Origin: a virus
IMG/VR virus record: IMGVR_UViG_3300042448_001704
Span: 1 to 64,000 of that record
Length of the DNA: 64,000 bases
Reading direction: 5' to 3' (one strand)
The notes beneath the pieces are model-generated. The model had not been told where the DNA came from. It ran no database searches and saw only the letters and a list, made by a program, of their open reading frames with translations. The position numbers were made by a program, and so were the translations under genes. Of the stretch, positions 1-64,000 are shown one piece after another (within the stretch, counting starts at the first letter, position 1; every line of letters begins with the position of its first letter).

Positions 1-1875
1 GCGCTCTTCTGCTGTTGTGCGTCTCTCGGCACGCCCTGGGGTGCGCTGTCTAGCTTTGTTGTAGGCTTCCTCTACTGCTGGACCGTGATACTTATCCCAT
101 TCTTCACGATTAAGGAATCCGGCTTCTCCACCACGTTCACGAATTTCACGAACACGTCTTTGATGTTCATTATATTTACGGTCTTTGTATTGCTGAAGAG
201 TCTCCGCCGCTGATGGGGCACCTCTGGGAACAGGAACCTTACTGATTAAATCTTTTGGTGGCTTTGGTGGCTTTGCGTCAGGTGTAACCACATCGGCAGC
301 TTGCCTTGCGTTCCATTCTTTTTCCACCGTTGGACCATGAAACTTTTCCCATTCGGAACGGCGCAAAAGGCCAACATTCTCTCCGCGCTCAATGGCTTCA
401 CGAACTCTTCTTTGATGTTCGTTGTATTTGCGAAGTTTAAACTCTTCTAATGTTTCACTTTGTTGCGGAATAATATCTGGCAAAGGAATAGCACTATCTG
501 GAGTCGGAGTCTTGCTAGGAGTAGGTTTTGCTGTTTGACGAGCATTCCATTCTTTTTCTACGGTAGGGCCGTGAGTTTTTTCCCACTCTTCTCTACGAAG
601 AAGCCCCACATCGTCTCCACGCTCACGCATTTCACGAACTCTTCTTTGGTGTTCGTTGTACTTGCGATCTTTGAATGCTTCCAATGTTTCACTAACAGCA
701 GGAGTTATGTCTTTAGGAAGCGGTGCTGGCTTTGAACTGTTATTTGTCTCTGGTTTAGGACGAACTTCAGCAGGCTTGCGAGGACGACGCGGACGAGGGG
801 GTGTTGGCTTATCTGGTTTTGGTTTGGATCCTGGAGTCTTGGGTGTTGGTGTCACGTTTATTGGTCGTGACGGATATCCAGGTCTTCCTGAAGGAGGTGA
901 CCAGACTGGAGTTACGGGAGCGATTGGTCCTGGTGCTGGCGTACCTGGGACAGTGGTTGGTGTAGGGCTTGGGAATCCACCAGACGGGGTAGGGCGTGGA
1001 GTTCTAGGAGTTCCCGGTGTTCTTGGTGTTCTTGCAGTTGCTGGTGCTGGTGCTGGTGCTGCTGGAGTTCCAGGTGTGGGTTGACCGCGGCGAATATACG
1101 AGTTAATCGCATCGTTCAATGGAGTATCTTGCGTTCCTGATTGCCCTGGCTTATTAAGCCTTCTAAGCATTCTTGCGTTTCTTCTATCAACTCTTCTTTT
1201 TCTTCTATCATCAGAAGCGTCTTCAAGTCTTTCGCCAACATCAGTCAATTGATTAGCAAGTCTTCTGGCTACTCCCCATCCGCAGTTGCGACCGAATCTG
1301 TCGGTGATTTGGCCACCATAACGGGTTCCTACTGGACAACGAAAACCACCACGGCGTTCTGTTCCTGGGATGGCAAGACTTGGGTCCCAGGTTGCTCGTG
1401 TTCTTTTTATCTCATATGTAAATGTTGACTTGTTTGAGTCTGCCAAGAAGGACATTGACTTAAAGTTGATTCCATTTTTCCACTCCGAGTTAGTGAAATC
1501 ATTTATTTGAATGTCCATGATTGAAATTACTGGAAGCATAAAATCTTCTTCAGTATTAAATCCTAAAGACTTCTTGTCTAGTTTAATTTGTGACTTACTG
1601 CTTGCCTTGGTTGGGGTTGCTTTTTTGATTAACTCATCAATCTTTATTTTGTTACTTCTATTCGGCGTAAGTGGGCCTTCAATAGATAATGACGAGTCAA
1701 GAGTTTGAGTTAGTTCTGCTTTTGAAATTTTGCGAGTAGAAAAATCATCAGCCATCCATTTAGCCCAATCTTTTGCATTTTCAGCTATTGGGTAAAATTC
1801 TGTTCCTCCAGCAAGGATAGAGATAACGGCATATGGGTTTTTGTTATTGTCTGTAATGATGAATGCTGATTGCAT
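1..1875 (-). CDS. Large repeat-containing virion-type protein, C-terminus cut off by left edge
   Basis: The reading frame is open from an ATG at 1875 to the left edge (625 codons, no stop), so the gene is partial. Residues about 175-200 carry a motif with a Cys-Pro pair, GTRYGGQITDR and a Cys-Gly pair, which is also found in the next two large upstream genes of this operon. It is followed by a basic Arg-rich helix, then a long Pro/Thr/Ala-rich linker (about residues 255-390), then three similar units of about 55 residues, each containing YNEHQRRVRE and ending near HGP.VEKEWNAR. The start lies 3 nt behind the stop of the preceding minus-strand gene, so it is translated in the same head operon. 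A virion or head-associated role is inferred from position and the shared motif. I recognise no enzyme family. Confidence 0.8.
   Translation of the reverse strand, partial: MQSAFIITDNNKNPYAVISILAGGTEFYPIAENAKDWAKWMADDFSTRKISKAELTQTLDSSLSIEGPLTPNRSNKIKIDELIKKATPTKASSKSQIKLDKKSLGFNTEEDFMLPVISIMDIQINDFTNSEWKNGINFKSMSFLADSNKSTFTYEIKRTRATWDPSLAIPGTERRGGFRCPVGTRYGGQITDRFGRNCGWGVARRLANQLTDVGERLEDASDDRRKRRVDRRNARMLRRLNKPGQSGTQDTPLNDAINSYIRRGQPTPGTPAAPAPAPATARTPRTPGTPRTPRPTPSGGFPSPTPTTVPGTPAPGPIAPVTPVWSPPSGRPGYPSRPINVTPTPKTPGSKPKPDKPTPPRPRRPRKPAEVRPKPETNNSSKPAPLPKDITPAVSETLEAFKDRKYNEHQRRVREMRERGDDVGLLRREEWEKTHGPTVEKEWNARQTAKPTPSKTPTPDSAIPLPDIIPQQSETLEEFKLRKYNEHQRRVREAIERGENVGLLRRSEWEKFHGPTVEKEWNARQAADVVTPDAKPPKPPKDLISKVPVPRGAPSAAETLQQYKDRKYNEHQRRVREIRERGGEAGFLNREEWDKYHGPAVEEAYNKARQRTPGRAERRTTAEER
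48..692 (-). repeat. Three imperfect coding repeats, about 160 nt each, period about 235 nt
   Basis: Units lie at about 528-692, 298-457 and 48-205. On the minus strand each encodes a start like TLE.FK.RKYNEHQRRVRE, then ERG...G.L.R.EW.K.HGP.VE. They are separated by Pro/Lys-rich linkers of about 25 residues. The last unit is the most divergent (ending VEEAYNKAR). More units may lie beyond the left edge. Confidence 0.85.
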
Positions 1876-1877
1876 GA

Positions 1878-4037
1878 CTATAACCCCATGATGGATAGGA
1901 AGTTCTTTTTTTGCGATACTAGAGATTTTAGTCTAGTTTCAAAAAGGTCTTTAATAATAGAAAGATGTAAAATTTCTCCTGAAGATAAACTACTGTCTGA
2001 AGAGAGTCTGGATATGTATTCTTTCCAGTTTATATTTTTTGCTCTCTCAATTAAGTCGTCAAGCAATTTTATGTTTAATGCTTTTTCTGTTTCAGAGAGA
2101 GAACCGTTTTTTCCAGAAAACAATTCAGTAACTCTTCCAGGTATTTTGCTCATATCAATTGCAAATTCTTTATCTTTTGCATTTTTAAAACCAGCCATGA
2201 GACTTAGTTCGTTTCCTGATGGAACTACCGTAAGTTTTCCATTTACGGTCGTAGGAACCAAAGATGCTGGTGACCTATCTCTTCTGTCAGTTAAAAGGTC
2301 AACAACTGCGACTCTAAAAAAGTCAAGGTTGTCAACTTTTGCAAAAGACTGATTAAAGTCAATCTTGTTTCCACCGTTAGTGATATCTGCCTGAAGGACT
2401 GATCTAGAATTTGGTTCACCATAAACACGAACAGCCGGCGTAAAAAGACCAAGTTGTGCAGCAACGTCGGAATATACTTTTTGAGCAACTGCTCCGTTTT
2501 CTATTGTTTCTGAAGACAAAGTAAACGAATCACCATTTTTGGCGGTGTACCTGACGGAGCTGGCACCAATCTGTTCGCGCTTATACGAATCAGATTTTTT
2601 CATTGCGGCATCAAAATATTGTGACGGTATGTCAAATGGGCTTGAGCCATCATTCAGTAACTTGACTGCATCTTCTACGGAGGCAGCCTGAGTGCCGATT
2701 TTTTCTACGCCGTCTTCACGAACAACATCTTTTTCAACAGGTTTTTTATTAACTTTACCTTTTTTTATAAATGTCTCATAAACCCACCTACGAACTTCAA
2801 CTTTTTTACCGTCGTCAGTTACCTGTATGACATCAAGAGGATTCTTTATCTTTGGGAATTCTTCAGAATACTTATAAGCACCACCAGAGTTGTTTGCAAA
2901 CTCACGAATTGAATTACCAACATCGTATTTATCGCCAGTAGCACCAGCACGGTTTAGTTGACGACCAAATTTTCTACGTTCACCAACAGTCAAATCCCTC
3001 TGACGCTCAATTGTTAACACTGTTCCGTTCGGGGTGACATAGGCAACTTGACGCATGGCTGGACCAGTAAGCAAAGCCAAGTCATCCCCAACGATGTCTT
3101 CTGGTTTATCAATAGCCCGAATAAAAACACCATTTTCCATATCTGGGTTACCGCTGAAATTGCGCAAAACAGAAGATGGAACTATTGGGCGAAGCAAAAC
3201 ACCGTCTTTACGGATCATTCTTCCTTCACCAGAAGGAGCACCAGTAAGAACCTTAATTGACTCACGAAACGCATTAAGTCTTGCTGTCGGGTTTTCTGCA
3301 CCGCTTCTAGGTATTTGTGCCATTCTTTGAATCATGGATGATTGAGAAGGTGACTCGCCTGGTGTGACAACTCGTGAAATATCTTGAGCATTAGCAGAAC
3401 CTCTGGCGAGTGCACGAACTGTTCCAGCCAAAAGACTTAACGGTCCTGGTATTTCAAACAACTGAGCTCCGCATGTGCTGAATCTATTGTCAGTAAAACG
3501 ACCACCGTGTTGAAAACCAGCAGGGCATCTATATCCACGATTTTGAGGGCGTGGAATTGAAGGTTTTCTTCCTCCGCCACCTGGTGTTAATGCGCCATAA
3601 ACGGTGGCACGACCAGGGGAACGAATGATTGATGTGTCCCCAGGAATAGCGTATGAAGCGGCTCCTTGAACAGACTGACCAAGACGACTGTTTGCGGTGA
3701 TTAATCCAACTTTGACTTGAATGTCTGCACCAATGCGAACTTTTGTGGCAGTTGCGTATGCTGCTGCTTTGTAGTTAATTATGTTTCTGTTAGACAGATC
3801 GTGACTAACTCGGAGGATTTCGGAATCTCTACGGACATATGCTTCATGGGCAGGCTTGAACGATTTTTGTTCTTTTCCGGCTTCGCTAATGGAATTTCTC
3901 AGAATGAAAGAATCTTTGCGATTATTTAAATAATCAAATGTATTAACATCTTCACTTAGTACAGTACGACGAAATGGTGCGTTTTTTAACAGCATTGGCT
4001 TATAATGACGAATTACTTTATTGATTGTATAATCCAT
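1878..4037 (-). CDS. Head-module protein with CP..GG.FTD..CG motif and possible degenerate kinase-like C-terminus
   Basis: 719 residues. The start codon overlaps the stop of the upstream 114-residue gene by 1 nt (TAATG). Residues about 165-190 carry the motif RCPAGFQHGGRFTD followed by a CG pair, shared with both large neighbours. The C-terminal third has a pattern VAAQLGLFTPAVRVYGEP, then an FF.VAVVDLLTDRRDRSP segment, then VVPSGNELSL. This order resembles the C-lobe of HipA or PI3/4-kinase-like folds, but the usual Asn and metal-binding Asp positions look altered, so activity is doubtful. An Ala/Arg-rich N-terminal region could be a head-binding part. Position between other head genes suggests a minor capsid or injected protein. 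This is inference. Confidence 0.75.
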   Translation of the reverse strand: MDYTINKVIRHYKPMLLKNAPFRRTVLSEDVNTFDYLNNRKDSFILRNSISEAGKEQKSFKPAHEAYVRRDSEILRVSHDLSNRNIINYKAAAYATATKVRIGADIQVKVGLITANSRLGQSVQGAASYAIPGDTSIIRSPGRATVYGALTPGGGGRKPSIPRPQNRGYRCPAGFQHGGRFTDNRFSTCGAQLFEIPGPLSLLAGTVRALARGSANAQDISRVVTPGESPSQSSMIQRMAQIPRSGAENPTARLNAFRESIKVLTGAPSGEGRMIRKDGVLLRPIVPSSVLRNFSGNPDMENGVFIRAIDKPEDIVGDDLALLTGPAMRQVAYVTPNGTVLTIERQRDLTVGERRKFGRQLNRAGATGDKYDVGNSIREFANNSGGAYKYSEEFPKIKNPLDVIQVTDDGKKVEVRRWVYETFIKKGKVNKKPVEKDVVREDGVEKIGTQAASVEDAVKLLNDGSSPFDIPSQYFDAAMKKSDSYKREQIGASSVRYTAKNGDSFTLSSETIENGAVAQKVYSDVAAQLGLFTPAVRVYGEPNSRSVLQADITNGGNKIDFNQSFAKVDNLDFFRVAVVDLLTDRRDRSPASLVPTTVNGKLTVVPSGNELSLMAGFKNAKDKEFAIDMSKIPGRVTELFSGKNGSLSETEKALNIKLLDDLIERAKNINWKEYISRLSSDSSLSSGEILHLSIIKDLFETRLKSLVSQKKNFLSIMGL

Positions 4038-4381
4038 TAGTTATTCCAACGATTGTTTTTGGGATTTGACCCAACTTGTGTGCGGGGGGACTTAGGCGCT
4101 TTAAAATCCGGATCACTTTTAATAGGTGATATAACTATACTAGACGACCAAGGTGCCGCTTCGGATAAACCAGCCCTTATTGTTGCAACAGTAGCATCGT
4201 AATCATTTGGACTAACATTTGCCATATAGTCTTCAAAGTCATACCTATGTGCCTTGACTTTTTTTCCAGACGTAACGAGATATTCTATTTTCTGCATGGC
4301 CGAATCGGAACCATTAACTCCGCGATCCGTCCATTCAATAAACTCTTTTGTTTCTTTGTTTGTGAAGCGTATTGGCATCAT
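4037..4381 (-). CDS. Small conserved head-operon protein, function unknown
   Basis: 114 residues. It starts with two Met codons (ATGATG), the first overlapping the stop of the upstream 927-residue gene in an ATGA arrangement, and its stop overlaps the next start. This gives translational coupling on both sides. The N-terminus has an FTNKETKEFIEWTDRG segment and the rest is predicted globular with no membrane segment. I do not recognise a family. It probably works with the two large proteins it is coupled to. Confidence 0.7.
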   Translation of the reverse strand: MMPIRFTNKETKEFIEWTDRGVNGSDSAMQKIEYLVTSGKKVKAHRYDFEDYMANVSPNDYDATVATIRAGLSEAAPWSSSIVISPIKSDPDFKAPKSPRTQVGSNPKNNRWNN

Positions 4382-7161
4382 TTGGGGCCACCTGCTGTTT
4401 TCGGAGCAATGCCAAATTCAGAAGCAAACTTATTGGCTTCGTCCAGAACTTCTTGAATATCCATATCCACGACTCTCACATTTAGGGGAAGGTCACCAAC
4501 AGCACCGTCTTCAAGATCGCGACCAACTTGAGCCGCCCATCTATGGTGACCATCAATTACATAACCATCACGACTGACAAAGATTGCCTCTCCTGCTGGA
4601 TCAAAATCAGGATTGTCCATCATCCCTGCAACTTTTTCACCAACTAGTTCATTCTGTGATGCCTTTAGGGTTGATGCAAGAACAGTTCTTTCTTCAACCC
4701 CAACACCCAGACCTGTCATGTGATCAACAAATGCGTTAGTCCCATCAACTTCACCTTTTGAGTTTTTAGGCATTGAATCAGCCGGTGAACCAGCCTCAGG
4801 AGAACCACTGAATTGAGGCATCTTTTTTCTAGGTATCCCCTTTGATTCACCACAGAACAAGTTTGTTCCAGGAACAGAAACCTGACAAAGGTCATAATCT
4901 GGTGCTTTTCCTCCAGACGCCTTTGCTTCTTTTGCCATTTTAGAAAGTTCACCCAACAATGTATGTGCGTCTTGTTGTGACTCAACAACTGCTATTTCGT
5001 TGTTGTCAATAACACTTAATGCTTCCTGAGGTGTGGATACATTTACTTCTGGTCGGCCCTCAACAAATACTTCTTCTTTTTTCTGTGGTTCTAACCCTGG
5101 AGCAATACGGGAAAGAGCAACTAGTGATCCAAGAAAGTGGCGGGCAGAATCAATATCGCCAGCCGATTCAGTAGAACCAAAAATATTTTGATGAGCAACA
5201 GCACCAAGCTCTTTAGTCATCATTCCTCTTGGACTTGCAGAACTTGCTTGCATTAGACCCTGCGCAGAAACATTTTCCCCTCCTTCAAACTGTGCCTCTA
5301 AAGCGGATAGTCTTTCTGGGTATGCACCACCATAAACTTTGCCTTGATACATGTTGTCAAAATCATCTTCGTAGGCAACTTCTCCATCTTTGTAACTATT
5401 GTTTGGAAGCAAAGCAGAAAGTTGCTTAGGCTCAGATTCTGGATCAACTCTTAGGCTTGTTCTACTTGCAACATGACGGTAAGAAAGTTCATCTTCACGC
5501 GGTTCAACATCCTGATAACCATGAAAAAGTTCATGTCCAAAAACATCCTCAAATCCGCCCCATAAACCGTTCGGTGTGGGGGATTCACTGGAACTAGGAC
5601 TCATGTTTATCCCAATGACATATTCTCCATCTTTGAGACCAAAAGTGCAATTAGAACGCTTTTTGTTTCCATCTTTATCAATATTTATATGTAATTTTAT
5701 TCCTTGTTTTTCTAAATCATCCCAGAAGTATCTAGGAATTGTATCCAATATGGGTGTTATGGATTCCATTACATTTTTGTAGTCGGAAGATCCTGGTTCA
5801 AGAAGACCATCCCTGTTAAAGACCCGCCCCATTAAACTAACATCATCTTTTCTTATTTCAATAAGCGAAGCCGCTTGCTCTGGTGAACCAGGACCCATCA
5901 TGATTCCAGCATCACGCAAAGACTGAACAAATATTATTCTTTTTCCTACAGCAAAATCACTTTTGGCTTTTTCTACGGCAAGATTTCCATCTTCATTTTT
6001 GGCTTGTCTAAACTCATTATTATTACTTAGCGTTTTTGCTGTGAAGTCAATTACCGCGCTAAGGACTTCTTCTGGAGGATGGCTTGCTCCATCAGTACTA
6101 CCAACAAATTCAAATACTGGAACATCACCAGTGTCGTCGGCAAGTTTGTCGCTATTCATATTTAGCGCCACTCTGAAAGTATAGGCAACCTGTGCTCCAC
6201 CGCCACGTTCGCGAGAAATCATAGGTATGGTTAATTCTGCTAGAGCAATGTCTGGTTTGTCGTCCATTCGTCCGGTAAATACCAAGTGCTTGCTTTTAAT
6301 AAATAGCGGGAATTCAACAGCTAATTCGTCGGCTATTTTTGTTTTATTATCTTGCCACTTTTTAAATGCAGCGGCGCTTTCTCCCAAATGTTTCTCAACC
6401 TTATAAACATCGGATAGATATTCCTGCAAAACAGCCAACCTCTGTGAAGACGCATCTAAAATATCATCACCTAGTGCTCTAATGGTCTGCTCTGCTAGTA
6501 GTTCATCGTTTGATACTTGAAGGGGGGATGCAGTTGGGTTATCAATAGAAGAAGCTTTAAAAAAATCTTTTCCTACAGATGCGATATCAACAATTCTTTC
6601 TGACATTCTTTCACGAGGAGTTTTAGATGGATCACTCACGAAATCTTTAGTATTGCGTATTCTTCTATTTTCTTTATCAAGTTTTGTCTTGCCACCAACA
6701 GCCAGAGCAGCCAATTGTCGTTCTTCCAAAGACATCTGCTGAACTTTTTTTACAGCCGTAGCCATAGATTCTGGATTACTAGCAATTCCTAAATCAGTCA
6801 AAATAGCATCTACTGCAATTATGTCACTTTGAAGCCCTATGTCGTCTCCGCCAATTTGCTGTGCCATTTCAACGCCAGCACTGAGTGCGGTTCTTACACT
6901 TGGTGCACCACAGTTAGACAACTGAACATCAGTAAACTGGTTTGCGTTGGGTGTTCCTGGTGGACACCGCAACTTGCCGTTTGCGTCTGGTATTGCACCA
7001 GCACGAATAGCAGCTCTTATTCCAACACTTGGAACAGCATCATTTTCTCGTATGGTTCGCCCAAGGAAGCCCTTGGATGCAAAACGAATGGTGTGAAAGT
7101 CAGCAGTATCTTGAAGGGATTTTATGCGCTGGTTAGCGTCAAAGTTATTATTTTGTCCCAT
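4378..7161 (-). CDS. Multidomain virion protein: HExxH metallopeptidase-like centre and ParB-like C-terminus
   Basis: 927 residues. Residues about 65-85 hold the RCPPGTPNANQFTD...CG motif shared with the two downstream genes. Around residues 540-548 is FGHELFHGYQD, a zincin-type HExxH motif inside a region rich in acidic residues. The last 200 residues contain NLFCGESKG, LKASQNELVG and SRDGYVIDGHHRWAA (about residue 868). This block resembles a ParB/sulfiredoxin-like domain found in actinobacterial phage capsid-associated proteins. The middle is rich in helical, non-descript sequence. The protein follows the acidic scaffold-like genes in the head operon, so it may be a minor capsid, maturation or injected effector protein. 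Protease activity is inferred from the motif only. Confidence 0.8.
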   Translation of the reverse strand: MGQNNNFDANQRIKSLQDTADFHTIRFASKGFLGRTIRENDAVPSVGIRAAIRAGAIPDANGKLRCPPGTPNANQFTDVQLSNCGAPSVRTALSAGVEMAQQIGGDDIGLQSDIIAVDAILTDLGIASNPESMATAVKKVQQMSLEERQLAALAVGGKTKLDKENRRIRNTKDFVSDPSKTPRERMSERIVDIASVGKDFFKASSIDNPTASPLQVSNDELLAEQTIRALGDDILDASSQRLAVLQEYLSDVYKVEKHLGESAAAFKKWQDNKTKIADELAVEFPLFIKSKHLVFTGRMDDKPDIALAELTIPMISRERGGGAQVAYTFRVALNMNSDKLADDTGDVPVFEFVGSTDGASHPPEEVLSAVIDFTAKTLSNNNEFRQAKNEDGNLAVEKAKSDFAVGKRIIFVQSLRDAGIMMGPGSPEQAASLIEIRKDDVSLMGRVFNRDGLLEPGSSDYKNVMESITPILDTIPRYFWDDLEKQGIKLHINIDKDGNKKRSNCTFGLKDGEYVIGINMSPSSSESPTPNGLWGGFEDVFGHELFHGYQDVEPREDELSYRHVASRTSLRVDPESEPKQLSALLPNNSYKDGEVAYEDDFDNMYQGKVYGGAYPERLSALEAQFEGGENVSAQGLMQASSASPRGMMTKELGAVAHQNIFGSTESAGDIDSARHFLGSLVALSRIAPGLEPQKKEEVFVEGRPEVNVSTPQEALSVIDNNEIAVVESQQDAHTLLGELSKMAKEAKASGGKAPDYDLCQVSVPGTNLFCGESKGIPRKKMPQFSGSPEAGSPADSMPKNSKGEVDGTNAFVDHMTGLGVGVEERTVLASTLKASQNELVGEKVAGMMDNPDFDPAGEAIFVSRDGYVIDGHHRWAAQVGRDLEDGAVGDLPLNVRVVDMDIQEVLDEANKFASEFGIAPKTAGGPK

Positions 7162-7181
7162 TCCGGAACTCCCCGGTTGGT

Positions 7182-7421
7182 TTACTTATCCTCTGATGCT
7201 TTTTCAGCTACGACTGTAGCTTCTTCTGCTTCTTCAGATTCGTTGTCGTCCTTGTTTGAACGACGCTTGCGAACAGCTTTTGCTTCTTCAACAATCAGTT
7301 CATCAGTAACTTCAACAAGCGACTCAATAGGAGCCACCACTTCAGCAACTGCTGGAGCTACGGCGACTACTTCTGGTGCTACAAATCCAGAACTATCTGG
7401 TTGGCGTACTTTTGGTGCCAT
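7182..7421 (-). CDS. Small acidic Ala/Val/Glu-rich head-operon protein
   Basis: 79 residues of low complexity: a Pro/Val/Ala-rich first half, a short basic patch RKRRSNK, then an acidic tail. It lies 2 nt after the preceding acidic head protein and 20 nt before the 927-residue gene. The composition is reminiscent of scaffold or decoration proteins, but there is no diagnostic motif. The reading frame is supported by its tight placement in the operon and in-frame start. Confidence 0.55.
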   Translation of the reverse strand: MAPKVRQPDSSGFVAPEVVAVAPAVAEVVAPIESLVEVTDELIVEEAKAVRKRRSNKDDNESEEAEEATVVAEKASEDK

Positions 7422-7423
7422 GA

Positions 7424-8821
7424 TTATGCCTCAATATCTGTTTCGGTTGCAAGCATCTCAAACTCCAGCAGACTGCTTAGGAATTCTGTTGCTTCAATAT
7501 CTTCTGCTGATTTTTCTTCAGCTTCTTCAGTAGTGTCTTCAAGAGATTCTGCCTCTTCGTTCGCCATCTTCCAACTCTCAGGAATCATGTCTTCCTTACC
7601 GAGTTCCATGGCGCGCTTCTTGCAATGCATTTTGACTTCATCAGGATTGGAAGCCCGACCAACAGCCATGATTGCATTCTTCAAGTCTTCTTCATCCTTG
7701 ATTGGATAAGAACCATCAGGCATGGCCATTCCGCCCTTAGCCATTTCCATGCGCTCGTCATCGCCATACATTGCCTTCAATGCAAGATCAGCGATTTCTT
7801 CATCAATATCTGCTGCTTCTTCAGGCTCGTATTCGTCCCATCCAAGAATTGAACCATCAAGAGATACGAAAACATCATAAGACTTTCCGTCAAGACTGTC
7901 AATTTCAACGGCAAAAGCGTCACGGCCTTCAAACATGTCTGCATCAACGCTGATTACATCACCTTCAATAGACTTGGTTGCAATTTCTGCTGCATCAGCA
8001 AATGAAATAACCTTGATTCCGTCAATCTCGGCAATCTCGCCAATGACTTTTTCGTTGAGCATGTGCCAACCCATGCATTCGCCAGTTGTTCCATCAAAGA
8101 ATGCTTCAACTGGTTTTCCATCTTTGCGCTGAACATCAACAACAAACATGTCGGTGCTGTCTGCGTATCCAGAGTCAAGAACTTTACCGCTGAACATGTC
8201 TTGTGCTATTCCTTCAATTTCAAGAAGTGACGGCATGTCTTGTTCTGGAGCGCAACCACCTGGGCACTGTGCGCAGACTGTTGCTTGACCTGGGTACATT
8301 TTGCGCTCAAAAGCACAAATAAACGCATCATCATCCCAATCAGCAGACTTCATTCCCATGCTTTCAAGACGAGTCTTGCGAGCCTTCTTGCGCTTTGCTA
8401 CTGGGGTTTCATCCATTTCGTCTTCTGCCATTTCTGCCATTCCTTCAAATTCTGGAACAGGCATCTTGGTTCCCTTGGTGTCGGTATCTGCGGTTACCCA
8501 TCCATCGGAGTCGTCGTCTGAGACTTCAAGACTCTTAACGTTCTCAGCAGCAGCGCCACATTTTCCACACACGGGTTGTCCAACCTTGTAACCGCATTCG
8601 GTTAGTTCAAGATTCTTAGCACACGTGATTGTTCCATCGGCGGCTAGTTTTACGGTCGGTTCATTTGCCATATTATTTTTCTCCTTGTATTGCATTGTTG
8701 ACGAAACGCAAGTTCTGGGATTTGTACATCCAGCACAAGGCTCCATGCGCTTTTCGCCTGAAACCATGCAATGAAATTTTGATGCGATTTTTGGTAAACC
8801 GTTTTGAGAAGTATACGCCAT
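7424..8821 (-). CDS. Acidic head protein with PepSY-like domains, possible scaffold
   Basis: 465 residues from an ATG at 8821, 14 nt after the protease stop. An alternative ATG at about 8671 (protein start MANEPTVKL) has a good GGAG ribosome site, so two start points are possible. The N-terminus carries C..C clusters (EPCAGCTNPRTC, QPVCGKCG). The centre holds two consecutive PepSY-like units (VVDVQRKDGKPVEAFFDG and FAVEIDSLDGKSYDVFVS, each ending in a GW pair). Near residue 375 is MPDGSYPIKDEEDLKNAI followed by a KKRAMELGKEDMIPESW tail. I recall this module from other phage head proteases and scaffolds (DUF6582-like). The location right after the protease favours a scaffold or core protein role. 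I could not recognise it as a major capsid protein. Confidence 0.75.
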   Translation of the reverse strand: MAYTSQNGLPKIASKFHCMVSGEKRMEPCAGCTNPRTCVSSTMQYKEKNNMANEPTVKLAADGTITCAKNLELTECGYKVGQPVCGKCGAAAENVKSLEVSDDDSDGWVTADTDTKGTKMPVPEFEGMAEMAEDEMDETPVAKRKKARKTRLESMGMKSADWDDDAFICAFERKMYPGQATVCAQCPGGCAPEQDMPSLLEIEGIAQDMFSGKVLDSGYADSTDMFVVDVQRKDGKPVEAFFDGTTGECMGWHMLNEKVIGEIAEIDGIKVISFADAAEIATKSIEGDVISVDADMFEGRDAFAVEIDSLDGKSYDVFVSLDGSILGWDEYEPEEAADIDEEIADLALKAMYGDDERMEMAKGGMAMPDGSYPIKDEEDLKNAIMAVGRASNPDEVKMHCKKRAMELGKEDMIPESWKMANEEAESLEDTTEEAEEKSAEDIEATEFLSSLLEFEMLATETDIEA

Positions 8822-8835
8822 AAGAGTATGTTTCC

Positions 8836-10833
8836 TTAGTAAGACTCATGCGCTTTATCTGCTGACTTGTATCCATTGATCACATTTCCGATAGCTGATT
8901 TAGCATCTTCTGAAAGACTAGTACTAAAATAGATACCGGACTCCCTAACTTCAGAATCAAGTTTGTAGTAATCAACGATTGGTGATATTGCTTCATTAAT
9001 GCTGTACAGGTGGTCACCTGTTGCTTTAATTCTTATTTCACCAGAAGCCTTCATTTGCATTTCTGGGGCTTGCGCAGCTTCAATTACTGCTGCAATAATT
9101 TGCATTGCTTCTTTTAGCTTTCCCATATTTCTGTTGCTAATCATGCGACCAGCTTTGGTATCCATATCGGTTTCAATTGACTTTTGAAGAGAAAGCAAAG
9201 CGTTAATCATTCTCATTGCTGGTTTTGGCTTATCGGTTTCATCGCCACCGCACCCGCACCCACTGCCGCTTGATTCGCCGGCTTCACGACCAATATGAAC
9301 AACTATGGCACCAGTCTCATCTTCACCAGAATGTTCCCAGTTGGAATCATCAGAAAGAAATTTCATCATTTCTGGTTCTTGGTCAATAAATGTTTTGAGT
9401 TCGTAAACTGCTGATTTCTCAAATTCTGCATACTCTTCAGGTGACTCAAGACCCTTACCAAAACGAGAATCCATACGGTCGTTCCATTGACGGTCGTTCC
9501 AGAGAGAACCGTTAATGCCTTTTTTAATCTTATTACGGCAGTTCTTCATTCCAGGATGATGACATCCCTCATTCGGCCACAGACCCGTTGTTTCGTGGTG
9601 TAGCCAAGCACAGATATTATTCAGTGGATACAGTTCTGGGTGGTCAGCAAGAATTACCCGACAACGACGGAAACCGCCCTCTTTGCGCATAATTGGACGC
9701 CAATACCTGAGCAGTTGTTCAAGATTGCCTCTACGAGGACCGTAACCTCTTGCTACATCCCCCGTGACTCTTTCTTGTGGTGCATCCACTCCTACGATGT
9801 TTGCAATCTGGTTCAATGCATCCGCACCTGGTGCTGCTTTTTCGTCAGTTGACTTTTCACCCATGCATCCACAGCCACATGCTTTTGGTTTGATTTCATC
9901 GGGAACGCCAGGCTGATTGAGTTCGTCGCGATACTGTGAAGCAAATGGATTGCTTTGTGGTTTTTTGCCATTTGGCTGTGGCATTACTGCTGGAGCATTG
10001 TCATTTTCTGGAATGTACATGATTTCTGGCTTTACCCTCATTGGGTTTCCAAACATGAATTCATCACCATCAAAATGGTAAGTGACACGCATGGTCATCT
10101 TTTCGCCTTCATGCATATGGTCAAATATTGCAATGTTTTTATCTGCTGTGCGTAGACGAACTGCGCCACCAAAACGGGTGGCAATTGCTCGTGCAAGGTT
10201 TCCGGCTATGCCAGAACTTGGGTTCATTGCTGGAACTCCACCATCTTCTCCACGAGGACCTGCATAATTGTCGGTATCTTCAACGTCGTAGATGCCAGCA
10301 TTTTTTTCATCTGACTTTATTGAAATGGTTGCAGTCAGTTGGTTTGCGCCATGAAGAACTGGAGAAACTTCGTAAAGTTCAACTTCTTTAAGGATGTTTG
10401 CTTGCATTCCTTGGTCATAATCGGCGTTTAGCGTCTTGTATCCAATAGACCATTCTTGTTCTTCACCAAAGAAGGAAACATCGGCAAATGCTTGCTGACC
10501 ACGATCAGACTTGAGATTGAACTGCACGCGGGCGTAAAGACCACCGATACCAGCACGCTTCATTTTCATTGGAAGGCGTGGGTCGTTAGGGCTTACTTCA
10601 TAAATCTCAAGAACTTTACCTATTGGTTCGTTCCAGTTATGACCCCACACAACACGAGGCTTACGGCGCTTGAGACTTTCAGTAAAGCAGCCTGGAACAC
10701 AAATATCGCCAACTGAGTCTTTGTTGCCGATACCAGCAACGAAGCATTCAACAATGCCTTGTGCCTCGTCAATGTTTATTTGACCTGGCATTACTTTGTA
10801 TTGTGTATCAATTGCTTGCTGAACTGTAGGCAT
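8836..10833 (-). CDS. HK97-family prohead serine protease with long C-terminal extension
   Basis: 665 residues, about three times the usual 180-220 of this family. Residues 25-175 form the protease: GIVECFVAGIGNKDSVGD, the catalytic His in WGHNW (His65), the Ser in EWSIGY (Ser129), then ELYEVSPVLHGAN. The enzyme cleaves scaffold and capsid proteins during prohead maturation. The extension contains a distinct segment (about residues 350-450) with NLEQLLRYWRPIM, CAWLHHETTGLWP and GCHHPGMKNCR, rich in Cys and His and possibly metal-binding. A Gly/Cys cluster follows at GSGCGCGGDE. The start at 10833 follows GGGAG by 6 nt. It lies directly downstream of the portal gene after a 108-nt gap, as expected for a head operon. 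Confidence 0.9.
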   Translation of the reverse strand: MPTVQQAIDTQYKVMPGQINIDEAQGIVECFVAGIGNKDSVGDICVPGCFTESLKRRKPRVVWGHNWNEPIGKVLEIYEVSPNDPRLPMKMKRAGIGGLYARVQFNLKSDRGQQAFADVSFFGEEQEWSIGYKTLNADYDQGMQANILKEVELYEVSPVLHGANQLTATISIKSDEKNAGIYDVEDTDNYAGPRGEDGGVPAMNPSSGIAGNLARAIATRFGGAVRLRTADKNIAIFDHMHEGEKMTMRVTYHFDGDEFMFGNPMRVKPEIMYIPENDNAPAVMPQPNGKKPQSNPFASQYRDELNQPGVPDEIKPKACGCGCMGEKSTDEKAAPGADALNQIANIVGVDAPQERVTGDVARGYGPRRGNLEQLLRYWRPIMRKEGGFRRCRVILADHPELYPLNNICAWLHHETTGLWPNEGCHHPGMKNCRNKIKKGINGSLWNDRQWNDRMDSRFGKGLESPEEYAEFEKSAVYELKTFIDQEPEMMKFLSDDSNWEHSGEDETGAIVVHIGREAGESSGSGCGCGGDETDKPKPAMRMINALLSLQKSIETDMDTKAGRMISNRNMGKLKEAMQIIAAVIEAAQAPEMQMKASGEIRIKATGDHLYSINEAISPIVDYYKLDSEVRESGIYFSTSLSEDAKSAIGNVINGYKSADKAHESY

Positions 10834-10941
10834 TAAATCTCCCTGTATTCATACAAGAGTAGAACATTTTACAGAGGATCAAAGAAACAAAGGCTAATTA
10901 TTTTAGTCTTTACTTAAAGTGATTTAGAGGGTTTACTGAAA

Positions 10942-13176
10942 CTATCTAATTCTAAGTCTGCAGCGACAGTTGATTGTAGATCCAATTGGAGCAAGAGGGT
11001 CGCCTGGGAATCTAAGCGTTTCGCCGTCAATTACAAATCCTTCGTCCAAATCAACAGTTTTTCCGTGAAGAAGAACATGCTCCCCCCGAACACGACTGTC
11101 CTTACGGGTAATCCATGTTTTTTGAGGTGATCCAGCGGACTTTCCAGCAAAATAAATTCCAGCATTGTGTGATGTTTGTGCTTCAAGTTCAGCCATAGTG
11201 CGTCTGCGTTTGCCGATCAAGTTAGCAAAAATTGCAATTAGTGCGGCCCTAAGCATGCTGTGCTTGTCTTCGTCATCACCAAGAGCCATTGCAATCATTA
11301 CTGCTGCGGCAACTTCGTCACGGGTGTTTGTGTTTGCTTTTTGCAGTCTTGCAACTTGTTCAGAGACAATCTGTTCTATATCTGCTTCTTCAACATCAGG
11401 AGGCATCCCTGACCTTTGTGAACTCAACACAACGGCGTCCATGCCAGCAGATTTAAGAACGGGATAGATGTCTTCGGCAAGTTGTTTGTCCCAAACTTCT
11501 TTGTCAAAAATTGCATCAACTGAAAGATTCTTTTGAATCAATGCTTTTCCTGATTTCGTTCCAGAAGCTTTTTCTAGAACAACACGCTGTTGACGTTCAA
11601 AAAGTCTTTCAAGGGCACGGTCAAGTATTTCAACCCACCTATCGGAGTCTTGTTCTTCTTTTGTGTCCCAATCGTCGTTAATCATTTCGTAATCAGCAGA
11701 TTTCGTCATGAGTTCAGAAGAGGAACCAGAGAGCATGCCGTCGGGAGCCGGAGGAGTTGCCGTCTGCATACCCGCAGGAGCGCCATCAGGTGCCGTAGTC
11801 GGCATTGGTGGAGTTGTGCCCATTGGTGGTAGTTCAGGCGTTGGAGCCTGCCCTGCGGTGTCTGTTAGTGATCCTGGAACGACTCCTGGCATTCCCGGAG
11901 GAGCACCAGCCGCGGCCATATCAACAGGTTGCTGTTCTTCTGGCTTAAATGGTTTTTCAGTATTGGCAATCGGGGTCAAGTTAGGGTTAGCCAAAAGACT
12001 GTCAGCCAATTCTGAATCAACTTTCTTTTTGCCTGTTCCGTCACGATATTCGTTGACACTGATAAGACCCTGTTGATACTCGTCCATCAAGTAGCGCGCA
12101 CGTTCCTGCTTTGCCATGATGAGGATAGGAACGCTTCCCGTATCAAAATCAATATAATACTTTTCATCAAGATCATCCAAAGCACGAGCAAGAGGTTCAA
12201 GGTGTGGAAGCATTGTTTCCAACCAAAAGACTCGCAGTTCTTCTGATGCGTTAGAAAAAGTACGCCCTGCAGCGTTTCCGATAACTGATTCAGGTACACC
12301 AAACGCAGAAAGTATTTCTTCTTTTTGGATTTGACGCATTTGCGTGTAGGCAGCATCTCGTGGCGAGGCTGAAGTGTCAATATAATCAACACCATCTTCT
12401 GATGCGATAACCGTAGTTGAGCCAGTACGACTCAAGTTTCCTCTAAACCTGTTACGCAACTCTTCCTTGTCGTCGTCTTCCATTTCACCACGAACAACAA
12501 GAAGTCCACCCGGACGGCCGTCATTGAGCAAATAGTTGCGGTTATAGAGTTTTGATAAGTTTTCTAACTCAATCGCAATTCCTGCCGCCTCCATTGGAGT
12601 AATAGAAAGATAAGGATCAAGAGGGTGTGGTCTACGAATCCAAATAACATCACTTGGTTTTAGAATGACTTTGGTTCCATTACGCATATCAACTTCATAT
12701 CCAGAAACGAATGTCTTGGGATCAGGAATTGGGGCGGTGTGTTGAGGCGGAAGAAGATGAAGGGCGATAATTTGACCGTCACGCCCTCTTACTTTTTCAA
12801 TAAACACGCCTCTTGAACTCATTAAAAGCTGAGAAGAAACTCTATAGCGGAATATGAAGGAGTTTTCTCCCATATTGGCTTTTGAGTTAAGAATATCTAA
12901 AAGCGGATTGTTTTTATTAACAACTTGACCAGTAGGTGAATTGTCTTTACGCAAAATCATCGGCAGTCTGGCTTGGTTTCCAGCAATTGCATCAATACAA
13001 CGGAAAACCCAAGTTACCTTTTGGACACCTTCACGGTATGCGCGCTCAATATCCCACGAATCCTTGTATGGCTTTCCCGCCATGCCAGCATTGAAAGCAA
13101 CAGGTGCTCCTACATTAAGAATTGACTTTTGTTGCACACCTTGCAGTGATTTTTCATTAAACGAATTCCACGCCAT
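10942..13176 (-). CDS. Portal protein fused to a MuF-like head morphogenesis C-terminus
   Basis: 744 residues. The N-terminal 400 residues match an HK97-type portal: VFRCIDAIAGNQARLP near residue 55, the LL....N pattern (NPLLDILNSKANMGENSF), SDVIWIRRPHPLDPY and an FGVPESVIGN segment. A Pro/Gly/Ala-rich linker (about 410-490) leads to a MuF-type C-terminus ending in TWITRKDSRVRGEHVLLHGK, FPGDPLAPIGS and NCRCRLRIR, which is the minor head protein signature. Portal and MuF are usually separate genes, so this is a fusion. The ring it forms is the DNA entry vertex and terminase docking site. The start overlaps the stop of the small upstream membrane gene by 1 nt. Confidence 0.92.
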   Translation of the reverse strand: MAWNSFNEKSLQGVQQKSILNVGAPVAFNAGMAGKPYKDSWDIERAYREGVQKVTWVFRCIDAIAGNQARLPMILRKDNSPTGQVVNKNNPLLDILNSKANMGENSFIFRYRVSSQLLMSSRGVFIEKVRGRDGQIIALHLLPPQHTAPIPDPKTFVSGYEVDMRNGTKVILKPSDVIWIRRPHPLDPYLSITPMEAAGIAIELENLSKLYNRNYLLNDGRPGGLLVVRGEMEDDDKEELRNRFRGNLSRTGSTTVIASEDGVDYIDTSASPRDAAYTQMRQIQKEEILSAFGVPESVIGNAAGRTFSNASEELRVFWLETMLPHLEPLARALDDLDEKYYIDFDTGSVPILIMAKQERARYLMDEYQQGLISVNEYRDGTGKKKVDSELADSLLANPNLTPIANTEKPFKPEEQQPVDMAAAGAPPGMPGVVPGSLTDTAGQAPTPELPPMGTTPPMPTTAPDGAPAGMQTATPPAPDGMLSGSSSELMTKSADYEMINDDWDTKEEQDSDRWVEILDRALERLFERQQRVVLEKASGTKSGKALIQKNLSVDAIFDKEVWDKQLAEDIYPVLKSAGMDAVVLSSQRSGMPPDVEEADIEQIVSEQVARLQKANTNTRDEVAAAVMIAMALGDDEDKHSMLRAALIAIFANLIGKRRRTMAELEAQTSHNAGIYFAGKSAGSPQKTWITRKDSRVRGEHVLLHGKTVDLDEGFVIDGETLRFPGDPLAPIGSTINCRCRLRIR

Positions 13177-13352
13177 TATTCACGTCCCAACAGGTATCCG
13201 TAGACGCCCGAACAAAGCCCTATGGTTATAAGTCCATAAGGCAATTCTATTAGTGCTGCACCAGTTCCAGTAAAAAGTATAAAAGAAATCATTAATAAGT
13301 GAGCATTGCTTTGGCGCATTAAAAACCGTTGGAGCAAATCTTTTATTTTCAT
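13176..13352 (-). CDS. Small two-helix membrane protein at head of the capsid operon
   Basis: 58 residues from an ATG at 13352 with AAGG about 9 nt upstream. Upstream in-frame Met codons exist but lack a ribosome site. A short basic amphipathic N-terminus (KIKDLLQRFLMRQ) is followed by two hydrophobic stretches (LLMISFILFTGTGAALI and LITIGLCSGVYGYLLG). The stop overlaps the portal start (TAATG), indicating coupling. The function is unknown; holin-like size and topology are possible but the position is atypical for lysis. Confidence 0.6.
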   Translation of the reverse strand: MKIKDLLQRFLMRQSNAHLLMISFILFTGTGAALIELPYGLITIGLCSGVYGYLLGRE

Positions 13353-13418
13353 GTGTATGTACCTTAGCGCAGTTACTTTCCAATAGTACAGTACATACAG
13401 CAAGAAGAAAGCATTATT

Positions 13419-14723
13419 ATGCCCGACTGGAACAAAGTATTAGAATATTTGCAACCGAAGGAGCCTTTATTCTGTCCTGAAGAACCATCAATAACACAAA
13501 AGGTTTTCCTACGTACTTACGCAATGGAAGCTCTTTTTGGTGGCGCTGCCGGTGGTGGGAAGTCGTCTGCGTTGTTGATGGCCGCAATGCAATATGTAGA
13601 TGTACCCAATTACTCTGCAATTCTTTTCAGACGCACCTATGCCGACTTAGCACTTCCTGGTGCTCTCATGGACAGATTCAAAACATGGATTGGCGGACAG
13701 GATGAAATTCACTGGAACGCAAACTCTTATGTTGCGACATTTCCGTCTGGTGCAAGAATCTCGTTTGGATATCTAAACAACACGAACGACTATCTTCGTT
13801 ATAAGGGTTCGGAGTTTCAGTTTATCGGCATGGATGAGGTCACTGAAATTCGTGAATCCGACTACAGATACTTGTTCTCTCGTCTTCGTCGCCCTGCAAC
13901 GGGCCCTCTTTCTCAGGTTCCTTTAAGAATGAGATCCGCTTCAAACCCTGCACCTAATTGGGTTAGGCAGAGATTTATTGTGGAAGGAAAGGAAACTGGA
14001 AGAATTTTTGTTCCTTCTCTTCTGACTGATAACCCTGGAATTGACGCTGATTCCTACCGACAGGCGCTGACTGCTCTTGACCCCGTAGAGCGTCGCCGGC
14101 TTGAGATGGGTGATTGGTGGTCAACCACTTTGGGAACTATGTTTGATAGGACAAACTTTACAATTATAGATTCCACAGAAGTGCCAAATGTCACATCAGC
14201 AGCACGGGCAGTCCGGTTTTGGGACCTTGCAGCCACCGAACCATCTCATTCAAACCCTAACCCAGACTGGACCGTAGGGACATTGATGATTTTTGATCAG
14301 GGAATTGCCTACGTTCTGGATGTCCGCAAAATACGGGCAAAAGGTGAAAAAGTAGAGGCTTTGATTGCCCAAACGGCAGCTGAAGATGGACGAATGGTGG
14401 CTATCAGAATTGAGCAAGAACCAGGTTCAAGCGGAAAAGCCCTAATTGACCAATATGCGAGATATGTGCTCCCAGGATATGATTTATCTGGAATCAGAGC
14501 GACTGGCGATAAAGTGACCAGAGCAAGACCTTTCAGTGCTGCGGTAGCAAATGGCAATGTGCGGATTGTTCGGGCACCTTGGCTAACTGATTGGTTGGAT
14601 GAAATGGCATCATTTCCTGAGGCTTGCGACCACGATGACCAAGTTGACTCTGCTGTGGGTGCGTTCACTCATTTGGCTGGCCTGGGGTTGCCTCAGCGCC
14701 GTCGTGCCAGTATCATAATGTGA
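13419..14723 (+). CDS. terL: Terminase large subunit (DNA packaging ATPase and nuclease)
   Basis: 434 residues, normal length. The ATPase domain shows Walker A as GGAAGGGKSS (Lys48) and Walker B as FIGMDEVTE near residue 140. The C-terminal RNase H-like nuclease shows its first acidic residue in RFWDLAATE (about residue 266) and the last in DHDDQVDSAVGAF (about residue 405). It pumps DNA into the prohead and cuts the concatemer. It is transcribed divergently from the head operon, with only 66 nt between, so terminase and portal are under a shared divergent control region. No small terminase subunit was recognised in the window. Confidence 0.97.
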   Translation: MPDWNKVLEYLQPKEPLFCPEEPSITQKVFLRTYAMEALFGGAAGGGKSSALLMAAMQYVDVPNYSAILFRRTYADLALPGALMDRFKTWIGGQDEIHWNANSYVATFPSGARISFGYLNNTNDYLRYKGSEFQFIGMDEVTEIRESDYRYLFSRLRRPATGPLSQVPLRMRSASNPAPNWVRQRFIVEGKETGRIFVPSLLTDNPGIDADSYRQALTALDPVERRRLEMGDWWSTTLGTMFDRTNFTIIDSTEVPNVTSAARAVRFWDLAATEPSHSNPNPDWTVGTLMIFDQGIAYVLDVRKIRAKGEKVEALIAQTAAEDGRMVAIRIEQEPGSSGKALIDQYARYVLPGYDLSGIRATGDKVTRARPFSAAVANGNVRIVRAPWLTDWLDEMASFPEACDHDDQVDSAVGAFTHLAGLGLPQRRRASIIM

Positions 14724-14759
14724 CAACTAATATTCTATTTATATATTGAAAGGTTCAAA

Positions 14760-15260
14760 ATGGCCTCTATTAACGACCTGTTTTCCGAATTAATGAAAAC
14801 AGTCATGGACGCGGAAGATCAGTTAAATGACTTCCTTGCCCAGAATCCATCCCCTGAAGAACTGGCCGATGCCGTAGTTGCTTTGCATTCTATGAAAAAT
14901 GCGTTTAGTGACGTTTATGGAATGTTTTCAGCACAAGTGATGACCACGCTGCAAAAAGCCAACATTGAAGAAATGGATGCGCATGGTGGAAAGATTGAAA
15001 TTAAAACATCTTCAGATAGAAAGAAATGGGATCACGACAAACTGATTAACGAAGTCGGGCGTCGTCTTATTCAATCATCGGTTGACATGAGTACTGGAGA
15101 AGTGGTACTGTCAACGGAAGACCTCTTAAAAAAGGTTTTGGACTACATACAACCGTCGTATTGGCGGGTTAAAGAACTATCAAAAATAGGTATAAACGCA
15201 GATAATTACTGTGAAGTAGGCGACTACAAAACAAGCATTATTGTTAGAAAGGCAAAATAA
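14760..15260 (+). CDS. Conserved hypothetical protein in the recombination cluster
   Basis: 166 residues, start ATG preceded by GAAAGG. It has an N-terminal helical region rich in acidic residues (SELMKTVMDAEDQLNDFL), then a charged mid part with TSSDRKKWDHDKLINEV and a C-terminal YWRVKELSKIGI segment. It directly abuts the Rad52-like gene (stop 15260, next start 15261), so a role with single-strand annealing or recombination is plausible. I do not recognise the family. Confidence 0.7.
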   Translation: MASINDLFSELMKTVMDAEDQLNDFLAQNPSPEELADAVVALHSMKNAFSDVYGMFSAQVMTTLQKANIEEMDAHGGKIEIKTSSDRKKWDHDKLINEVGRRLIQSSVDMSTGEVVLSTEDLLKKVLDYIQPSYWRVKELSKIGINADNYCEVGDYKTSIIVRKAK

Positions 15261-15917
15261 ATGTTAGCAAATACATATCAAAACCTCTACGAGCCATTCG
15301 CTCCCGAAGTAGAAAAAAACCTTAGCAAAGGCGGAGCAAGACTTACTTACATTCCAGTAAGCGAAGTGATTACTCGTCTTAACAAAGTTCTTGGACTTGA
15401 CTCATGGTCATTCAACATTTTGTCATGCTCTCGTGACGCAATTGATCCCGATTACATCGTTGCCCATGTTCGCCTTATGTGGCACACAGATGCAACTCGT
15501 CCAGATTCGTGCATTATCCGCGATGGATTCGGTGGTCAAAAGATTAAGCGCACAAAAACCGGCGACATTGTTGACCTTGGTGACGAAATGAAGGGTGCTG
15601 TTTCTGATGCACTCAAGAAGGCCGCACAAACGCTTGGTGTTGGTCTTTATCTTGCTCGCAGTGAAGAAGCGCTGAGCGCCGAAGAGCCACCAGAACCAGT
15701 AATTGATTCAGCCATTGTGGAACTATGGGACAACTTTGTTCAAGTATCAAAAGGTCTTGACACAGCAGGAAAAACACAACTTGGAAGTTTCTGGAAAACA
15801 TACGCTGGTTCTCGTCCGAAGCCAACAAAACAAACCGCAACAGTAAAAGATTTAGAAGAACTAATTGGCGAATGCCTGCGTATCTCTTTTAGTGGAGCAC
15901 CATCTACTGATGAGTGA
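15261..15917 (+). CDS. Rad52/Redβ-type single-strand DNA annealing protein
   Basis: 218 residues. The N-terminal domain shows the Rad52/22 family pattern: YIPVSEVITRLNKVLGLDSWSF, an IVAHVRLMW strand, DGFGGQ, and LGDEMKGAVSDALKKAAQTLG with the GVGLYLA end. These proteins anneal complementary single strands in phage replication and recombination. The C-terminal 70 residues look flexible and may bind a partner. The stop overlaps the start of the nuclease gene by 8 nt, a typical annealase plus exonuclease pairing. Confidence 0.88.
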   Translation: MLANTYQNLYEPFAPEVEKNLSKGGARLTYIPVSEVITRLNKVLGLDSWSFNILSCSRDAIDPDYIVAHVRLMWHTDATRPDSCIIRDGFGGQKIKRTKTGDIVDLGDEMKGAVSDALKKAAQTLGVGLYLARSEEALSAEEPPEPVIDSAIVELWDNFVQVSKGLDTAGKTQLGSFWKTYAGSRPKPTKQTATVKDLEELIGECLRISFSGAPSTDE

Positions 15918-16680
15918 GTTTATTCTTAAACCACCTCCGTATCTTTCTCCATCTTCAATTTCAACATTTCAACAATGTCCGCTGAAGTATAAGTTTTCTA
16001 GAATTGATGGTCTTCAAGATCCGCCAACGGAAGCAACTCTTCGTGGCAACTTTGTTCATAGCATTTTAGAAGATTTATACTCTTTGCCTAAAGATGAACG
16101 AACCCTAGATAGGGCAAAGTTGGTTGCTAAAGAATGGTGGGAGATGGAATATGCCGAAAAGATTGCCCCCTATGTAAAGGGAGACGAGGCCGTACGACTC
16201 TTTAGATGGAGTTCGTGGTGGTGTGTTGAGAACCTGTTTGCAATGGAAGACCCAACAGCGCTTCATTTTGATGGAATTGAAACCGAACTTAACGACACTA
16301 TTGATGGTGTTGCCATCAAGGGCTTCATTGACCGATGGAGAAATACTGATGACGGAATTATTGTCGGTGATTACAAAACCGGAAAAACACCATCTCCTAG
16401 ATATCGTGATGATAAGTACTTTCAACTCCTTCTCTACGCTTATGTGTTGGAAAAACAACTAAATCAAACCGTAAAAGAAATTGAACTACTGTTCATTAAA
16501 GACGCAGTTCTTCTCTCAAAAACAGTTACAGATGAAGATAGAGAAAATGTAAGAAGCACGGTGGTGCACATTCGTAAAGAAATTGACTTACGGTGTGTCT
16601 CTGGTGAATTTGAACCAATCAAGCACAGATTATGTGATTGGTGTAGCTATAAAAAAATATGTCCAGAATGGAATAAATAA
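15910..16680 (+). CDS. PD-(D/E)XK exonuclease of Cas4/RecB type
   Basis: 256 residues from the ATG at 15910; an upstream in-frame Met lies inside the Rad52 gene. It has LSPSSISTFQQCPLKYKFSR (first iron-sulfur Cys), GNFVHSILEDLY, VVGDYKTGK (catalytic Asp and Lys) and a Q..LYAY helix. It ends with a Cys cluster CDWCSYKKIC, so four Cys can hold an Fe-S cluster as in Cas4/AddB-like nucleases. It likely resects DNA ends for the neighbouring annealing protein. It overlaps both neighbours (8 nt and 1 nt). Confidence 0.9.
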   Translation: MSEFILKPPPYLSPSSISTFQQCPLKYKFSRIDGLQDPPTEATLRGNFVHSILEDLYSLPKDERTLDRAKLVAKEWWEMEYAEKIAPYVKGDEAVRLFRWSSWWCVENLFAMEDPTALHFDGIETELNDTIDGVAIKGFIDRWRNTDDGIIVGDYKTGKTPSPRYRDDKYFQLLLYAYVLEKQLNQTVKEIELLFIKDAVLLSKTVTDEDRENVRSTVVHIRKEIDLRCVSGEFEPIKHRLCDWCSYKKICPEWNK

Positions 16681-17189
16681 TGAATGACGATTCCTTCGCA
16701 AGGCTAGTAGCCGAAGAAATCAAAAATAAAGTATCGGATCAACAGCGCGAGTATCTTAAACTTCCAGAAAACTGGGGAAGATGGCAGCGTGCTGTAAGTA
16801 TTTTATTAAAAAACCTAGACAATCAAGTTGAAGAAATCATAAAAGGCGAACAGCAGGATGTGGCTACATATCAGGCGCTCGGCAGTGAAGGCATAACCCT
16901 TATAGCTGAGGTTGTTTCTGATTCAGCAGAGCGCCGAAAGAAGATTGACCGATTTCGGTTTCATGTTGCTCACCGTCTTGACGAGATAACACGGATGATT
17001 GCTATGTCCACCGATCAGGTTGAAGAACGAATGAAAACTGTTGAGTTTTTACGTCGTGCAATCAAGTCACACAAAGACCTTATGTACGAATATGACCTTG
17101 AAGAAACTGCTATTGATACCGCACTATGGGCAACACTTGACGGGTATTGGACATTTGACGATATTGACGAACACAGTATTTTGGGATAA
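16680..17189 (+). CDS. Conserved helical hypothetical protein
   Basis: 169 residues, start overlapping the nuclease stop (TAATG). Predicted mostly alpha-helical and strongly charged, with patterns WGRWQRAVSILLKNLDNQ and EERMKTVEFLRRAIKSHK. No membrane segment and no catalytic motif. It is probably a DNA metabolism accessory of the recombination group, inferred from coupling only. Confidence 0.7.
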   Translation: MNDDSFARLVAEEIKNKVSDQQREYLKLPENWGRWQRAVSILLKNLDNQVEEIIKGEQQDVATYQALGSEGITLIAEVVSDSAERRKKIDRFRFHVAHRLDEITRMIAMSTDQVEERMKTVEFLRRAIKSHKDLMYEYDLEETAIDTALWATLDGYWTFDDIDEHSILG

Positions 17190-17191
17190 AA

Positions 17192-17467
17192 ATGGCAGAA
17201 TCAGTAAACTCTACAAATACGCCGATTGGAACTCTTATTTTGAGATATCTAAAAATGAAAAACACCACTGGTGCAAGCGCTTCCCAAATACTTGGAATGT
17301 TCCCTCACCGATTTTCTAAACCTTCGCGGGTGAACGAAAGATTGACTGATCTTCACTCCAAAGGTTATATTAAAAAGAAAAATTCTATGTGTTGGATAAT
17401 CACACCCATAGGAACAAATTTTTTGCAGCGCTATGCTAAAAAGTCCGCATTGCAGGGATCGGATTAA
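17192..17467 (+). CDS. Small winged-helix-like protein
   Basis: 91 residues, beginning 2 nt after the previous stop. The pattern TGASASQILGMFPHRFSKPSRVNERLTDLHSKGYI followed by a hairpin-like SMCWIITPIGTNFL matches the layout of a winged helix (helix, recognition helix, wing). It could be a DNA-binding regulator. The family is not recognised. Confidence 0.65.
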   Translation: MAESVNSTNTPIGTLILRYLKMKNTTGASASQILGMFPHRFSKPSRVNERLTDLHSKGYIKKKNSMCWIITPIGTNFLQRYAKKSALQGSD

Positions 17468-17468
17468 T

Positions 17469-17552
17469 ATGTACATATTTGTAGATATTATTTTGTTTTG
17501 TTCAATGTTTTTTCTTGGAGTTTTAGTGGGGAGTTCAAAATGGAAGGACTAA
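17469..17552 (+). CDS. Possible 27-residue membrane peptide
   Basis: An ATG at 17469 opens 27 codons to TAA. The peptide begins MYIFVDIILFCSMFFLGVL, one hydrophobic helix, and ends KWKD. It fills the gap between two genes and overlaps the next start region by 13 nt. The ribosome site is weak, so this may be chance; the continuous hydrophobicity and compact placement argue for it. Confidence 0.35.
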   Translation: MYIFVDIILFCSMFFLGVLVGSSKWKD

Positions 17553-17773
17553 CAATGCAGGAAAAACTTCTAGAAGAACTTAATCAAAAACTATTAAACA
17601 TTGAGCAGTTTGTTGATTCAACAAGCAATAAAGATTTAAAAGAACTATTCTCTTCTGTTATTGATTTAACCGACGAGTATGTTGGTTTCATAGACAAAAT
17701 CAACAAACTTGAATCGCTAGTAAGTGCAAAAGATGCAGAAGTTCAACGCCTCTCCCAGATAGCAAAGTACTAG
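17540..17773 (+). CDS. Small coiled-coil protein
   Basis: 77 residues from the ATG at 17540, chosen because GGGGAG lies 7 nt upstream. A longer version from 17498 would have no ribosome site. The sequence is a heptad-rich helix (EKLLEELNQKLLNIEQF, LESLVSAKDAEVQRL). Function unknown. Confidence 0.6.
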   Translation: MEGLTMQEKLLEELNQKLLNIEQFVDSTSNKDLKELFSSVIDLTDEYVGFIDKINKLESLVSAKDAEVQRLSQIAKY

Positions 17774-17777
17774 GCAG

Positions 17778-18914
17778 ATGCCAAGACAGAGAATGTTTCT
17801 AGATATGAGTTGCGTTGATGCGGCCCGTCAACGAATAAGGCACATATATGATACTTTTGATACTGTTTGCGTTCAGTTTTCTGGAGGAAAAGATAGCACA
17901 GCAGTGCTTTATTTGGCTAAAGAAGTTCATGAAGAAAGAGGACTCGGGCCAGTCAAAGTGATTTTCCGAGATGAAGAAATGGTAAGCCCTAAGGTTGTTG
18001 AGTTCGTAGAAAAAGTACGAGATTATGACTGGATTGACATGGAATGGTACTGCCTTCCGGCTGGTCAAGAAATTTGGATTTTGGGTCGCCGTGAATACTG
18101 CTTACTGTGGTCGCAAGCTCGGGCAGATAGAGGTCTTTTGGTTAGGGACATCCCTAAAGGTGCAATCACCGCTAAACACTTTGGCATTGATCCGTATTTT
18201 CCAGCGCCAGAAGGTCACGACTATTACACAATGCAGGGAAAAATGGGAAGAACTGCGTTTCTTAACGGTGTCCGTGCAAATGAGTCAATGATTAGATACA
18301 GATCGTGTGTTCAGAAACTCCACGAAAACTACATCGTTGCGCCTTTCAAGGTTAAGAAGTCAATACCTCTAAGGCTTGCAAAAGTAATTTACGACTGGAC
18401 AACTGATGATGTCTTGAAATTCATCACAGAAGAACACGGTGCTGAGTACTGCGAGTATTACGACCTTGCTTCACTTACTGGAAGCAATACGAGAATTGGA
18501 ATACCTTTGCATTCTGTAGCGATACGGAGAATTGGTGATGTTGTTTCAACTGAACCTGAATTTTATGACAAGCTTTTTGATTGTTTTCCACAAATAGATG
18601 CACAGCGTCGGTGGTGGCCTGAGTTCAACATTGAGAAACTTATCGCCTCTTACGCCAAAAATGGTTATGACGGGGTTCGTGATTGTATTGAGCAAAATAT
18701 GCTCACTCCTGGAATCAAAAATGCAGCGTATAAATTTGCTGGAGAATTTAGGAAAAAGCAAACTAATGATCCTTTTGGGTTTCCAACAGATCATTTGCTT
18801 CGCATTTTGTTGCTTAATGATTTTCAGGCAAACTCTCCTTCGCCTGTCGGTCCAGGAACAAGAGCGCACACGATGAGAATGATTGCTAATGAACAAATGG
18901 AAGAAAATTTATGA
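17778..18914 (+). CDS. PP-loop ATPase of the PAPS-reductase family, IbrA-like
   Basis: 378 residues. The PP-loop is FSGGKDSTAVLYLA (about residue 34). FRDEEMVSP and NGVRANESMIRYRS are the other conserved blocks of the IbrA type of phosphoadenosine-phosphosulfate reductase relatives. YDWTTDDVLKFI follows. Such enzymes adenylate or activate a substrate at the PP-loop; the substrate of IbrA relatives is not established. The next gene overlaps by 4 nt and encodes a ParB-like protein, giving the IbrA/IbrB gene pair known from Escherichia and from other phages. True sulfate assimilation is unlikely because no other pathway gene is present. Confidence 0.88.
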   Translation: MPRQRMFLDMSCVDAARQRIRHIYDTFDTVCVQFSGGKDSTAVLYLAKEVHEERGLGPVKVIFRDEEMVSPKVVEFVEKVRDYDWIDMEWYCLPAGQEIWILGRREYCLLWSQARADRGLLVRDIPKGAITAKHFGIDPYFPAPEGHDYYTMQGKMGRTAFLNGVRANESMIRYRSCVQKLHENYIVAPFKVKKSIPLRLAKVIYDWTTDDVLKFITEEHGAEYCEYYDLASLTGSNTRIGIPLHSVAIRRIGDVVSTEPEFYDKLFDCFPQIDAQRRWWPEFNIEKLIASYAKNGYDGVRDCIEQNMLTPGIKNAAYKFAGEFRKKQTNDPFGFPTDHLLRILLLNDFQANSPSPVGPGTRAHTMRMIANEQMEENL

Positions 18915-19456
18915 AAATTGTATTTATGTCTAACTCTGCTTTAAAGCCAGCTGATTGGCGAACAACTTATTTGTTAAAACCAGATTTTAATTTATTGCGT
19001 GAATCAATGATGGATTATGGGTGGGCGCAACCAATTGTCGTTCAGGAGAAAACTTCTACAATTATTGATGGTTTTCACAGATGGGCGATAGCTCAAGAAG
19101 ATAAGTTCATCAAGGTTCACGGAGATCAAGTTCCTGTTTATTTTAAAGACATTGATGATATTGATTCAATGATTATGCATATAAGACTCAACAGAGCAAG
19201 GGGTTCAATTCTTGCTAAAAAAATGTCAGACATAATTATTGATATTTGTGTAACTGGAAAATACGACACAGAAGAACTATTGACACTTTTGGGTCTCACC
19301 GACGATGAACTTGACTTAATGCTTGCGCCCAATTTAATTAAGCATCGCAAGGTTCCTGAGCATAAGTATTCACGAGCCTGGATTCCTATTGAGGCACCCA
19401 AGATTGATGAAAAAAATGTACCTAAATTTGAACGACCACCTAATTTAGATAGATAA
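18911..19456 (+). CDS. ParB-like protein, IbrB-like partner
   Basis: 181 residues, start overlapping the previous stop (ATGA). The ParB N-terminal core is seen as DYGWAQPIVVQEKTS then IIDGFHRWAIA (about residue 52), close to the DGxHR signature. VYFKDIDDID and IRLNRARG follow, matching the ParB/sulfiredoxin fold and its nucleotide-binding motif. It is not a partition protein: there is no ParA and no long DNA-binding region. Coupling to the PP-loop gene suggests that the two work on one substrate. Confidence 0.85.
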   Translation: MKIVFMSNSALKPADWRTTYLLKPDFNLLRESMMDYGWAQPIVVQEKTSTIIDGFHRWAIAQEDKFIKVHGDQVPVYFKDIDDIDSMIMHIRLNRARGSILAKKMSDIIIDICVTGKYDTEELLTLLGLTDDELDLMLAPNLIKHRKVPEHKYSRAWIPIEAPKIDEKNVPKFERPPNLDR

Positions 19457-19510
19457 ATACTTTACAGTCATTTTATGGTATCGTTGAGGCAAGTCCGATC
19501 GGAGGATTTT

Positions 19511-19771
19511 ATGCCCAACTCCACAATGACACGCGATATTGAGCTGTTCACACGTCCAGGCGGCGGAAGAGAACAAAGAATAATTGAGCGCCCTCTCTAC
19601 ATCAATGGACGGCGTGTTCCCGGAAACGCAGAAGCCTATAACCGTACCCCAGGTACTGCCCCAGGCCTAGTTGCCGCAAGACGAGCAGGCGAAATTGGCG
19701 GAAGACGAGGAAGACCAGGCCGTGGTGCCGCTGCAGGAGCAAGGGCTGCTGGTAGAGCAGTAAGAAGATAA
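19511..19771 (+). CDS. Small basic Arg/Gly/Ala-rich protein
   Basis: 86 residues from the ATG at 19511, directly after GGAGGATTTT, a strong ribosome site; an earlier start at 19475 lacks one. The C-terminal half is a run of Arg, Gly and Ala (GGRRGRPGRG). It is highly basic and probably binds DNA or RNA, or fills the head. It lies alone between the IbrAB pair and the neck genes. Confidence 0.6.
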   Translation: MPNSTMTRDIELFTRPGGGREQRIIERPLYINGRRVPGNAEAYNRTPGTAPGLVAARRAGEIGGRRGRPGRGAAAGARAAGRAVRR

Positions 19772-19812
19772 ACCTTCTCGGTTTATTTCTCCCCTTATTA
19801 AGGTAATTCATC

Positions 19813-20679
19813 ATGCTTGTAAGCGTTTCACAATTAGCAACATATATGGATATTCGGTTCAGTAACAGGCAGGAAACCGCCGCTGAATATGTCCTTGAAG
19901 GTCTACAAAGCGAACTTGAGTCCTACCTGCGTCGTCCTATAGAGCTAACGGATTTTGAAGAGACTTACGTTCTTGAATCAAACTTTGTTGGCGTACCGAT
20001 GTCGTCATTTTTCTCAAACGAAACCTCCGCATCAGATGACTCTATTGGGATGGTCACATACGCTCAACCTCCCCAGACTATCTATATTCGCAATTCTCCA
20101 ATTGTTTCAGTACAAAAAGTAACTGTTTCTAATCTGAATGAAACTGGTCGTCTTCTTGGCGAAGCAGTAATAAGAAATGCAAATATTACTTCGGTAACTG
20201 TTGCTGGAACAACTGTCACATATACGGCTTCTAACCACGGTTTTACTGTCGGGCAAAAAATTAAAGTGAGCGGTTTGAGTACTTCTGCTCTAAATCTTTC
20301 ATCTAATGTTATTTCTTCTGTTGCTACCAACACTTTCACGGTGACACAGAGTGGTCTTACTGCGGGAACTTTTGCTCAAACTGGAACGGTTGTTGCATTA
20401 GGTAATGATTACACCGTGAGAAGATTTGGAATTGACTGTTATCGTGGTTTTGCCAACGACATCATCACCATCTCCTACAGAGCAGGTTTAGCCGGAGATG
20501 GAATAAAGGTTTTTCAGTTAATGATATTAAGAGCAGCTTCAAGAGAAATGCAGAATATGCATGACGACGTGGTTGGTATTAAGGATTTGAATCCTCGTGA
20601 AGTTGCACTTCAGGAAACAGGATTTTTGGAAAAAGAACTTGCTGCGGTTAAAAGATGGCGAAGAACTAGGGTCGCATAA
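19813..20679 (+). CDS. Head-tail connector (adaptor) protein with inserted beta domain
   Basis: 288 residues. The N-terminal helical core (VSQLATYMDIRFSNRQ, VLEGLQSELESYLRRP) and the C-terminal helices (LMILRAASREMQNM, EKELAAVKRWRR) fit the gp6/Ad1-type connector. A beta-rich insert of about 75 residues lies between (TVAGTTVTYTASNHGFTVGQ, then TFTVTQSG). The position first in the tail-joining series supports the call. The protein closes the portal and links it to the tail. Confidence 0.75.
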   Translation: MLVSVSQLATYMDIRFSNRQETAAEYVLEGLQSELESYLRRPIELTDFEETYVLESNFVGVPMSSFFSNETSASDDSIGMVTYAQPPQTIYIRNSPIVSVQKVTVSNLNETGRLLGEAVIRNANITSVTVAGTTVTYTASNHGFTVGQKIKVSGLSTSALNLSSNVISSVATNTFTVTQSGLTAGTFAQTGTVVALGNDYTVRRFGIDCYRGFANDIITISYRAGLAGDGIKVFQLMILRAASREMQNMHDDVVGIKDLNPREVALQETGFLEKELAAVKRWRRTRVA

Positions 20680-21138
20680 ATGAGTCTTAGCATGAATATT
20701 TCTTGCAATGCGGATAACGCTATTAGGCGTATGGATCAAATGATTCGCAGATCTCAAGACTTTCGTCCAGTATTTGGTTGGGCAAAAGGTTATCTAAAAA
20801 GAGCAAACGCCTTAAACTTCACTACTTCAGGACTCATGGTCGGTGGATGGGATCCTCTAGATGCTCGCTACGCCGCTTGGAAGGGCGTTCGTTATCCAGG
20901 AAAGCCAATACTTCAGCAGTCAGGGGCACTTTTCAAGAGCCTTTCTGACCTCAATGGCCCAGAGAACCATATTGGTTTTACCAGAGCTGAATTTGGAACC
21001 TCGGTTGAGTACGCAAAATTCCACCAATATGGAACATCAAAAATGGCTAAGCGTCAAGTAGTTTTTGAACCACCGTTTTTTGCAAAAATGCTAGGAATGA
21101 AAACACGTGAACATGTCGTGGGAAATGATATTTCATAA
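20680..21138 (+). CDS. Neck/tail-completion protein, Mu gpG or virion morphogenesis type
   Basis: 152 residues. It shows the family pattern: WDPLDARYAAWK, LQQSGALFKSL, then FGTSVEYAKFHQYGT, ending near the common basic PFF.KML region. These proteins complete the tail top or the head-tail joint. The start abuts the connector stop directly and the stop overlaps the next start (TAATG). Confidence 0.82.
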   Translation: MSLSMNISCNADNAIRRMDQMIRRSQDFRPVFGWAKGYLKRANALNFTTSGLMVGGWDPLDARYAAWKGVRYPGKPILQQSGALFKSLSDLNGPENHIGFTRAEFGTSVEYAKFHQYGTSKMAKRQVVFEPPFFAKMLGMKTREHVVGNDIS

Positions 21139-21737
21139 TGACTGATTACTTAATGCAGGGACCACAGTTCGCTAAGCAATATGTGAGCGATTATCTCAAA
21201 GCTGACATTCCTGGAAGAATGCTTAGGTACAGAAATGGTTGGGATTTGGATGACGAAACCCTCCCCGATCCGCTTCTCTATCTTTCCCACGAACCTATAG
21301 CCCTTGATCATTGGCCAACTTTGATTACGGTATCAATTTCAGCCAATAGGTTTGACCAGTCTGGTTTTACATATACAGGCGATGCTGTTTACCGTGTCAC
21401 ATATTCTATGCGTACTTATGTTTGGACTAGAAGTGATAGTTCTGAAGAAGTAACGTTAATGAGAGACAGGCTTACGACGGTGGTTCGTTCTGCGCTTCTT
21501 GATGTTCCTTCGTTGCAAACGTTAAACGACGCAAATGGAGACTACGAAGCCTATATTGATTCGTCTAGTATTACTGAGGAATTTTCTGATTTAACTATGT
21601 TAAAAGGCGACCGGGTTCTTGCAGGTGCTTATATAGGGTATGATTTAGTAATCAATGAAATTGTTTATCGCCAGCAAATTGCAATGGTAGACACTTATGA
21701 AATTGAGATGCTAGACATGGATCCAAGCGAAGGTTGA
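21138..21737 (+). CDS. Putative tail terminator/completion protein
   Basis: 199 residues. It starts on TAATG overlap after the neck gene. The position (neck, this, small acidic, sheath) and alpha-beta pattern, with LITVSISANRFDQSG, VTYSMRTYVW and MRDRLTTVVRSALLD, match tail-terminator proteins that cap the tail. Sequence identity to a named family is weak by eye. Confidence 0.6.
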   Translation: MTDYLMQGPQFAKQYVSDYLKADIPGRMLRYRNGWDLDDETLPDPLLYLSHEPIALDHWPTLITVSISANRFDQSGFTYTGDAVYRVTYSMRTYVWTRSDSSEEVTLMRDRLTTVVRSALLDVPSLQTLNDANGDYEAYIDSSSITEEFSDLTMLKGDRVLAGAYIGYDLVINEIVYRQQIAMVDTYEIEMLDMDPSEG

Positions 21738-21749
21738 TTGGGAAAACTT

Positions 21750-22103
21750 ATGAATACATATCAAGAATATGAAGGAAAACTAGTCACCCTTCTTAATGGT
21801 TCAATCAGTTCAACCTCATACAACGAAGCAGGAGATCGCCTAGATAACGGCAAAAGTGTTTCTGTTGAGTGGAATCCAGTAGCCTTAGCCAATGTGCGAA
21901 AAGGCCATTTAGTCGTTGTTGATGTTGTTATTGAGCAAGAAACAGACACAAAATCAACAAAAAAAACATCTTCAAAAAAATCTACTGAAGTTACAGAAGA
22001 GCCGATTCAAGAACAAACCACACCTGTTGAAGAAACAAAAGAGGAAATTGTTGAAGAAGTAAGTTCTGATACTACAGAAGTTCCTGAAGAATCGGTTGAA
22101 TAA
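21750..22103 (+). CDS. Small acidic-tailed tail-module protein
   Basis: 117 residues from the ATG at 21750, preceded by GGGAAA; a TTG 12 nt earlier is the alternative. The N-terminal 60 residues look folded (YEGKLVTLLNGSISSTSY, WNPVALANVRKGH). The rest is a Glu/Thr/Lys-rich disordered tail. Function unknown. Confidence 0.6.
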   Translation: MNTYQEYEGKLVTLLNGSISSTSYNEAGDRLDNGKSVSVEWNPVALANVRKGHLVVVDVVIEQETDTKSTKKTSSKKSTEVTEEPIQEQTTPVEETKEEIVEEVSSDTTEVPEESVE

Positions 22104-22104
22104 A

Positions 22105-22112
22105 TGTATACT
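22105..22112 (+). promoter_or_regulatory. Candidate extended -10 promoter TGTATACT before the sheath gene
   Basis: TGTATACT lies 61 nt upstream of the sheath start in a gap of 69 nt. The same octamer occurs before the fibre operon at 33645. No clear -35 box is seen. The sheath start itself has GGAGG. Confidence 0.45.
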
Positions 22113-22172
22113 CGCAGTAAGGACTGACGAGGCCAATTTAATCGTCCAAACATAATTTACGGAGGATGGCGG

Positions 22173-23651
22173 ATGCCCGGAGTAACAATCAACACAGCAA
22201 TCAGAACAGGTGCTTCGGCATCTACCACTGCACCAGGGGCAACATTTTTTGTTGTTGGTGAAGCGGAACGCGGTTCAGATACTTTTGCTGTTGCATGTAC
22301 AAGTATTGACGACTACACGACCGCTTTTGGCGATTTCGTATCTGGTAAGTATCTTTACCAAAGTGTTTACACATTTTTTGAAGAGGGTGGCTCTCTTTGT
22401 TATGTAGCAAGAGCTACTAAGAGCACTGGTTCAAACGCCAAAGCTTCTTTGGGTTTGATTTCCACAGGATCTACTGTTGCAGTAACACTCACTGCGGCTG
22501 GTCGCGGCGACTGGGGCGAGAATATCACTGTTACTGTAAGCGCGGCTGTTTCTGGTGTTTACACATTTACCATCTTGTATGAAGGTGAATCAATCTTCAC
22601 TGGTGGATATGAAAACTCTGGAGCTTTTGTTGATGCAGTCAACAACAGTGCTGTTCTTAAAAACTACGTAACAGCAGCCACCACGAATCGTGCAAATACC
22701 GCTTTTGTTACTGTTTCTACAGCCGCTGCGCTTGCTAACGCAGGAACTGACGGTGCCGCCACAACAGCAGATTTTATTTCTGCTCTTGCTCTTTTCACAG
22801 AAGATCTTGGCACTGGTTGTGTAGCCATTCCTGGTGTGGTTGATACCGCAACTTCAACAACACGTGAAACAGATTTCTGGAACCCTATCAAGACACATTG
22901 TGTGGCAAACAACAGAGTTGCTCTTCTTTCGTTTGAAGAAACAGACGATGCAAGTACTGTTGCCACGATGTCAACTGGTTATGTGGGTGACGATCATGAG
23001 TACCTTGCGATGTACTATCCGTGGATCACGATTCCTTATCTTGGTAACTCGATTAGTATCTCTCCAGAAGCATATGTTGCGGCTGCTCGTTCAAAAACTG
23101 TTACCGCAACTGGAACTTGGGAAGCTTACGCAGGTGAAGTTACAATTCCGAAATTTGTTAATGGAGTTGTAACCGTTGTCGGCAGAACAACCGGTGATAC
23201 TCTTGATGCTGCTTATGTTAATGCAATCAGAATCATTAACGGCGATGTAAGAGTTTACGGTGCTCGTTCTCACTCAACGAATGTTGCTCAGTTCAGATTT
23301 ATTACAAATAGAGACACAATCAACTACATCGTTGACAGATGTGAGCTTCAACTTGAATCACTCATCTTTTCTTCTATCAATGGAAGACAGACACTTTACG
23401 GCAACATTGAATCAGCAATTCAAGGAGTTCTTGAACCAATCAGACTTTCTGGTGGTTTCTACGAAGGATTTGATTCTCGTGGACGTCGTACAGACTATGG
23501 TTACACCATTGCGGTTAATGATACAATGAACCCGGTTTCACAACTCCAAACAGGTCTTATCAAAGCCCAAGTTGGAGTTCGTATCTCAAGTGTTGGTGAC
23601 AAAATCACTGTAAACATCATCAAGTCAAACCTGACAACTAACCTCGCCTAA
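22173..23651 (+). CDS. Tail sheath protein
   Basis: 492 residues. The N-terminus has the sheath pattern (PGVTINTA...TAPGATFFVVGEAERGSDTFAVACTS split over the first 45 residues) followed by DYTTAFGDF and VYTFFEEGGSLCYVARA. The C-terminus has DTINYIVDRCELQLESLIF, NIESAIQGVLEPI and the final IKAQVGVRISSVGDKITVNI. It forms the contractile outer tube, which makes this a myovirus-type phage. A strong GGAGG ribosome site and its own candidate promoter fit its high expression. Confidence 0.95.
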   Translation: MPGVTINTAIRTGASASTTAPGATFFVVGEAERGSDTFAVACTSIDDYTTAFGDFVSGKYLYQSVYTFFEEGGSLCYVARATKSTGSNAKASLGLISTGSTVAVTLTAAGRGDWGENITVTVSAAVSGVYTFTILYEGESIFTGGYENSGAFVDAVNNSAVLKNYVTAATTNRANTAFVTVSTAAALANAGTDGAATTADFISALALFTEDLGTGCVAIPGVVDTATSTTRETDFWNPIKTHCVANNRVALLSFEETDDASTVATMSTGYVGDDHEYLAMYYPWITIPYLGNSISISPEAYVAAARSKTVTATGTWEAYAGEVTIPKFVNGVVTVVGRTTGDTLDAAYVNAIRIINGDVRVYGARSHSTNVAQFRFITNRDTINYIVDRCELQLESLIFSSINGRQTLYGNIESAIQGVLEPIRLSGGFYEGFDSRGRRTDYGYTIAVNDTMNPVSQLQTGLIKAQVGVRISSVGDKITVNIIKSNLTTNLA

Positions 23652-23665
23652 GACGGAGAACCACC

Positions 23666-24187
23666 ATGACATCAAACTCTAGCGGAACTGCATACAACAT
23701 TAGAAATAATGCTGCAAAGATAGCTCCACAACGCCAAATTGTTGCTTCTATTAGCCCGTCACCTAATCAGGCAGACACAACGCTTGGGGAGATGCCAACA
23801 TTTGCTGAGTTTTTTGCTCAAGTATCTGGCGGTGAAATTCAAGCACAGGTTGAGAAGGTGTACCACGGTGGGTCAAAGTGGCCATCCATTGTTACGGCTC
23901 CAGCAGAAGTAGGAGACATAACTCTCACTAACTACGCAGTTGCGGATACTGTCTTTATTGCAAACATGCAATTACTCCGTCAGCTTGTTGGAAGAATTTA
24001 TTACGACATCACTGTCAAGGTACTGAACACTGGTATTGCATTGGTTGGAAACGACAGATTCTATGGTCAGGCTCTTTTGGTCGGTCTTACAGAACCAGAC
24101 GGCGATGCTTCAAGCGGAACCCCTGCCACTTTTGGTCTGACTTTCATGATCTCTTCAGTTGCGGTTCCAACGACTGCACCAGCATAA
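23666..24187 (+). CDS. Tail tube protein
   Basis: 173 residues, directly after the sheath with GGAG upstream. The pattern FAQVSGGEIQAQVEKVYHGGSKWPSIV, then VGDITLTNYAV and a C-terminal QALLVGLTEPDGD...ATFGLTFMISSV matches myovirus tube proteins. It forms the inner tube polymerised along the tape measure. Confidence 0.9.
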   Translation: MTSNSSGTAYNIRNNAAKIAPQRQIVASISPSPNQADTTLGEMPTFAEFFAQVSGGEIQAQVEKVYHGGSKWPSIVTAPAEVGDITLTNYAVADTVFIANMQLLRQLVGRIYYDITVKVLNTGIALVGNDRFYGQALLVGLTEPDGDASSGTPATFGLTFMISSVAVPTTAPA

Positions 24188-24207
24188 TTAAATTTTGATA
24201 GTTCCGG

Positions 24208-24750
24208 TTGTTACAAACCGGCCATGATAATGTCACTTTCATGGATACACCTTTCACAATCATGCCAGCAGACGACACCCCCGGTGCGTCAAATGAGCCA
24301 ACAATCCTTGCGCAACTCAAAAAAGTTATTGAAGGAAGCGTAAAGCGTCCTGATATCTTTGTTGAAGTTCCAGAGCGACCCGGCGTTACCGTCCGCGTTT
24401 CACCCAACGTTACTCAGCATCAGTTGAAGTCTTGGAGAAAAAACGCAGGAGAAGAAAGCAAATCAGGGATGGACACCCTCAAGTTTGCTTGCTCAGTTAT
24501 CGGCCATACAACCACAGGTATCGCATTTAATGGCGAAATAGTTACTGATGGCAACGGTTATGAAGTCAACTTTGCTTCTCCAGAAATCCTTGAAATGACC
24601 AAGACGACACGCGCTCTTCCTGATTGTGTTCGTGCCTTCTTTGGTCTTGAACCCCATGTTGAAGCTGCTGCGGTGGCAATCATGGAAGCATCTGGATATG
24701 GGGACTCGGTGGAAACTATGGACCCTACGAAGGGGTCATCCAATTCTTAA
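24208..24750 (+). CDS. Tail assembly chaperone, upstream frame
   Basis: The frame is open from a TTG at 24208; an ATG at 24241 (protein start MDTPFTIMPADD) is my preferred start, giving 169 residues. Neither has a strong ribosome site. The order tube, this gene, tape measure and the pattern RVSPNVTQHQLKSWRKNAGE, LALPDCVRAFFGLEPHV-like end are those of the G/gpE-type chaperone. It coats the tape measure before tube assembly. A second open frame continues past its stop (see next entry). Confidence 0.8.
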   Translation: MLQTGHDNVTFMDTPFTIMPADDTPGASNEPTILAQLKKVIEGSVKRPDIFVEVPERPGVTVRVSPNVTQHQLKSWRKNAGEESKSGMDTLKFACSVIGHTTTGIAFNGEIVTDGNGYEVNFASPEILEMTKTTRALPDCVRAFFGLEPHVEAAAVAIMEASGYGDSVETMDPTKGSSNS

Positions 24751-24908
24751 CTGAAGATGTGCGGGTAATTTCTGCCGCACGCTTAGGTGAATTGTTTGGT
24801 ACTGACCCCATCAGAATCCTTGATGGTGATGATACGGAGTGGTTGATAAGAGTAGCGTGTGCTAAAGTTATTGGAGATGATAGAGAGCGCGCTTCTAAGG
24901 AGAAGTAG
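24729..24908 (+). CDS. Downstream frame of the tail assembly chaperone, reached by -1 frameshift
   Basis: The -1 frame is open across the end of the chaperone gene (GYGPYEGVIQFLTEDVRV around 24720-24770) to TAG at 24906-24908. It has no start codon or ribosome site of its own. It encodes a domain with ISAARLGELFGTDPIRIL and TEWLIRVACAKVIGDD, which resembles second-frame chaperone domains (gpGT-like). Candidate slip points are the G-runs at 24700-24703 and GAAGGGG at 24729-24735. Neither is a canonical heptamer, so the exact site is unknown. The start coordinate given is nominal. Confidence 0.65.
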   Translation, partial: EGVIQFLTEDVRVISAARLGELFGTDPIRILDGDDTEWLIRVACAKVIGDDRERASKEK

Positions 24909-24945
24909 TTAAAACTCGTATTATATTTAATACTTCGGAGTGCAT

Positions 24946-27900
24946 ATGGCTGAGAATGTCACAATTAAAATTGACGTTGATGCCGATATTGCCAGTATCA
25001 CCGCAGTACGCGCAGCTCTTAACGCAATGTGCAGTGAAGTTGATGACTGCACCAAAACGATGGATAAACATCGTAAGAAGATGGATGAAGTTACATCCAC
25101 TCACGACACTCTTGAAAAAGGCACAAACAAAAACAGCAAGGCGCTAAATAGTCATTCTGGTGCAACTAAGAATGCGACTAAAAATCAGGATAGTTTTCTG
25201 AAAAAACTTTTTCATGTTAACGACGCAACCAAGACCCTTCTGGGCGGATTGCACAAACTCATAAAATTTGGCATTAAACCAATGGCTATTGAAATGGCCG
25301 CTGCAGCGCTTGCTATTGGGGCGTCGGCACTATTGTTTAAGTCGGGCGCAGCGGTCGCTAAAGGGTATCAATTAGCTCTATCAGGTGTTGCTTATGCAAT
25401 AGTTGCGGCAACGGCTGCTTTTGCCACATTCTTAGCAGCTCAGAGAGAGTTTGCGTCAACTTCTTTTGCTCCAATGTTTGCTGATGGGGCAACAAATACA
25501 GCCAGTAGTGTTGAGGCTGCTTCTTCCGCAATGAAGATGTTTGTGGATGATGCTCAATTAGCAGTACTTGGATCAAAGTCGCTTACCGCAGCCTTCTCAA
25601 CCCTCTCCAAGCAGGGACCTGTCACTGGTAAAACAACCGCAGCTTTTAGAGCCTTAGCGGATGTTACAAGCGGTATGGGAGGGGACATAGGCAAGAACTC
25701 AGAAGAACTAGCAAAGTTTATGGCTGAGTACCAAAAGCGCGGAACATTTGGTTCCAAAGTTCAACAAGCCGGTAAAGCGCTTGGCCCAGAGTTCACGAAA
25801 ATACTTAAAGAAGCAAACGCTCAGGGAATCAACACTTATGACAAGTTTGCTGAAGCTGCTGTTAACGGAACACTAGGAGATACTTTCAAAAAGTACTCTG
25901 GTCAACTTGGAAACATGAACAACACGCTTGTTGGTCAAGCAAAGGGTGCCTTGAGTGAAATCAAGGGAATGTTTGTTGAAATGGGTGAACCTCTTCTCGG
26001 GCCGGTCAAGCAAATTTTCCAACAAATGACGGGCGACATAAGAGTCTTGTTCATGCGCATCAATGCCGAAATGGGTGGCGTAGTAAATGGCGGAACGCTT
26101 CAGAAACTTGCCGATGGTTTTGGAAAAATAACCAATGCTATTGGAAGACTAATTGAGACACGTGTTCCTGACGCTACGAATGCTCTTGGAAGATTGAGTG
26201 ATGGTTGGAAAACCTTTAGTAACTTAGCCAGTAGAATAGTAGAATGGTTGCGTCCTTTGCAGGATGCTGCTTCTGGTATCTGGAAAGCTCTTTTACCCGC
26301 TTTGCGCGCTGTTGCTTCAAGCTTTGGTGGAACCGTTGATCAGATTGCCATGTTCTTTACTGACAAATCGTTTTTAGACAATTTAACAAAATTTTCTATG
26401 GCATTTGCCGAAGTTTATTTGGCACTTTCTGATATTGGAACACAAATAAAAGACGCCTTTGTTAAAGCTCTTCCAGTTATGACTATTGTTGCAAAAGTAG
26501 TTGCTGCAATTCTTACAGCAATGGGAGCGCTGCTTTCCCTAACAAACAAACTCCCTGGAGCTCTTGGTGGTATAGCAACATTAGGCGCTGCTTTTATCGG
26601 TATGAGGGCGCTCAAAATGGGCGGGGCACAAGTTAAAGGAAAAGTTGGTGGAGCACTCAATGCTGGCGCTTCAAAACTAACTGGCGGTACAGGTGCCATG
26701 CCTGGCGTTGCTTCTTCCACGGGCACAATGAATGTCACGGCTGGTTCTGTGTATGTAAATGGAACAGGAGTCACTGGAGGCGCAGCGGGGACTGTTGCGA
26801 ATACAGCAGCGACACGTGCAATAGGTGGTGCTGGTGCTGCTGGACGAATGAGTATGGGTCAGCGATTTGGTAACTATAGATCAAGAGTTGGTGGTGAATT
26901 TCAAAGAATTAGAGGAGGAATAGGACAGATTGCTTCACCTAGCAATGGATTGAACCGACGTGCAAATTTTGGGAACATGTTTTTTCCACCTACTACAACT
27001 CCAGGTCTTGGAGCCAGCGCAACAGGATCTTTAAATTATGGACAAAGAGCCGCTAATGCTTTTCAGGGTTCTCGCTATGGTGGAGCAAGCATAACTCAAT
27101 CTTTAAAAAATTCCCGAAAAGCTGTAGGTAGACAGTTCGCAGCATCTGGCGGCATGGGCAATGTGGCAAGTAAGGTTGGCAATATTGCAGGAAACCCAAT
27201 GGCGCTGATGATGGGCGGTCAAGCAATAAGCGGTCTTGATGTCGGTGGAAAACAAGGAAACGCTGTTACTGGTTCTGCTGGCAGTGCAATGCAGATGGCG
27301 GGTATGGCAAAAATGATGGGTGCTTCTGGTCCAGCTGCAGCGATACTTGCTGGTGGAACCGCTGCTTGGAAACTTGGTGGAGCGGTTTCTGCTGGAATGT
27401 TCGGAAACAGCGACAGCAATGTTGCAAAAGCCGGAGGAGGACTTGCTGGTGCAGCCACTGGTGCGGCAATTGGTGCAACTATCGGAAGTGCGGTTCCTGT
27501 TTTAGGAACAGCCCTTGGTGCGGCTCTCGGTGGTGCTATTGGTTTTGCGGCAGGAGTTTGGAACGCTGGAAAATACAACAAGCAAGCACGTTCAGCAGCT
27601 AAAGAATTTATTGCTGGTTATGCAACACGCCTAGATGATGCCATGAGTGCTGGCGACCTTGAAGGTGTTCAGTCTGCTGTTGACAATGTTTACGCAGATG
27701 CCGCTGCTGCTGGCAAAGGAAACATTGATGTTTACAACAAGGAAATTGAAAAGCGCAAAAAAGAAATTGATGCACTAAGCAAAGGCGCATCTAATTATTC
27801 TAAAAATGCTGGATTGTTTCAAATAGTATTTGGTGCCGACGCAAAAGAAATGGTAAAGATTGCGAACAAGGCCGGTGTTGGGATAGATGGTCTCAAAAAA

Positions 27901-28737
27901 GGCATTGTCGGAGTTATGGATGTTGCCAAAAAAGCGGGAATAAATCTTACGGAAAAAATGGCTCCCGGTTTAGCTAACATGAATGCCCAAATGCTTGACG
28001 CAAAAATGGCATTGTTTGACGCTCCTCTTCAAGCTCTTGACATGCAGAATCAATTTGACTCCATGCAGGACAAGATTGCAAGCGGTGATACAAGCAAATC
28101 CACGATTATTCAGTTCTTAAAAACAGGATTTCAACGTGGTTACGCTTTAACTGGAAGTTCTTCAAAAGCAACAGTAATGCTGGAAGACACGATGAAGTCT
28201 CTTGCGGATGTAATGCCTGGACAGATTGACAAAATAATGGAAGTTGCGTCTGAGATTGGTGTTTTTGATTCAAAGAGAGAGTCGGAATCGTTTATAACAT
28301 CCAAGGGTTCTACATATTCTTCAATATTTGGCGAAGCCATAAGGAATTCGGGCGTAGAGGGAGTTTCGGATACTCAAATTTTGACTCAAATAGGTAAAGT
28401 TATTGCGGAAGGTGGAGCGGGTGCTTCGGTTGCAATGGATGACCTTTTAAATAATGTTTTGTTAGGAAAATCATCAGGTAAAGATATTCTTGCTTTCCTT
28501 AACACTGGATATTTGAATACTCCTAATCCTGGTGCACAGGGGAATGATGTTCTTCCGAGTGGAAAAAGAGTTGCTCCCGTTGATCCAAGTTCGCTTTCTA
28601 CACAGGTTGCATATGCACCAAATATTCAAATTAGTGGTGTTATTTCTGTTGATGATAAAGCAGCACAAAAGGTCATTACTGATATTGTTGATGCGCAGTG
28701 GCTAAAAATAAAAAGACAAAATCAAGGTGCTAAATAA
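24946..28737 (+). CDS. Tape measure protein
   Basis: 1263 residues from the ATG at 24946 (CGGAG upstream; a GTG two codons earlier is possible). The N-terminus has IKIDVDADIASITAVRAAL and long helices; the middle has several hydrophobic segments (MAAAALAIGASALLFKSGAA, YAIVAATAAFATFLA, LGGIATLGAAFIGM). A Gly/Ala/Met-rich region (about 540-880) looks disordered or membrane-penetrating. At about 1.5 Å per residue it would set a tail near 190 nm. It lies between chaperone and baseplate genes as expected. Confidence 0.93.
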   Translation: MAENVTIKIDVDADIASITAVRAALNAMCSEVDDCTKTMDKHRKKMDEVTSTHDTLEKGTNKNSKALNSHSGATKNATKNQDSFLKKLFHVNDATKTLLGGLHKLIKFGIKPMAIEMAAAALAIGASALLFKSGAAVAKGYQLALSGVAYAIVAATAAFATFLAAQREFASTSFAPMFADGATNTASSVEAASSAMKMFVDDAQLAVLGSKSLTAAFSTLSKQGPVTGKTTAAFRALADVTSGMGGDIGKNSEELAKFMAEYQKRGTFGSKVQQAGKALGPEFTKILKEANAQGINTYDKFAEAAVNGTLGDTFKKYSGQLGNMNNTLVGQAKGALSEIKGMFVEMGEPLLGPVKQIFQQMTGDIRVLFMRINAEMGGVVNGGTLQKLADGFGKITNAIGRLIETRVPDATNALGRLSDGWKTFSNLASRIVEWLRPLQDAASGIWKALLPALRAVASSFGGTVDQIAMFFTDKSFLDNLTKFSMAFAEVYLALSDIGTQIKDAFVKALPVMTIVAKVVAAILTAMGALLSLTNKLPGALGGIATLGAAFIGMRALKMGGAQVKGKVGGALNAGASKLTGGTGAMPGVASSTGTMNVTAGSVYVNGTGVTGGAAGTVANTAATRAIGGAGAAGRMSMGQRFGNYRSRVGGEFQRIRGGIGQIASPSNGLNRRANFGNMFFPPTTTPGLGASATGSLNYGQRAANAFQGSRYGGASITQSLKNSRKAVGRQFAASGGMGNVASKVGNIAGNPMALMMGGQAISGLDVGGKQGNAVTGSAGSAMQMAGMAKMMGASGPAAAILAGGTAAWKLGGAVSAGMFGNSDSNVAKAGGGLAGAATGAAIGATIGSAVPVLGTALGAALGGAIGFAAGVWNAGKYNKQARSAAKEFIAGYATRLDDAMSAGDLEGVQSAVDNVYADAAAAGKGNIDVYNKEIEKRKKEIDALSKGASNYSKNAGLFQIVFGADAKEMVKIANKAGVGIDGLKKGIVGVMDVAKKAGINLTEKMAPGLANMNAQMLDAKMALFDAPLQALDMQNQFDSMQDKIASGDTSKSTIIQFLKTGFQRGYALTGSSSKATVMLEDTMKSLADVMPGQIDKIMEVASEIGVFDSKRESESFITSKGSTYSSIFGEAIRNSGVEGVSDTQILTQIGKVIAEGGAGASVAMDDLLNNVLLGKSSGKDILAFLNTGYLNTPNPGAQGNDVLPSGKRVAPVDPSSLSTQVAYAPNIQISGVISVDDKAAQKVITDIVDAQWLKIKRQNQGAK

Positions 28738-29645
28738 TGCCTGACAATAAAACTATTATTAATAAAAGAAACAATAAGGTAAGTGGAACATCTGTTTCAA
28801 CAATCAGTATACCTTTGACTGGTGCCGCACTATTGGCGTTTAATGAGACTCAAGCGCAAATCAGAACCACCAAGAGCAGTCTAGTTAGTAGTAACTCTTT
28901 TACAAGTACTTATAATATGAACATAGATCCATATATGAGGTTGCTAAAAAATGTTGAAACTGATGAGTTTTACGATTTTTATTTTCCTTTTTCCCCTGGT
29001 GAAATATCATACGAACAACTTTCTAATGAAATAGTTGAAGTCCCCAGAGCCGGCAGAACACCGTTGGTTATGTATAAGTCACAAAAGTTAATGAAACTTA
29101 GTTTTGAGTTTATGCTTGCGGTTCCTTTTGACGGTATGGTTGAATCAGTTAGTGATTCAATAGAACTGTTAAGGAAAATGGCTACGGACACAACCCGAAG
29201 TGTTCAATTTTTTAATTTTGACGATATGCTTACTAAGTCGTTGTTTTTATCTAAAGCACCTGTTACTTCTTTTTCAATAGTAGAAAGAACGAATAGGTTT
29301 TTTATTGCAGATCTTACAATTAGTAGTATTAGGAGAAATGCTGACAATCAGGTTACGAACGCAAATGTAAGCATTTCTTTTATTGAAAACAGAAACCCAG
29401 ATATAACAATTGTTGATATTCCAAAATTTAGAAAAGATCCTGTTCTTACTTGTCCTCAAAAATGCAAAAAGAATAATAAACCAGGCGCAAAAAGAACGGC
29501 ATGTATAGCAAAATGCTCTAAACCCCAACAAAAGCCATGCACTCTTCCAAAAGTGAGTTGCATGATGGATTCGTCAGGTAGAAATCGTAAGTATATTAAA
29601 GGGAAAATCACCACCGAACCATGCCCAGTGTGTAAGAGTAAATAA
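28737..29645 (+). CDS. Baseplate/tail hub-associated protein with Cys-rich C-terminus
   Basis: 302 residues, start overlapping the tape measure stop (TAATG). Residues 75-215 contain FYDFYFPFSPGEISYEQLS, a RTPLVMYKSQKLMKLSFEFML strand set and FFIADLTISSIRR, resembling the tail-tube-initiator proteins found after tape measures in myoviruses. The last 70 residues hold ten Cys (TCPQKCKKNN, ACIAKCSK, TEPCPVCKSK), a probable zinc-binding or disulfide knot domain not usual in this family. Confidence 0.7.
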   Translation: MPDNKTIINKRNNKVSGTSVSTISIPLTGAALLAFNETQAQIRTTKSSLVSSNSFTSTYNMNIDPYMRLLKNVETDEFYDFYFPFSPGEISYEQLSNEIVEVPRAGRTPLVMYKSQKLMKLSFEFMLAVPFDGMVESVSDSIELLRKMATDTTRSVQFFNFDDMLTKSLFLSKAPVTSFSIVERTNRFFIADLTISSIRRNADNQVTNANVSISFIENRNPDITIVDIPKFRKDPVLTCPQKCKKNNKPGAKRTACIAKCSKPQQKPCTLPKVSCMMDSSGRNRKYIKGKITTEPCPVCKSK

Positions 29646-29647
29646 AA

Positions 29648-30607
29648 ATGCTTCATATAAGTGATTTACATATAAAAAAACCAAACGGCAAAGCTGATTT
29701 TAATGAATCAATAACATCAATGACGGTTAACTGGACAATGGACGGAGCTTCGCGTTTGGAAGTTGATGTTGTTGATAAAGGTTTCAAAATGCTTAGAAAT
29801 GATTATTTTGAGCTTGACACCGTATACGAATGGGGCACGCGTGATTTTTTGCTGTCAACAATCAGTGTTCGTCAAGGAGATGGTGATTTTGCTGTGATTT
29901 CTCTTGAATTGTTTGAATCAAAATGTCAACAACTTAAAAACAATAAAAATCCTGGATCTTTCAAAGCGTTAAACGGTTTTCAGTATGCGGCAAATGTCGC
30001 CGCAAAAATGAAACTTGAATTTGTAGGAGAGAGAGTCAAGGGAGATCAACAAGCGATTCAGGTTAAAGCGAAAAACAATAGGGAGAGCGTGTGGCAAGTG
30101 CTTCAACGTACCGCTCAAGAAAACCAGTATGTGTGTTTTATAGCTAATAACACATTGTTTTTTGCATCCCCTATGTATCTTTTAGGAAGGTGGGGGGTTG
30201 ATTCTAAAAACTATCAACCAAAAGGGGAGTCGTCTGCCCGTAAATTTAGTTATGTTCCACTTGAATGGCCGACCCCAGAAAAAGAAAAAAGATTTTTATT
30301 GATGCAAATGCCAAAACTGCAAATAGCTAAAGATATGCCCACGAGTGGTTCTGGTTCTGCTTTAGTCTGGAGAGATAATGGATATAAACTTAGGGCTGGA
30401 ATGACATGTATCATTCGTGGCATTAGTCCCCAATTTAATAAGCCCTATTTGATAACTTCGGTTGAGTACAAAGTTGACGAACCAGAACCTGTGGCTATTG
30501 AATTTGCTACTGTTGATAAAATTTCTAATCCAGACACGAGAAACCTTGATGAAGTAGAAGATGACCCACCAACGAATGAAGTTATTATTGGAACCGAAGG
30601 TGATTAA
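29648..30607 (+). CDS. Baseplate hub protein, gp27/gpD type
   Basis: 319 residues. The pattern SMTVNWTMDGASRLEVDVVDK, YEWGTRDFLLSTISV, then WQVLQRTAQENQYVCFI and FFASPMYLLG matches late control D/gp27 hub proteins. The C-terminus has LRAGMTCIIRGISPQFNKPYLI, as in the final hub beta domain. The hub binds the tail tube and the central spike. It lies 2 nt from its neighbours on both sides. Confidence 0.8.
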   Translation: MLHISDLHIKKPNGKADFNESITSMTVNWTMDGASRLEVDVVDKGFKMLRNDYFELDTVYEWGTRDFLLSTISVRQGDGDFAVISLELFESKCQQLKNNKNPGSFKALNGFQYAANVAAKMKLEFVGERVKGDQQAIQVKAKNNRESVWQVLQRTAQENQYVCFIANNTLFFASPMYLLGRWGVDSKNYQPKGESSARKFSYVPLEWPTPEKEKRFLLMQMPKLQIAKDMPTSGSGSALVWRDNGYKLRAGMTCIIRGISPQFNKPYLITSVEYKVDEPEPVAIEFATVDKISNPDTRNLDEVEDDPPTNEVIIGTEGD

Positions 30608-30609
30608 TA

Positions 30610-30897
30610 ATGTTTAAATCTGATCCTTTTCGTAATATACAAGCACCTGAGAGTCCTGCGGTTCTTAAAGAACCTGGCATATATGTTGGGGTTGTAAAAA
30701 CAGTTGATGCGACAACTAGAACGGTGACTGTAATTGTTCCTGCGGTAGCGGATCAGAATACTGCCCTTGGCCCAGCAAGAGTGATGGCACCAATAGCTAG
30801 TGGGACACCGGCAATGCCAACTATTGGAATGAAAGTTGTTGTGGCTTTTTTAAATAACTCATACGATACTCTTGTTGTGTTGGGCAAATATGTTTGA
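30610..30897 (+). CDS. Baseplate spike/gpV-like OB-fold protein
   Basis: 95 residues. YVGVVKTVDATTRTVTVIVPAV followed by GMKVVVAFLNNSYDTLVVLG is the OB-fold core of gpV/gp5-type spikes. It is very short: there is no lysozyme domain and no long beta-helix needle, so another protein may provide the tip. Position between hub and gp25-like genes supports the call. Confidence 0.75.
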   Translation: MFKSDPFRNIQAPESPAVLKEPGIYVGVVKTVDATTRTVTVIVPAVADQNTALGPARVMAPIASGTPAMPTIGMKVVVAFLNNSYDTLVVLGKYV

Positions 30898-30914
30898 TAT
30901 GAGAGAATAGATAA

Positions 30915-31211
30915 ATGGACACAATTAGAACCCCGCTTTCTTTCAATAGCGACGGAACAACAAAACATTATGTCGTTGGAACTGACGACTATTATGCGCA
31001 TCTAATAAGACAGATAACTCTCATACAGCCTGGGGAGTTGCCTCTGACTGTTAACTATGGAGTTGATGACCCTTCATTTGCTGAAATCAAGACGGCTACC
31101 ATTAGGGAAAAAATACATAAATATGTGGATAATGTTAATATAACGAAGGTTGCTGTTCAGCAATCCGATTCAGGTAATGTTAATCTATTGATTAGCTTTG
31201 AGGTAGTTTAA
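30915..31211 (+). CDS. Baseplate wedge protein, gp25/gpW-like
   Basis: 98 residues. It has the family layout with an N-terminal PLSFNSDG, ...LIRQITLIQPGELPLTVNYGVDDPSF and a C-terminal strand VNLLISFEVV. It is the wedge component that contacts sheath. Position in the V-W-J-I order matches P2 and T4. Confidence 0.85.
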   Translation: MDTIRTPLSFNSDGTTKHYVVGTDDYYAHLIRQITLIQPGELPLTVNYGVDDPSFAEIKTATIREKIHKYVDNVNITKVAVQQSDSGNVNLLISFEVV

Positions 31212-31212
31212 A

Positions 31213-32385
31213 ATGTCGTCACCAGATTTTTCTCAATATGTTGATTTAACTCTTTACGATGTTGAACCGCAAGATGTATATAGTGCTGCTTTAACATACG
31301 CACAAACAGCACTTCCTGAATTTATTCCCGTAATTGGAACAGTAGAAGACGCAGTACTTCAGGCAACAAGTTATATGACATACATTCTTGCCGCCGGAAT
31401 CAACAGAGTGCCCAACGGACTGATGGAAGGCATTATTAAATTAATGGGCTTCTCTAGACGTGAAGCAACATTTGCTACTGGTTCAGCATTGTTTACACTT
31501 AGCGTTAACACTGGAACAACAATTCCAGAAGGCACAATCATTGCCTACACCACGACGATTGACAACGAAGTTGTTGCCTACTCTTTTGCAACCACGACAG
31601 ACACGATTGTTCCATCTGGCAGTGACACGGTAAGCATTGCTATTGAAGCAACAGAAGAAGGACAATATCCCACTCTTTTAGATACGCAACAAATGATTTT
31701 AATTTCTTCCGTGCCGACCATCTTGGAAGTTTCCCTTGATGCCGACATCGTAAACGGTATCAATTCTGAAACAGATGCTCAATATTTTGACAGAGCAGCA
31801 CAGTTTCTTTCTTCAACAAATACTTCACTAGCAACAAAAAGACAATTAGTTAACTACATTGCTGCAAACTATCCTACTGTCAACATTTCCGCCGTTTACG
31901 ATACTACTAACTCTGCTGGCAATCTTTTGTTTGCAACCGCTGCGGCACCTGGATATGTAACCATTGCTGTTGCTCAAAGTGATGGCACAGCACTGGGTTC
32001 AACCATCAAAAACGCACTTCAGGCAGATGTAGCAGGAAAAGCAATAGCTGGCTTAACTGTCGGAGTGATTGACCTCTCTTCGTTTTCATGCTCAATAGCA
32101 GTTTCAATTGCTGTTGTTTCTGGATATACGCCCGCAACTGTTCAAGCAAGCGTTGCTGACGCTGTTGAGTCATACATTTCTCCCTTGGGGTGGGATCAGG
32201 AACAAACAATTAACCCCAACAAAATTGTTGCCTTAATTGCTGTTCTCCCAGGAGTTGGATATGTTTCCAGTGTTACCTTAACAATTCCTACATCTCCAGC
32301 AAACGTGACACTAGCTTCAAATGTAATAACCATTGCAAAAAAAGCATATTTTCCGGTAGGAATTGCCACCGTAACGGTGATTTAA
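31213..32385 (+). CDS. Baseplate J-like protein
   Basis: 390 residues. GFSRREATFATGSALFTLSVNTGTTIPEG (in two parts) with the beta-rich domain that follows, GINSETDAQYFDRAAQFLSS and LVNYIAANYPTVNISAVY, is the gpJ/gp6 signature. It forms the baseplate wedge ring. It starts 1 nt after gpW-like and ends 1 nt before gpI-like. Confidence 0.92.
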   Translation: MSSPDFSQYVDLTLYDVEPQDVYSAALTYAQTALPEFIPVIGTVEDAVLQATSYMTYILAAGINRVPNGLMEGIIKLMGFSRREATFATGSALFTLSVNTGTTIPEGTIIAYTTTIDNEVVAYSFATTTDTIVPSGSDTVSIAIEATEEGQYPTLLDTQQMILISSVPTILEVSLDADIVNGINSETDAQYFDRAAQFLSSTNTSLATKRQLVNYIAANYPTVNISAVYDTTNSAGNLLFATAAAPGYVTIAVAQSDGTALGSTIKNALQADVAGKAIAGLTVGVIDLSSFSCSIAVSIAVVSGYTPATVQASVADAVESYISPLGWDQEQTINPNKIVALIAVLPGVGYVSSVTLTIPTSPANVTLASNVITIAKKAYFPVGIATVTVI

Positions 32386-32386
32386 A

Positions 32387-33643
32387 ATGGGTTTCACTAC
32401 CACTTTAATGAACACTGGGAGCAGTGTATTCACTTCTTCAGTTGTGCCACCATCTTTTAGATGGTCTTTTACTAATGCAACTTCAACAATAGATTTGAAT
32501 GAATACAAAACAGCCGGATACGGTTCAATCTTTGTAGAAGCAGTTTCTTCCAGCACTTACACCTGCACGTACAACAAAGCGTTTACGACTGGTTGGACAA
32601 CAACAAGCCTCACTACTGATGGTGTGCGCGGATCAAAAATTGATTTTTTTTGTTTCATAAAAACATCAGAAACAATATCTATTTCGGCACAAGTTAACCT
32701 TCATCAAATTACTTCTGGAGGCAGTGAAGTCAACCTGATTTCAGGAGAAGTATTTAATACTAGTATTTTATCGGGTGACTGGACATTAGTCAGGGCAACA
32801 AGCGGTCTTGTTCCTGAAGACACGAACACGTACTCAATAGAAGTGGTTCTTTCAGTAACGGCCACAACTACCAATAGTGATATTTATATTCACAGACCTG
32901 TAATTTATAACAGATATGCATTTCTTGAAAACAATGCGATGGTAGAAACGCTAGATAATGTTCCAACAGTTTTTCATGAAGACGATTCACAGTATAACGA
33001 TTCTTTATTATCGCACCCATTTTATAGACTCATGGACATATTGACAGCCTCAATGGATGACATACTTTCGTTAATAACAACAATACAATACAACGATATT
33101 TCAGATGGTTACGATGTTGCTATTCCTGAAACAAAAAGTATTTTAATTGATGCAGATGTGGTGGCTCGTGGTTATACGGATTGGTTAGCGCAATTTGTTG
33201 GAGTAAAACTACAAAACCCCTCTGGTATAGCAACCCCTTGGGAGAACTTGCCAGGAACATGGAATGGTATTGACTTAATTGACACGGTTGATTCGGCTGG
33301 TGACTCTGTTCAATGGAAACTTCTTGAAGCGTACAATCCTGAACCTTCTAACCTTTTAGAATTTCTACGTTGGCAAATAAAATATGCATATACGGGAATT
33401 AATGCAGGTTCAAGAAACTCTGTTATTAATGCCGCAAAATGGATGTGCACGGGGACTAAGCAAGTCAATTTGACCTGCGATGTTGCAACGACTCCATTTG
33501 TTCTTGCGGTTACAACAAAATTGTCTGAATTTTCAATTCCAGATACCGACTATGTTGTCGGTGACGACTCTCAAGAGATAATAGACATTTTAAATGAAGT
33601 TAAGCCTTTGGGCTACACAATTACCCATAGTTTTATTTCATAG
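32387..33643 (+). CDS. Baseplate gpI-like protein with N-terminal carbohydrate-binding-like domain
   Basis: 418 residues, about twice the P2 gpI length. The first 180 residues are a beta-rich domain (TYTCTYNKAFTTGWTTTSL, VNLISGEVFNTSILSGDWT) resembling a jelly-roll binding module. Residues about 185-418 hold the gpI-like part (YNDSLLSHPFYRLMDILTAS, YTDWLAQFVGVKLQNPSG, LLEFLRWQIKYAYTG). It connects the baseplate to the fibres that follow. The last gene of the baseplate operon. Confidence 0.8.
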   Translation: MGFTTTLMNTGSSVFTSSVVPPSFRWSFTNATSTIDLNEYKTAGYGSIFVEAVSSSTYTCTYNKAFTTGWTTTSLTTDGVRGSKIDFFCFIKTSETISISAQVNLHQITSGGSEVNLISGEVFNTSILSGDWTLVRATSGLVPEDTNTYSIEVVLSVTATTTNSDIYIHRPVIYNRYAFLENNAMVETLDNVPTVFHEDDSQYNDSLLSHPFYRLMDILTASMDDILSLITTIQYNDISDGYDVAIPETKSILIDADVVARGYTDWLAQFVGVKLQNPSGIATPWENLPGTWNGIDLIDTVDSAGDSVQWKLLEAYNPEPSNLLEFLRWQIKYAYTGINAGSRNSVINAAKWMCTGTKQVNLTCDVATTPFVLAVTTKLSEFSIPDTDYVVGDDSQEIIDILNEVKPLGYTITHSFIS

Positions 33644-33644
33644 T

Positions 33645-33652
33645 TGTATACT
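33645..33652 (+). promoter_or_regulatory. Candidate extended -10 promoter TGTATACT before the fibre operon
   Basis: TGTATACT follows the gpI-like stop directly and is 21 nt before the fibre start, leaving a short leader with AGGAG at 33663-33667. The octamer is identical to the one before the sheath gene. No convincing -35 box. Confidence 0.45.
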
Positions 33653-33672
33653 AGGTAGGTTCAGGAGAATAT

Positions 33673-34821
33673 ATGGCAGCGACACAAAGCAACTCACCTC
33701 GGTTTAGTTTATACACATGGGGATCAAGCTCTGACGACTTCACTCGTGAACAAATGACTTTATCGCATGAAAATGTTGAATCATACGGTGCGTTATTCTT
33801 AACGGGAGCTGGTGCCCCGAGCACTGCAAACAACACAACAGAGCGATCCATATTCTGGGACTCAACCAACTCTCATCTTTATTTTCGTGGAACAAGTGGA
33901 ACGGCGTGGACGAGAATACCTTTCTCTTTCGGTACAGGAATAGTTCAAATAACAGCCGGAGCAACCCTTAGTGGTGGTTCTGGATTTGACCTAGCACGAG
34001 CCAACCATGTTCATAGTGTTTCTACAGCCGCGGCTTCAAGTCTCGGTTCGGCAAACGCAGAGGGTTCATCTTCTTCTCTTGCTAGAGCTGACCATGTTCA
34101 TACAATTGCGGCCGGCCACATTGTTGACGCAATGGTTTCTGCAACTGCGGCTATTGCTGGTTCAAAAATATCTGGTGCGGTTCCTACTGCAAGTGCTTGG
34201 GCGACAGGAAGAACCATCACCCTTGCGGGGGATTTAACTGGCTCTGTTACTCTTGACGGAAGCGCAAACGTCACGCTTACAGCAGTTGTCGTTGATGAAA
34301 GCCATGCTCACGCAGCTCAATATCAGCCTGTTGACGCCGACCTGACGGCACTTGCAGCACTCTCCACTACGGGAATTGTTGCCCGAACAGCATCTAATAC
34401 TTATGTTCCACGAAGCATTGCAACTTCTGGAACTGGCATAAGTATTTCTAACGGTGATCTTGTTTCTGGCAATGCAACAATCACCCTCAACAGCGATACT
34501 ACGGCAACCATAAATACAATCGTTTTACGAGATTCGGCTGGTCGGTTCCGTGCGGTAGATCCATCACATGTGTCAGATGTGGCTACAAAAAACTACACCG
34601 ACACAGCAGACGCCCTCAAAGCCAACTCAGCAGATGTTTACACAAAAACAGCAGTAAACAACGCAAAACTTTACCAGTATGGAAACACCACAAGCGGACA
34701 AGGCGTAGGACTTCCAACAGACGCCGCTCGCGTCACGCCACGCATATATGTCCAAGCAACCGAGCCAACATACCCATCGGGTCAGGTTGCGGTAACTGGC
34801 GACATTTGGTTTGAAATCTAA
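33673..34821 (+). CDS. Tail fibre protein
   Basis: 382 residues. The N-terminus binds the fibre or baseplate, with WDSTNSHLYFRGTSGTAWTRI. The shaft contains two LARANHVHSV / LARADHVHTI units, DGSANVTLT and PVDADLTALAAL..TGIVARTA, common phage fibre repeats. It ends with a short beta domain (PRIYVQATEPTYP). Its stop overlaps the next start by 1 nt. Confidence 0.8.
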   Translation: MAATQSNSPRFSLYTWGSSSDDFTREQMTLSHENVESYGALFLTGAGAPSTANNTTERSIFWDSTNSHLYFRGTSGTAWTRIPFSFGTGIVQITAGATLSGGSGFDLARANHVHSVSTAAASSLGSANAEGSSSSLARADHVHTIAAGHIVDAMVSATAAIAGSKISGAVPTASAWATGRTITLAGDLTGSVTLDGSANVTLTAVVVDESHAHAAQYQPVDADLTALAALSTTGIVARTASNTYVPRSIATSGTGISISNGDLVSGNATITLNSDTTATINTIVLRDSAGRFRAVDPSHVSDVATKNYTDTADALKANSADVYTKTAVNNAKLYQYGNTTSGQGVGLPTDAARVTPRIYVQATEPTYPSGQVAVTGDIWFEI

Positions 34822-35003
34822 TGCCCGCCTGCCGCGTTTTCATTGATAATGAATGGAAACTAGTTAAGAATTTCTATATTAATAAAGATGGTTTTGGATT
34901 TGTTCCTCTTGAGTCAATTAAAGTTATGTCTGATACTGGATGGGTTATTGTCCAGTCAGAAGGATGGACAACGCTTCTGTCTAGCGAACTTGTTGGCATC
35001 TAA
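34821..35003 (+). CDS. Small fibre-associated protein
   Basis: 60 residues, coupled by TAATG-type overlaps to both neighbours. It has an aromatic-rich beta pattern (EWKLVKNFYINKDGFGF, GWVIVQSEGW). Probably a fibre tip, chaperone or short capping protein. Confidence 0.6.
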   Translation: MPACRVFIDNEWKLVKNFYINKDGFGFVPLESIKVMSDTGWVIVQSEGWTTLLSSELVGI

Positions 35004-35350
35004 TGGGAGACACCGCAAACACTATTTTTACGATTGTTGGGTTAATTACCGCAACCATTTCGGCGTTTGTAGTTTTGAGAGGTCAAAATCTTAATTTCAG
35101 AACATCCCTACATGGGAACAGTAATCAGGAAATGAAAACAATTTTTGACGCTTATTCTTTAGTTGTTGAAGAATTAAGAAGTGAAGTTGAAAGACTTAAT
35201 GTGGTTGTTTTAGAAAACCAGGAAGCATTATTTGAACAGGGCGAAGAAGTCATTAGATGCGAACAAAGAAATAATGAACTTATAGATTTGATTAATGTAT
35301 TACAGGACAGAATAAGCGTACTGGAGGCCACCAATGGCGGACAACAATGA
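35003..35350 (+). CDS. Membrane-anchored coiled-coil protein
   Basis: 115 residues. An N-terminal membrane helix (TIFTIVGLITATISAFVVL) is followed by a long charged heptad region (VEELRSEVERLNVVVLENQEALFEQGEEVIRCEQRN). The layout fits a spanin-like or lysis accessory protein, but it is embedded in fibre genes far from the endolysin. It overlaps the next gene by 17 nt. Confidence 0.6.
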   Translation: MGDTANTIFTIVGLITATISAFVVLRGQNLNFRTSLHGNSNQEMKTIFDAYSLVVEELRSEVERLNVVVLENQEALFEQGEEVIRCEQRNNELIDLINVLQDRISVLEATNGGQQ

Positions 35351-35576
35351 GGAAACTGTTCTTAAAACATTTCTAGATCTTATGAAAAATTCAATGCCCG
35401 ATTCTTTAATCTCTAACTATGTGGTTATTGCTGAGGTTGTTGGCAATGAAGCAAATCAACTTTCTATCCTTACAAGCCCTGGTATGACGCCGTGGTTAGC
35501 GCAGGGGATGTTGCAATCTTCCATAGACATGATTATGTCTGGGCAAGAAACATATTTTGAAGACGAAGACGAATAG
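35334..35576 (+). CDS. Small acidic hypothetical protein
   Basis: 80 residues with start inside the previous gene. It has a helical LKTFLDLMKNSMPDSL segment, a GMTPWLAQGMLQSSIDMI part and an acidic end (EDEDE). Function unknown; fibre assembly role possible from context. Confidence 0.6.
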   Translation: MADNNEETVLKTFLDLMKNSMPDSLISNYVVIAEVVGNEANQLSILTSPGMTPWLAQGMLQSSIDMIMSGQETYFEDEDE

Positions 35577-35585
35577 CACATTTAC

Positions 35586-35630
35586 TTACCCTGATACGCT
35601 ATTTCATAGTCTAAAATTAGCATCAGGTAA
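35586..35630 (+). other. Inverted repeat with candidate -10 in the loop
   Basis: TTACCCTGAT (35586-35595) pairs with ATCAGGTAA (35622-35630), with a single bulged base. The loop contains TAAAAT (35612-35617). It fills the 65-nt gap before the next fibre operon, whose ribosome site GGAGG follows. It may be an operator or a leader hairpin. Confidence 0.35.
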
Positions 35631-35641
35631 CCGGAGGAACC

Positions 35642-35995
35642 ATGATTGCTGGAATTTATAATATAACTTGCGAACAGGGTGCTACATTTACACGAACTTT
35701 CACAATAACTGACCCAGATGGTGACATTGTTAACTTAACTGGTTACACAGGCCGTATGCAGGTTCGTAGAGATATTGACTCTACAGCGACACCACTAGTA
35801 GAACTGACTACAGCTAATGGAAGACTTGTAATAGTTCCATTGTTGGGTGAAATAACCATCACCTTGACGCCACAATTAACAGCACCAATTACACGTGATG
35901 GTGTCTATGACCTTGAAATAGTTAACACAAGTTCTGGGGTTGTTTACCGCGTACTAAAAGGTTCATTTAAGATTGACAAAGAGGTCACTCGATGA
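35642..35995 (+). CDS. Fibre- or baseplate-associated beta protein
   Basis: 117 residues after a strong CCGGAGG site. It has ITCEQGATFTRTFTITDPDGD, TGYTGRMQVR and VYDLEIVN, a pattern common to small Ig-like or BppU N-terminal-like domains that link fibres to baseplates. The stop overlaps the next start (ATGA). Confidence 0.65.
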   Translation: MIAGIYNITCEQGATFTRTFTITDPDGDIVNLTGYTGRMQVRRDIDSTATPLVELTTANGRLVIVPLLGEITITLTPQLTAPITRDGVYDLEIVNTSSGVVYRVLKGSFKIDKEVTR

Positions 35996-36171
35996 CTCTT
36001 CCTCTTGACCCCGCTTTTGATGTAACCGTAGAGGAACTGCGGAATACGGTAATAGTTGATCAGGCTGCTCCAAATAACGTAACTGTTCAAGTCAACACAA
36101 AACTTAAATCCGGATCTGTTGCCATAGGCTACGGTTCGGGTGCGCCCTGGACGATAGTAGTGGACATCTAA
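35992..36171 (+). CDS. Small fibre-operon protein of 59 residues
   Basis: ATG at 35992 overlaps the previous stop in ATGA, and its TAA (36169-36171) directly precedes the next ATG at 36172. The protein has ELRNTVIVDQAAPNNVTVQV and a terminal GSGAPWTIVVDI strand. The start of the sequence resembles the end of neighbouring fibre adaptors. Coupling on both sides supports it as a gene despite its size. Confidence 0.7.
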   Translation: MTLPLDPAFDVTVEELRNTVIVDQAAPNNVTVQVNTKLKSGSVAIGYGSGAPWTIVVDI

Positions 36172-36507
36172 ATGCCAAACATTGCAAGCGATTACGGCGA
36201 CATTGGTGATTACTACATAGATGTTGACAGTGGAGACTTTTACGGTCCCAAAACAGCAGACGGATGGCCTGACACTCCGTTCTTTACGGCTGTTACAACA
36301 GATACTCAGCAAAACGAGCGACACGTTCACACACAAAGCACATCAAGTACCATATGGACAATAAATCATAGCCTTGGAGGTCGTCCGTCGGTTACCGTAG
36401 TTGATTCTTCTGATACTATGGTAATTGGTGAGGTAACATATGTGAACAGCACACAAGTACGTGTTTCTTTCTCAGCAGCATTCTCCGGAAAAGCATATCT
36501 CACATAG
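36172..36507 (+). CDS. Tail fibre-like protein
   Basis: 111 residues. The N-terminus GDIGDYYIDVDSGDFYGPK is a common fibre adaptor motif. The C-terminus has IWTINHSLGGRPSVTVVDS followed by VRVSFSAAFSGKAYL, a small beta-sandwich also used in T4-like fibre tips. The same type of tip domain recurs in the next gene. Confidence 0.7.
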   Translation: MPNIASDYGDIGDYYIDVDSGDFYGPKTADGWPDTPFFTAVTTDTQQNERHVHTQSTSSTIWTINHSLGGRPSVTVVDSSDTMVIGEVTYVNSTQVRVSFSAAFSGKAYLT

Positions 36508-36517
36508 GTGGCATTAA

Positions 36518-37822
36518 ATGGCAACAAAATTTTTAACAAACCTTGACCTTAATCAAAACCAACTACTTAACGCCACGTTTGAAGTATTGGCCACCGACCC
36601 TAGTTCTGGCAACTTTGAGGGCAGGTTAATCTACAACTCAACAACTGACACGATTAAGGTTTATGCCAATAGTGCTTGGCGCTCACTTCCTCATTCAATC
36701 GTTTCTGGTGGCGGAGCCGGAATCGCTGAAGCACTTACCGTTTCTGAGTCAAACGGTACAGTTACCCTCACTCTCAATGTTGCAGATACCGACAGTGCTG
36801 GTTTGCTTCCAGCTGCAATGTGGAACATGCTTACGGACGCAACTCCTGATGCAACTGCTTCTAAATTGGTCAAAAGAGATGGAAATGGTAATGCCAAAGT
36901 TGCCACCCCGACAGATGCGGCACATATTGCTACCAAGGGTTATGTTGACGCTGCCCGCCAGGGTCTTGATGTCAAGGCTTCAGTAAGAGCTGCCACCACT
37001 GGAGCAATTAACCTTTCAACCGATCTTCAAAACGGCGATGTACTTGACGGGGTAACACTCGTTACTGGAGACCGCGTTCTTGTCAAGAATCAAGGTTCTG
37101 CTTCCGAAAACGGTATTTATGTTGTCGTTGCTTCTGGCGCAGCTTCTAGATCATCAGACGCAAACGGAACAGCCGATACTGGTGAGCTTACAAGTGGAAC
37201 CTTCACTTTCGTAGAAGAAGGAACTGTCAACTTTGATTCTGGTTTCGTGGTTTCAACCAATGGAACAATCACTGTTGGTACAACAGGCATTGTTTGGACA
37301 CAGTTCTCTGGTGCTGGTTCATTTGAAGCTGGCGACGGACTCTCAAAGTCTGGTACGACAGTAAATGTCAATGTCACCGCCAACAGAACAGCAATTACCG
37401 CTGATGCGATTGATATTGCATCAACATATGTGGGTCAGTCTTCAATCACGACCCTTGGAACAATCACCACTGGTGTTTGGAACGGTACAGATGTTGCGGT
37501 CGCAGACGGTGGTTCTGGTGCATCCAACGCCTCAGACGCCCGTACAAATCTTGGATTTACAACAACCTCTGGTCAAACAACTTCTACCGCAGTTCTTGCT
37601 CGCGTCGTTAATCAGCAATGTGCGGCTTCAGTTGGTACAACCTCAGTAACAACAGTTACACACAACTTTGGTACTAAAAATGTCGCTGTGCAGATTTACG
37701 AAGTTTCTTCTGGTGCAACCGTCATTGGCGATGTTGTTAGAAGCACAGATGATTCGGTGACCGTAACAATGAACGGTTCTTCAATATTGTTAAACGATTA
37801 CAAAATTGTTGTAACAGGATAG
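36518..37822 (+). CDS. Tail fibre protein
   Basis: 434 residues. An N-terminal adaptor (TNLDLNQNQLLNATFE) and RLIYNSTTDTIKVY lead to a shaft domain with ATKGYVDAARQGLDVKASVR and DRVLVKNQGSASENGIYVVV. The same domain is seen in the 1266-residue fibre. The C-terminal tip has THNFGTKNVAVQIYEVSSG and STDDSVTVTMN, a tip domain likely to bind the host. Confidence 0.8.
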   Translation: MATKFLTNLDLNQNQLLNATFEVLATDPSSGNFEGRLIYNSTTDTIKVYANSAWRSLPHSIVSGGGAGIAEALTVSESNGTVTLTLNVADTDSAGLLPAAMWNMLTDATPDATASKLVKRDGNGNAKVATPTDAAHIATKGYVDAARQGLDVKASVRAATTGAINLSTDLQNGDVLDGVTLVTGDRVLVKNQGSASENGIYVVVASGAASRSSDANGTADTGELTSGTFTFVEEGTVNFDSGFVVSTNGTITVGTTGIVWTQFSGAGSFEAGDGLSKSGTTVNVNVTANRTAITADAIDIASTYVGQSSITTLGTITTGVWNGTDVAVADGGSGASNASDARTNLGFTTTSGQTTSTAVLARVVNQQCAASVGTTSVTTVTHNFGTKNVAVQIYEVSSGATVIGDVVRSTDDSVTVTMNGSSILLNDYKIVVTG

Positions 37823-37828
37823 GAAAAT

Positions 37829-38017
37829 ATGAAAATCACAGCAGAACAAAAAGCAATGGCAGCATCGTACGCAAGAAGCGTCCTTGGTGCAGCAGTCGCA
37901 GTTTACGCTTCAACAGGAGATATCAAGATGGCGGCAAATGCTCTCTGGGCAGCAGGCCTTCCTGTTATCATGCGTTATCTGAATCCAAACGACAAAGCAT
38001 TCGGCAAAAAGGCTTAA
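37829..38017 (+). CDS. Small amphipathic/membrane protein, holin-like
   Basis: 62 residues. SVLGAAVAVYASTGDIKMAANALWAAG and PVIMRYLNPND suggest an Ala-rich hydrophobic helix pair. It resembles small proteins seen near fibres in other myoviruses, sometimes annotated as holins. The true lysis cluster is 20 kb downstream. Function unproven. Confidence 0.5.
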   Translation: MKITAEQKAMAASYARSVLGAAVAVYASTGDIKMAANALWAAGLPVIMRYLNPNDKAFGKKA

Positions 38018-38039
38018 TGCCTTGCCCTGAGGGGCATTA
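38015..38039 (+). terminator. Hairpin after the small Ala-rich gene
   Basis: TAATGCC and GGCATTA form a perfect 7-bp stem around a 11-nt loop, starting at the stop codon of the preceding gene. There is no T-run after it, so it may be a weak terminator or RNA processing site. Confidence 0.4.
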
Positions 38040-38060
38040 ACAAAGAAAGCGATTGAGGTC

Positions 38061-38510
38061 GTGGCACAGAAATTTACAGTTCCCGTAACTATACGCAACC
38101 TAACTTCTGCCAGCTCCGAAGCTTTCACAATATACGTTGACCAAGATGCTCATCCACGCCTACAAGTTCAGGCTGGTGGTCGTCTTGTTTGGGGTACTGG
38201 TGGGGTAACTGGAGATGTGAACCTTTACCGTTCTGATACAAACATACTGACAACAGATGATTTGTTTAAAGCAGCTTCCGGTCTTGTCACGCTTACTACT
38301 GCGGGCCCACCGACAGCATCTCTTCCTGACGGTGCTCTTGCTGTTGACTCGCTTAATGATGATTTTTACTTTCGCTCTGGTGGCGAATGGAAACTTACTA
38401 GTGGTGGATCAATATCGGGAGACATTGATGGCGGAAACACGCTTAATGATATTCTTGAGGCAGAAGTTTCAAATTATGCGATAATTACATTTGACGGAGA
38501 AGAACTATAA
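38061..38510 (+). CDS. Fibre-associated protein
   Basis: 149 residues with a GTG start at 38061 after GAGG. It has VPVTIRNLTSASSEAFTIYV, RLVWGTGGVTGDVNLYRS and PDGALAVDSLNDDFYFRSGG, a collagen-free beta adaptor like other fibre N-termini. The stop overlaps the start of the large fibre by 1 nt, so it may be an adaptor for it. Confidence 0.65.
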   Translation: MAQKFTVPVTIRNLTSASSEAFTIYVDQDAHPRLQVQAGGRLVWGTGGVTGDVNLYRSDTNILTTDDLFKAASGLVTLTTAGPPTASLPDGALAVDSLNDDFYFRSGGEWKLTSGGSISGDIDGGNTLNDILEAEVSNYAIITFDGEEL

Positions 38511-41500
38511 TGGCTGGTGCAAGAATACAATTAAAGCGCGGTTTAGCGGCGCAGTGGACTGCATCTACTACAGTTTTACTTTCTGGTGAAATTGGATACG
38601 AGACAGACACCGACAAGTTCAAAATTGGTAACGGCACATCCCTGTGGACATCTCTTCCGTATTTCAACGGGAACTTAACTGGGTCAAACCTTAACGATCT
38701 TGCTGATGTAACTATTACTTCTGCTGCCAATGGTGACTTCCTTCGTTGGAATGGTACGGCATGGATTAACGACGCTGTAAACCTTTCAACAGACACTGTT
38801 GGGGATTATGTTGGTTCTCTTGTTGCTGGAACCGGTGTCACTCTTGCAAATAACTCTGGTGAAGGCGCAACACCTACTGTCACCGTTGATACATCGGTAA
38901 TTCAAGCAAGGGTTGCAAATGTAACAGACACAGAAATCGGCTACCTTGATGGTGTCACCTCTGCCATTCAAACACAGTTGGATACCAAATCACCTACTAA
39001 CTCACCGACATTCACAGGGACAGTAACCCTTCCAGATAACACTGTTGCTCTTGGAACCAAAACAAGCGGAGACTATGTTGCATCTTTGGTTGCTGGAACA
39101 GGTGTAACGCTCACCAATAACTCAGGTGAAACAGCAACACCAACTGTTGCAATTGGACAGGCAGTAGCCACAAATAGCAATGTTACTTTTAATGACGTAA
39201 TTGTTTCTGGAAACTTGACTGTTAGTGGATATACAACATCAATAAATACTGAAATACTTACCGTTGATGACAATGTTATTATTCTTAATAATAATGTAAC
39301 TACTGCGCCAACAGAAAACGCTGGAATTGAAATTGAGCGCGGAACATCACCAAATGTTCGTGTTCTCTGGAATGAAACAACCGACAAATGGGAAACAACT
39401 AACGACGGAACCACTTATGGAAACATAGTTACAACTGCGGATTCTGGCACTGTCACTAGCGCAATGATTACTGACGGAACCATAGTCAATGGCGATATTA
39501 ACGCTTCTGCGGCAATCGCTCTTTCAAAACTCGCTTCTGGAACATCCGCACAAGTCGTTGTTGCTGACGCTTCAGGTGTTCCAACCTACGCAACTCTTAC
39601 TGGAGATGTCACCATTTCCAATACTGGAGTTACCACAATTACGGCCAACTCAGTTTCTCTTGGAACAGACACAACGGGTGACTATGTTCAAAACCTCGTT
39701 GCTGGAACTGGAGTTACCTTAACTAACAATACTGGTGAAAGTGCTACACCTACAGTTGCAATCGGGCAATCTATAGGAACTGGCGACTCTCCGACATTTA
39801 CTGGTCTTACCATCAATGGTGCGAGCGTTGTCTTTGAGGGTGCAACGGCAAACGATTTTGAAACGACTCTTGCCGTCACTGATCCAACTGCCGACAGAAC
39901 AATCACTTTTCCTGACGCAACAACAACGGTTGTTGGAACAGACACAACTCAGACCCTTTCTAATAAAACTCTTACTACTCCTGTAATCAATGGACCGACA
40001 ATTACGGCAACTGGTCAAACACCAGTTATTCACGGTATTTTGCTTCCAGCAACACATAACATCATTTTTGAGGGAACAACAGATGATGATTTTGAAACAA
40101 CGCTGTATGTCGTAGAACCAACTGCCGACAGAACCGTAAGCCTCCCTGATGCGACGACCACCCTCGTTGGCAAGGACACAACAGATACTCTTACCAATAA
40201 AACACTGACATCTCCTAAAATTAATGAGGATGTTGCCCTTACTGCATCTGCTACCGAGTTAAACATTCTTGACGGTGCGACTCTTTCAACCACGGAACTT
40301 AACTATGTAGACGGTGTAACAAGCGCAATTCAGACACAAATGGATTTGAAATCACCACTTGCGAGTCCAACATTTACAGGAACAGTAACCGTTCCCGACA
40401 ATACTATTGCTCTTGGAACTAAAACAACTGGAGACTATGTAGCAACAATAACTGGCGGAACTGGTGTTAGTTCAACAGCCGCAACAACTGGTGAGGGAAC
40501 AACCCACACGCTGTCTATCGGTCAAGCAATCGCAACAACAGATTCACCAACCTTTGCAGGACTCACCGTCAATGGAGCAAGCGTTGTATTTGAAGGCGTA
40601 ACAGCAAACGATTTTGAAACAACCCTTACTGTCACCGACCCAACAGCGGATAGAACAATCACAATCCCCGACGCGACCGGCACAGTTGCCCTTACCTCGG
40701 ATGTTACGACTCACGCAAACCTGACGGAAGCACATGGTGCAACTGGTGCAGTAGTTGGGACAACGAACACTCAAACACTTACTAATAAAACGCTGACATC
40801 ACCAAAAATTAACGAAGACGTTGCATTGACTTCTACGGCAACAGAACTAAACGTTCTTGATGGTATTACTTCATCAACAGCAGAACTGAATATTCTTGAT
40901 GGTGTCACAGCAACCGCTGCAGAACTGAATATTCTTGACGGCGTGACCGCCACTGCGGCAGAGATTAACACTCTTGACGGAATTACTTCTTCTGTATCAG
41001 AACTAAACATTCTTGATGGTGTTACTTCCTCTGCTGCGGAACTAAATATTCTTGATGGGGCTACTCTTACTACTACAGAACTTAATTACGTAGATGGTGT
41101 AACAAGTGCGATTCAGACACAGATTGACGCGAAAGCACCAACCGCAAGTCCAACTTTTACTGGCACAGTCACACTTGCCGCAGATCCAGCATCAGCATTA
41201 CAAGCAGCAACAAAACAGTATGTTGACAATGTTGTTTCTGGAGTAAACTTTCATGCATCAGTAGTTGCAGCAACATCTGGCAATCTCGCTGGAACATACA
41301 GCAATGGAACCAGCGGTGTAGGCGCAACGCTAACAAAAGCAACAAATGGTGCAATTGGAACTATTGACGGTGCAACAGTAGTTGTTGGAAACAGAATTCT
41401 TCTCAAGTCGCAGACTGATGCTAAAGAAAACGGTATCTATATCGTTACCGCAGTTGGCAGCGTCAGTGCCCCTTGGGTAGTAACCAGAGCAACAGATGCT

Positions 41501-42310
41501 GATAACAATCCATCAGGCGAATTGGCTAATGGCGACTTCTGCTTCGTAACTGGTGGCTCAACTAATGGTGGATACGGATACATCAATAGTTCTTCTGCAA
41601 ATCCAATTGTTATTGGAACTGACGATGTTACGTACGCAGTATTTAACGCAGCTCAAATTGTAACTGGCGGTGCTGGTCTTGCTTTTACTGGAAATGTTCT
41701 TGATATCGGCACTGCATCAGTTAGCAGAATTGTTGTCAATGCTAACGACATCGATCTTGCTTCTGGTATTGCGACAATCGGAACCTATCAATCAGTAACT
41801 GTAGATACATATGGCCGAGTAACTGCTGGAACAAACCCAACAACGCTTTCTGGATACGGCATCACTGACGCAGCGCCAATCAATAACGCATCATTTACGG
41901 GAACATTCTCTGCTCCTTCTGGAACTATCACTAGCACGATGATTACGGATGGCACAATCGTCAATGGTGACATCAGTACTTCAGCCGCAATTGCTCTATC
42001 AAAACTTGCTTCAGGAACGTCTGCTCAAGTAATTGTTGCCAGCAGTGCTGGTGTCCCAACATATGTAACACTTTCTGGCGATGTCACCATCTCGGATACG
42101 GGTGTTGCCACAATTCAAGCCGACTCAGTAGCTTTAGGGACAGACACAACAGGTTCGTATGTAACATCCCTTGTTGCAGGAACTGGTATAACATTAACCA
42201 ACAACTCTGGAGAAAGCGCCACTCCGACAGTTGCTGTAACGGCAAACACTTATGACGCATATGGTTCCGCACGGAATCTTGAAATTAAATTCCTTATGGA
42301 GGTTATGTAA
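38510..42310 (+). CDS. Giant repetitive tail fibre
   Basis: 1266 residues. The N-terminus (RIQLKRGLAAQWT..VLLSGEIGYETDTDKFKIG) is an Mtd_N/hyaluronidase-like fibre domain. The shaft is made of recurring blocks: GTKTTGDYV..VAGTGVTLTNNSGE..TPTVAIGQ (about five times), NDFETTLAVTDPTADRTITFPDA (three) and a stack of ELNILDGVT units near residues 780-860. A DRILLKSQTDAKENGIYIV-type domain, shared with the 434-residue fibre, lies near residue 960. It ends in a short DAYGSARNLEIK tail. It is the main long fibre. Confidence 0.88.
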   Translation: MAGARIQLKRGLAAQWTASTTVLLSGEIGYETDTDKFKIGNGTSLWTSLPYFNGNLTGSNLNDLADVTITSAANGDFLRWNGTAWINDAVNLSTDTVGDYVGSLVAGTGVTLANNSGEGATPTVTVDTSVIQARVANVTDTEIGYLDGVTSAIQTQLDTKSPTNSPTFTGTVTLPDNTVALGTKTSGDYVASLVAGTGVTLTNNSGETATPTVAIGQAVATNSNVTFNDVIVSGNLTVSGYTTSINTEILTVDDNVIILNNNVTTAPTENAGIEIERGTSPNVRVLWNETTDKWETTNDGTTYGNIVTTADSGTVTSAMITDGTIVNGDINASAAIALSKLASGTSAQVVVADASGVPTYATLTGDVTISNTGVTTITANSVSLGTDTTGDYVQNLVAGTGVTLTNNTGESATPTVAIGQSIGTGDSPTFTGLTINGASVVFEGATANDFETTLAVTDPTADRTITFPDATTTVVGTDTTQTLSNKTLTTPVINGPTITATGQTPVIHGILLPATHNIIFEGTTDDDFETTLYVVEPTADRTVSLPDATTTLVGKDTTDTLTNKTLTSPKINEDVALTASATELNILDGATLSTTELNYVDGVTSAIQTQMDLKSPLASPTFTGTVTVPDNTIALGTKTTGDYVATITGGTGVSSTAATTGEGTTHTLSIGQAIATTDSPTFAGLTVNGASVVFEGVTANDFETTLTVTDPTADRTITIPDATGTVALTSDVTTHANLTEAHGATGAVVGTTNTQTLTNKTLTSPKINEDVALTSTATELNVLDGITSSTAELNILDGVTATAAELNILDGVTATAAEINTLDGITSSVSELNILDGVTSSAAELNILDGATLTTTELNYVDGVTSAIQTQIDAKAPTASPTFTGTVTLAADPASALQAATKQYVDNVVSGVNFHASVVAATSGNLAGTYSNGTSGVGATLTKATNGAIGTIDGATVVVGNRILLKSQTDAKENGIYIVTAVGSVSAPWVVTRATDADNNPSGELANGDFCFVTGGSTNGGYGYINSSSANPIVIGTDDVTYAVFNAAQIVTGGAGLAFTGNVLDIGTASVSRIVVNANDIDLASGIATIGTYQSVTVDTYGRVTAGTNPTTLSGYGITDAAPINNASFTGTFSAPSGTITSTMITDGTIVNGDISTSAAIALSKLASGTSAQVIVASSAGVPTYVTLSGDVTISDTGVATIQADSVALGTDTTGSYVTSLVAGTGITLTNNSGESATPTVAVTANTYDAYGSARNLEIKFLMEVM

Positions 42311-42669
42311 TGGCATTGACACAAAAGCGACTTGCTGGTCCCGCGCAGTTAACGGCATCTTCTGCTGTTTACTACACGGTTCCAGTCAGCACAACGACAA
42401 TTGTTAAACAGATTATTTTGACAAACACAACAGCATCGGCCAAAACCGTAACCGTACGCCTGAAGCCATTGGGTGTTACTGAAGCAGCAACCCACGACAT
42501 CGTTAGCGCAATGTCCCTTGCAGCAAATGAAACCATGTCCTTTAACTGTTCATTAGTTTTAAACAACAACGGATCAACAGCAAGTGCTACGAATAGTGAT
42601 CAATTGACTGCTCTTTGCAGTTCTGCTACTTCTGTTAATATAACCGTGGTTGGTGTAGAAGAGGCATAA
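42310..42669 (+). CDS. Fibre tip or attachment protein
   Basis: 119 residues of beta-rich sequence (AVYYTVPVSTTTIVKQIIL, SAKTVTVRLKPLG, ETMSFNCSLVLN). Start and stop overlap the giant fibre and the following gene by 1 nt. The compact jelly-roll-like pattern is typical of small phage fibre partner proteins. Confidence 0.65.
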   Translation: MALTQKRLAGPAQLTASSAVYYTVPVSTTTIVKQIILTNTTASAKTVTVRLKPLGVTEAATHDIVSAMSLAANETMSFNCSLVLNNNGSTASATNSDQLTALCSSATSVNITVVGVEEA

Positions 42670-43379
42670 TGGCTGGAATGGTTCGCTACCCTGCGGCTAA
42701 CGCAATGGCGTCATTTATTGATGCTCCAGATCCTGTTTATGGAACAGGGTCTGATGGTGATGCAACCCTTGATGGAACTACAACCGTTTTGAGCATGGCA
42801 CCGTCGTCTAGTGTTTATTCAATGACGCAAGATTTGTATTTTAATAACTTGATAATCAATGCTGGCGTTACATTAAAACCAAACGGTTACAGAATATTTG
42901 TAAAGAATTTATTAACTTTTGGTGGAAACAACTCAACAATTGGTTTCACGACTGGATACGCAACTAGCGGATCAATCTTTCAAGGCGGAGCCGCCGCCAC
43001 TGCTGTCACGCACAGTCTTGGTGGATCAGCAACTGGTTTTACGGCAACTGCACCAACCGCGGGTACTGGCGGTAGCGCATACTACACAATTCCACGACAA
43101 GCAGTTCAGGGATACTCTATAACAGCGTCAGGAGGCCCTACATGGCTTCGTGGGGGTGCTGGTGGCACTGCGCAGGCTGGTGGGGCTGTAATCATCCTTG
43201 CAGCTCGTTACATTGCGGCTCCACCTTCAGGGACTGGATACATTAAAGCTCCAGGTACAGCACCTGCGGGTGGTGGAGTTATTTTAATTGTTTCATCTGC
43301 AGCCACTTTACCTGCTGGCGTCTCTACAGATGTAACAGGTCAAAACGCTGGAACAGTGAATTACATGCAGTTGGTGTAA
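42669..43379 (+). CDS. Gly/Ala-rich fibre protein
   Basis: 236 residues. Opening YGTGSDGDATLDGTTTV is shared with the next gene (YGNGADGDVTISGTVTL), so the two are paralogous. A beta-solenoid-like part (YFNNLIINAGVTLKPNGYRIFVKN) is followed by Gly-rich segments and AGGAVIILAARYI. It resembles host-binding short fibres. Confidence 0.7.
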   Translation: MAGMVRYPAANAMASFIDAPDPVYGTGSDGDATLDGTTTVLSMAPSSSVYSMTQDLYFNNLIINAGVTLKPNGYRIFVKNLLTFGGNNSTIGFTTGYATSGSIFQGGAAATAVTHSLGGSATGFTATAPTAGTGGSAYYTIPRQAVQGYSITASGGPTWLRGGAGGTAQAGGAVIILAARYIAAPPSGTGYIKAPGTAPAGGGVILIVSSAATLPAGVSTDVTGQNAGTVNYMQLV

Positions 43380-43380
43380 A

Positions 43381-44802
43381 ATGGCGGGAATTCAAAAATC
43401 TGGTTCGTTAGTAAAAGTACAGCGCGCAGGAAATGATCAGCTTTATGGAAATGGCGCTGATGGTGATGTGACAATCTCTGGAACAGTCACATTAACTAGT
43501 GACAAGAATTATAATTCTTTAACCGTCCCATTGGGAACATTTCTATACACCGCCGGCTTCAGAGTATTCGTCAAAACGACAGCCGTCATTAACGGTGTTG
43601 TCGGTGTTGCAACAGTCACAGGAAACTCTGCTGGCGTATCCAACGGCACCATCACTAGTCCTGGATCTTTAATATCAACAGGAACAGCACCAGGCCACAC
43701 CAACTCTTCAATTACATACCGTTTAGGTGGTGAAGGCGGAGGAGCAACTGCTCCAGGGACTTCAGTTCTTCCTTCTTTTTTAATTAAAAAATTTGAGGCT
43801 TTAACTGGAACAATAATTGATGCCACATATGCGTCTACACCTATTGCGCTTGCTGGTGGTTCAAAAGGAACAACAGGGACAGTCGGAACAACCACCCCGA
43901 TTGTTACGGGAACATGGCCCGGGAAGTCCGGTACCGCAGGTTCAAACGGTGGACACCCAACAAATGGCACAACTGTTGGTGCAGCAGGCGGTAAAGGTGC
44001 TACAGGCGCTGATGGAACAACAACTGGTGCCACCACTGGCGCAGGTGGTGCAGGTGGCGCTGGCGCTGCAGGTGGCGCAGTGGTTATTTTGATTGCTAAA
44101 ACAATCACAGGAACCGGAACAGTTGCTTCTCTCGGGATGATTGGTACTGTTGGATCTGCTGGTGCTACAGGAAACCCTGGAACCGCAGGCGCAGCAGGCG
44201 CGGCCGCCCCTAACTACACGGTTACTCCGCATTCAGCTTCACCAACGCATCACCATACACCGAATGGACATGTGCATCCGCATGTGCATACACACCCACA
44301 TCATACTACTCACCCACATCATTTGGTGTACCCACATCATCACGTAAACCATACGCATACGGTGCATCCGCATCACCACTACAACACCGGTTATTCCGAC
44401 ATACATGACCATACCCCTGGTGGGCACCATCATGTGGGTCATCACCATACGACCTATAACCACCACCATACACCAGGTGGGCATCACCATACACCAGGTG
44501 GGCATCACCATACACCCAACGGACATGCGCATCCACATAGTCACGTACAAAGTCATTCACATCATGTTGCCAATCCAACTATTCATTATGCAGGTGGTGC
44601 AGGCGGTGCAGGCGGTGCAGCTTCTCCTGCGGTGACGGGTGGAACAGGAAAACGCGGTGGTGCAGGCGGTGGCGGATCAATAATTGTTCTTACTGAAACG
44701 ACACCATCTGGGCTAAACTATGATGTACGCTCAGGTACGACGGCAGATTCTGATACTTTTTCAGGTTCTTCTGGAACGACCTACATACTTTTAAACGCCT
44801 AA
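43381..44802 (+). CDS. Histidine-rich short tail fibre
   Basis: 473 residues. The N-terminal beta-solenoid part (LTSDKNYNSLTVPLGTFLY, GFRVFVKTTAVING) matches the preceding gene. Collagen-like Gly-X-X runs follow (AGGKGATGADG, AGGAGAAGG). Residues about 284-406 contain some 48 His in repeats of HHHTPGG and HPH, predicted to bind metal ions. It ends with a trimer-like Gly-rich region and a short beta domain. Tail fibre tips with HxH iron-binding repeats are known in T4 gp12-like fibres, but this density is extreme. The stretch is codon-diverse, so it is not a simple DNA repeat throughout. Confidence 0.82.
   Translation: MAGIQKSGSLVKVQRAGNDQLYGNGADGDVTISGTVTLTSDKNYNSLTVPLGTFLYTAGFRVFVKTTAVINGVVGVATVTGNSAGVSNGTITSPGSLISTGTAPGHTNSSITYRLGGEGGGATAPGTSVLPSFLIKKFEALTGTIIDATYASTPIALAGGSKGTTGTVGTTTPIVTGTWPGKSGTAGSNGGHPTNGTTVGAAGGKGATGADGTTTGATTGAGGAGGAGAAGGAVVILIAKTITGTGTVASLGMIGTVGSAGATGNPGTAGAAGAAAPNYTVTPHSASPTHHHTPNGHVHPHVHTHPHHTTHPHHLVYPHHHVNHTHTVHPHHHYNTGYSDIHDHTPGGHHHVGHHHTTYNHHHTPGGHHHTPGGHHHTPNGHAHPHSHVQSHSHHVANPTIHYAGGAGGAGGAASPAVTGGTGKRGGAGGGGSIIVLTETTPSGLNYDVRSGTTADSDTFSGSSGTTYILLNA
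44464..44526 (+). repeat. Three tandem 21-nt units in the histidine-rich region
   Basis: Units start at 44464, 44485 and 44506. The first two are identical (encoding HHTPGGH) and the third diverges in its second half. The tandem arrangement may allow length variation of the His-rich segment. Confidence 0.85.
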
Positions 44803-44815
44803 AATTGGAGACATC

Positions 44816-45043
44816 ATGGAATTTGAACTAACGGCAGAACAAAAAATAAGTGCTTTGAATAATGTCAAAATACAAGTTATCAATGAAATGTATTCAATGA
44901 TTTTGTTTCTTGGTCTTGATCCAGATACTTTTGATTCATCAACATGGGTGCACGACGACACCCCAACAGGTAATGAGGCACGACTGATTTCTCTTATTTC
45001 TACCGTTGCTATGGTTAATACAAAGATTGCTGCACTGTCATAA
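44816..45043 (+). CDS. Small helical protein, member of a duplicated two-gene module
   Basis: 75 residues after GGAG. The pattern IQVINEMYSMILFLGLDPDTFDSSTW resembles that of the 79-residue minus-strand gene at 54949 (MFAELYTWCIRGGIDPDDLDYTTF). It lies directly before the large module partner. Unknown function; the pairing suggests it acts with the 366-residue protein. Confidence 0.72.
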   Translation: MEFELTAEQKISALNNVKIQVINEMYSMILFLGLDPDTFDSSTWVHDDTPTGNEARLISLISTVAMVNTKIAALS

Positions 45044-45058
45044 TTTTAAAAGGTATAA

Positions 45059-46159
45059 ATGAGTGATATCTCAACAATAGACACTTCCCTGTATGAATAC
45101 TATTATTTAGTTGATACTCAAGAAGATTTTAAGCTATATACAAGAACGCCTAATGGTGATACAGAATTTACTGATTATAATGTATTTTCTATAGATGAAA
45201 AATCAATATTAGCGTTTAAGAAAAATATTAAAAGGCCTTTAATAAATTATAGTTATTTTTTAAAAACAGAAGATAATGAATATGTTATAAATTCATTAGA
45301 CTATGAACAATATATAACACTTATTTCACAAAATAATTTTTATTCTAAAAGTCTTTATACAATAATGAATTTTGTTCCTGCTGAAAATCATAGAGCAGTA
45401 GTTCATAATTTAATTTTGCCATATGATACTAGATGCGATACATCAACTTTTTCTTTTATTCCGTATCAAATTTATGATGGAGTAAAGACCACGACTAACG
45501 ATCCAACAAGGTTAAATGTTTCAACAATTGAAACACATACACCACTCATGACATCTACTGGTATAAGTGCAATTTCATTAACAGTAGTATCAAATATAGA
45601 AACTTCTTTTCGTGATTGGCCAACGGTTACACGTAGTGCAAAAACAATTATGGGTGTAATGAAACTTCTAATTGAATGGGCTTCACTGTTAGATGCCCCT
45701 TTCAATAGTTCTGATGAACTCCCGCAAGATGCAAAAAATTTTATTGATTCTTTAAAAATACCACAAGCAGTTCTTGATGAGATATCAATAACACAAGAAG
45801 ATATGCCTCTTTATAGGTATTTAAAAGGCATACCCAATTCGCGTCATGGATTCATAGAACAAGAAGAATTATCGCCTCTTTTTGCTGAATGGCTTTACAA
45901 GCAAATGATGTTTAGAACCCTTAACTCAATGGCTTTAAATCATCCCGATACTCCAAATTTTCCAGAAGAAGTGCTTAACTTGGAAAAAGCAAAAATAGAA
46001 GCAATTATTTATGGTGCCTGCGTCCTGTATGGACTAGATTATGAAACAGCAACACCTGACCAAATTATCAGTTCCCTTCCTCTTGAATCCGAAATATATC
46101 AAGTAGAAACTATTAAAACCGTCAAGGATGCAATAAACAATCGCAACGCATACCTGTAG
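45059..46159 (+). CDS. Unknown protein of the duplicated module, large copy
   Basis: 366 residues. It aligns by eye with the 236-residue minus gene at 54237: TRCDTSTFSF against GRCDSLTYSM, LIEWASLLDAPFNS against MREWSFMVEEPFNS, EDMPLYRYLKG against PDMHLARYLKG, and a following segment ending in W[LF]K[EQ]KQ-like W..KQM. Its C-terminal 60 residues (EAIIYGACVLYGLDYETATPDQI) resemble the small partner protein, so it may be a fusion of both. No catalytic motif is visible. It immediately precedes the halogenase with a 5-nt gap. Confidence 0.75.
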   Translation: MSDISTIDTSLYEYYYLVDTQEDFKLYTRTPNGDTEFTDYNVFSIDEKSILAFKKNIKRPLINYSYFLKTEDNEYVINSLDYEQYITLISQNNFYSKSLYTIMNFVPAENHRAVVHNLILPYDTRCDTSTFSFIPYQIYDGVKTTTNDPTRLNVSTIETHTPLMTSTGISAISLTVVSNIETSFRDWPTVTRSAKTIMGVMKLLIEWASLLDAPFNSSDELPQDAKNFIDSLKIPQAVLDEISITQEDMPLYRYLKGIPNSRHGFIEQEELSPLFAEWLYKQMMFRTLNSMALNHPDTPNFPEEVLNLEKAKIEAIIYGACVLYGLDYETATPDQIISSLPLESEIYQVETIKTVKDAINNRNAYL

Positions 46160-46164
46160 GAAAA

Positions 46165-47670
46165 ATGAATAACAAAATATCTTTTGCAATAGTTGGTTCT
46201 GGCACAGCAGGATTAGTAGCCGCATTAATGCTAAGAAAAGCTTTTAGAGATGCAGACATAACCGTTATCTCATCTTCTCAAATTGGGATAGTTGGTGTTG
46301 GTGAAGGATCAACAGAGCATTGGAAAATGTTTATGGAATCTTGCGATATTCCAGTAGAGGAACTAATTGTAAATAGTTCAGCGACCCATAAAAATGGAAT
46401 ACGATTTGAAAACTGGACTAATCATACTCCCGACTATTTCCATAGCATTGGTGGAATAGATGAAATTTTTGCCAACGGACTTTATGCATCCTATATGGGT
46501 ATGATTGAAAATAAACAATTAATTACTAATCAGACATCAAGTGTTGGATTGGTAACTAACAAAATTGGACGCAACAATATACACAAAACAGTAAATCAAT
46601 TTCACTTTGATACATATCAACTTAACGACTATTTAATGGGTATATGTTTTAATAGAATGATTAAATTTGTTGAAGGAAATGTAGATTCGGTTAATCTAGA
46701 TTCTGAAAATGGAACAGTCAAATCAGTCAATGTGAATAACGGAACCATGGTTGATGCTGATTTTTGGTTTGACGCAAGTGGTTTTTCCCGCGTAATCATG
46801 AATTCCCTAGAGAATACTGAATGGGAATCTTTTTCTCCTTACCTATTGGCGGATTCTGCAATCGCATTCCCAACAGAGTCTGACCCAAATGGCCAGATAC
46901 GACCATACACACGCGCCCGTGCGGCATCTTCTGGTTGGATGTGGGAAATACCAACACAAGAGCGGCGGGGAAACGGTTATGTATTTTCGTCTGCGCACAT
47001 ATCTGTAGATAAAGCAATAGAAGAAGCTGAGAAGATTAGTGGATACAAGGTTAAAGACAATCCACGAACATTCAAATATGATGCTGGTTATCTAAAAAAT
47101 CAGTGGGTTAAGAATTGTGTTGCCGTTGGTCTTGCAGGTGCTTTTGTTGAGCCGCTAGAAGCGACAAGTATTGGTAGCACGATAATTTTAATGAAGTCTT
47201 TAATGCAAAGCCTTTCTTCATATACTAAAGAGTCTGAAAAAATGCAGACTGCATACAACAAGATGACTAAAGAAACAATGAGAAACATACTAACGATGAT
47301 AAGACTTCATTATGTTTCCGATAGAAGAGATACTCAATTTTGGATAGATCAATCAAACATGCCAATCAATGATGAATTGCAAGAGCTGATTGATTTATGG
47401 TCAGAGCGTCCACCATCTCGGTATGATTCATACAATCAACAACATCTAATGTTTCAAACCCCTCATCTGGCTCATGTAATGCAAGGACAAGGACTAATAC
47501 CTCCTGAACCTTCCTCAATCGCCCTAGACAGACTCAACATAAGAGATATTGTACGTGCGGAAATTGATAAAATCAGAAATTCACGACACGCACATGAACT
47601 TATTGACCATAGAGTAGGGTTAATGGAAATCAAACTTATTGACGAGGAGTACAGCAATGGAATTCAATAA
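46165..47670 (+). CDS. Flavin-dependent tryptophan-type halogenase
   Basis: 501 residues, usual length. FAD site GSGTAG at 11-16, then GVGEGS at 44-49. A Lys in THKNGIRFENW (Lys76) matches the position that forms the chloramine in PrnA/RebH. The halogenase signature WxWxIP is present as WMWEIP at 258-263. VGLAGAFVEPLEATSIG near residue 320 is the late FAD motif. It would use FADH2, O2 and halide to halogenate an aromatic or other substrate. A flavin reductase is not encoded nearby. A viral halogenase (VirX1, from a cyanophage) is known, so a phage location is not unprecedented. Its stop overlaps the next gene. Confidence 0.93.
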   Translation: MNNKISFAIVGSGTAGLVAALMLRKAFRDADITVISSSQIGIVGVGEGSTEHWKMFMESCDIPVEELIVNSSATHKNGIRFENWTNHTPDYFHSIGGIDEIFANGLYASYMGMIENKQLITNQTSSVGLVTNKIGRNNIHKTVNQFHFDTYQLNDYLMGICFNRMIKFVEGNVDSVNLDSENGTVKSVNVNNGTMVDADFWFDASGFSRVIMNSLENTEWESFSPYLLADSAIAFPTESDPNGQIRPYTRARAASSGWMWEIPTQERRGNGYVFSSAHISVDKAIEEAEKISGYKVKDNPRTFKYDAGYLKNQWVKNCVAVGLAGAFVEPLEATSIGSTIILMKSLMQSLSSYTKESEKMQTAYNKMTKETMRNILTMIRLHYVSDRRDTQFWIDQSNMPINDELQELIDLWSERPPSRYDSYNQQHLMFQTPHLAHVMQGQGLIPPEPSSIALDRLNIRDIVRAEIDKIRNSRHAHELIDHRVGLMEIKLIDEEYSNGIQ

Positions 47671-48421
47671 AAAAGTGAAACCTGGTCAAGTAAGAATAAC
47701 ACCAGAAGACAATCGCTTAATGACAATGCCCCCATATCTTAATGGTCCAACAAGCATGCCTAAATGGTACAGAGCATTAAGCAAGTCTCGTGGAATGAAG
47801 AAGTGCGCAGCAATAAACGACTATTTGTCTCTGGGGATGACAATGCCTCTTTGGAGCAATATCTTTTTTAGACCGTCTCCAGAAGGTAATTTTTGGGAAT
47901 CACGAATTGAAAATATGCAACCCCCTCTTCGCAACCTTCAAATTGATGGTTTCAATTATGAACAACATGGGCAATGTCCAATAACTGGAGTGCGCAAAAT
48001 TGAAAATGCACAAATTCCTAAAATAGTAACTCCTTGGAGAATAGAAACAGCACCAGGTTGGTCTTGTTTGTTTCTTCCAGTTCTATGGGAACCAAGCAAC
48101 GACTATGATGTTCTTCCAAGCATTGTGCATACTGATTTTTATCACACTGTAAACATTGTTTTAAATATAAAAACAAATACCGATTTTGTGATTCCATATG
48201 GAACATCGATGTATCACATTATTCCATTTAAAAGAACAAGTAATTTCAAAGAAATTAAATTTGAAGATGAATCACGTTTTAAGTATGTTGATGTTACTGG
48301 ATTTGGATCTGGATTCTTAATGCCAAGCACTGGAACAGCCGGACCATATAGGCGCGCCAGACACAAAATTGATTTAGGGTTAGAAAACAAAAAATCCAAA
48401 TGGTGGAATTTTAATAAATAA
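47657..48421 (+). CDS. Conserved phage/bacterial protein next to halogenase, DUF6065-like
   Basis: 254 residues from the ATG at 47657 after GAGGAG; it overlaps the halogenase stop by 14 nt. It has MPLWSNIFFRPSPEGN, the motif PWRIETAPGWSCLFLPVLWE and LPSIVHTDFYHTVNIVL, all of which I recall from the DUF6065 family of myovirus and bacterial proteins. The HTD triad with a later His could hint at a metal site, but no enzymatic function is established. Confidence 0.7.
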   Translation: MEFNKKVKPGQVRITPEDNRLMTMPPYLNGPTSMPKWYRALSKSRGMKKCAAINDYLSLGMTMPLWSNIFFRPSPEGNFWESRIENMQPPLRNLQIDGFNYEQHGQCPITGVRKIENAQIPKIVTPWRIETAPGWSCLFLPVLWEPSNDYDVLPSIVHTDFYHTVNIVLNIKTNTDFVIPYGTSMYHIIPFKRTSNFKEIKFEDESRFKYVDVTGFGSGFLMPSTGTAGPYRRARHKIDLGLENKKSKWWNFNK

Positions 48422-48441
48422 AACAAGGTATTGTCTTGTTT
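48421..48441 (+). other. Perfect 7-bp inverted repeat behind the DUF6065-like gene
   Basis: AAACAAG and CTTGTTT enclose a 7-nt loop directly after the stop codon. The downstream T-run is only three bases, so it may be a weak terminator or an operator for the following 2-oxoglutarate enzyme. Confidence 0.35.
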
Positions 48442-48467
48442 GCAATAAAGAAATATAGTTGTTTATT

Positions 48468-49049
48468 ATGAATGAAATTTTTCCATCAATCTGGGTCTAT
48501 AGCCAGATATTTCAAAATTCGCAGCTAGTAATTGATTCGCTAGAAAAAGCGATAGATGAAAATGTTTTACTTAATTGGGTTTATGCAAGTACTGGAAATC
48601 ATCAAACTGATGGAAGTGTGAAAAACCCTTACAGGAGCAATAAGACCATCTCTCTGCCAAACGATATTAATACTGCCGATGGTTCCGGAAATCTTGATTC
48701 ATTTATTTTTAATCAGGTAACAGAACTAACTAATGAATATTCGTCTCATTTTGGTTTAGGGGGAATGAAAGACGAAGGATATTCTGTTTTAAAATATGTT
48801 GATGGGGCGGAATATAAACAACATTTTGATTGTGGCGGGGATCACAAAGATCGAGTTGCTTCAATGGTTCTGTATTTGAATGATGATTACGAGGGTGGGG
48901 AACTTGAGTTTCCATTTTTTGGAATCAAATACAAGCCCTCTGTCGGTGATGTGATTTTTTTCCCTTCTTCCTATACTTTTGCCCATATTGCACATCCAGT
49001 TACGAGTGGAACAAAGTATGCTCTCGTAACATGGTTGGCCTATGAATAA
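48468..49049 (+). CDS. 2-oxoglutarate/Fe(II) dioxygenase, prolyl-4-hydroxylase type
   Basis: 193 residues from the ATG at 48468. The iron ligands appear as HFD (His119, Asp121) in EYKQHFDCGG and His173 in FAHIAHPVTSGTKYALVTW, with Lys182 for the 2-oxoglutarate. DDYEGGELEFP is the usual strand between them. Such enzymes hydroxylate Pro, Lys or other residues, or small molecules. It overlaps the second dioxygenase by 8 nt, so the two are co-expressed. Confidence 0.9.
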   Translation: MNEIFPSIWVYSQIFQNSQLVIDSLEKAIDENVLLNWVYASTGNHQTDGSVKNPYRSNKTISLPNDINTADGSGNLDSFIFNQVTELTNEYSSHFGLGGMKDEGYSVLKYVDGAEYKQHFDCGGDHKDRVASMVLYLNDDYEGGELEFPFFGIKYKPSVGDVIFFPSSYTFAHIAHPVTSGTKYALVTWLAYE

Positions 49050-49623
49050 TGTAGACACATTCCGCCAAAACAATTTTGTCTACCTTGGGAATATTATTTC
49101 ACAAGATCTTGTTTCTGCCATTTCTGGATACGCCCTCCTTCAGGAAACATACGCTTTTACTCCTGACACTGAACAGGTAATAAATGCCCACGCTGTGTAT
49201 TCAGACTTTTTAATGGAGTCACTATTGGTTCAGTACAAACCGATAGTTGAAGAAGCAACTGGTTTGTCCCTTCTGCCAACTTATTCTTTTTATAGGGTTT
49301 ACAGAAGAGGTCAAGAACTGGTTCCACATATTGATAGACCGGCTTGCGAAATATCAATGAGTGTCTGTTATGACTTTGACTATATGGGTAAAGATTACGA
49401 CTGGCCACTATATATGGAAGACGATCCGCTGGTTATGAAACCGGGCGATGCGGCTATTTACCGCGGTATGGACTTAAACCACTATCGGCCAATATTTAAT
49501 GTTCCTCAAAACTCATACCATATTCAGGCTTTTTATCATTATGTTGATGCAAACGGTCAATATGCCGAATATGCATATGATAAAAACAAAAACTCTCATC
49601 TGAAAGTAATAGAAACAAAATAA
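49042..49623 (+). CDS. Second 2-oxoglutarate/Fe(II) dioxygenase
   Basis: 193 residues. Iron ligands are His96 and Asp98 in PHIDRPACEISMS and His147 in MDLNHYRPIF; Arg149 may hold 2-oxoglutarate. KPGDAAIYRG before the distal His is a common strand. The family resembles dioxygenases of cyanophages and bacteria rather than the prolyl-hydroxylase neighbour. Substrate unknown. Confidence 0.85.
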   Translation: MNNVDTFRQNNFVYLGNIISQDLVSAISGYALLQETYAFTPDTEQVINAHAVYSDFLMESLLVQYKPIVEEATGLSLLPTYSFYRVYRRGQELVPHIDRPACEISMSVCYDFDYMGKDYDWPLYMEDDPLVMKPGDAAIYRGMDLNHYRPIFNVPQNSYHIQAFYHYVDANGQYAEYAYDKNKNSHLKVIETK

Positions 49624-49624
49624 T

Positions 49625-49915
49625 ATGTTTTTTAAGAAAATTATTTCCGCCATTAAGACCATGAGTTCCAAAGATTACTGGACACGGGTTAACACCGTTG
49701 AAGCGTGGGGTTTTTCTACCAAGATTGCCATTATTTTTCCTGGTCTACTGTTGGGGAAGCAATTTTGGTGGCTCTACATCTTTGCTATCGTTTCCAGCGT
49801 GGCTCTTATTTGGACTTCCACGAAGAAAACTCTTCCAACAATTATTTTGTTTAATGTCTTGTGGGTGATACTCGCAAGTTTGTCAATTATTAAACACTTT
49901 TGGTGGTTTGGCTAA
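49625..49915 (+). CDS. Small membrane protein of the halogenase island
   Basis: 96 residues. A basic amphipathic N-terminus (FFKKIISAIKTMSS) is followed by three hydrophobic segments (IAIIFPGLLLG, LYIFAIVSSVALIW, ILFNVLWVILASLSII). Begins 1 nt after the dioxygenase stop, so it belongs to that operon. Function unknown. Confidence 0.7.
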   Translation: MFFKKIISAIKTMSSKDYWTRVNTVEAWGFSTKIAIIFPGLLLGKQFWWLYIFAIVSSVALIWTSTKKTLPTIILFNVLWVILASLSIIKHFWWFG

Positions 49916-49948
49916 ATAATACCTTTCCATCAAAAGCCTTATAAATGC

Positions 49949-49954
49949 TAAAAT
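49949..49954 (+). promoter_or_regulatory. TAAAAT -10-like box before a start without ribosome site
   Basis: TAAAAT ends 5 nt before the thermonuclease ATG and no Shine-Dalgarno sequence is present. This spacing fits a leaderless transcript as used by actinobacteria. Confidence 0.45.
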
Positions 49955-49959
49955 AGGCC

Positions 49960-50367
49960 ATGGAACGATTCTGGTATGGGGCAACCCTTAATAAAGTAAT
50001 TGATGGGGACACCATCGAGTTAATGGTTGATCTTGGCTTTAATGTTCATCACAAAATCCGCGTTCGCCTATACGGTGTGAATACCCCAGAATCACGTACT
50101 AAAGATTTGGCCGAGAAGGCTATGGGGCTGAAAGCTAAACAATTTACTCAAGAATGGTTGACAAACCATAAGTGGGTATTTGTTAACACCATCCCAGACA
50201 AGAACGATAAATACGGCCGAGTCTTGGCTCGCATATTTTCTTCCGATGATATTAACAACCCGACTACTGCCTGCCTAAACATAGACATAATAGAATCTGG
50301 ACTAGCCAGAGAATACTATGGCGTTGGCGACAAAACTTGGGATGAATATAAAAAGGAAACAAAGTGA
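49960..50367 (+). CDS. Thermonuclease-like (SNase) protein
   Basis: 135 residues. KVIDGDTIELMVDLG and VRLYGVNTPESR are the SNase signature; GRVLARIF and SGLAREYY follow. It would cut DNA or RNA with calcium, probably inside the cell as there is no signal peptide. It may degrade host DNA or RNA. The start lacks a ribosome site (see the adjacent promoter). Confidence 0.9.
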   Translation: MERFWYGATLNKVIDGDTIELMVDLGFNVHHKIRVRLYGVNTPESRTKDLAEKAMGLKAKQFTQEWLTNHKWVFVNTIPDKNDKYGRVLARIFSSDDINNPTTACLNIDIIESGLAREYYGVGDKTWDEYKKETK

Positions 50368-50732
50368 TGTCAGAAGAAAAATCAATATTCAGTATGATGA
50401 TGGCAGGTATGCCAGTAAGAATCATGGACAGAACCGAAGCTTTCCAGCACCCTCTTGCTCCCGAAGAAAAAGAGCTGGCGGACGCCCTTGTTGGGATTGC
50501 CGAAAGATATGGCAAGTTCAATGAAGACAAAAAAGGAATCTGGGCAGGCTACGACGATGCTTCTAGTAATACTGTTGCAAGAATTGGTGTTAAGTGCGCA
50601 AACTGTGTTTTGTATATGGGTGATGGTCAATGCCGTATAATCCTTCAAACTGTTGAGCCTGAAGGAAAATGTAGATTTGCTGTTATTCCTGATGGTGTCG
50701 TGCAAGCGACAATGAATAACCAGATTATTTAA
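50367..50732 (+). CDS. Small protein with CxxC metal-binding motif
   Basis: 121 residues from the ATG at 50367, overlapping the previous stop by 1 nt. It has EKELADALVGIAERYGKF and KCANCVLYMGDGQC followed by EGKCRF, a four-Cys pattern suited to Zn or an Fe-S cluster, as in HiPIP-like tails of phage proteins. A similar pattern occurs two genes downstream. Unknown function. Confidence 0.7.
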   Translation: MSEEKSIFSMMMAGMPVRIMDRTEAFQHPLAPEEKELADALVGIAERYGKFNEDKKGIWAGYDDASSNTVARIGVKCANCVLYMGDGQCRIILQTVEPEGKCRFAVIPDGVVQATMNNQII

Positions 50733-50744
50733 TAAGGAAATAAA

Positions 50745-51515
50745 ATGACATTTTTTAATGAACTATTGGGGGAAATTAAAGGTTTTAGGTTTGAGCAAGA
50801 CCTCAAAGCTCTTGGCAAACCAATAAGACCTAGAGGTCCTGATATTCCGTTAGACGGTGATGGTGATGGTTTCGTTGTAGATCCAATTACTGGAGACGAC
50901 AATATTCCTTTTGTTCCCGATGTTGTTCCAAGGTCAATATCAATTAGAAAAAACCACAAGCCGGCACCAGCGATGGTTGATAAGTGGCAAAAAGACTTAG
51001 AAGACATGACACCTGTCTGGCGCGAAGATCCAATGAAAGCAGCTGATGGGTCATATTACGACTGGGAATGGGCTGATGAAACTGTCTACAAACTTAGTCA
51101 AAATCCAGATGGTTCTACACTTTCCAAATATGACTTAGAGGGTATAAAGGCTCACTACAAAAAAGAAATTGATGACCATAATCGCCGTGATCCAGAGAAT
51201 AAGAGCAAATCTGAATTGGCTGAATCGCAAGCAGCGCTTGATGAGGTTCAAAAAATGATTGACGATAAGCCTCAAACCGACAAACGAACTCCTGATCAAA
51301 AGTTAGATGCACTATTTTTTCAAACAAGAAAAGATAAAACTGGCCCTCCTGGAAAACAAGTCAGAACAAGAGAAAATGACCGTCAAATACAACAAGATGC
51401 TGACAATATAAAATTTCTTCAAGAGCAATTAAAGCGCTTTGAGAAAGACCCAGAAAAGACAAAGCTAATCAACGAATCAATATCTCACCTTCAAGAATTC
51501 AAGAAGAAGAAATAA
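50745..51515 (+). CDS. Protein with N-terminal GEIKGFRFE motif and EF-hand-like DGDGDG site
   Basis: 256 residues. The N-terminus (ELLGEIKGFRFEQD) is shared with the next two proteins. PLDGDGDGFVVDPITGDD near residue 36 resembles a calcium-binding EF-hand/dockerin-like loop. The rest is charged helix (ESQAALDEVQKMIDDK, FLQEQLKRFEKD). Tightly linked to the next gene by TAATG. Confidence 0.7.
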   Translation: MTFFNELLGEIKGFRFEQDLKALGKPIRPRGPDIPLDGDGDGFVVDPITGDDNIPFVPDVVPRSISIRKNHKPAPAMVDKWQKDLEDMTPVWREDPMKAADGSYYDWEWADETVYKLSQNPDGSTLSKYDLEGIKAHYKKEIDDHNRRDPENKSKSELAESQAALDEVQKMIDDKPQTDKRTPDQKLDALFFQTRKDKTGPPGKQVRTRENDRQIQQDADNIKFLQEQLKRFEKDPEKTKLINESISHLQEFKKKK

Positions 51516-51961
51516 TGACAACCTGGGAAGACTATACGGGATCAATTGTGGGGTTCAGATTTGAATCAAAAGCAGATAAAGAAAATTGTCCTCGCGCAAC
51601 TCAAGACATTGGTGTAAATATTAAGAATCGCCAAAAAGCGATAGAGACTGCCGACTACGGCCCTTTAAACCCCAAAGAAGCAAACGATGCTTTCTGGAAG
51701 AAAAAAGGTGATCGTTGGGACGTTTCTCCAGAAGAAGCGAAGAAGCAAAAGTGTGGCAACTGTATTCTCTTTGTTCGTTCTCCACGAATTCTTAAATGTA
51801 TTGAGGGTGCTCTCGGTAATGAGTCAGGTTCTACTTGGGACATCGTTGATGCTGGTCAAATAGGATACTGCGAAGCCTTTGACTTTAAGTGCCACTCAGA
51901 GCGCACTTGTGATGCTTGGGTTGTTGGAGGCCCAACTGTTACAGACGGTAAAGAAAAGTAA
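51515..51961 (+). CDS. CxxC protein with N-terminal DYTGSIVGFRFE motif
   Basis: 148 residues. The N-terminal WEDYTGSIVGFRFE is the shared motif. Then KCGNCILFVRS, KCIEGAL, and GYCEAFDFKCHSERTCDAW give about seven Cys for a metal site or Fe-S cluster. It resembles the 121-residue protein two genes upstream in its C-rich part. Function unknown. Confidence 0.7.
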   Translation: MTTWEDYTGSIVGFRFESKADKENCPRATQDIGVNIKNRQKAIETADYGPLNPKEANDAFWKKKGDRWDVSPEEAKKQKCGNCILFVRSPRILKCIEGALGNESGSTWDIVDAGQIGYCEAFDFKCHSERTCDAWVVGGPTVTDGKEK

Positions 51962-51968
51962 CTACATC

Positions 51969-52580
51969 ATGCTTTGGAAAGATTATAAAGGAAGCATCAA
52001 GTCTATAAGATTTGAAAATAGCGAAGATTCTTTTGCTCATAATGAAAAATCATTAAAAGAGTGGTTTAAGGAAAAATGGGTTGACTTATCTAGACCCAAA
52101 AAAGATGGTGGATTTGAGCCTTGCGGTAGGGACGACGCAGACAAGGGCAAATACCCTAAATGTGTTCCGGCTTCCAAAGCAAGCAAAATGACTGCTGAAG
52201 AAATCCGTTCTGCCGTATCTAGAAAAAGAAGAGCAGAATCAACTCAAGTCCGAGACGGTAATAAACCTATCAATGTCTCAACAGATAAAAAAGATGGTTC
52301 TGATATTGAAGAAAAATCAGCCATACCTACAGACGCTGTTTTGTATGCGCGGGTAAAAGCGGAAGCAAAAGCCAAATTTGATGTTTACCCTTCCGCTTAT
52401 GCCAATGCTTGGCTGGTTAGGGAGTACAAGAAAAGGGGTGGCGGTTATCGTTCTGAAAAGGCAGATAATGGCGAATATGAAGAGTTGCTTCAAGACCTCA
52501 CGGAAATTCAATTGTCTGATTTCTTTGATTGGGTTGACGAAAACGATAAGACTGCTAGGCTTCAAGTTCCTAACCCATAG
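51969..52580 (+). CDS. Conserved myovirus-type protein with KDYKGSIKSIRFE motif
   Basis: 203 residues from the ATG at 51969 (a longer frame from 51879 runs inside the previous gene). After the shared N-terminal motif come EWFKEKWVDLSRPKKDG, YPKCVPASKASKMTAEEI and a C-terminal ARVKAEAKAKFDVYPSAYAN with YKKRGGGYR. I recall these blocks from T4-like cyanophage genomes as conserved proteins of unknown function. It likely has a structural or DNA-packaging-associated role, but this is not established. Confidence 0.75.
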   Translation: MLWKDYKGSIKSIRFENSEDSFAHNEKSLKEWFKEKWVDLSRPKKDGGFEPCGRDDADKGKYPKCVPASKASKMTAEEIRSAVSRKRRAESTQVRDGNKPINVSTDKKDGSDIEEKSAIPTDAVLYARVKAEAKAKFDVYPSAYANAWLVREYKKRGGGYRSEKADNGEYEELLQDLTEIQLSDFFDWVDENDKTARLQVPNP

Positions 52581-52597
52581 TTTCGTTGAGGTATAAT

Positions 52598-52762
52598 ATG
52601 TCAGAACAACTTAATCCACAGTCAATTATTGATGAACTTATTAAAAGAGTAAATGCATTAACTCTTGAAAATGTCGTGCTCGCTGCGCAACTTCAAGATC
52701 ACCGCAACCATCATGCTTCCAGCCAAGCAATTGATAAGGATGATGTATTTTCGGAGGATTAA
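52598..52762 (+). CDS. Small protein of 54 residues
   Basis: The ATG at 52598 follows GTTGAGG by 7 nt. The protein has a helical start (SIIDELIKRVNALTLENVVL, a coiled coil) and an acidic end. The stop is 3 nt before the next start, whose GGAGG ribosome site lies inside it. Position and ribosome site support it. Confidence 0.65.
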   Translation: MSEQLNPQSIIDELIKRVNALTLENVVLAAQLQDHRNHHASSQAIDKDDVFSED

Positions 52763-52765
52763 CAT

Positions 52766-54223
52766 ATGGCGGCTAAAACAGTACACGCCTATACGGGCGC
52801 AGCTTATGTGGCCGCTATTCCTCGCAAGGCCTCAGCCTCGGCAATTAAAAGGATTTTTTCCAGCGTTACAACCAACATCTGGGAAGGATATCCAAATGCT
52901 GTAACGTCCGTATCGGGTTCAAACACGGCCACCGGAACTTTCCCAAATAAAACAAGCAATGTAACAGTCTCGTGGAGCAATCCAGCGGACACTAGCTTGA
53001 CTGCATCCTACGATATTTTCTTTGATGTCGGTAGTTCTGGAGCTTTTACAAAGCACAACTCAACAGCCATATCAAAGTCTTCTACTTCATACACATTTGG
53101 CGCTATTCCTGCTGCAACAAACTATAGATGGTTTATTAGAACGATTGGAACATCTGGTTTAACTACAGACTCTGCAACTTCTAGCGTTTTCTCTTTAAGT
53201 GCACCGGCTTCACGGTCATTAACAGCAAACACTGCTGTTTTAACGAATGGCATATCGTGGACTGCAACTGCTGGCGTGTATCAAAGATTTTATGTTTACT
53301 ACTCTTCAAACAACAGCACATGGACTGGACCTATAGAAGTTGCTTCTAGTATTAGTCAAACTTCATACGCGTATCAGATAACGACCGTTGAAAACACAAA
53401 TAGATATTGGCGCATGTCTGGTCAAAACACAAATGCACACTGGAGTCCAGAATCAATAGCAACGGTCTACACCCCTGTAAATTGCACTAACTATGGTACG
53501 GCAGGTGCAGACCATGGTTGGACTGCTGGAACACCAGTAGCCAACACGCCCACAGGAACATGTGGAAACAGGGTTTATACAAATACAACCACTTGGACTA
53601 AAACATTAGCAGGCACTATATGTTCTTCTTACACAACAACAAGTGGAGAAATAGCAGCGCCTAGTTGTGTTGATAGTTGCTACGATACTGGAACTGCGAC
53701 AACTGAGACTATTGGTTGTCAATGTAGTGGTAGTTTTACGAGAACGACAACCCCCTACACAGCAAAATCGGGAAGTAACTGTGGGGCAAAAGCCAGTACC
53801 GTTTCAGATTCGGCGTGTGCTGGCAACTGCACAAACAGCGATGCTGATTGTTATACCGCCACTGTGACCGCTTGTGAATCTGGCATAAAAGATGGTGTTT
53901 CTGCAGCATGCGGAGCAGGAATAACATCATATGTTCCAGTTGAAACTGCTGTGCCAAAATGCGGAGACACGGCCAATACTGGATCGTGCGGAAACTTTAA
54001 TACTGAAGCTCCGCTTCCTGCTGGATGGATAAACGCTTCATCTCTATATGCAGGAACATTTCAAACACCTGGTTATGGTATTGACGGTTGTGGTTGCGAT
54101 GCCTTCCACGCGTACCGTAGATATCAATGCAGTACTGATGCTGCCATTATTAAAACAGTAGATTATGGTTGCATGCAGTGGACTCTTTCATGCGGTGGCG
54201 GCGGTAGCGGCGGAACTATTTAA
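52766..54223 (+). CDS. Fibronectin-like, Cys-rich adhesin or fibre
   Basis: 485 residues. Two fibronectin type III-like units lie at about 50-135 (VTVSWSNPADTSLTASYDIFF, ATNYRWFIRTIG) and 140-230. The last 240 residues hold about 24 Cys in short pairs (GCQCSGSF, DSACAGNCTNSDADC, GCGCDAFH), suggesting a disulfide-rich domain, odd for an intracellular protein. It ends with Gly/Ser. No signal peptide is seen, so it may be a virion tip that acts outside the cell. Confidence 0.7.
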   Translation: MAAKTVHAYTGAAYVAAIPRKASASAIKRIFSSVTTNIWEGYPNAVTSVSGSNTATGTFPNKTSNVTVSWSNPADTSLTASYDIFFDVGSSGAFTKHNSTAISKSSTSYTFGAIPAATNYRWFIRTIGTSGLTTDSATSSVFSLSAPASRSLTANTAVLTNGISWTATAGVYQRFYVYYSSNNSTWTGPIEVASSISQTSYAYQITTVENTNRYWRMSGQNTNAHWSPESIATVYTPVNCTNYGTAGADHGWTAGTPVANTPTGTCGNRVYTNTTTWTKTLAGTICSSYTTTSGEIAAPSCVDSCYDTGTATTETIGCQCSGSFTRTTTPYTAKSGSNCGAKASTVSDSACAGNCTNSDADCYTATVTACESGIKDGVSAACGAGITSYVPVETAVPKCGDTANTGSCGNFNTEAPLPAGWINASSLYAGTFQTPGYGIDGCGCDAFHAYRRYQCSTDAAIIKTVDYGCMQWTLSCGGGGSGGTI

Positions 54224-54236
54224 CGTGTGGAAATAA

Positions 54237-54947
54237 TTATATTTCTATTTCTCTCAACATTTGAGTAGTTTCCTTAGGGGCAAACTCTTGTTGTTTTTCT
54301 TTAAACCAAGCCATCATTTTCGGAGACATTTGAGGGTAAGTCTCTGAAAGTTGCCTATGATTCACATCGCCTTTCAGATATCTTGCTAAATGCATATCTG
54401 GCAGTGAATCTATTTCATGAAGCAAACCTAAAGGAACTTCCAAGATATCTAGCGCAAGTTTTGAATATATTGCCATTGGGTGATCCGAATTAAAAGGTTC
54501 TTCTACCATGAATGACCATTCACGCATATTTTTTAAAAGTTCAATTATTGATGTTCCAAACCATATTGTGCAAGGGGCACCGCTGGTGTCAAACAAATCG
54601 TCTGTGGCAAATGTATTTCCATCTATTGTGTTTTGATAGAACGCCACATATGTAATCACAAAATGAGGGGCAGCATCAATTACTTTTACTCCAGATTGTA
54701 TATCTAGTATTCCAAGAGGCATTCCTGTATAAGGAGATGTTTCTCCCATATACATACCTTCATCATGGTATGGAGTGTGAACTGTCGGTAATTCCATGCT
54801 GTAAGTCAAAGAATCACATCTGCCAGAATACGGAGTATTAACACCATCAACTACGAGCAAACTTTTATGAAGTATGAAACGACCACGGTTGGCTGGTGAT
54901 GCATCTCTGAAAGTTACCCAATCGGGGAGAGATTGGCTGTGTTCCAT
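54237..54947 (-). CDS. Second copy of the module's large protein, minus strand
   Basis: 236 residues. It lacks about the first 100 and last 60 residues of the 366-residue paralogue at 45059 but keeps its core (GRCDSLTYSMELP, MREWSFMVEEPFNS, LARYLKGDVN). It is transcribed opposite to all surrounding genes. With the following minus gene it forms a two-gene unit, inverted relative to copy one, which flanks the accessory island. Confidence 0.75.
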   Translation of the reverse strand: MEHSQSLPDWVTFRDASPANRGRFILHKSLLVVDGVNTPYSGRCDSLTYSMELPTVHTPYHDEGMYMGETSPYTGMPLGILDIQSGVKVIDAAPHFVITYVAFYQNTIDGNTFATDDLFDTSGAPCTIWFGTSIIELLKNMREWSFMVEEPFNSDHPMAIYSKLALDILEVPLGLLHEIDSLPDMHLARYLKGDVNHRQLSETYPQMSPKMMAWFKEKQQEFAPKETTQMLREIEI

Positions 54948-54948
54948 T

Positions 54949-55188
54949 TTATGATCCTAGTTTTGTGTCAATTATTTTAAGGCCTTCGCACAGTCTGCTT
55001 ATGGTCTGGTTATATGTCCACAACGAGTTAGAAGTTTCCAGAGTATTAGTAAAGGTTGTGTAGTCAAGGTCGTCTGGGTCAATTCCTCCCCTTATACACC
55101 ATGTGTATAATTCGGCAAACATGCGAGAACGCAAGGCTTCCAAAGCTGCGGTTTTATCATCCGTATTTAAAAATTGTTCTAATCCCAT
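54949..55188 (-). CDS. Second copy of the module's small protein, minus strand
   Basis: 79 residues. ALRSRMFAELYTWCIRGGIDPDDLDYTTF resembles the 75-residue protein at 44816. The start lies 49 nt from the divergent zinc-ribbon gene; GGAAAG sits upstream of the ATG. The stop is 1 nt before the start of the 236-residue gene, so the two are coupled, small protein first, as in copy one. Confidence 0.75.
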   Translation of the reverse strand: MGLEQFLNTDDKTAALEALRSRMFAELYTWCIRGGIDPDDLDYTTFTNTLETSNSLWTYNQTISRLCEGLKIIDTKLGS

Positions 55189-55224
55189 TTTTTGGTTCTT
55201 TCCGTCCGTGCGCTTACCTCACAC

Positions 55225-55230
55225 TAGTAT
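55225..55230 (+). promoter_or_regulatory. TAGTAT box 6 nt before a start, overlapping a divergent TATACT
   Basis: TAGTAT lies 6 nt before the zinc-ribbon ATG, which has no ribosome site, suggesting a leaderless transcript. On the other strand the same bases read TATACTAG, a -10 candidate for the minus module. The octamer TATACTAG also occurs at 33647 before the fibre operon. Confidence 0.45.
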
Positions 55231-55236
55231 AGAACC

Positions 55237-55482
55237 ATGGTATCTCATTGGGATGAATGGAAAAAGAAGAATGCTAAACGTCAGGAAACTGGCGTCGTAC
55301 GACCGTGGGATGTAATAAACCCCGAAACGCAGTATCTGGAGCCAGAGGACGCTAAGGCGCGACTAGATATCTGTAACAGCTGTGAGTTCCTTAATGCCCT
55401 GCATCAGTGCCAGAAATGTGGCTGCTTGATGCCTGTGAAGGTAACCCTAAAACACGCAACTTGCCCAATAGGAAAATGGTAG
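55237..55482 (+). CDS. Zinc-ribbon-like small protein
   Basis: 81 residues. ARLDICNSCEFL..LHQCQKCGCLMPVKV and a terminal HATCPIGKW give a CxxC, CxxCxC, C arrangement, well known from cyanophage small proteins of unknown function. It probably binds one or two zinc ions. The N-terminus is basic and could contact nucleic acid. Confidence 0.8.
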   Translation: MVSHWDEWKKKNAKRQETGVVRPWDVINPETQYLEPEDAKARLDICNSCEFLNALHQCQKCGCLMPVKVTLKHATCPIGKW

Positions 55483-55494
55483 CCACTTAAAAAC

Positions 55495-55503
55495 TGGTAT
55501 AAT
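55495..55503 (+). promoter_or_regulatory. Extended -10 promoter TGGTATAAT for the exported protein
   Basis: TGGTATAAT is a near-consensus extended -10 box in the 48-nt gap before the 1024-residue gene. The start of that gene has an AGGGAAG ribosome site. No -35 box is clear. Confidence 0.55.
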
Positions 55504-55530
55504 TTCATAGTCACTACTTTAGGGAAGACT

Positions 55531-58500
55531 ATGAAGAAATTCGCAAGCTTAACAAGATTGCTTATATTTATTCCTGTTTTGTTTTTTGGGCTTAGTAGCC
55601 CTCCTGTTAAAGCCTCAACCATTACGGACACCTTTGACAACCTAGATGGTTGGACTATTAATAGTGGGAATCCAATTGCTAACGGATCACTACGATTCAC
55701 TTACTTCTACAGTTCAGTTACAAAAACAATTTCGGTTCCAGGGGCGGGAACCCTTACGGCGTCCATAGATGTAAACAACTCCGAAACAAACTGCATAGGA
55801 AACTGCACTCCAGTTCCCGACACATACGCATTCCATCTAGGTGACGCACACATAGATTCCTCAACTGCCCATGCAACAATCAGGCTAACCCAAAGCGTGA
55901 CTACGACTAGTGCTGGTGATGTAGTGCTCTACCTTGGCGGTATTGACAACGGGTTCTGGGGTGGACATTACGGACCTGTTATGGACAACCTGTCTTACGA
56001 GTTTGTCCCTGCAGCCCCGGTTGCGACTGGATATCCAGCAGATCAGAACTGGGAAGCCGTCACTTACGGGGATGGAAAATTTGTTGCTGTCGCCTCGTCT
56101 GGCGACGGTAATCGCGTTATGACATCAACAAATGGCAACTATTGGGTTTCAAGAACTTCTGCTTCTAATAGCAACTGGCAAGGAATTACATACGCCGATA
56201 GTCAATTCGTTGCCGTCGGATCAAATGCGGTAATGACATCTCCTGACGGAATTACATGGACATCAAGAACTGCACCAACAGGAGAATGGCAAGCAATCAC
56301 AAACTGCGGTGGTCTTTTTGTTGCTACTGCAACATGGGGAAACAACTATATTATGTCCTCGCCCGACGGAATTGATTGGACGGTTCGCTCCCCATCCACC
56401 GCATGGTCACACGATGCAGTCGCTTGTAGCGCAACAGTTCCACGGTTTGTTTCTGTATCAATGTTTGGTAGGGGCTGGTCTTCTCCTAATGGAATTACTG
56501 GTTGGTCCACACAAAACCCTGGTGCAATAGTTGACATCCGAACAGTTGCGTTTGGCAACGGACGTTTCTCATGGCTTGAATACAGCACAAATTCAGGAAA
56601 TAGATATGGTGCTTACTCTACTAACGGAGTTAACTGGACCAACACCGCAAGTGCTCCAGCCAACCAGTGGAAATACATAACATATGGTGGAAACAAGTTT
56701 ATTGCCGTAGCAGAAGGTGGAGTTAATACACGCTCTGCTTATTCAACAGACGGTGCAAACTGGACGCTTGGTTCTGGGGTTCCAAACAACTCATGGCAAG
56801 GTGTTGCTTATGGTGCAGGAAAGTATGTTGCTGTAGCAAACTCTGGCACAGGAAACAGAGTAATGACGTCCTCTGATGGGCAATCATGGGAAAGTCTTTC
56901 TGTTGCTTATTTCAACGCTGTGCAGAACTTAACTGCGGTAGCGAACGAAGACGGAAGCGTAACTCTTAATTGGGACGCACCAGAAGCAAGCAACACTGAA
57001 ATATATGGATACTCAGTAAATTTTGTTGACTATGACGATGGTGTTGAACGTGGTGGTTGGGGTGTTTGGACAACTGCTGCGAACACTAGTTATTTGCTTA
57101 GTCACGATATGTTTGATGGAGGCAACTCAGTAACAACTGGATATGGATCTGTTCGTTTTAAGGTCTACGCAATGAATGGGCCATGTGCTGGAGTCGGTAG
57201 CGGTTCTTGTTTATATGGTCCTAGTACGAGCGCGGATGCGATTGTTTTGGAACCAACTGTACCTACTACGACTACTAGTACTACCAGTACGACAAGTACA
57301 TCATTACCGCCCACAACGACCACAAGCACAATAGTAATTTCACCTATTAATAATACAACAACTACTACCGAGCCAGTGGTTGTTCTTCCTCCAACAGACA
57401 ACACCACTGTCTCAATTCCTGAGTTAGACCTAACTCCAGTTTTAACTCCAGAACCAGAAACAACAGTTACAACAATTTCGCCAACTACTACAACTCTTAT
57501 TGAAACAATATTTGACACACCAGTGGAGGTAACCCCAGTTGAGACACCCGCGAGCGAAGGTAACACCGAAGGCGATGGACCCATCACCTCGATACCACAA
57601 TATGCCCCAGAACAAGAGACAACAACACAAACGGACGAACCGCCGGTAGTTGTGCCAGAAGCCGTACAAGACGCAGCAGATGCTGCTGTTGAAGACATTT
57701 TTGACGGCCCTATGTCTAATGCAGGACTTGCAAATGCCGTTGACGATTTGGTTGCAGACGCCGAGACCCCAGAACAACTGACAGCAGTTGTTAATTCTCT
57801 TCTTGACCAAGAACTCTCAGACACACAGTTTGCGACCGTTATTGATTCAGTTTTCTCCGAGCCTTTAACAGACGAGAACTTTGCCGCTGCCGTGGACGCA
57901 GTATTTGAAGATCCAACTCAACTTTCAGATGCGCAATTTGAAGACGCAGTTGTAGCAGTTTTTGATGGCCCATTGTCTAACGCTCAATTTGAAGACGCGG
58001 TAGAAGCGGTCTTTGAAAACACAACATCTCTTAGTGATGAACAGTTTGACGCTGCTGTACAGGCGGTCTTTGATGAGCCACTAACTACAGAACAATTTAC
58101 TGAAGCCCTAAGCGCCGTCTTTGATGAGCCAATCACTGACGAGAAGTTTGATGCAATCATTGATGCGGTTTTGGATGAACCACTTACTGAAGAGCAGTTT
58201 GAGGAACTGGTTAATGTCTTGGAATCAGATACAGTTACCGAAGAACAGGTTTCGGCCGCAGTTGATTCGGTTATTGAAAACGGCGTTACGGAAGACCAAG
58301 CCGTAGATCTTGCTACTAGCGCAAAAGTTTTGGAAAGCGTTGACGGCGAACAAGCAACAGAAATCTTTGCTACGGTTGACATCAGTGCAGTAACCGAAGA
58401 AGAAGCGGCACAACTTGTTGAGGCAGTTCAGAGCGCACCGACTGAAGTTAGAGAAGCAATGGAATCTGAAATCAATGTATTCCAAGGGGCGATTGACACA

Positions 58501-58605
58501 TATGTCCCTATTGGTAGTTCTATTCCCATCTCCACGAGAAGAGTTCTTATAGCAATGGCTGCATGTGCAATGGTTGCCCCTGTATCAATTAGGCGCGTCC
58601 TGTAA
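55531..58605 (+). CDS. Large exported surface protein, host-like architecture
   Basis: 1024 residues. A signal peptide (KKFASLTRLLIFIPVLFFG...VKAS) opens it. Then a beta-sandwich (to about 160), several propeller-like units with W..ITYG..KFVAVA and S.DG..WT.R (160-460), one fibronectin type III-like domain, a Thr/Ser/Pro linker (570-650), and at least eight repeats of about 20-25 residues like LSNAQFEDAVEAVFD (715-900). The end (VPIGSSIPISTRRVL) and the final hydrophobic stretch are typical of surface proteins of freshwater actinobacteria as I recall. It is out of place in a phage and probably alters the infected cell surface. It has its own promoter. Confidence 0.8.
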   Translation: MKKFASLTRLLIFIPVLFFGLSSPPVKASTITDTFDNLDGWTINSGNPIANGSLRFTYFYSSVTKTISVPGAGTLTASIDVNNSETNCIGNCTPVPDTYAFHLGDAHIDSSTAHATIRLTQSVTTTSAGDVVLYLGGIDNGFWGGHYGPVMDNLSYEFVPAAPVATGYPADQNWEAVTYGDGKFVAVASSGDGNRVMTSTNGNYWVSRTSASNSNWQGITYADSQFVAVGSNAVMTSPDGITWTSRTAPTGEWQAITNCGGLFVATATWGNNYIMSSPDGIDWTVRSPSTAWSHDAVACSATVPRFVSVSMFGRGWSSPNGITGWSTQNPGAIVDIRTVAFGNGRFSWLEYSTNSGNRYGAYSTNGVNWTNTASAPANQWKYITYGGNKFIAVAEGGVNTRSAYSTDGANWTLGSGVPNNSWQGVAYGAGKYVAVANSGTGNRVMTSSDGQSWESLSVAYFNAVQNLTAVANEDGSVTLNWDAPEASNTEIYGYSVNFVDYDDGVERGGWGVWTTAANTSYLLSHDMFDGGNSVTTGYGSVRFKVYAMNGPCAGVGSGSCLYGPSTSADAIVLEPTVPTTTTSTTSTTSTSLPPTTTTSTIVISPINNTTTTTEPVVVLPPTDNTTVSIPELDLTPVLTPEPETTVTTISPTTTTLIETIFDTPVEVTPVETPASEGNTEGDGPITSIPQYAPEQETTTQTDEPPVVVPEAVQDAADAAVEDIFDGPMSNAGLANAVDDLVADAETPEQLTAVVNSLLDQELSDTQFATVIDSVFSEPLTDENFAAAVDAVFEDPTQLSDAQFEDAVVAVFDGPLSNAQFEDAVEAVFENTTSLSDEQFDAAVQAVFDEPLTTEQFTEALSAVFDEPITDEKFDAIIDAVLDEPLTEEQFEELVNVLESDTVTEEQVSAAVDSVIENGVTEDQAVDLATSAKVLESVDGEQATEIFATVDISAVTEEEAAQLVEAVQSAPTEVREAMESEINVFQGAIDTYVPIGSSIPISTRRVLIAMAACAMVAPVSIRRVL

Positions 58606-58614
58606 TTAAAATGA

Positions 58615-58620
58615 TACAAT
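58615..58620 (+). promoter_or_regulatory. TACAAT box in a small palindrome before the lysis genes
   Basis: TACAAT (58615-58620) overlaps an inverted repeat ACAATA-TG-TATTGT (58616-58629), directly after the exported protein gene and 32 nt before the first lysis candidate. It may be the promoter and operator for the lysis cassette. Confidence 0.4.
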
Positions 58621-58652
58621 ATGTATTGTCCCTATGCATTTAACGAGGTTGC

Positions 58653-58823
58653 ATGTTTAGTCATTTAAGAGATGAACTGGTAGCTACGATTTGGACCCTT
58701 GCTGGCACGGCATTGGTTCTAATTACCCTGAGTGGGGACACTCAAAAAAAGGGATTACTTATCTCTGGTGGTGCCTTCGTACTTCATGTGTTCGGTTTGA
58801 TGTTCACAAAAAGCGAAGAATAA
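58653..58823 (+). CDS. Small two-helix membrane protein, holin candidate
   Basis: 56 residues, ATG with GAGG upstream. Two hydrophobic segments (IWTLAGTALVLITLSG and GLLISGGAFVLHVFGLMF) are separated by a short polar QKK loop. Located just before the holin-like 85-residue gene and the endolysin, so it is the first holin or antiholin candidate. Confidence 0.65.
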   Translation: MFSHLRDELVATIWTLAGTALVLITLSGDTQKKGLLISGGAFVLHVFGLMFTKSEE

Positions 58824-58847
58824 AAACACTTTAATTAGTAACGGACG

Positions 58848-59105
58848 ATGAAAAATATGGCAATGATCAAAAACATTTTACTTAGAATTATCGCAGTCTT
58901 TGCTGCGTCAGGTCTTGGCGTCATAGGAGCCGGAGCAATAGCGGGAATACCTCTCTGGAAAGCATGCTTCATGGCGGGCATGGCGGGCGTTGCCACGGTC
59001 GTAGAAGGGCTTTCACGGGCGTTCCTTGATGACGGCAAGATAGACGCTTCAGAAATAAACGACGTATTTGCCAAGGTTGACAAAAAGAAAGCTGCTGCGC
59101 AATAG
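58848..59105 (+). CDS. Holin-like membrane protein
   Basis: 85 residues. LLRIIAVFAASGLGVIGAGAIAGIPLW and ACFMAGMAGVATVVEGLSRAF form two membrane segments; the C-terminal tail is DGKIDASEIN...KVDKKKAAA, polar and basic. The Gly/Ala-rich first segment and position right before the endolysin fit a holin. I recall similar proteins from other actinophage lysis cassettes. Confidence 0.75.
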   Translation: MKNMAMIKNILLRIIAVFAASGLGVIGAGAIAGIPLWKACFMAGMAGVATVVEGLSRAFLDDGKIDASEINDVFAKVDKKKAAAQ

Positions 59106-59109
59106 GTTC

Positions 59110-59126
59110 TACTGTATAATATAGTT
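59110..59126 (+). promoter_or_regulatory. Operator-like site overlapping TATAAT before the endolysin
   Basis: TACTGTA-TAA-TATAGTT matches the core of the regulator's palindrome at 60546 (TACTGTA-CTC-TATAGTA). It covers a TATAAT -10 box (59115-59120). The endolysin GTG follows 23 nt later with GGAGG. Confidence 0.55.
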
Positions 59127-59148
59127 ATCCAATTAGGAGGACTTTATC

Positions 59149-59676
59149 GTGGCACGTAAGTACAGCTATTATCCCGCATTTGACGGTAAGGGCGCACAGC
59201 CTGGCACGGAAAAATTAAACGCACTTTGTGCGGCACGTTGGAAAACCCGCAATCTGGGGATTTATTCCGCACGTTTGATGAGAAATTCTCACACAGAGGG
59301 TAAGAAAATTGGCGATCCAGGCATGGAAAAGTGGCTATCGGTTCACGCAACTGGGGCTGCCATAGACATCGGATATACGGATCGCAAGGTTGGCGTAGCA
59401 ATGTGGGATTGGTTCTTGGCCAACACCGCAGCTCTCGGTATTGAAGAAATTCACGACTATGCCTTTGATGCAAATGCAAAAGACAAGAACAAAGGCTTCG
59501 GAAGAGGCTTCCGCTGCAGCCGCGGCGAAGGGGCTAAGGGCGTAAAAATTTTCACCGCCGATGACAATGCCGGAAGTTTCGGCGGCCTTTGGTTGCACGT
59601 AGAGCTTTCTCCAGAAATGGCAAAAGACGCAGCTAAATTTGAAGCCGCCTGGCGCGCTCTTCCAAAACCTGCATAA
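59149..59676 (+). CDS. Endolysin, M15-type peptidase
   Basis: 175 residues with a GTG start after AGGAGG. SVHATGAAIDIGY holds the zinc ligands His66 and Asp73 (SxHxxGxAxD motif), and LWLHVEL provides His150. These are the M15/VanY-type D-Ala-D-Ala or L-Ala-D-Glu peptidase motifs, so it cuts peptidoglycan peptides. It has no separate wall-binding domain and no signal peptide, so it needs a holin; the two membrane genes upstream supply one. Confidence 0.9.
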   Translation: MARKYSYYPAFDGKGAQPGTEKLNALCAARWKTRNLGIYSARLMRNSHTEGKKIGDPGMEKWLSVHATGAAIDIGYTDRKVGVAMWDWFLANTAALGIEEIHDYAFDANAKDKNKGFGRGFRCSRGEGAKGVKIFTADDNAGSFGGLWLHVELSPEMAKDAAKFEAAWRALPKPA

Positions 59677-59687
59677 ATAAAACATTT

Positions 59688-59722
59688 ATCTTGTTGTCTG
59701 GGTACCGCCCAAAAAATAAGAT
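59688..59722 (+). terminator. Nested hairpin behind the endolysin
   Basis: ATCTT pairs with AAGAT, and inside them TGGG pairs with CCCA (59699-59711). There is no T-run, so termination is uncertain. It lies in the 95-nt gap between endolysin and the next gene. Confidence 0.35.
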
Positions 59723-59759
59723 TTATCGGAATTAGCCTAATAAACAACGCCTAAAGTGC

Positions 59760-59765
59760 TACTTT
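59760..59765 (+). promoter_or_regulatory. TACTTT box 6 nt before a start without ribosome site
   Basis: TACTTT ends 6 nt before the ATG at 59772, which has no Shine-Dalgarno sequence. It fits the TANNNT leaderless pattern seen at four other starts. Confidence 0.45.
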
Positions 59766-59771
59766 ACTTGT

Positions 59772-60110
59772 ATGGCTGCTCAAACCGATGAACTCATATG
59801 GCATAAAGATGGCCACAAAATTGAGTTATTGATCCAAAAATCAAGTCTTCTTATCGTTAATGTGTACTGCCCTTTTCAAGGTGCCGAAGATGCTCCATGT
59901 AGTCACTGGGAAACTCCATGTGTAGTTAAGTGGTTTATTGACCTATACGCACTTGAATGCAACGTTGGGGTGTGTGTACCTCAAAAAGAACTAGAAATTG
60001 CTTGGTCTTTCGCCGGTTCCAAGGAGAAAGATATTGCTCAATGTCAGGTCTGGTTCATTCCTACCGAAGACGAGGCTTTTGCCGCTTGGCTAGTCACTCA
60101 GATTGAGTAA
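59772..60110 (+). CDS. Small hypothetical protein
   Basis: 112 residues, five Cys, with KIELLIQKSSLLIVNVYCPF and CNVGVCVPQKELE. It converges on the regulator gene, with their ends overlapping by 17 nt (60094-60110), so mutual transcriptional interference is possible. Function unknown. Confidence 0.6.
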   Translation: MAAQTDELIWHKDGHKIELLIQKSSLLIVNVYCPFQGAEDAPCSHWETPCVVKWFIDLYALECNVGVCVPQKELEIAWSFAGSKEKDIAQCQVWFIPTEDEAFAAWLVTQIE

Positions 60111-60543
60111 TTATCTTGCTGATAAAGGAAATTAAGCGCCGTATATCGCTGTGGTTTTCGGCGTTTTCAAAGACTATTGAGTATTCAAACCGACCGTTTA
60201 CTTTTGTTCTTGCTATGAGGTCTTCTGACTGAAGCTTTGTAATTGCTTTAGTGATGTTTGTTTCGGTAACTCCAAGAAATACAGACATTTCCCTCACTGT
60301 TAATCCTGGTCTTTCAATCAATAAAATCAACACTCTTCCGTAGGGGGTCAGTAGTGACACTATGTTTTGAGGCATGTATGAAATTATGTTCTGTTCGTCA
60401 AGAGATGTAAGAATATTCTCAACAAGCAGTTTCACATCTGCCGTATCGCCAATAACCGACCTCACCGTATTCTCAAGAGGTGTTCTTAAAACATGATCGC
60501 GCTTTGACTGATGACGAGATTGTTTTGGTTTGGGTCTAGACAC
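60094..60543 (-). CDS. MarR-like winged-helix transcription regulator
   Basis: 149 residues with a GTG start at 60543. VLILLIERPGLTVREMSVFLGVTETNITKAITKLQSEDLI is the helix-turn-helix plus recognition helix, and ARTKVNGRFEYSI is the wing. The N-terminus is a basic arm (RPKPKQSRHQSKRD). The start has no ribosome site but a TACAGT box 7 nt upstream, inside the palindrome at 60546-60570. It is therefore likely to repress itself. Confidence 0.82.
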   Translation of the reverse strand: MSRPKPKQSRHQSKRDHVLRTPLENTVRSVIGDTADVKLLVENILTSLDEQNIISYMPQNIVSLLTPYGRVLILLIERPGLTVREMSVFLGVTETNITKAITKLQSEDLIARTKVNGRFEYSIVFENAENHSDIRRLISFISKIITQSE

Positions 60544-60545
60544 GA

Positions 60546-60570
60546 GACTTACTGTACTCTATAGTAAGTC
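60546..60570. promoter_or_regulatory. 25-nt palindromic operator of the winged-helix regulator
   Basis: Arms GACTTACTGTA and TATAGTAAGTC are 11 bp with one mismatch around CTC. It begins 3 nt from the regulator's start and covers its candidate -10 box, and it lies before the divergent HTH-metallophosphoesterase pair. The core recurs at 59110. Confidence 0.7.
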
Positions 60571-60608
60571 AAGTTAGCAAACAAACTGCACTACAAAAAT
60601 GGAGTCAC

Positions 60609-60848
60609 ATGTCAGAACTGTCCGAAAGACTAAAAACAATTTCGTCTGGTTCAAAAACCCCCTGTCCTTTGGGGAAGATACTTTTAGATCTTGATAAAGA
60701 AACATCAGAAGCGCTTCAACTTGCTTTGGAAAGTAGAGTAGCAACAAGAATAATTCATCTTGAACTATCTGGTGCTGGCATGAAAATTGGAAGAGACACA
60801 ATAACTCAACACCGCAATGGTTGGTGCAGATGCGGAAAGGGTCAGTAA
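60609..60848 (+). CDS. Small helix-turn-helix-like protein
   Basis: 79 residues after GGAG. PCPLGKILLDLDKETSEALQLALES then GRDTITQHRNGWCRCGKG resembles small phage HTH proteins in which the last helix is followed by a C.CG end. It likely binds DNA. It is coupled to the phosphoesterase by TAATG overlap. Confidence 0.65.
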   Translation: MSELSERLKTISSGSKTPCPLGKILLDLDKETSEALQLALESRVATRIIHLELSGAGMKIGRDTITQHRNGWCRCGKGQ

Positions 60849-62044
60849 TGACTACAAACAAAAAAACACCCGGACTATCAAATCGTCTCACAGAAGCCGC
60901 TGGAAGTATCAACAAAAAAGAAGCTAACGCTAAACTTCTTGGTTCAATTGCAGAAATGCTAGAACGTAAAAATATTGATATCACCGAAATCGGAGATATT
61001 AAACGCGTTTCTCTTTATCAATCAATGATTAAAGATGACCAAGGCGAAGCGCAAATTCACGACCTTGCCGCAATTCAATTTTCACCAAAATGGGAGTCTG
61101 GTCCAGAGTGGCCCGTTGTACAGCAAGGGAAACCAGTACAACTACAAAAGACAACGACAAAACCCAAAACAGCAACAGACTTCAAAACGTGCATTGTGGT
61201 ACCCGATATACAGTTCGGTTTCTTTAGAAACAAGAACGGTGAACTGGAACCAACACACGACGATGCGGCAATTGCAATTTTGTTAGCAATGATTAAAGAC
61301 GTAAAGCCGGATTTGATTGCCTGTGTTGGTGACAACCTTGACCTTCCAGAAATGGGCAAGTACATCAACTATCCGTCGTATGCACAAACAACACAAGCGT
61401 CAATTGACCGAGCAACAATGTTCTGTGCTCAAATGCGAGACGCTGCACCACACGCACGGATTGTTTGGCTTGCTGGAAACCACGAAGAAAGAATGCCGAA
61501 GTATCTAGTTCAAAACGCTGGAGCGGCATATGGATTGAGAAAAGGAATGACACCAGAGTCATGGCCTGTTCTTTCAGTTCCATATCTTTGCCGTATGGAA
61601 GATTACGGTGTTGAGTACAAGCCTGGATATCCAGCAGCTGACCTTTGGATTAATAAGAAGTTAAAAATTATTCATGGTGACAGAGTTAAGTCCAACGGTT
61701 CTACTGCACATGTATATTTGAATGCAGAGAAAGTATCGGTTATTTATGGGCACATCCACCGCATTGAAACGGCGTTTAAAACACGCGAAGACTACGATGG
61801 TGCTAGGACAATCATGGCTGCATCTCCTGGGTGTCTTGCTCGTATTGATGGTGCTATTCCTTCTACCCGAGGTGGGGTAGACCTAGACGGTCGTCCTTTG
61901 ACACGTTTTGAAAACTGGCAACAAGGCATTGGTGTAATTACCTATGAAGAAACCGGCGATCACAAGTTCTCTTACGAAGTTGCAACTATCTATAACGGAT
62001 GGTGCATGTATCGTGGCAAAGAATACATCGCTGAAAGAAGCTAA
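60848..62044 (+). CDS. Calcineurin-like metallophosphoesterase
   Basis: 398 residues from the ATG at 60848. Metal-binding motifs in order: VPDIQFG, VGDNLD (about 161), AGNHEER (about 212), IIHGDR and YGHIHRIE (about 301). The N-terminal 100 residues contain an added helical part (LLGSIAEMLERKNID). Such phage enzymes hydrolyse phosphate esters of DNA, RNA or nucleotides; substrate unknown. Confidence 0.9.
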   Translation: MTTNKKTPGLSNRLTEAAGSINKKEANAKLLGSIAEMLERKNIDITEIGDIKRVSLYQSMIKDDQGEAQIHDLAAIQFSPKWESGPEWPVVQQGKPVQLQKTTTKPKTATDFKTCIVVPDIQFGFFRNKNGELEPTHDDAAIAILLAMIKDVKPDLIACVGDNLDLPEMGKYINYPSYAQTTQASIDRATMFCAQMRDAAPHARIVWLAGNHEERMPKYLVQNAGAAYGLRKGMTPESWPVLSVPYLCRMEDYGVEYKPGYPAADLWINKKLKIIHGDRVKSNGSTAHVYLNAEKVSVIYGHIHRIETAFKTREDYDGARTIMAASPGCLARIDGAIPSTRGGVDLDGRPLTRFENWQQGIGVITYEETGDHKFSYEVATIYNGWCMYRGKEYIAERS

Positions 62045-62050
62045 ATATCC

Positions 62051-62308
62051 TTGAGGCGCAAATCAAAACAGAAAACAGATGTTGATCTGCTGGATGAAAT
62101 AAAGTATTTGACTTCCGAGTTGAGAATAATGTCTTCAATGTGTCTTGAGGAAACAGCCCTTGCTGACCTCATGCATCAAACCATTGTCAATATTTTAAAC
62201 AAACTGCCTGTTGATTGGCGTATGGAAATACTTCCTGAAATTAAACACGCTGTTCTTTATTACGAAAACCGTAGAGATGGAGAAGAAGACGACCCAGATG
62301 ATTGGTAG
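62051..62308 (+). CDS. Small acidic-tailed protein
   Basis: 85 residues from a TTG at 62051, 6 nt after the previous stop. An ATG at about 62129 is an alternative start. It has a helix (LLDEIKYLTSELRIMSS) and KLPVDWRMEILPEIKHAVLYYENR with an acidic end. Unknown function. Confidence 0.55.
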   Translation: MRRKSKQKTDVDLLDEIKYLTSELRIMSSMCLEETALADLMHQTIVNILNKLPVDWRMEILPEIKHAVLYYENRRDGEEDDPDDW

Positions 62309-62322
62309 TCAATACTGACTAT

Positions 62323-62493
62323 CTATTTTTTGGTTTTCTTGTCAGTGGCTTTAGATTCAAAAAAATCATCAAGCGCTTGTCTTATAATGGAACCGCGTGA
62401 GAGTTTAAGTTGATCTGCGATTGAATCAAGTTTTTCTGCCCGTTCCCGGGAAATGTGAATTACTAGTTTCTCAAAATCTTTATTTTCAGACAT
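62323..62493 (-). CDS. Ribbon-helix-helix DNA-binding protein
   Basis: 56 residues from the ATG at 62493 with AGAGG upstream; a longer start would run into the tRNA. LVIHISRERAEKLDSIADQLKLSRGSIIRQALDDFF is the strand-helix-helix pattern of CopG/Arc type. It ends in a Lys-rich tail. It may regulate neighbours. It is convergent with the preceding plus gene. Confidence 0.75.
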   Translation of the reverse strand: MSENKDFEKLVIHISRERAEKLDSIADQLKLSRGSIIRQALDDFFESKATDKKTKK

Positions 62494-62511
62494 TTTGCCT
62501 CTTTGTTGTAG

Positions 62512-62587
62512 TGGTGCCTTCGGTTGGACTTGAACCAACGACCTGCGGATTAGAAGTCCGTTGCTCTATCCGCTGAGCTACGAAGGC
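62512..62587 (-). tRNA. tRNA-Arg (anticodon UCU), CCA encoded
   Basis: On the minus strand the cloverleaf is complete. Acceptor GCCTTCG pairs with CGAAGGC, the D-arm is GCTC...GAGC, the anticodon stem is CGGA/TCCG with loop CTTCTAA giving anticodon TCT, and the T-arm is GTTGG-TTCAAGT-CCAAC. The discriminator A is followed by CCA. It reads AGA codons, which look frequent in the phage genes. Confidence 0.95.
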
Positions 62588-62620
62588 TTAATTGTTTTAT
62601 GTTATCAGGCGTAAAAATGC

Positions 62621-62626
62621 TACGCT
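62621..62626 (+). promoter_or_regulatory. TACGCT box 7 nt before a start without ribosome site
   Basis: TACGCT ends 7 nt before the thioesterase ATG at 62634; no Shine-Dalgarno sequence is seen. It lies between the tRNA and the thioesterase gene. Confidence 0.4.
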
Positions 62627-62633
62627 TCTGTTT

Positions 62634-63293
62634 ATGCAAGAAACAAATAGAGAAATTATTGACAAACAACTAAACGACTCCCTCAATGCTCCGAGAAGTA
62701 AATATAAACTTTCCGAGACAATAGAAACGATGACTTCTAGTTTGCGCAAAATAATCAGCAATATATATTTTGTTGATCCGTTGTACGAAAATGAAGAACT
62801 ACTAGAAACAGCAAAACGTTTAGAGCATTTAGTTGAAAAAGCGAAAATAGATGAACTTTTTCCTCCCTGGCTTAATATCTCTTACAAAAATCCATTGTCT
62901 GGATTAATGAACCCAATAGCTCCTCCATTGGTTTACCCAAAAGTTGGTCAAACAGACTTTCATGTTTCGTTCAACAAGGCACACCAAGGAATGAACAATG
63001 TTGTTCACGGTGGTGTTCTTGCTTCCGTTCTTGATGAAGCAATACAGAAAACAAGTCAGCAGATAGGAAAATTTTGTGCGACTTCCGAGATAACTACAGT
63101 TTTTAAAAAACCCACACCAACAAATGTTGAGCTAATTATAAGAAGTAAAATAGTTGACATTCAAGAAAACAGAATACTCATAACGGCCGAACTGTTATGC
63201 AATGAAGTAATTACAGCAGTAGCAACTGCCACTATGGTGCCGATTGATATAGAAAAAATTAAAAAATCGGTTTCCGATACTCTAAAATCTTAA
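62634..63293 (+). CDS. Hotdog-fold thioesterase-like protein
   Basis: 219 residues from the ATG at 62634; an in-frame TTG upstream abuts the tRNA. NNVVHGGVLASVLDEAIQK (about 120-135) is the PaaI/4HBT thioesterase motif with the catalytic Asp, followed by TSEITTVFKKPTPTNVELIIRSKI and a final strand. The N-terminal 80 residues are an added helical region. It probably cleaves acyl-CoA or another acyl thioester. Such a gene is rare in phages and may be host-acquired. Confidence 0.85.
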   Translation: MQETNREIIDKQLNDSLNAPRSKYKLSETIETMTSSLRKIISNIYFVDPLYENEELLETAKRLEHLVEKAKIDELFPPWLNISYKNPLSGLMNPIAPPLVYPKVGQTDFHVSFNKAHQGMNNVVHGGVLASVLDEAIQKTSQQIGKFCATSEITTVFKKPTPTNVELIIRSKIVDIQENRILITAELLCNEVITAVATATMVPIDIEKIKKSVSDTLKS

Positions 63294-63361
63294 CCAACCA
63301 GAGCGATGGCTGCAATTAGAACGACTGCTGACCATGCAATAAACTTAACTACGAATTTCAT
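63290..63361 (-). CDS. 23-residue membrane peptide
   Basis: ATG at 63361 overlaps the previous stop (ATGA) and has AAGGA 8 nt upstream. It encodes MKFVVKFIAWSAVVLIAAIA with a short end, one membrane helix. Its stop overlaps the convergent thioesterase stop region by 4 nt. Coupling and ribosome site support translation. Confidence 0.6.
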   Translation of the reverse strand: MKFVVKFIAWSAVVLIAAIALVG

Positions 63362-63549
63362 TTTGATCCTTGTTTTTGTGATTGGTAATAGGGGTTATTC
63401 TTATCATGCACCAGGGTCGCATACCCTGCCTGAAGGTAATCGCCCCAATTGTCGTTCATATATTTGAACCATGCTTTACGATCAGATTCTGACATGTCTT
63501 TCCAGACTGCAAAGTTGGCTCCTATTTCAGGTTCGCTACCGATTGCCAT
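63358..63549 (-). CDS. Small hypothetical protein
   Basis: 63 residues with AAGG upstream. WKDMSESDRKAWFKYMNDNWGDYLQAGYATL and NPYYQSQKQGSK are aromatic-rich and polar. Located between the membrane protein and the 23-residue peptide in one operon. Unknown function. Confidence 0.65.
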   Translation of the reverse strand: MAIGSEPEIGANFAVWKDMSESDRKAWFKYMNDNWGDYLQAGYATLVHDKNNPYYQSQKQGSK

Positions 63550-63558
63550 TACAAAACC

Positions 63559-64000
63559 TTACGAAAATACTGTTGGGATAGTTGAGAGAACAACAGCACC
63601 GAACAGCCATATGAGTACCGAAAAGGTTGATAGATAAGCAACAAGGTTTTTCATCTTCATGACGGTTGTGATACCTAGAAGAAACAAAGAAACAGCGAAT
63701 AGTCCTGTGAGCATCTGAAGTTGATTGCTGTATTTTCCCTCAGTATCAGACAAATTTGTCCAATACTCGCTGCTTTTGTGTGTTTCAGTGTACGGGTTAT
63801 ACAGTTCGTCCATATAAGTCTTGCAGCCTGGTAGAAACCCTTTTGGATTTTCATAAAAACACGGCATAGCAAACACATACAACTCGTAAGACCCATTGGC
63901 TGTCTTTATGTCGGAGTAAATGTCATCCATACTAACACCGTCCACCAACACACGAACTTGTTTGTCTTTCCATACAGACAGGTCGTCTCGGTATTTTACT
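63559..64000 (-). CDS. Membrane protein, N-terminus cut off by right edge
   Basis: The frame is open to the edge without a stop, so the gene is partial; the visible part begins ...VKYRDDLSVWKDKQ. It has a soluble N-terminal part with FAMPCFYENPKGFLPGC, then two hydrophobic segments (LLGITTVM region and YLSTFSVLIWLFGAVVL). A GTG at 63951 could start it internally but the upstream open frame makes that unlikely. First gene of the leftward operon ending in the 23-residue peptide. Confidence 0.7.
   Translation of the reverse strand, partial: VKYRDDLSVWKDKQVRVLVDGVSMDDIYSDIKTANGSYELYVFAMPCFYENPKGFLPGCKTYMDELYNPYTETHKSSEYWTNLSDTEGKYSNQLQMLTGLFAVSLFLLGITTVMKMKNLVAYLSTFSVLIWLFGAVVLSTIPTVFS

Follow-up and report, generated by a model that had tools for sequence, protein, structure and literature searches.

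A co-inherited IbrA/IbrB-like gene pair in a contractile-tailed virus, with an invariant ATP site and a possible role in DNA modification

IbrA-like and IbrB-like proteins, such as those encoded side by side in the virus described here, act as a functional unit, because their genes are paired, occur together even when 42-69 kb apart, and encode proteins whose distances co-vary beyond phage kinship. The ATP site of IbrA is fixed throughout the family without any fixed cysteine. Our preferred reading, held tentatively and at somewhat short of an even chance, is that IbrA and IbrB might form an obligate two-protein, ATP-dependent enzyme which modifies nucleic acid by non-sulfur chemistry, most likely the DNA of the phage itself during replication and recombination. 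The pair is widespread, being carried by phages of Flavobacterium, Streptococcus, mycobacteria and freshwater actinobacteria as well as by E. coli K-12, and annotations usually mislabel it, either as a PAPS reductase with a partition protein or as an auxiliary metabolic gene for sulfur. The literature searched contained no biochemical study of IbrAB. With co-inheritance at tens of kilobases, a fixed ATP site without a fixed cysteine, and the same subfamily in laboratory phages (Phlyer, grown on M. smegmatis), the question becomes directly testable.

The gene pair and its co-inheritance

The stretch of DNA analysed, hereafter the window, comprises positions 1 to 64,000 of IMG/VR record IMGVR_UViG_3300042448_001704, a linear virus contig of 88,775 bp. 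Terminase, portal, head maturation protease and tail sheath genes are present in this record of an uncultured, contractile-tailed virus. Relatives of the tail sheath were found only in Arthrobacter, Gordonia and Brevibacterium phages, while the nearest relatives of the terminase are from Gordonia phages, and, therefore, the host is probably an actinobacterium.

The preliminary description had reported two open reading frames with a 4-nt overlap and the motifs SGGKDST and IIDGFHRWA at 17778-19456, and all of these are found there (Table 1). Its assignment of the two genes to an IbrA/IbrB-like pair in a phage is borne out by the structural genes of the record, by matches of the first protein to PF01507 (PAPS_reduct; E 3e-10, above the curated cut-off) and to phrog_2302 over residues 1-351 (E 2e-71), and by a match of the second to phrog_2159 (E 1.5e-31). 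The recombination genes mentioned in that description are also present, with the Rad52-like and RecB/Cas4-like genes upstream of the pair and the large terminase still further upstream; the start codon of the nuclease gene is uncertain, the mechanical open reading frame beginning at 15865. No ParA gene (PF13614) was found in the record, which may be incomplete, in a search that recovered 14 of 14 controls.

Table 1. Coordinates of the IbrA/IbrB-like pair, its neighbours and accessory cupins (window positions, except in the last two rows, which use locus positions)
Feature	Position	Strand	Basis
IbrA-like PP-loop ATP-pyrophosphatase, phrog_2302 type, without DUF3440, 378 aa	17778..18914	+	PF01507, phrog_2302, AlphaFold
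PP-loop motif FSGGKDST, residues 34-41	17877..17900	+	sequence; SGGKDS 99-100% over 107 divergent relatives
IbrB-like ParB/Srx-fold protein, 181 aa: NTP-binding domain, ParB-type helical HTH region, tail YSRAWxPxE	18911..19456	+	phrog_2159, AlphaFold, Foldseek
ParB box II motif IIDGFHRWA, IbrB residues 51-59	19061..19087	+	D53, G54, R57 in 121/121 relatives
ATGA stop/start overlap, 4 nt, coupling the ibrA-like and ibrB-like genes	18911..18914	+	sequence; same spacing in 43/125 viral loci
Rad52/22 family, Rad52/Erf-like single-strand annealing protein; neighbour, outside the IbrAB unit	15261..15917	+	PF04098 E 2.5e-12
RecB/Cas4-like PD-(D/E)XK exonuclease (PDDEXK_1); neighbour	~15913..16680	+	PF12705 E 8e-37, phrog_69 E 1.7e-33
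Ectoine-synthase-like cupin, Mycobacterium phage Gaia fusion	L100:5308-6207		
Ectoine-synthase-like cupin, Planctomycetota MAG	L254:9317-9685		

Several other genes of the window were recorded. A small arginine-rich basic protein is encoded 3' of IbrB (19475-19771), as it also is in two relatives (L018:6297-6710 and L031:7158-7652). A tRNA-Arg gene (anticodon TCT) is on the minus strand at 62512-62587. The virus also encodes a tryptophan halogenase (46165-47670; PF04820 E 2e-105, phrog_2928 E 3e-100), after which lie 2OG-Fe(II) oxygenase-like genes at 48459-49049 and 49042-49623.

When viral contigs were scanned with a single sequence, at least 262 stretches with IbrA relatives came back, from which 80 were kept, mostly 70-100% identical; a profile scan reached deeper into the viral relatives, and 80 loci were obtained by scanning bacterial genomes. 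IbrB lies directly downstream of IbrA in 125 viral loci, most of them with genes overlapping or less than 60 nt apart, and the -4 gap seen in the window is the commonest spacing. Among the bacterial loci, an IbrB-type gene adjoins IbrA or sits one gene beyond it in 77 of 80. A further 31 viral loci have room for IbrB downstream of IbrA and lack it there. An IbrA clade without IbrB was considered for these loci and rejected in favour of gene separation, since all four tested contigs of more than 50 kb carry IbrB elsewhere, at about 61, 68, 69 and 42 kb from IbrA (contigs G007, G013, G014 and G015, in contig coordinates). Exactly one strong IbrB match was present in each of the 15 tested IbrA-bearing contigs of at least 54 kb, the window record included.

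The phylogenetic profiling proposed in the preliminary description gave near-equal counts when totals and numbers per host genus were compared: the IbrA of phage Phlyer finds 215 and its IbrB 219 of 50,697 records of isolated phages, and the two counts agree for almost all host genera, with IbrA/IbrB counts of 90/90 for Flavobacterium, 55/55 for Mycobacterium, 21/21 for Streptococcus, 12/14 for Arthrobacter and 6/6 for Bacillus. Moreover, IbrA and IbrB protein distances are correlated over 46 viral loci (0.75), and a partial correlation of 0.64 persists after correction for a nearby gene (the family of 19813-20679), a value reached in none of 2000 permutations.

Conserved residues and predicted folds

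The residues conserved at 99-100% among 107 divergent IbrA sequences are SGGKDS (S35-S40), R19, D65, E67, W111, R166, E169, R173, D206, D211, Y228 and R239, and this set was confirmed on 56 rows. No cysteine is invariant among the 107 relatives; the best conserved, C92, is kept in 88% and replaced by Ala or Gln elsewhere. As well, the C-terminal ECGxH cysteine motif of PAPS reductases is absent from the window protein, the last cysteine of which is residue 303 of 378.

In PDB searches, single-sequence queries of either protein were uninformative and profile queries informative. The nearest IbrA matches were FAD synthase (2e-9) and the ATP sulfurylase CysD (2e-7), both of which are AMP-transferring enzymes. 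An AlphaFold model of IbrA (pLDDT 90) resembles FAD synthase, CysH, CysD and, lower in the list, TilS, as well as tRNA thiolases; these matches are partial, covering the ATP core only with a TM-score of about 0.3-0.4 by query length, and the helical C-terminal half has no template. Residues 13-82 also match the DndC (E 4e-6) and BrxP (E 1e-7) models, with a DndC match in 49 of 56 family members. No tRNA-binding domain was recognised in a domain search of the members.

For IbrB, the Pfam ParB_N match is weak and below the cut-off (E 0.002), while the AlphaFold model (pLDDT 86) returns Noc/ParB (E 1e-7) and KorB in Foldseek over about 160 residues, the helical HTH region among them. The positions S32, G37, D53, G54, R57, P75 and N94 are invariant in its relatives, D53, G54 and R57 being present in 121 of 121, and the tail motif with an almost invariant W157 (117/121) is kept across phyla. 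ParB-fold proteins have been reported to bind CTP, ATP or GTP, and one DndB-like protein binds both ATP and GTP (PMC12704722).

Accessory genes and candidate functions

The genes found beside the pair differ between clades and are optional, and they are therefore no more than suggestive. An SNF2-type helicase lies directly upstream in 17 bacterial loci and within two genes in 18, and it is also found, by Pfam, in Streptococcus and Flavobacterium phages. In several bacteria, a GNAT gene separates IbrA from IbrB or immediately precedes IbrA (Pfam-confirmed in locus L204). Ectoine-synthase-like cupins (PF06339) occur in two settings, as a gene of their own in the middle of the pair in a Planctomycetota MAG (E 8e-36) and as a fusion with IbrB in Mycobacterium phage Gaia (E 1e-32). 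In Arthrobacter and Bacillus phages, the pair comes with small SAM-methyltransferase genes. In 14 loci of related freshwater viruses, an open reading frame of 167 aa sits exactly between IbrA and IbrB (L018:5191-5694, L031:6135-6638 and 12 more); it has no Pfam match and only a weak PDB match to the nuclease Can2 (E 0.46), and its pattern E-x5-D-x6-E-x-K (FEKDIIFDW..KCLEVKSS) is typical of PD-(D/E)XK nucleases.

Of 75 non-redundant viral loci, 36 have a second ParB-like gene immediately before IbrA, and a match was present in all ten tested records of more than 50 kb; none was found in the window record. It was considered as a third component and rejected, as its relatives occur in 372 phage records, many of which (84 from Gordonia, for example) come from hosts without a listed IbrA. 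The upstream ParB-like proteins of viral loci L019-L177 have 244-293 aa (e.g., L162:5143-5991) and a conserved C-terminal motif Y.I.FD...QQ.QW..F.KWL, and in Gordonia phages related ParB domains sit within genes annotated as DNA methylases. In Streptomyces sp. MP131-18, the gene of a distant IbrA-like PP-loop protein, here lacking IbrB, directly follows one for a class II glutamine amidotransferase (PF13522), an arrangement (L180:7383-9308) resembling a split asparagine synthetase.

Regarding a mechanism, we infer contact between IbrA and IbrB, DNA as the target, an adenylation step and the nucleophile that follows it. Judging from fold and motifs, IbrB, a short ParB/Noc-like protein, would bind nucleotide and DNA and bring IbrA to the DNA. 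IbrA, given its invariant site and nearest relatives, would hold ATP in the PP-loop and, with release of pyrophosphate, adenylate the target on the oxygen of a carbonyl or phosphate group; a nitrogen or another non-sulfur nucleophile might then displace AMP and leave the modification in place, which some genomes may complete with an accessory GNAT, ectoine-synthase-like cupin or methyltransferase. We favour DNA modification because of the pairing and co-divergence, the conserved ATP site, the adenylyltransferase relatives, the ParB fold and the DNA-gene context, and DNA would be the target because of the SNF2 helicase, the PD-(D/E)XK-like open reading frame and the Rad52 and RecB neighbours. 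However, neighbours of the SNF2, Rad52 and RecB kinds are commonplace in phages, and the E. coli K-12 pair YbdN/YbdM lies beside metabolic genes with no mobile-element gene; both points count against this reading, as do the clade-dependent, optional nature of the accessory genes, the lack of specificity of the second ParB, the partial structure matches of IbrA and the transcriptional activation reported for eib genes. Precedents exist for ParB-fold proteins beside modification enzymes: the ParB-fold protein DndB accompanies the PP-loop protein DndC (PMC10853773), and the ParB-like ATPase DpdB accompanies DpdA (PMC12839542), both in DNA-modification systems. In a more specific and distinctly speculative version, which we consider unlikely, IbrAB could be the core of an undescribed non-sulfur DNA hypermodification, in which a PP-loop adenylyltransferase would be placed on DNA by a ParB-type NTPase, the adenylate would give way to an amine (perhaps an amino acid) as happens when lysidine is made, and GNAT, ectoine-synthase-like cupin or methyltransferase partners would be optional finishers.

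The main rival, rather unlikely in our estimate, is transcriptional co-activation, with IbrB as a ParB/Noc/KorB-like promoter binder and IbrA as an ATP-dependent switch that turns on late or moron genes. The only phenotype reported for the family, as far as the citing accounts convey it, is that prophage eib genes are activated in E. coli (Sandt 2002, cited in PMC6008420 and PMC4541368). The Noc, ParB and KorB matches, the last to a repressor, are consistent with such a role, as is the description of DndB as an ATP-dependent repressor (PMC12704722). On the other hand, an invariant ATP-pyrophosphatase active site exceeds the needs of a switch, the optional GNAT, cupin, methyltransferase and nuclease partners are hard to fit, and eib activation could itself be secondary to a DNA mark. 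Such enzyme partners might instead point to small-molecule chemistry, in which IbrA would adenylate or amidate a metabolite or nucleotide and IbrB, as an Srx/SerK-like NTP enzyme, would act on the same molecule for counter-defence or metabolic takeover. This is an unlikely reading too: the small-molecule substrates of FAD synthase and CysD, the cupins between or fused to the pair, the GNATs of several bacteria and the glutamine amidotransferase beside a distant IbrA-like protein would suit it, but the IbrB model keeps a predicted ParB helical DNA-binding region, and the helicase and nuclease genes nearby suggest nucleic acid instead.

The preliminary description had suggested DNA or tRNA chemistry with a possible link to sulfur or adenylation. 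Adenylation stands as the best-supported chemistry, with FAD synthase and CysD as the top PDB profile matches, whereas the sulfur or phosphorothioate part was not borne out and the tRNA part gained no specific support. A TilS-like modification shielding host or phage tRNAs from anticodon nucleases appears improbable; the fold matches include TilS and tRNA thiolases and the window has one tRNA-Arg gene, but these matches reflect just the common PP-loop core, no tRNA-binding domain was recognised, and ParB-type partners belong to DNA systems (PMC10853773, PMC12839542). Phosphorothioation or base thiolation of DNA, with IbrA as a minimal DndC and IbrB as a minimal DndB, is very improbable. The DndC and BrxP matches and the common ParB-fold partner would favour it, yet the DndC match is confined to the ATP-binding core, and DndC requires Fe-S cysteines and a cysteine dyad (PMC10853773), whereas IbrA has no invariant cysteine. 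A cysteine desulfurase was found in 0 of 15 IbrA-bearing contigs, with 14 of 14 controls recovered, although a host enzyme could substitute; DndE was likewise found in 0 of 15, in a search where no control genome passed the cut-off. Least credible is a true PAPS reductase serving as an auxiliary sulfate-assimilation gene, as many annotations have it: PF01507 matches and CysH is among the top folds, but IbrA lacks the ECGxH motif and conserved cysteines, and strict pairing with a ParB-fold protein would be senseless for sulfate reduction. Taken together, the invariant ATP site, the lack of an invariant cysteine and the lack of a desulfurase, together with the DndE result at its limited value, argue against phosphorothioation, thiolation and PAPS reduction alike.

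Comparison with known systems

Compared with DndC/DndB, the pair shares the PP-loop core and a ParB-superfamily partner, but invariant cysteines, a cysteine desulfurase and, in the search without a control above the cut-off, DndE are missing. FAD synthase (with its PAPS-like domain) and CysD are the best PDB profile matches and top folds of IbrA, alignable in the ATP core only and with no known link to FMN or sulfate. IbrB shares with the Noc/ParB CTPases the fold including the helical HTH region, but with 181 aa it has no room for a ParB-type C-terminal dimerisation domain, and its box II reads DGFHR rather than GERR.

Like E. coli IbrAB and K-12 YbdN/YbdM, the window pair joins a PP-loop protein to a ParB partner in genes that overlap, and the invariant catalytic residues as well as the DGFHR and NRARG motifs are shared. 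YbdN contains DUF3440 (PF11922; E 3e-32), as do 27 of 56 sampled family members, whereas a Pfam search found no such match in the window IbrA, which therefore departs from E. coli-type IbrA in one defining Pfam feature. In a 124-row tree, made with a quick method and having some long branches, the window protein falls in a supported clade (SH-aLRT 100) with viral contigs, proteins of Mycobacterium, Arthrobacter, Bacillus and Rhizobium phages and one Aminicenantes MAG contig, while YbdN/DUF3440-type proteins are all in the other clade, at about 20% identity between subfamilies. The earlier naming as IbrA-like thus stands, for a protein in a sister subfamily of the classical one but with the same gene arrangement, and by sequence the window IbrA belongs in full to the phrog_2302 type of phage protein.

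The phage IbrA/IbrB pair itself was already recognised, having been annotated in Flavobacterium phage FCL-2 (PMC4541368), in glacier phages (PMC4490671) and in an Asgard virus (PMC8813620), and the annotation notes of Phlyer gp4/gp5 read 'IBrA' and 'IBrB'; the present analysis contributes the finding that both genes persist when unlinked, the cysteine test, the division into subfamilies and the set of accessory genes. The phrog_2302-type pairs, from Mycobacterium cluster B, Arthrobacter, Bacillus and Rhizobium phages, comprise gp4/gp5 of Mycobacterium phage Phlyer, gp6/gp7 of Arthrobacter phage Salgado, gp79/gp83 of Bacillus phage 055SW001 and gp89/gp90 of Rhizobium phage L338C. All four have a second ParB-like gene upstream, and a small methyltransferase follows IbrA in the Bacillus phage and IbrB in the Arthrobacter phage, whereas neither gene was found in the window record. 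Salgado IbrA likewise has no DUF3440 match, and all four pairs belong to the clade of the window pair, with 30-38% identity and the same order of IbrA then IbrB.
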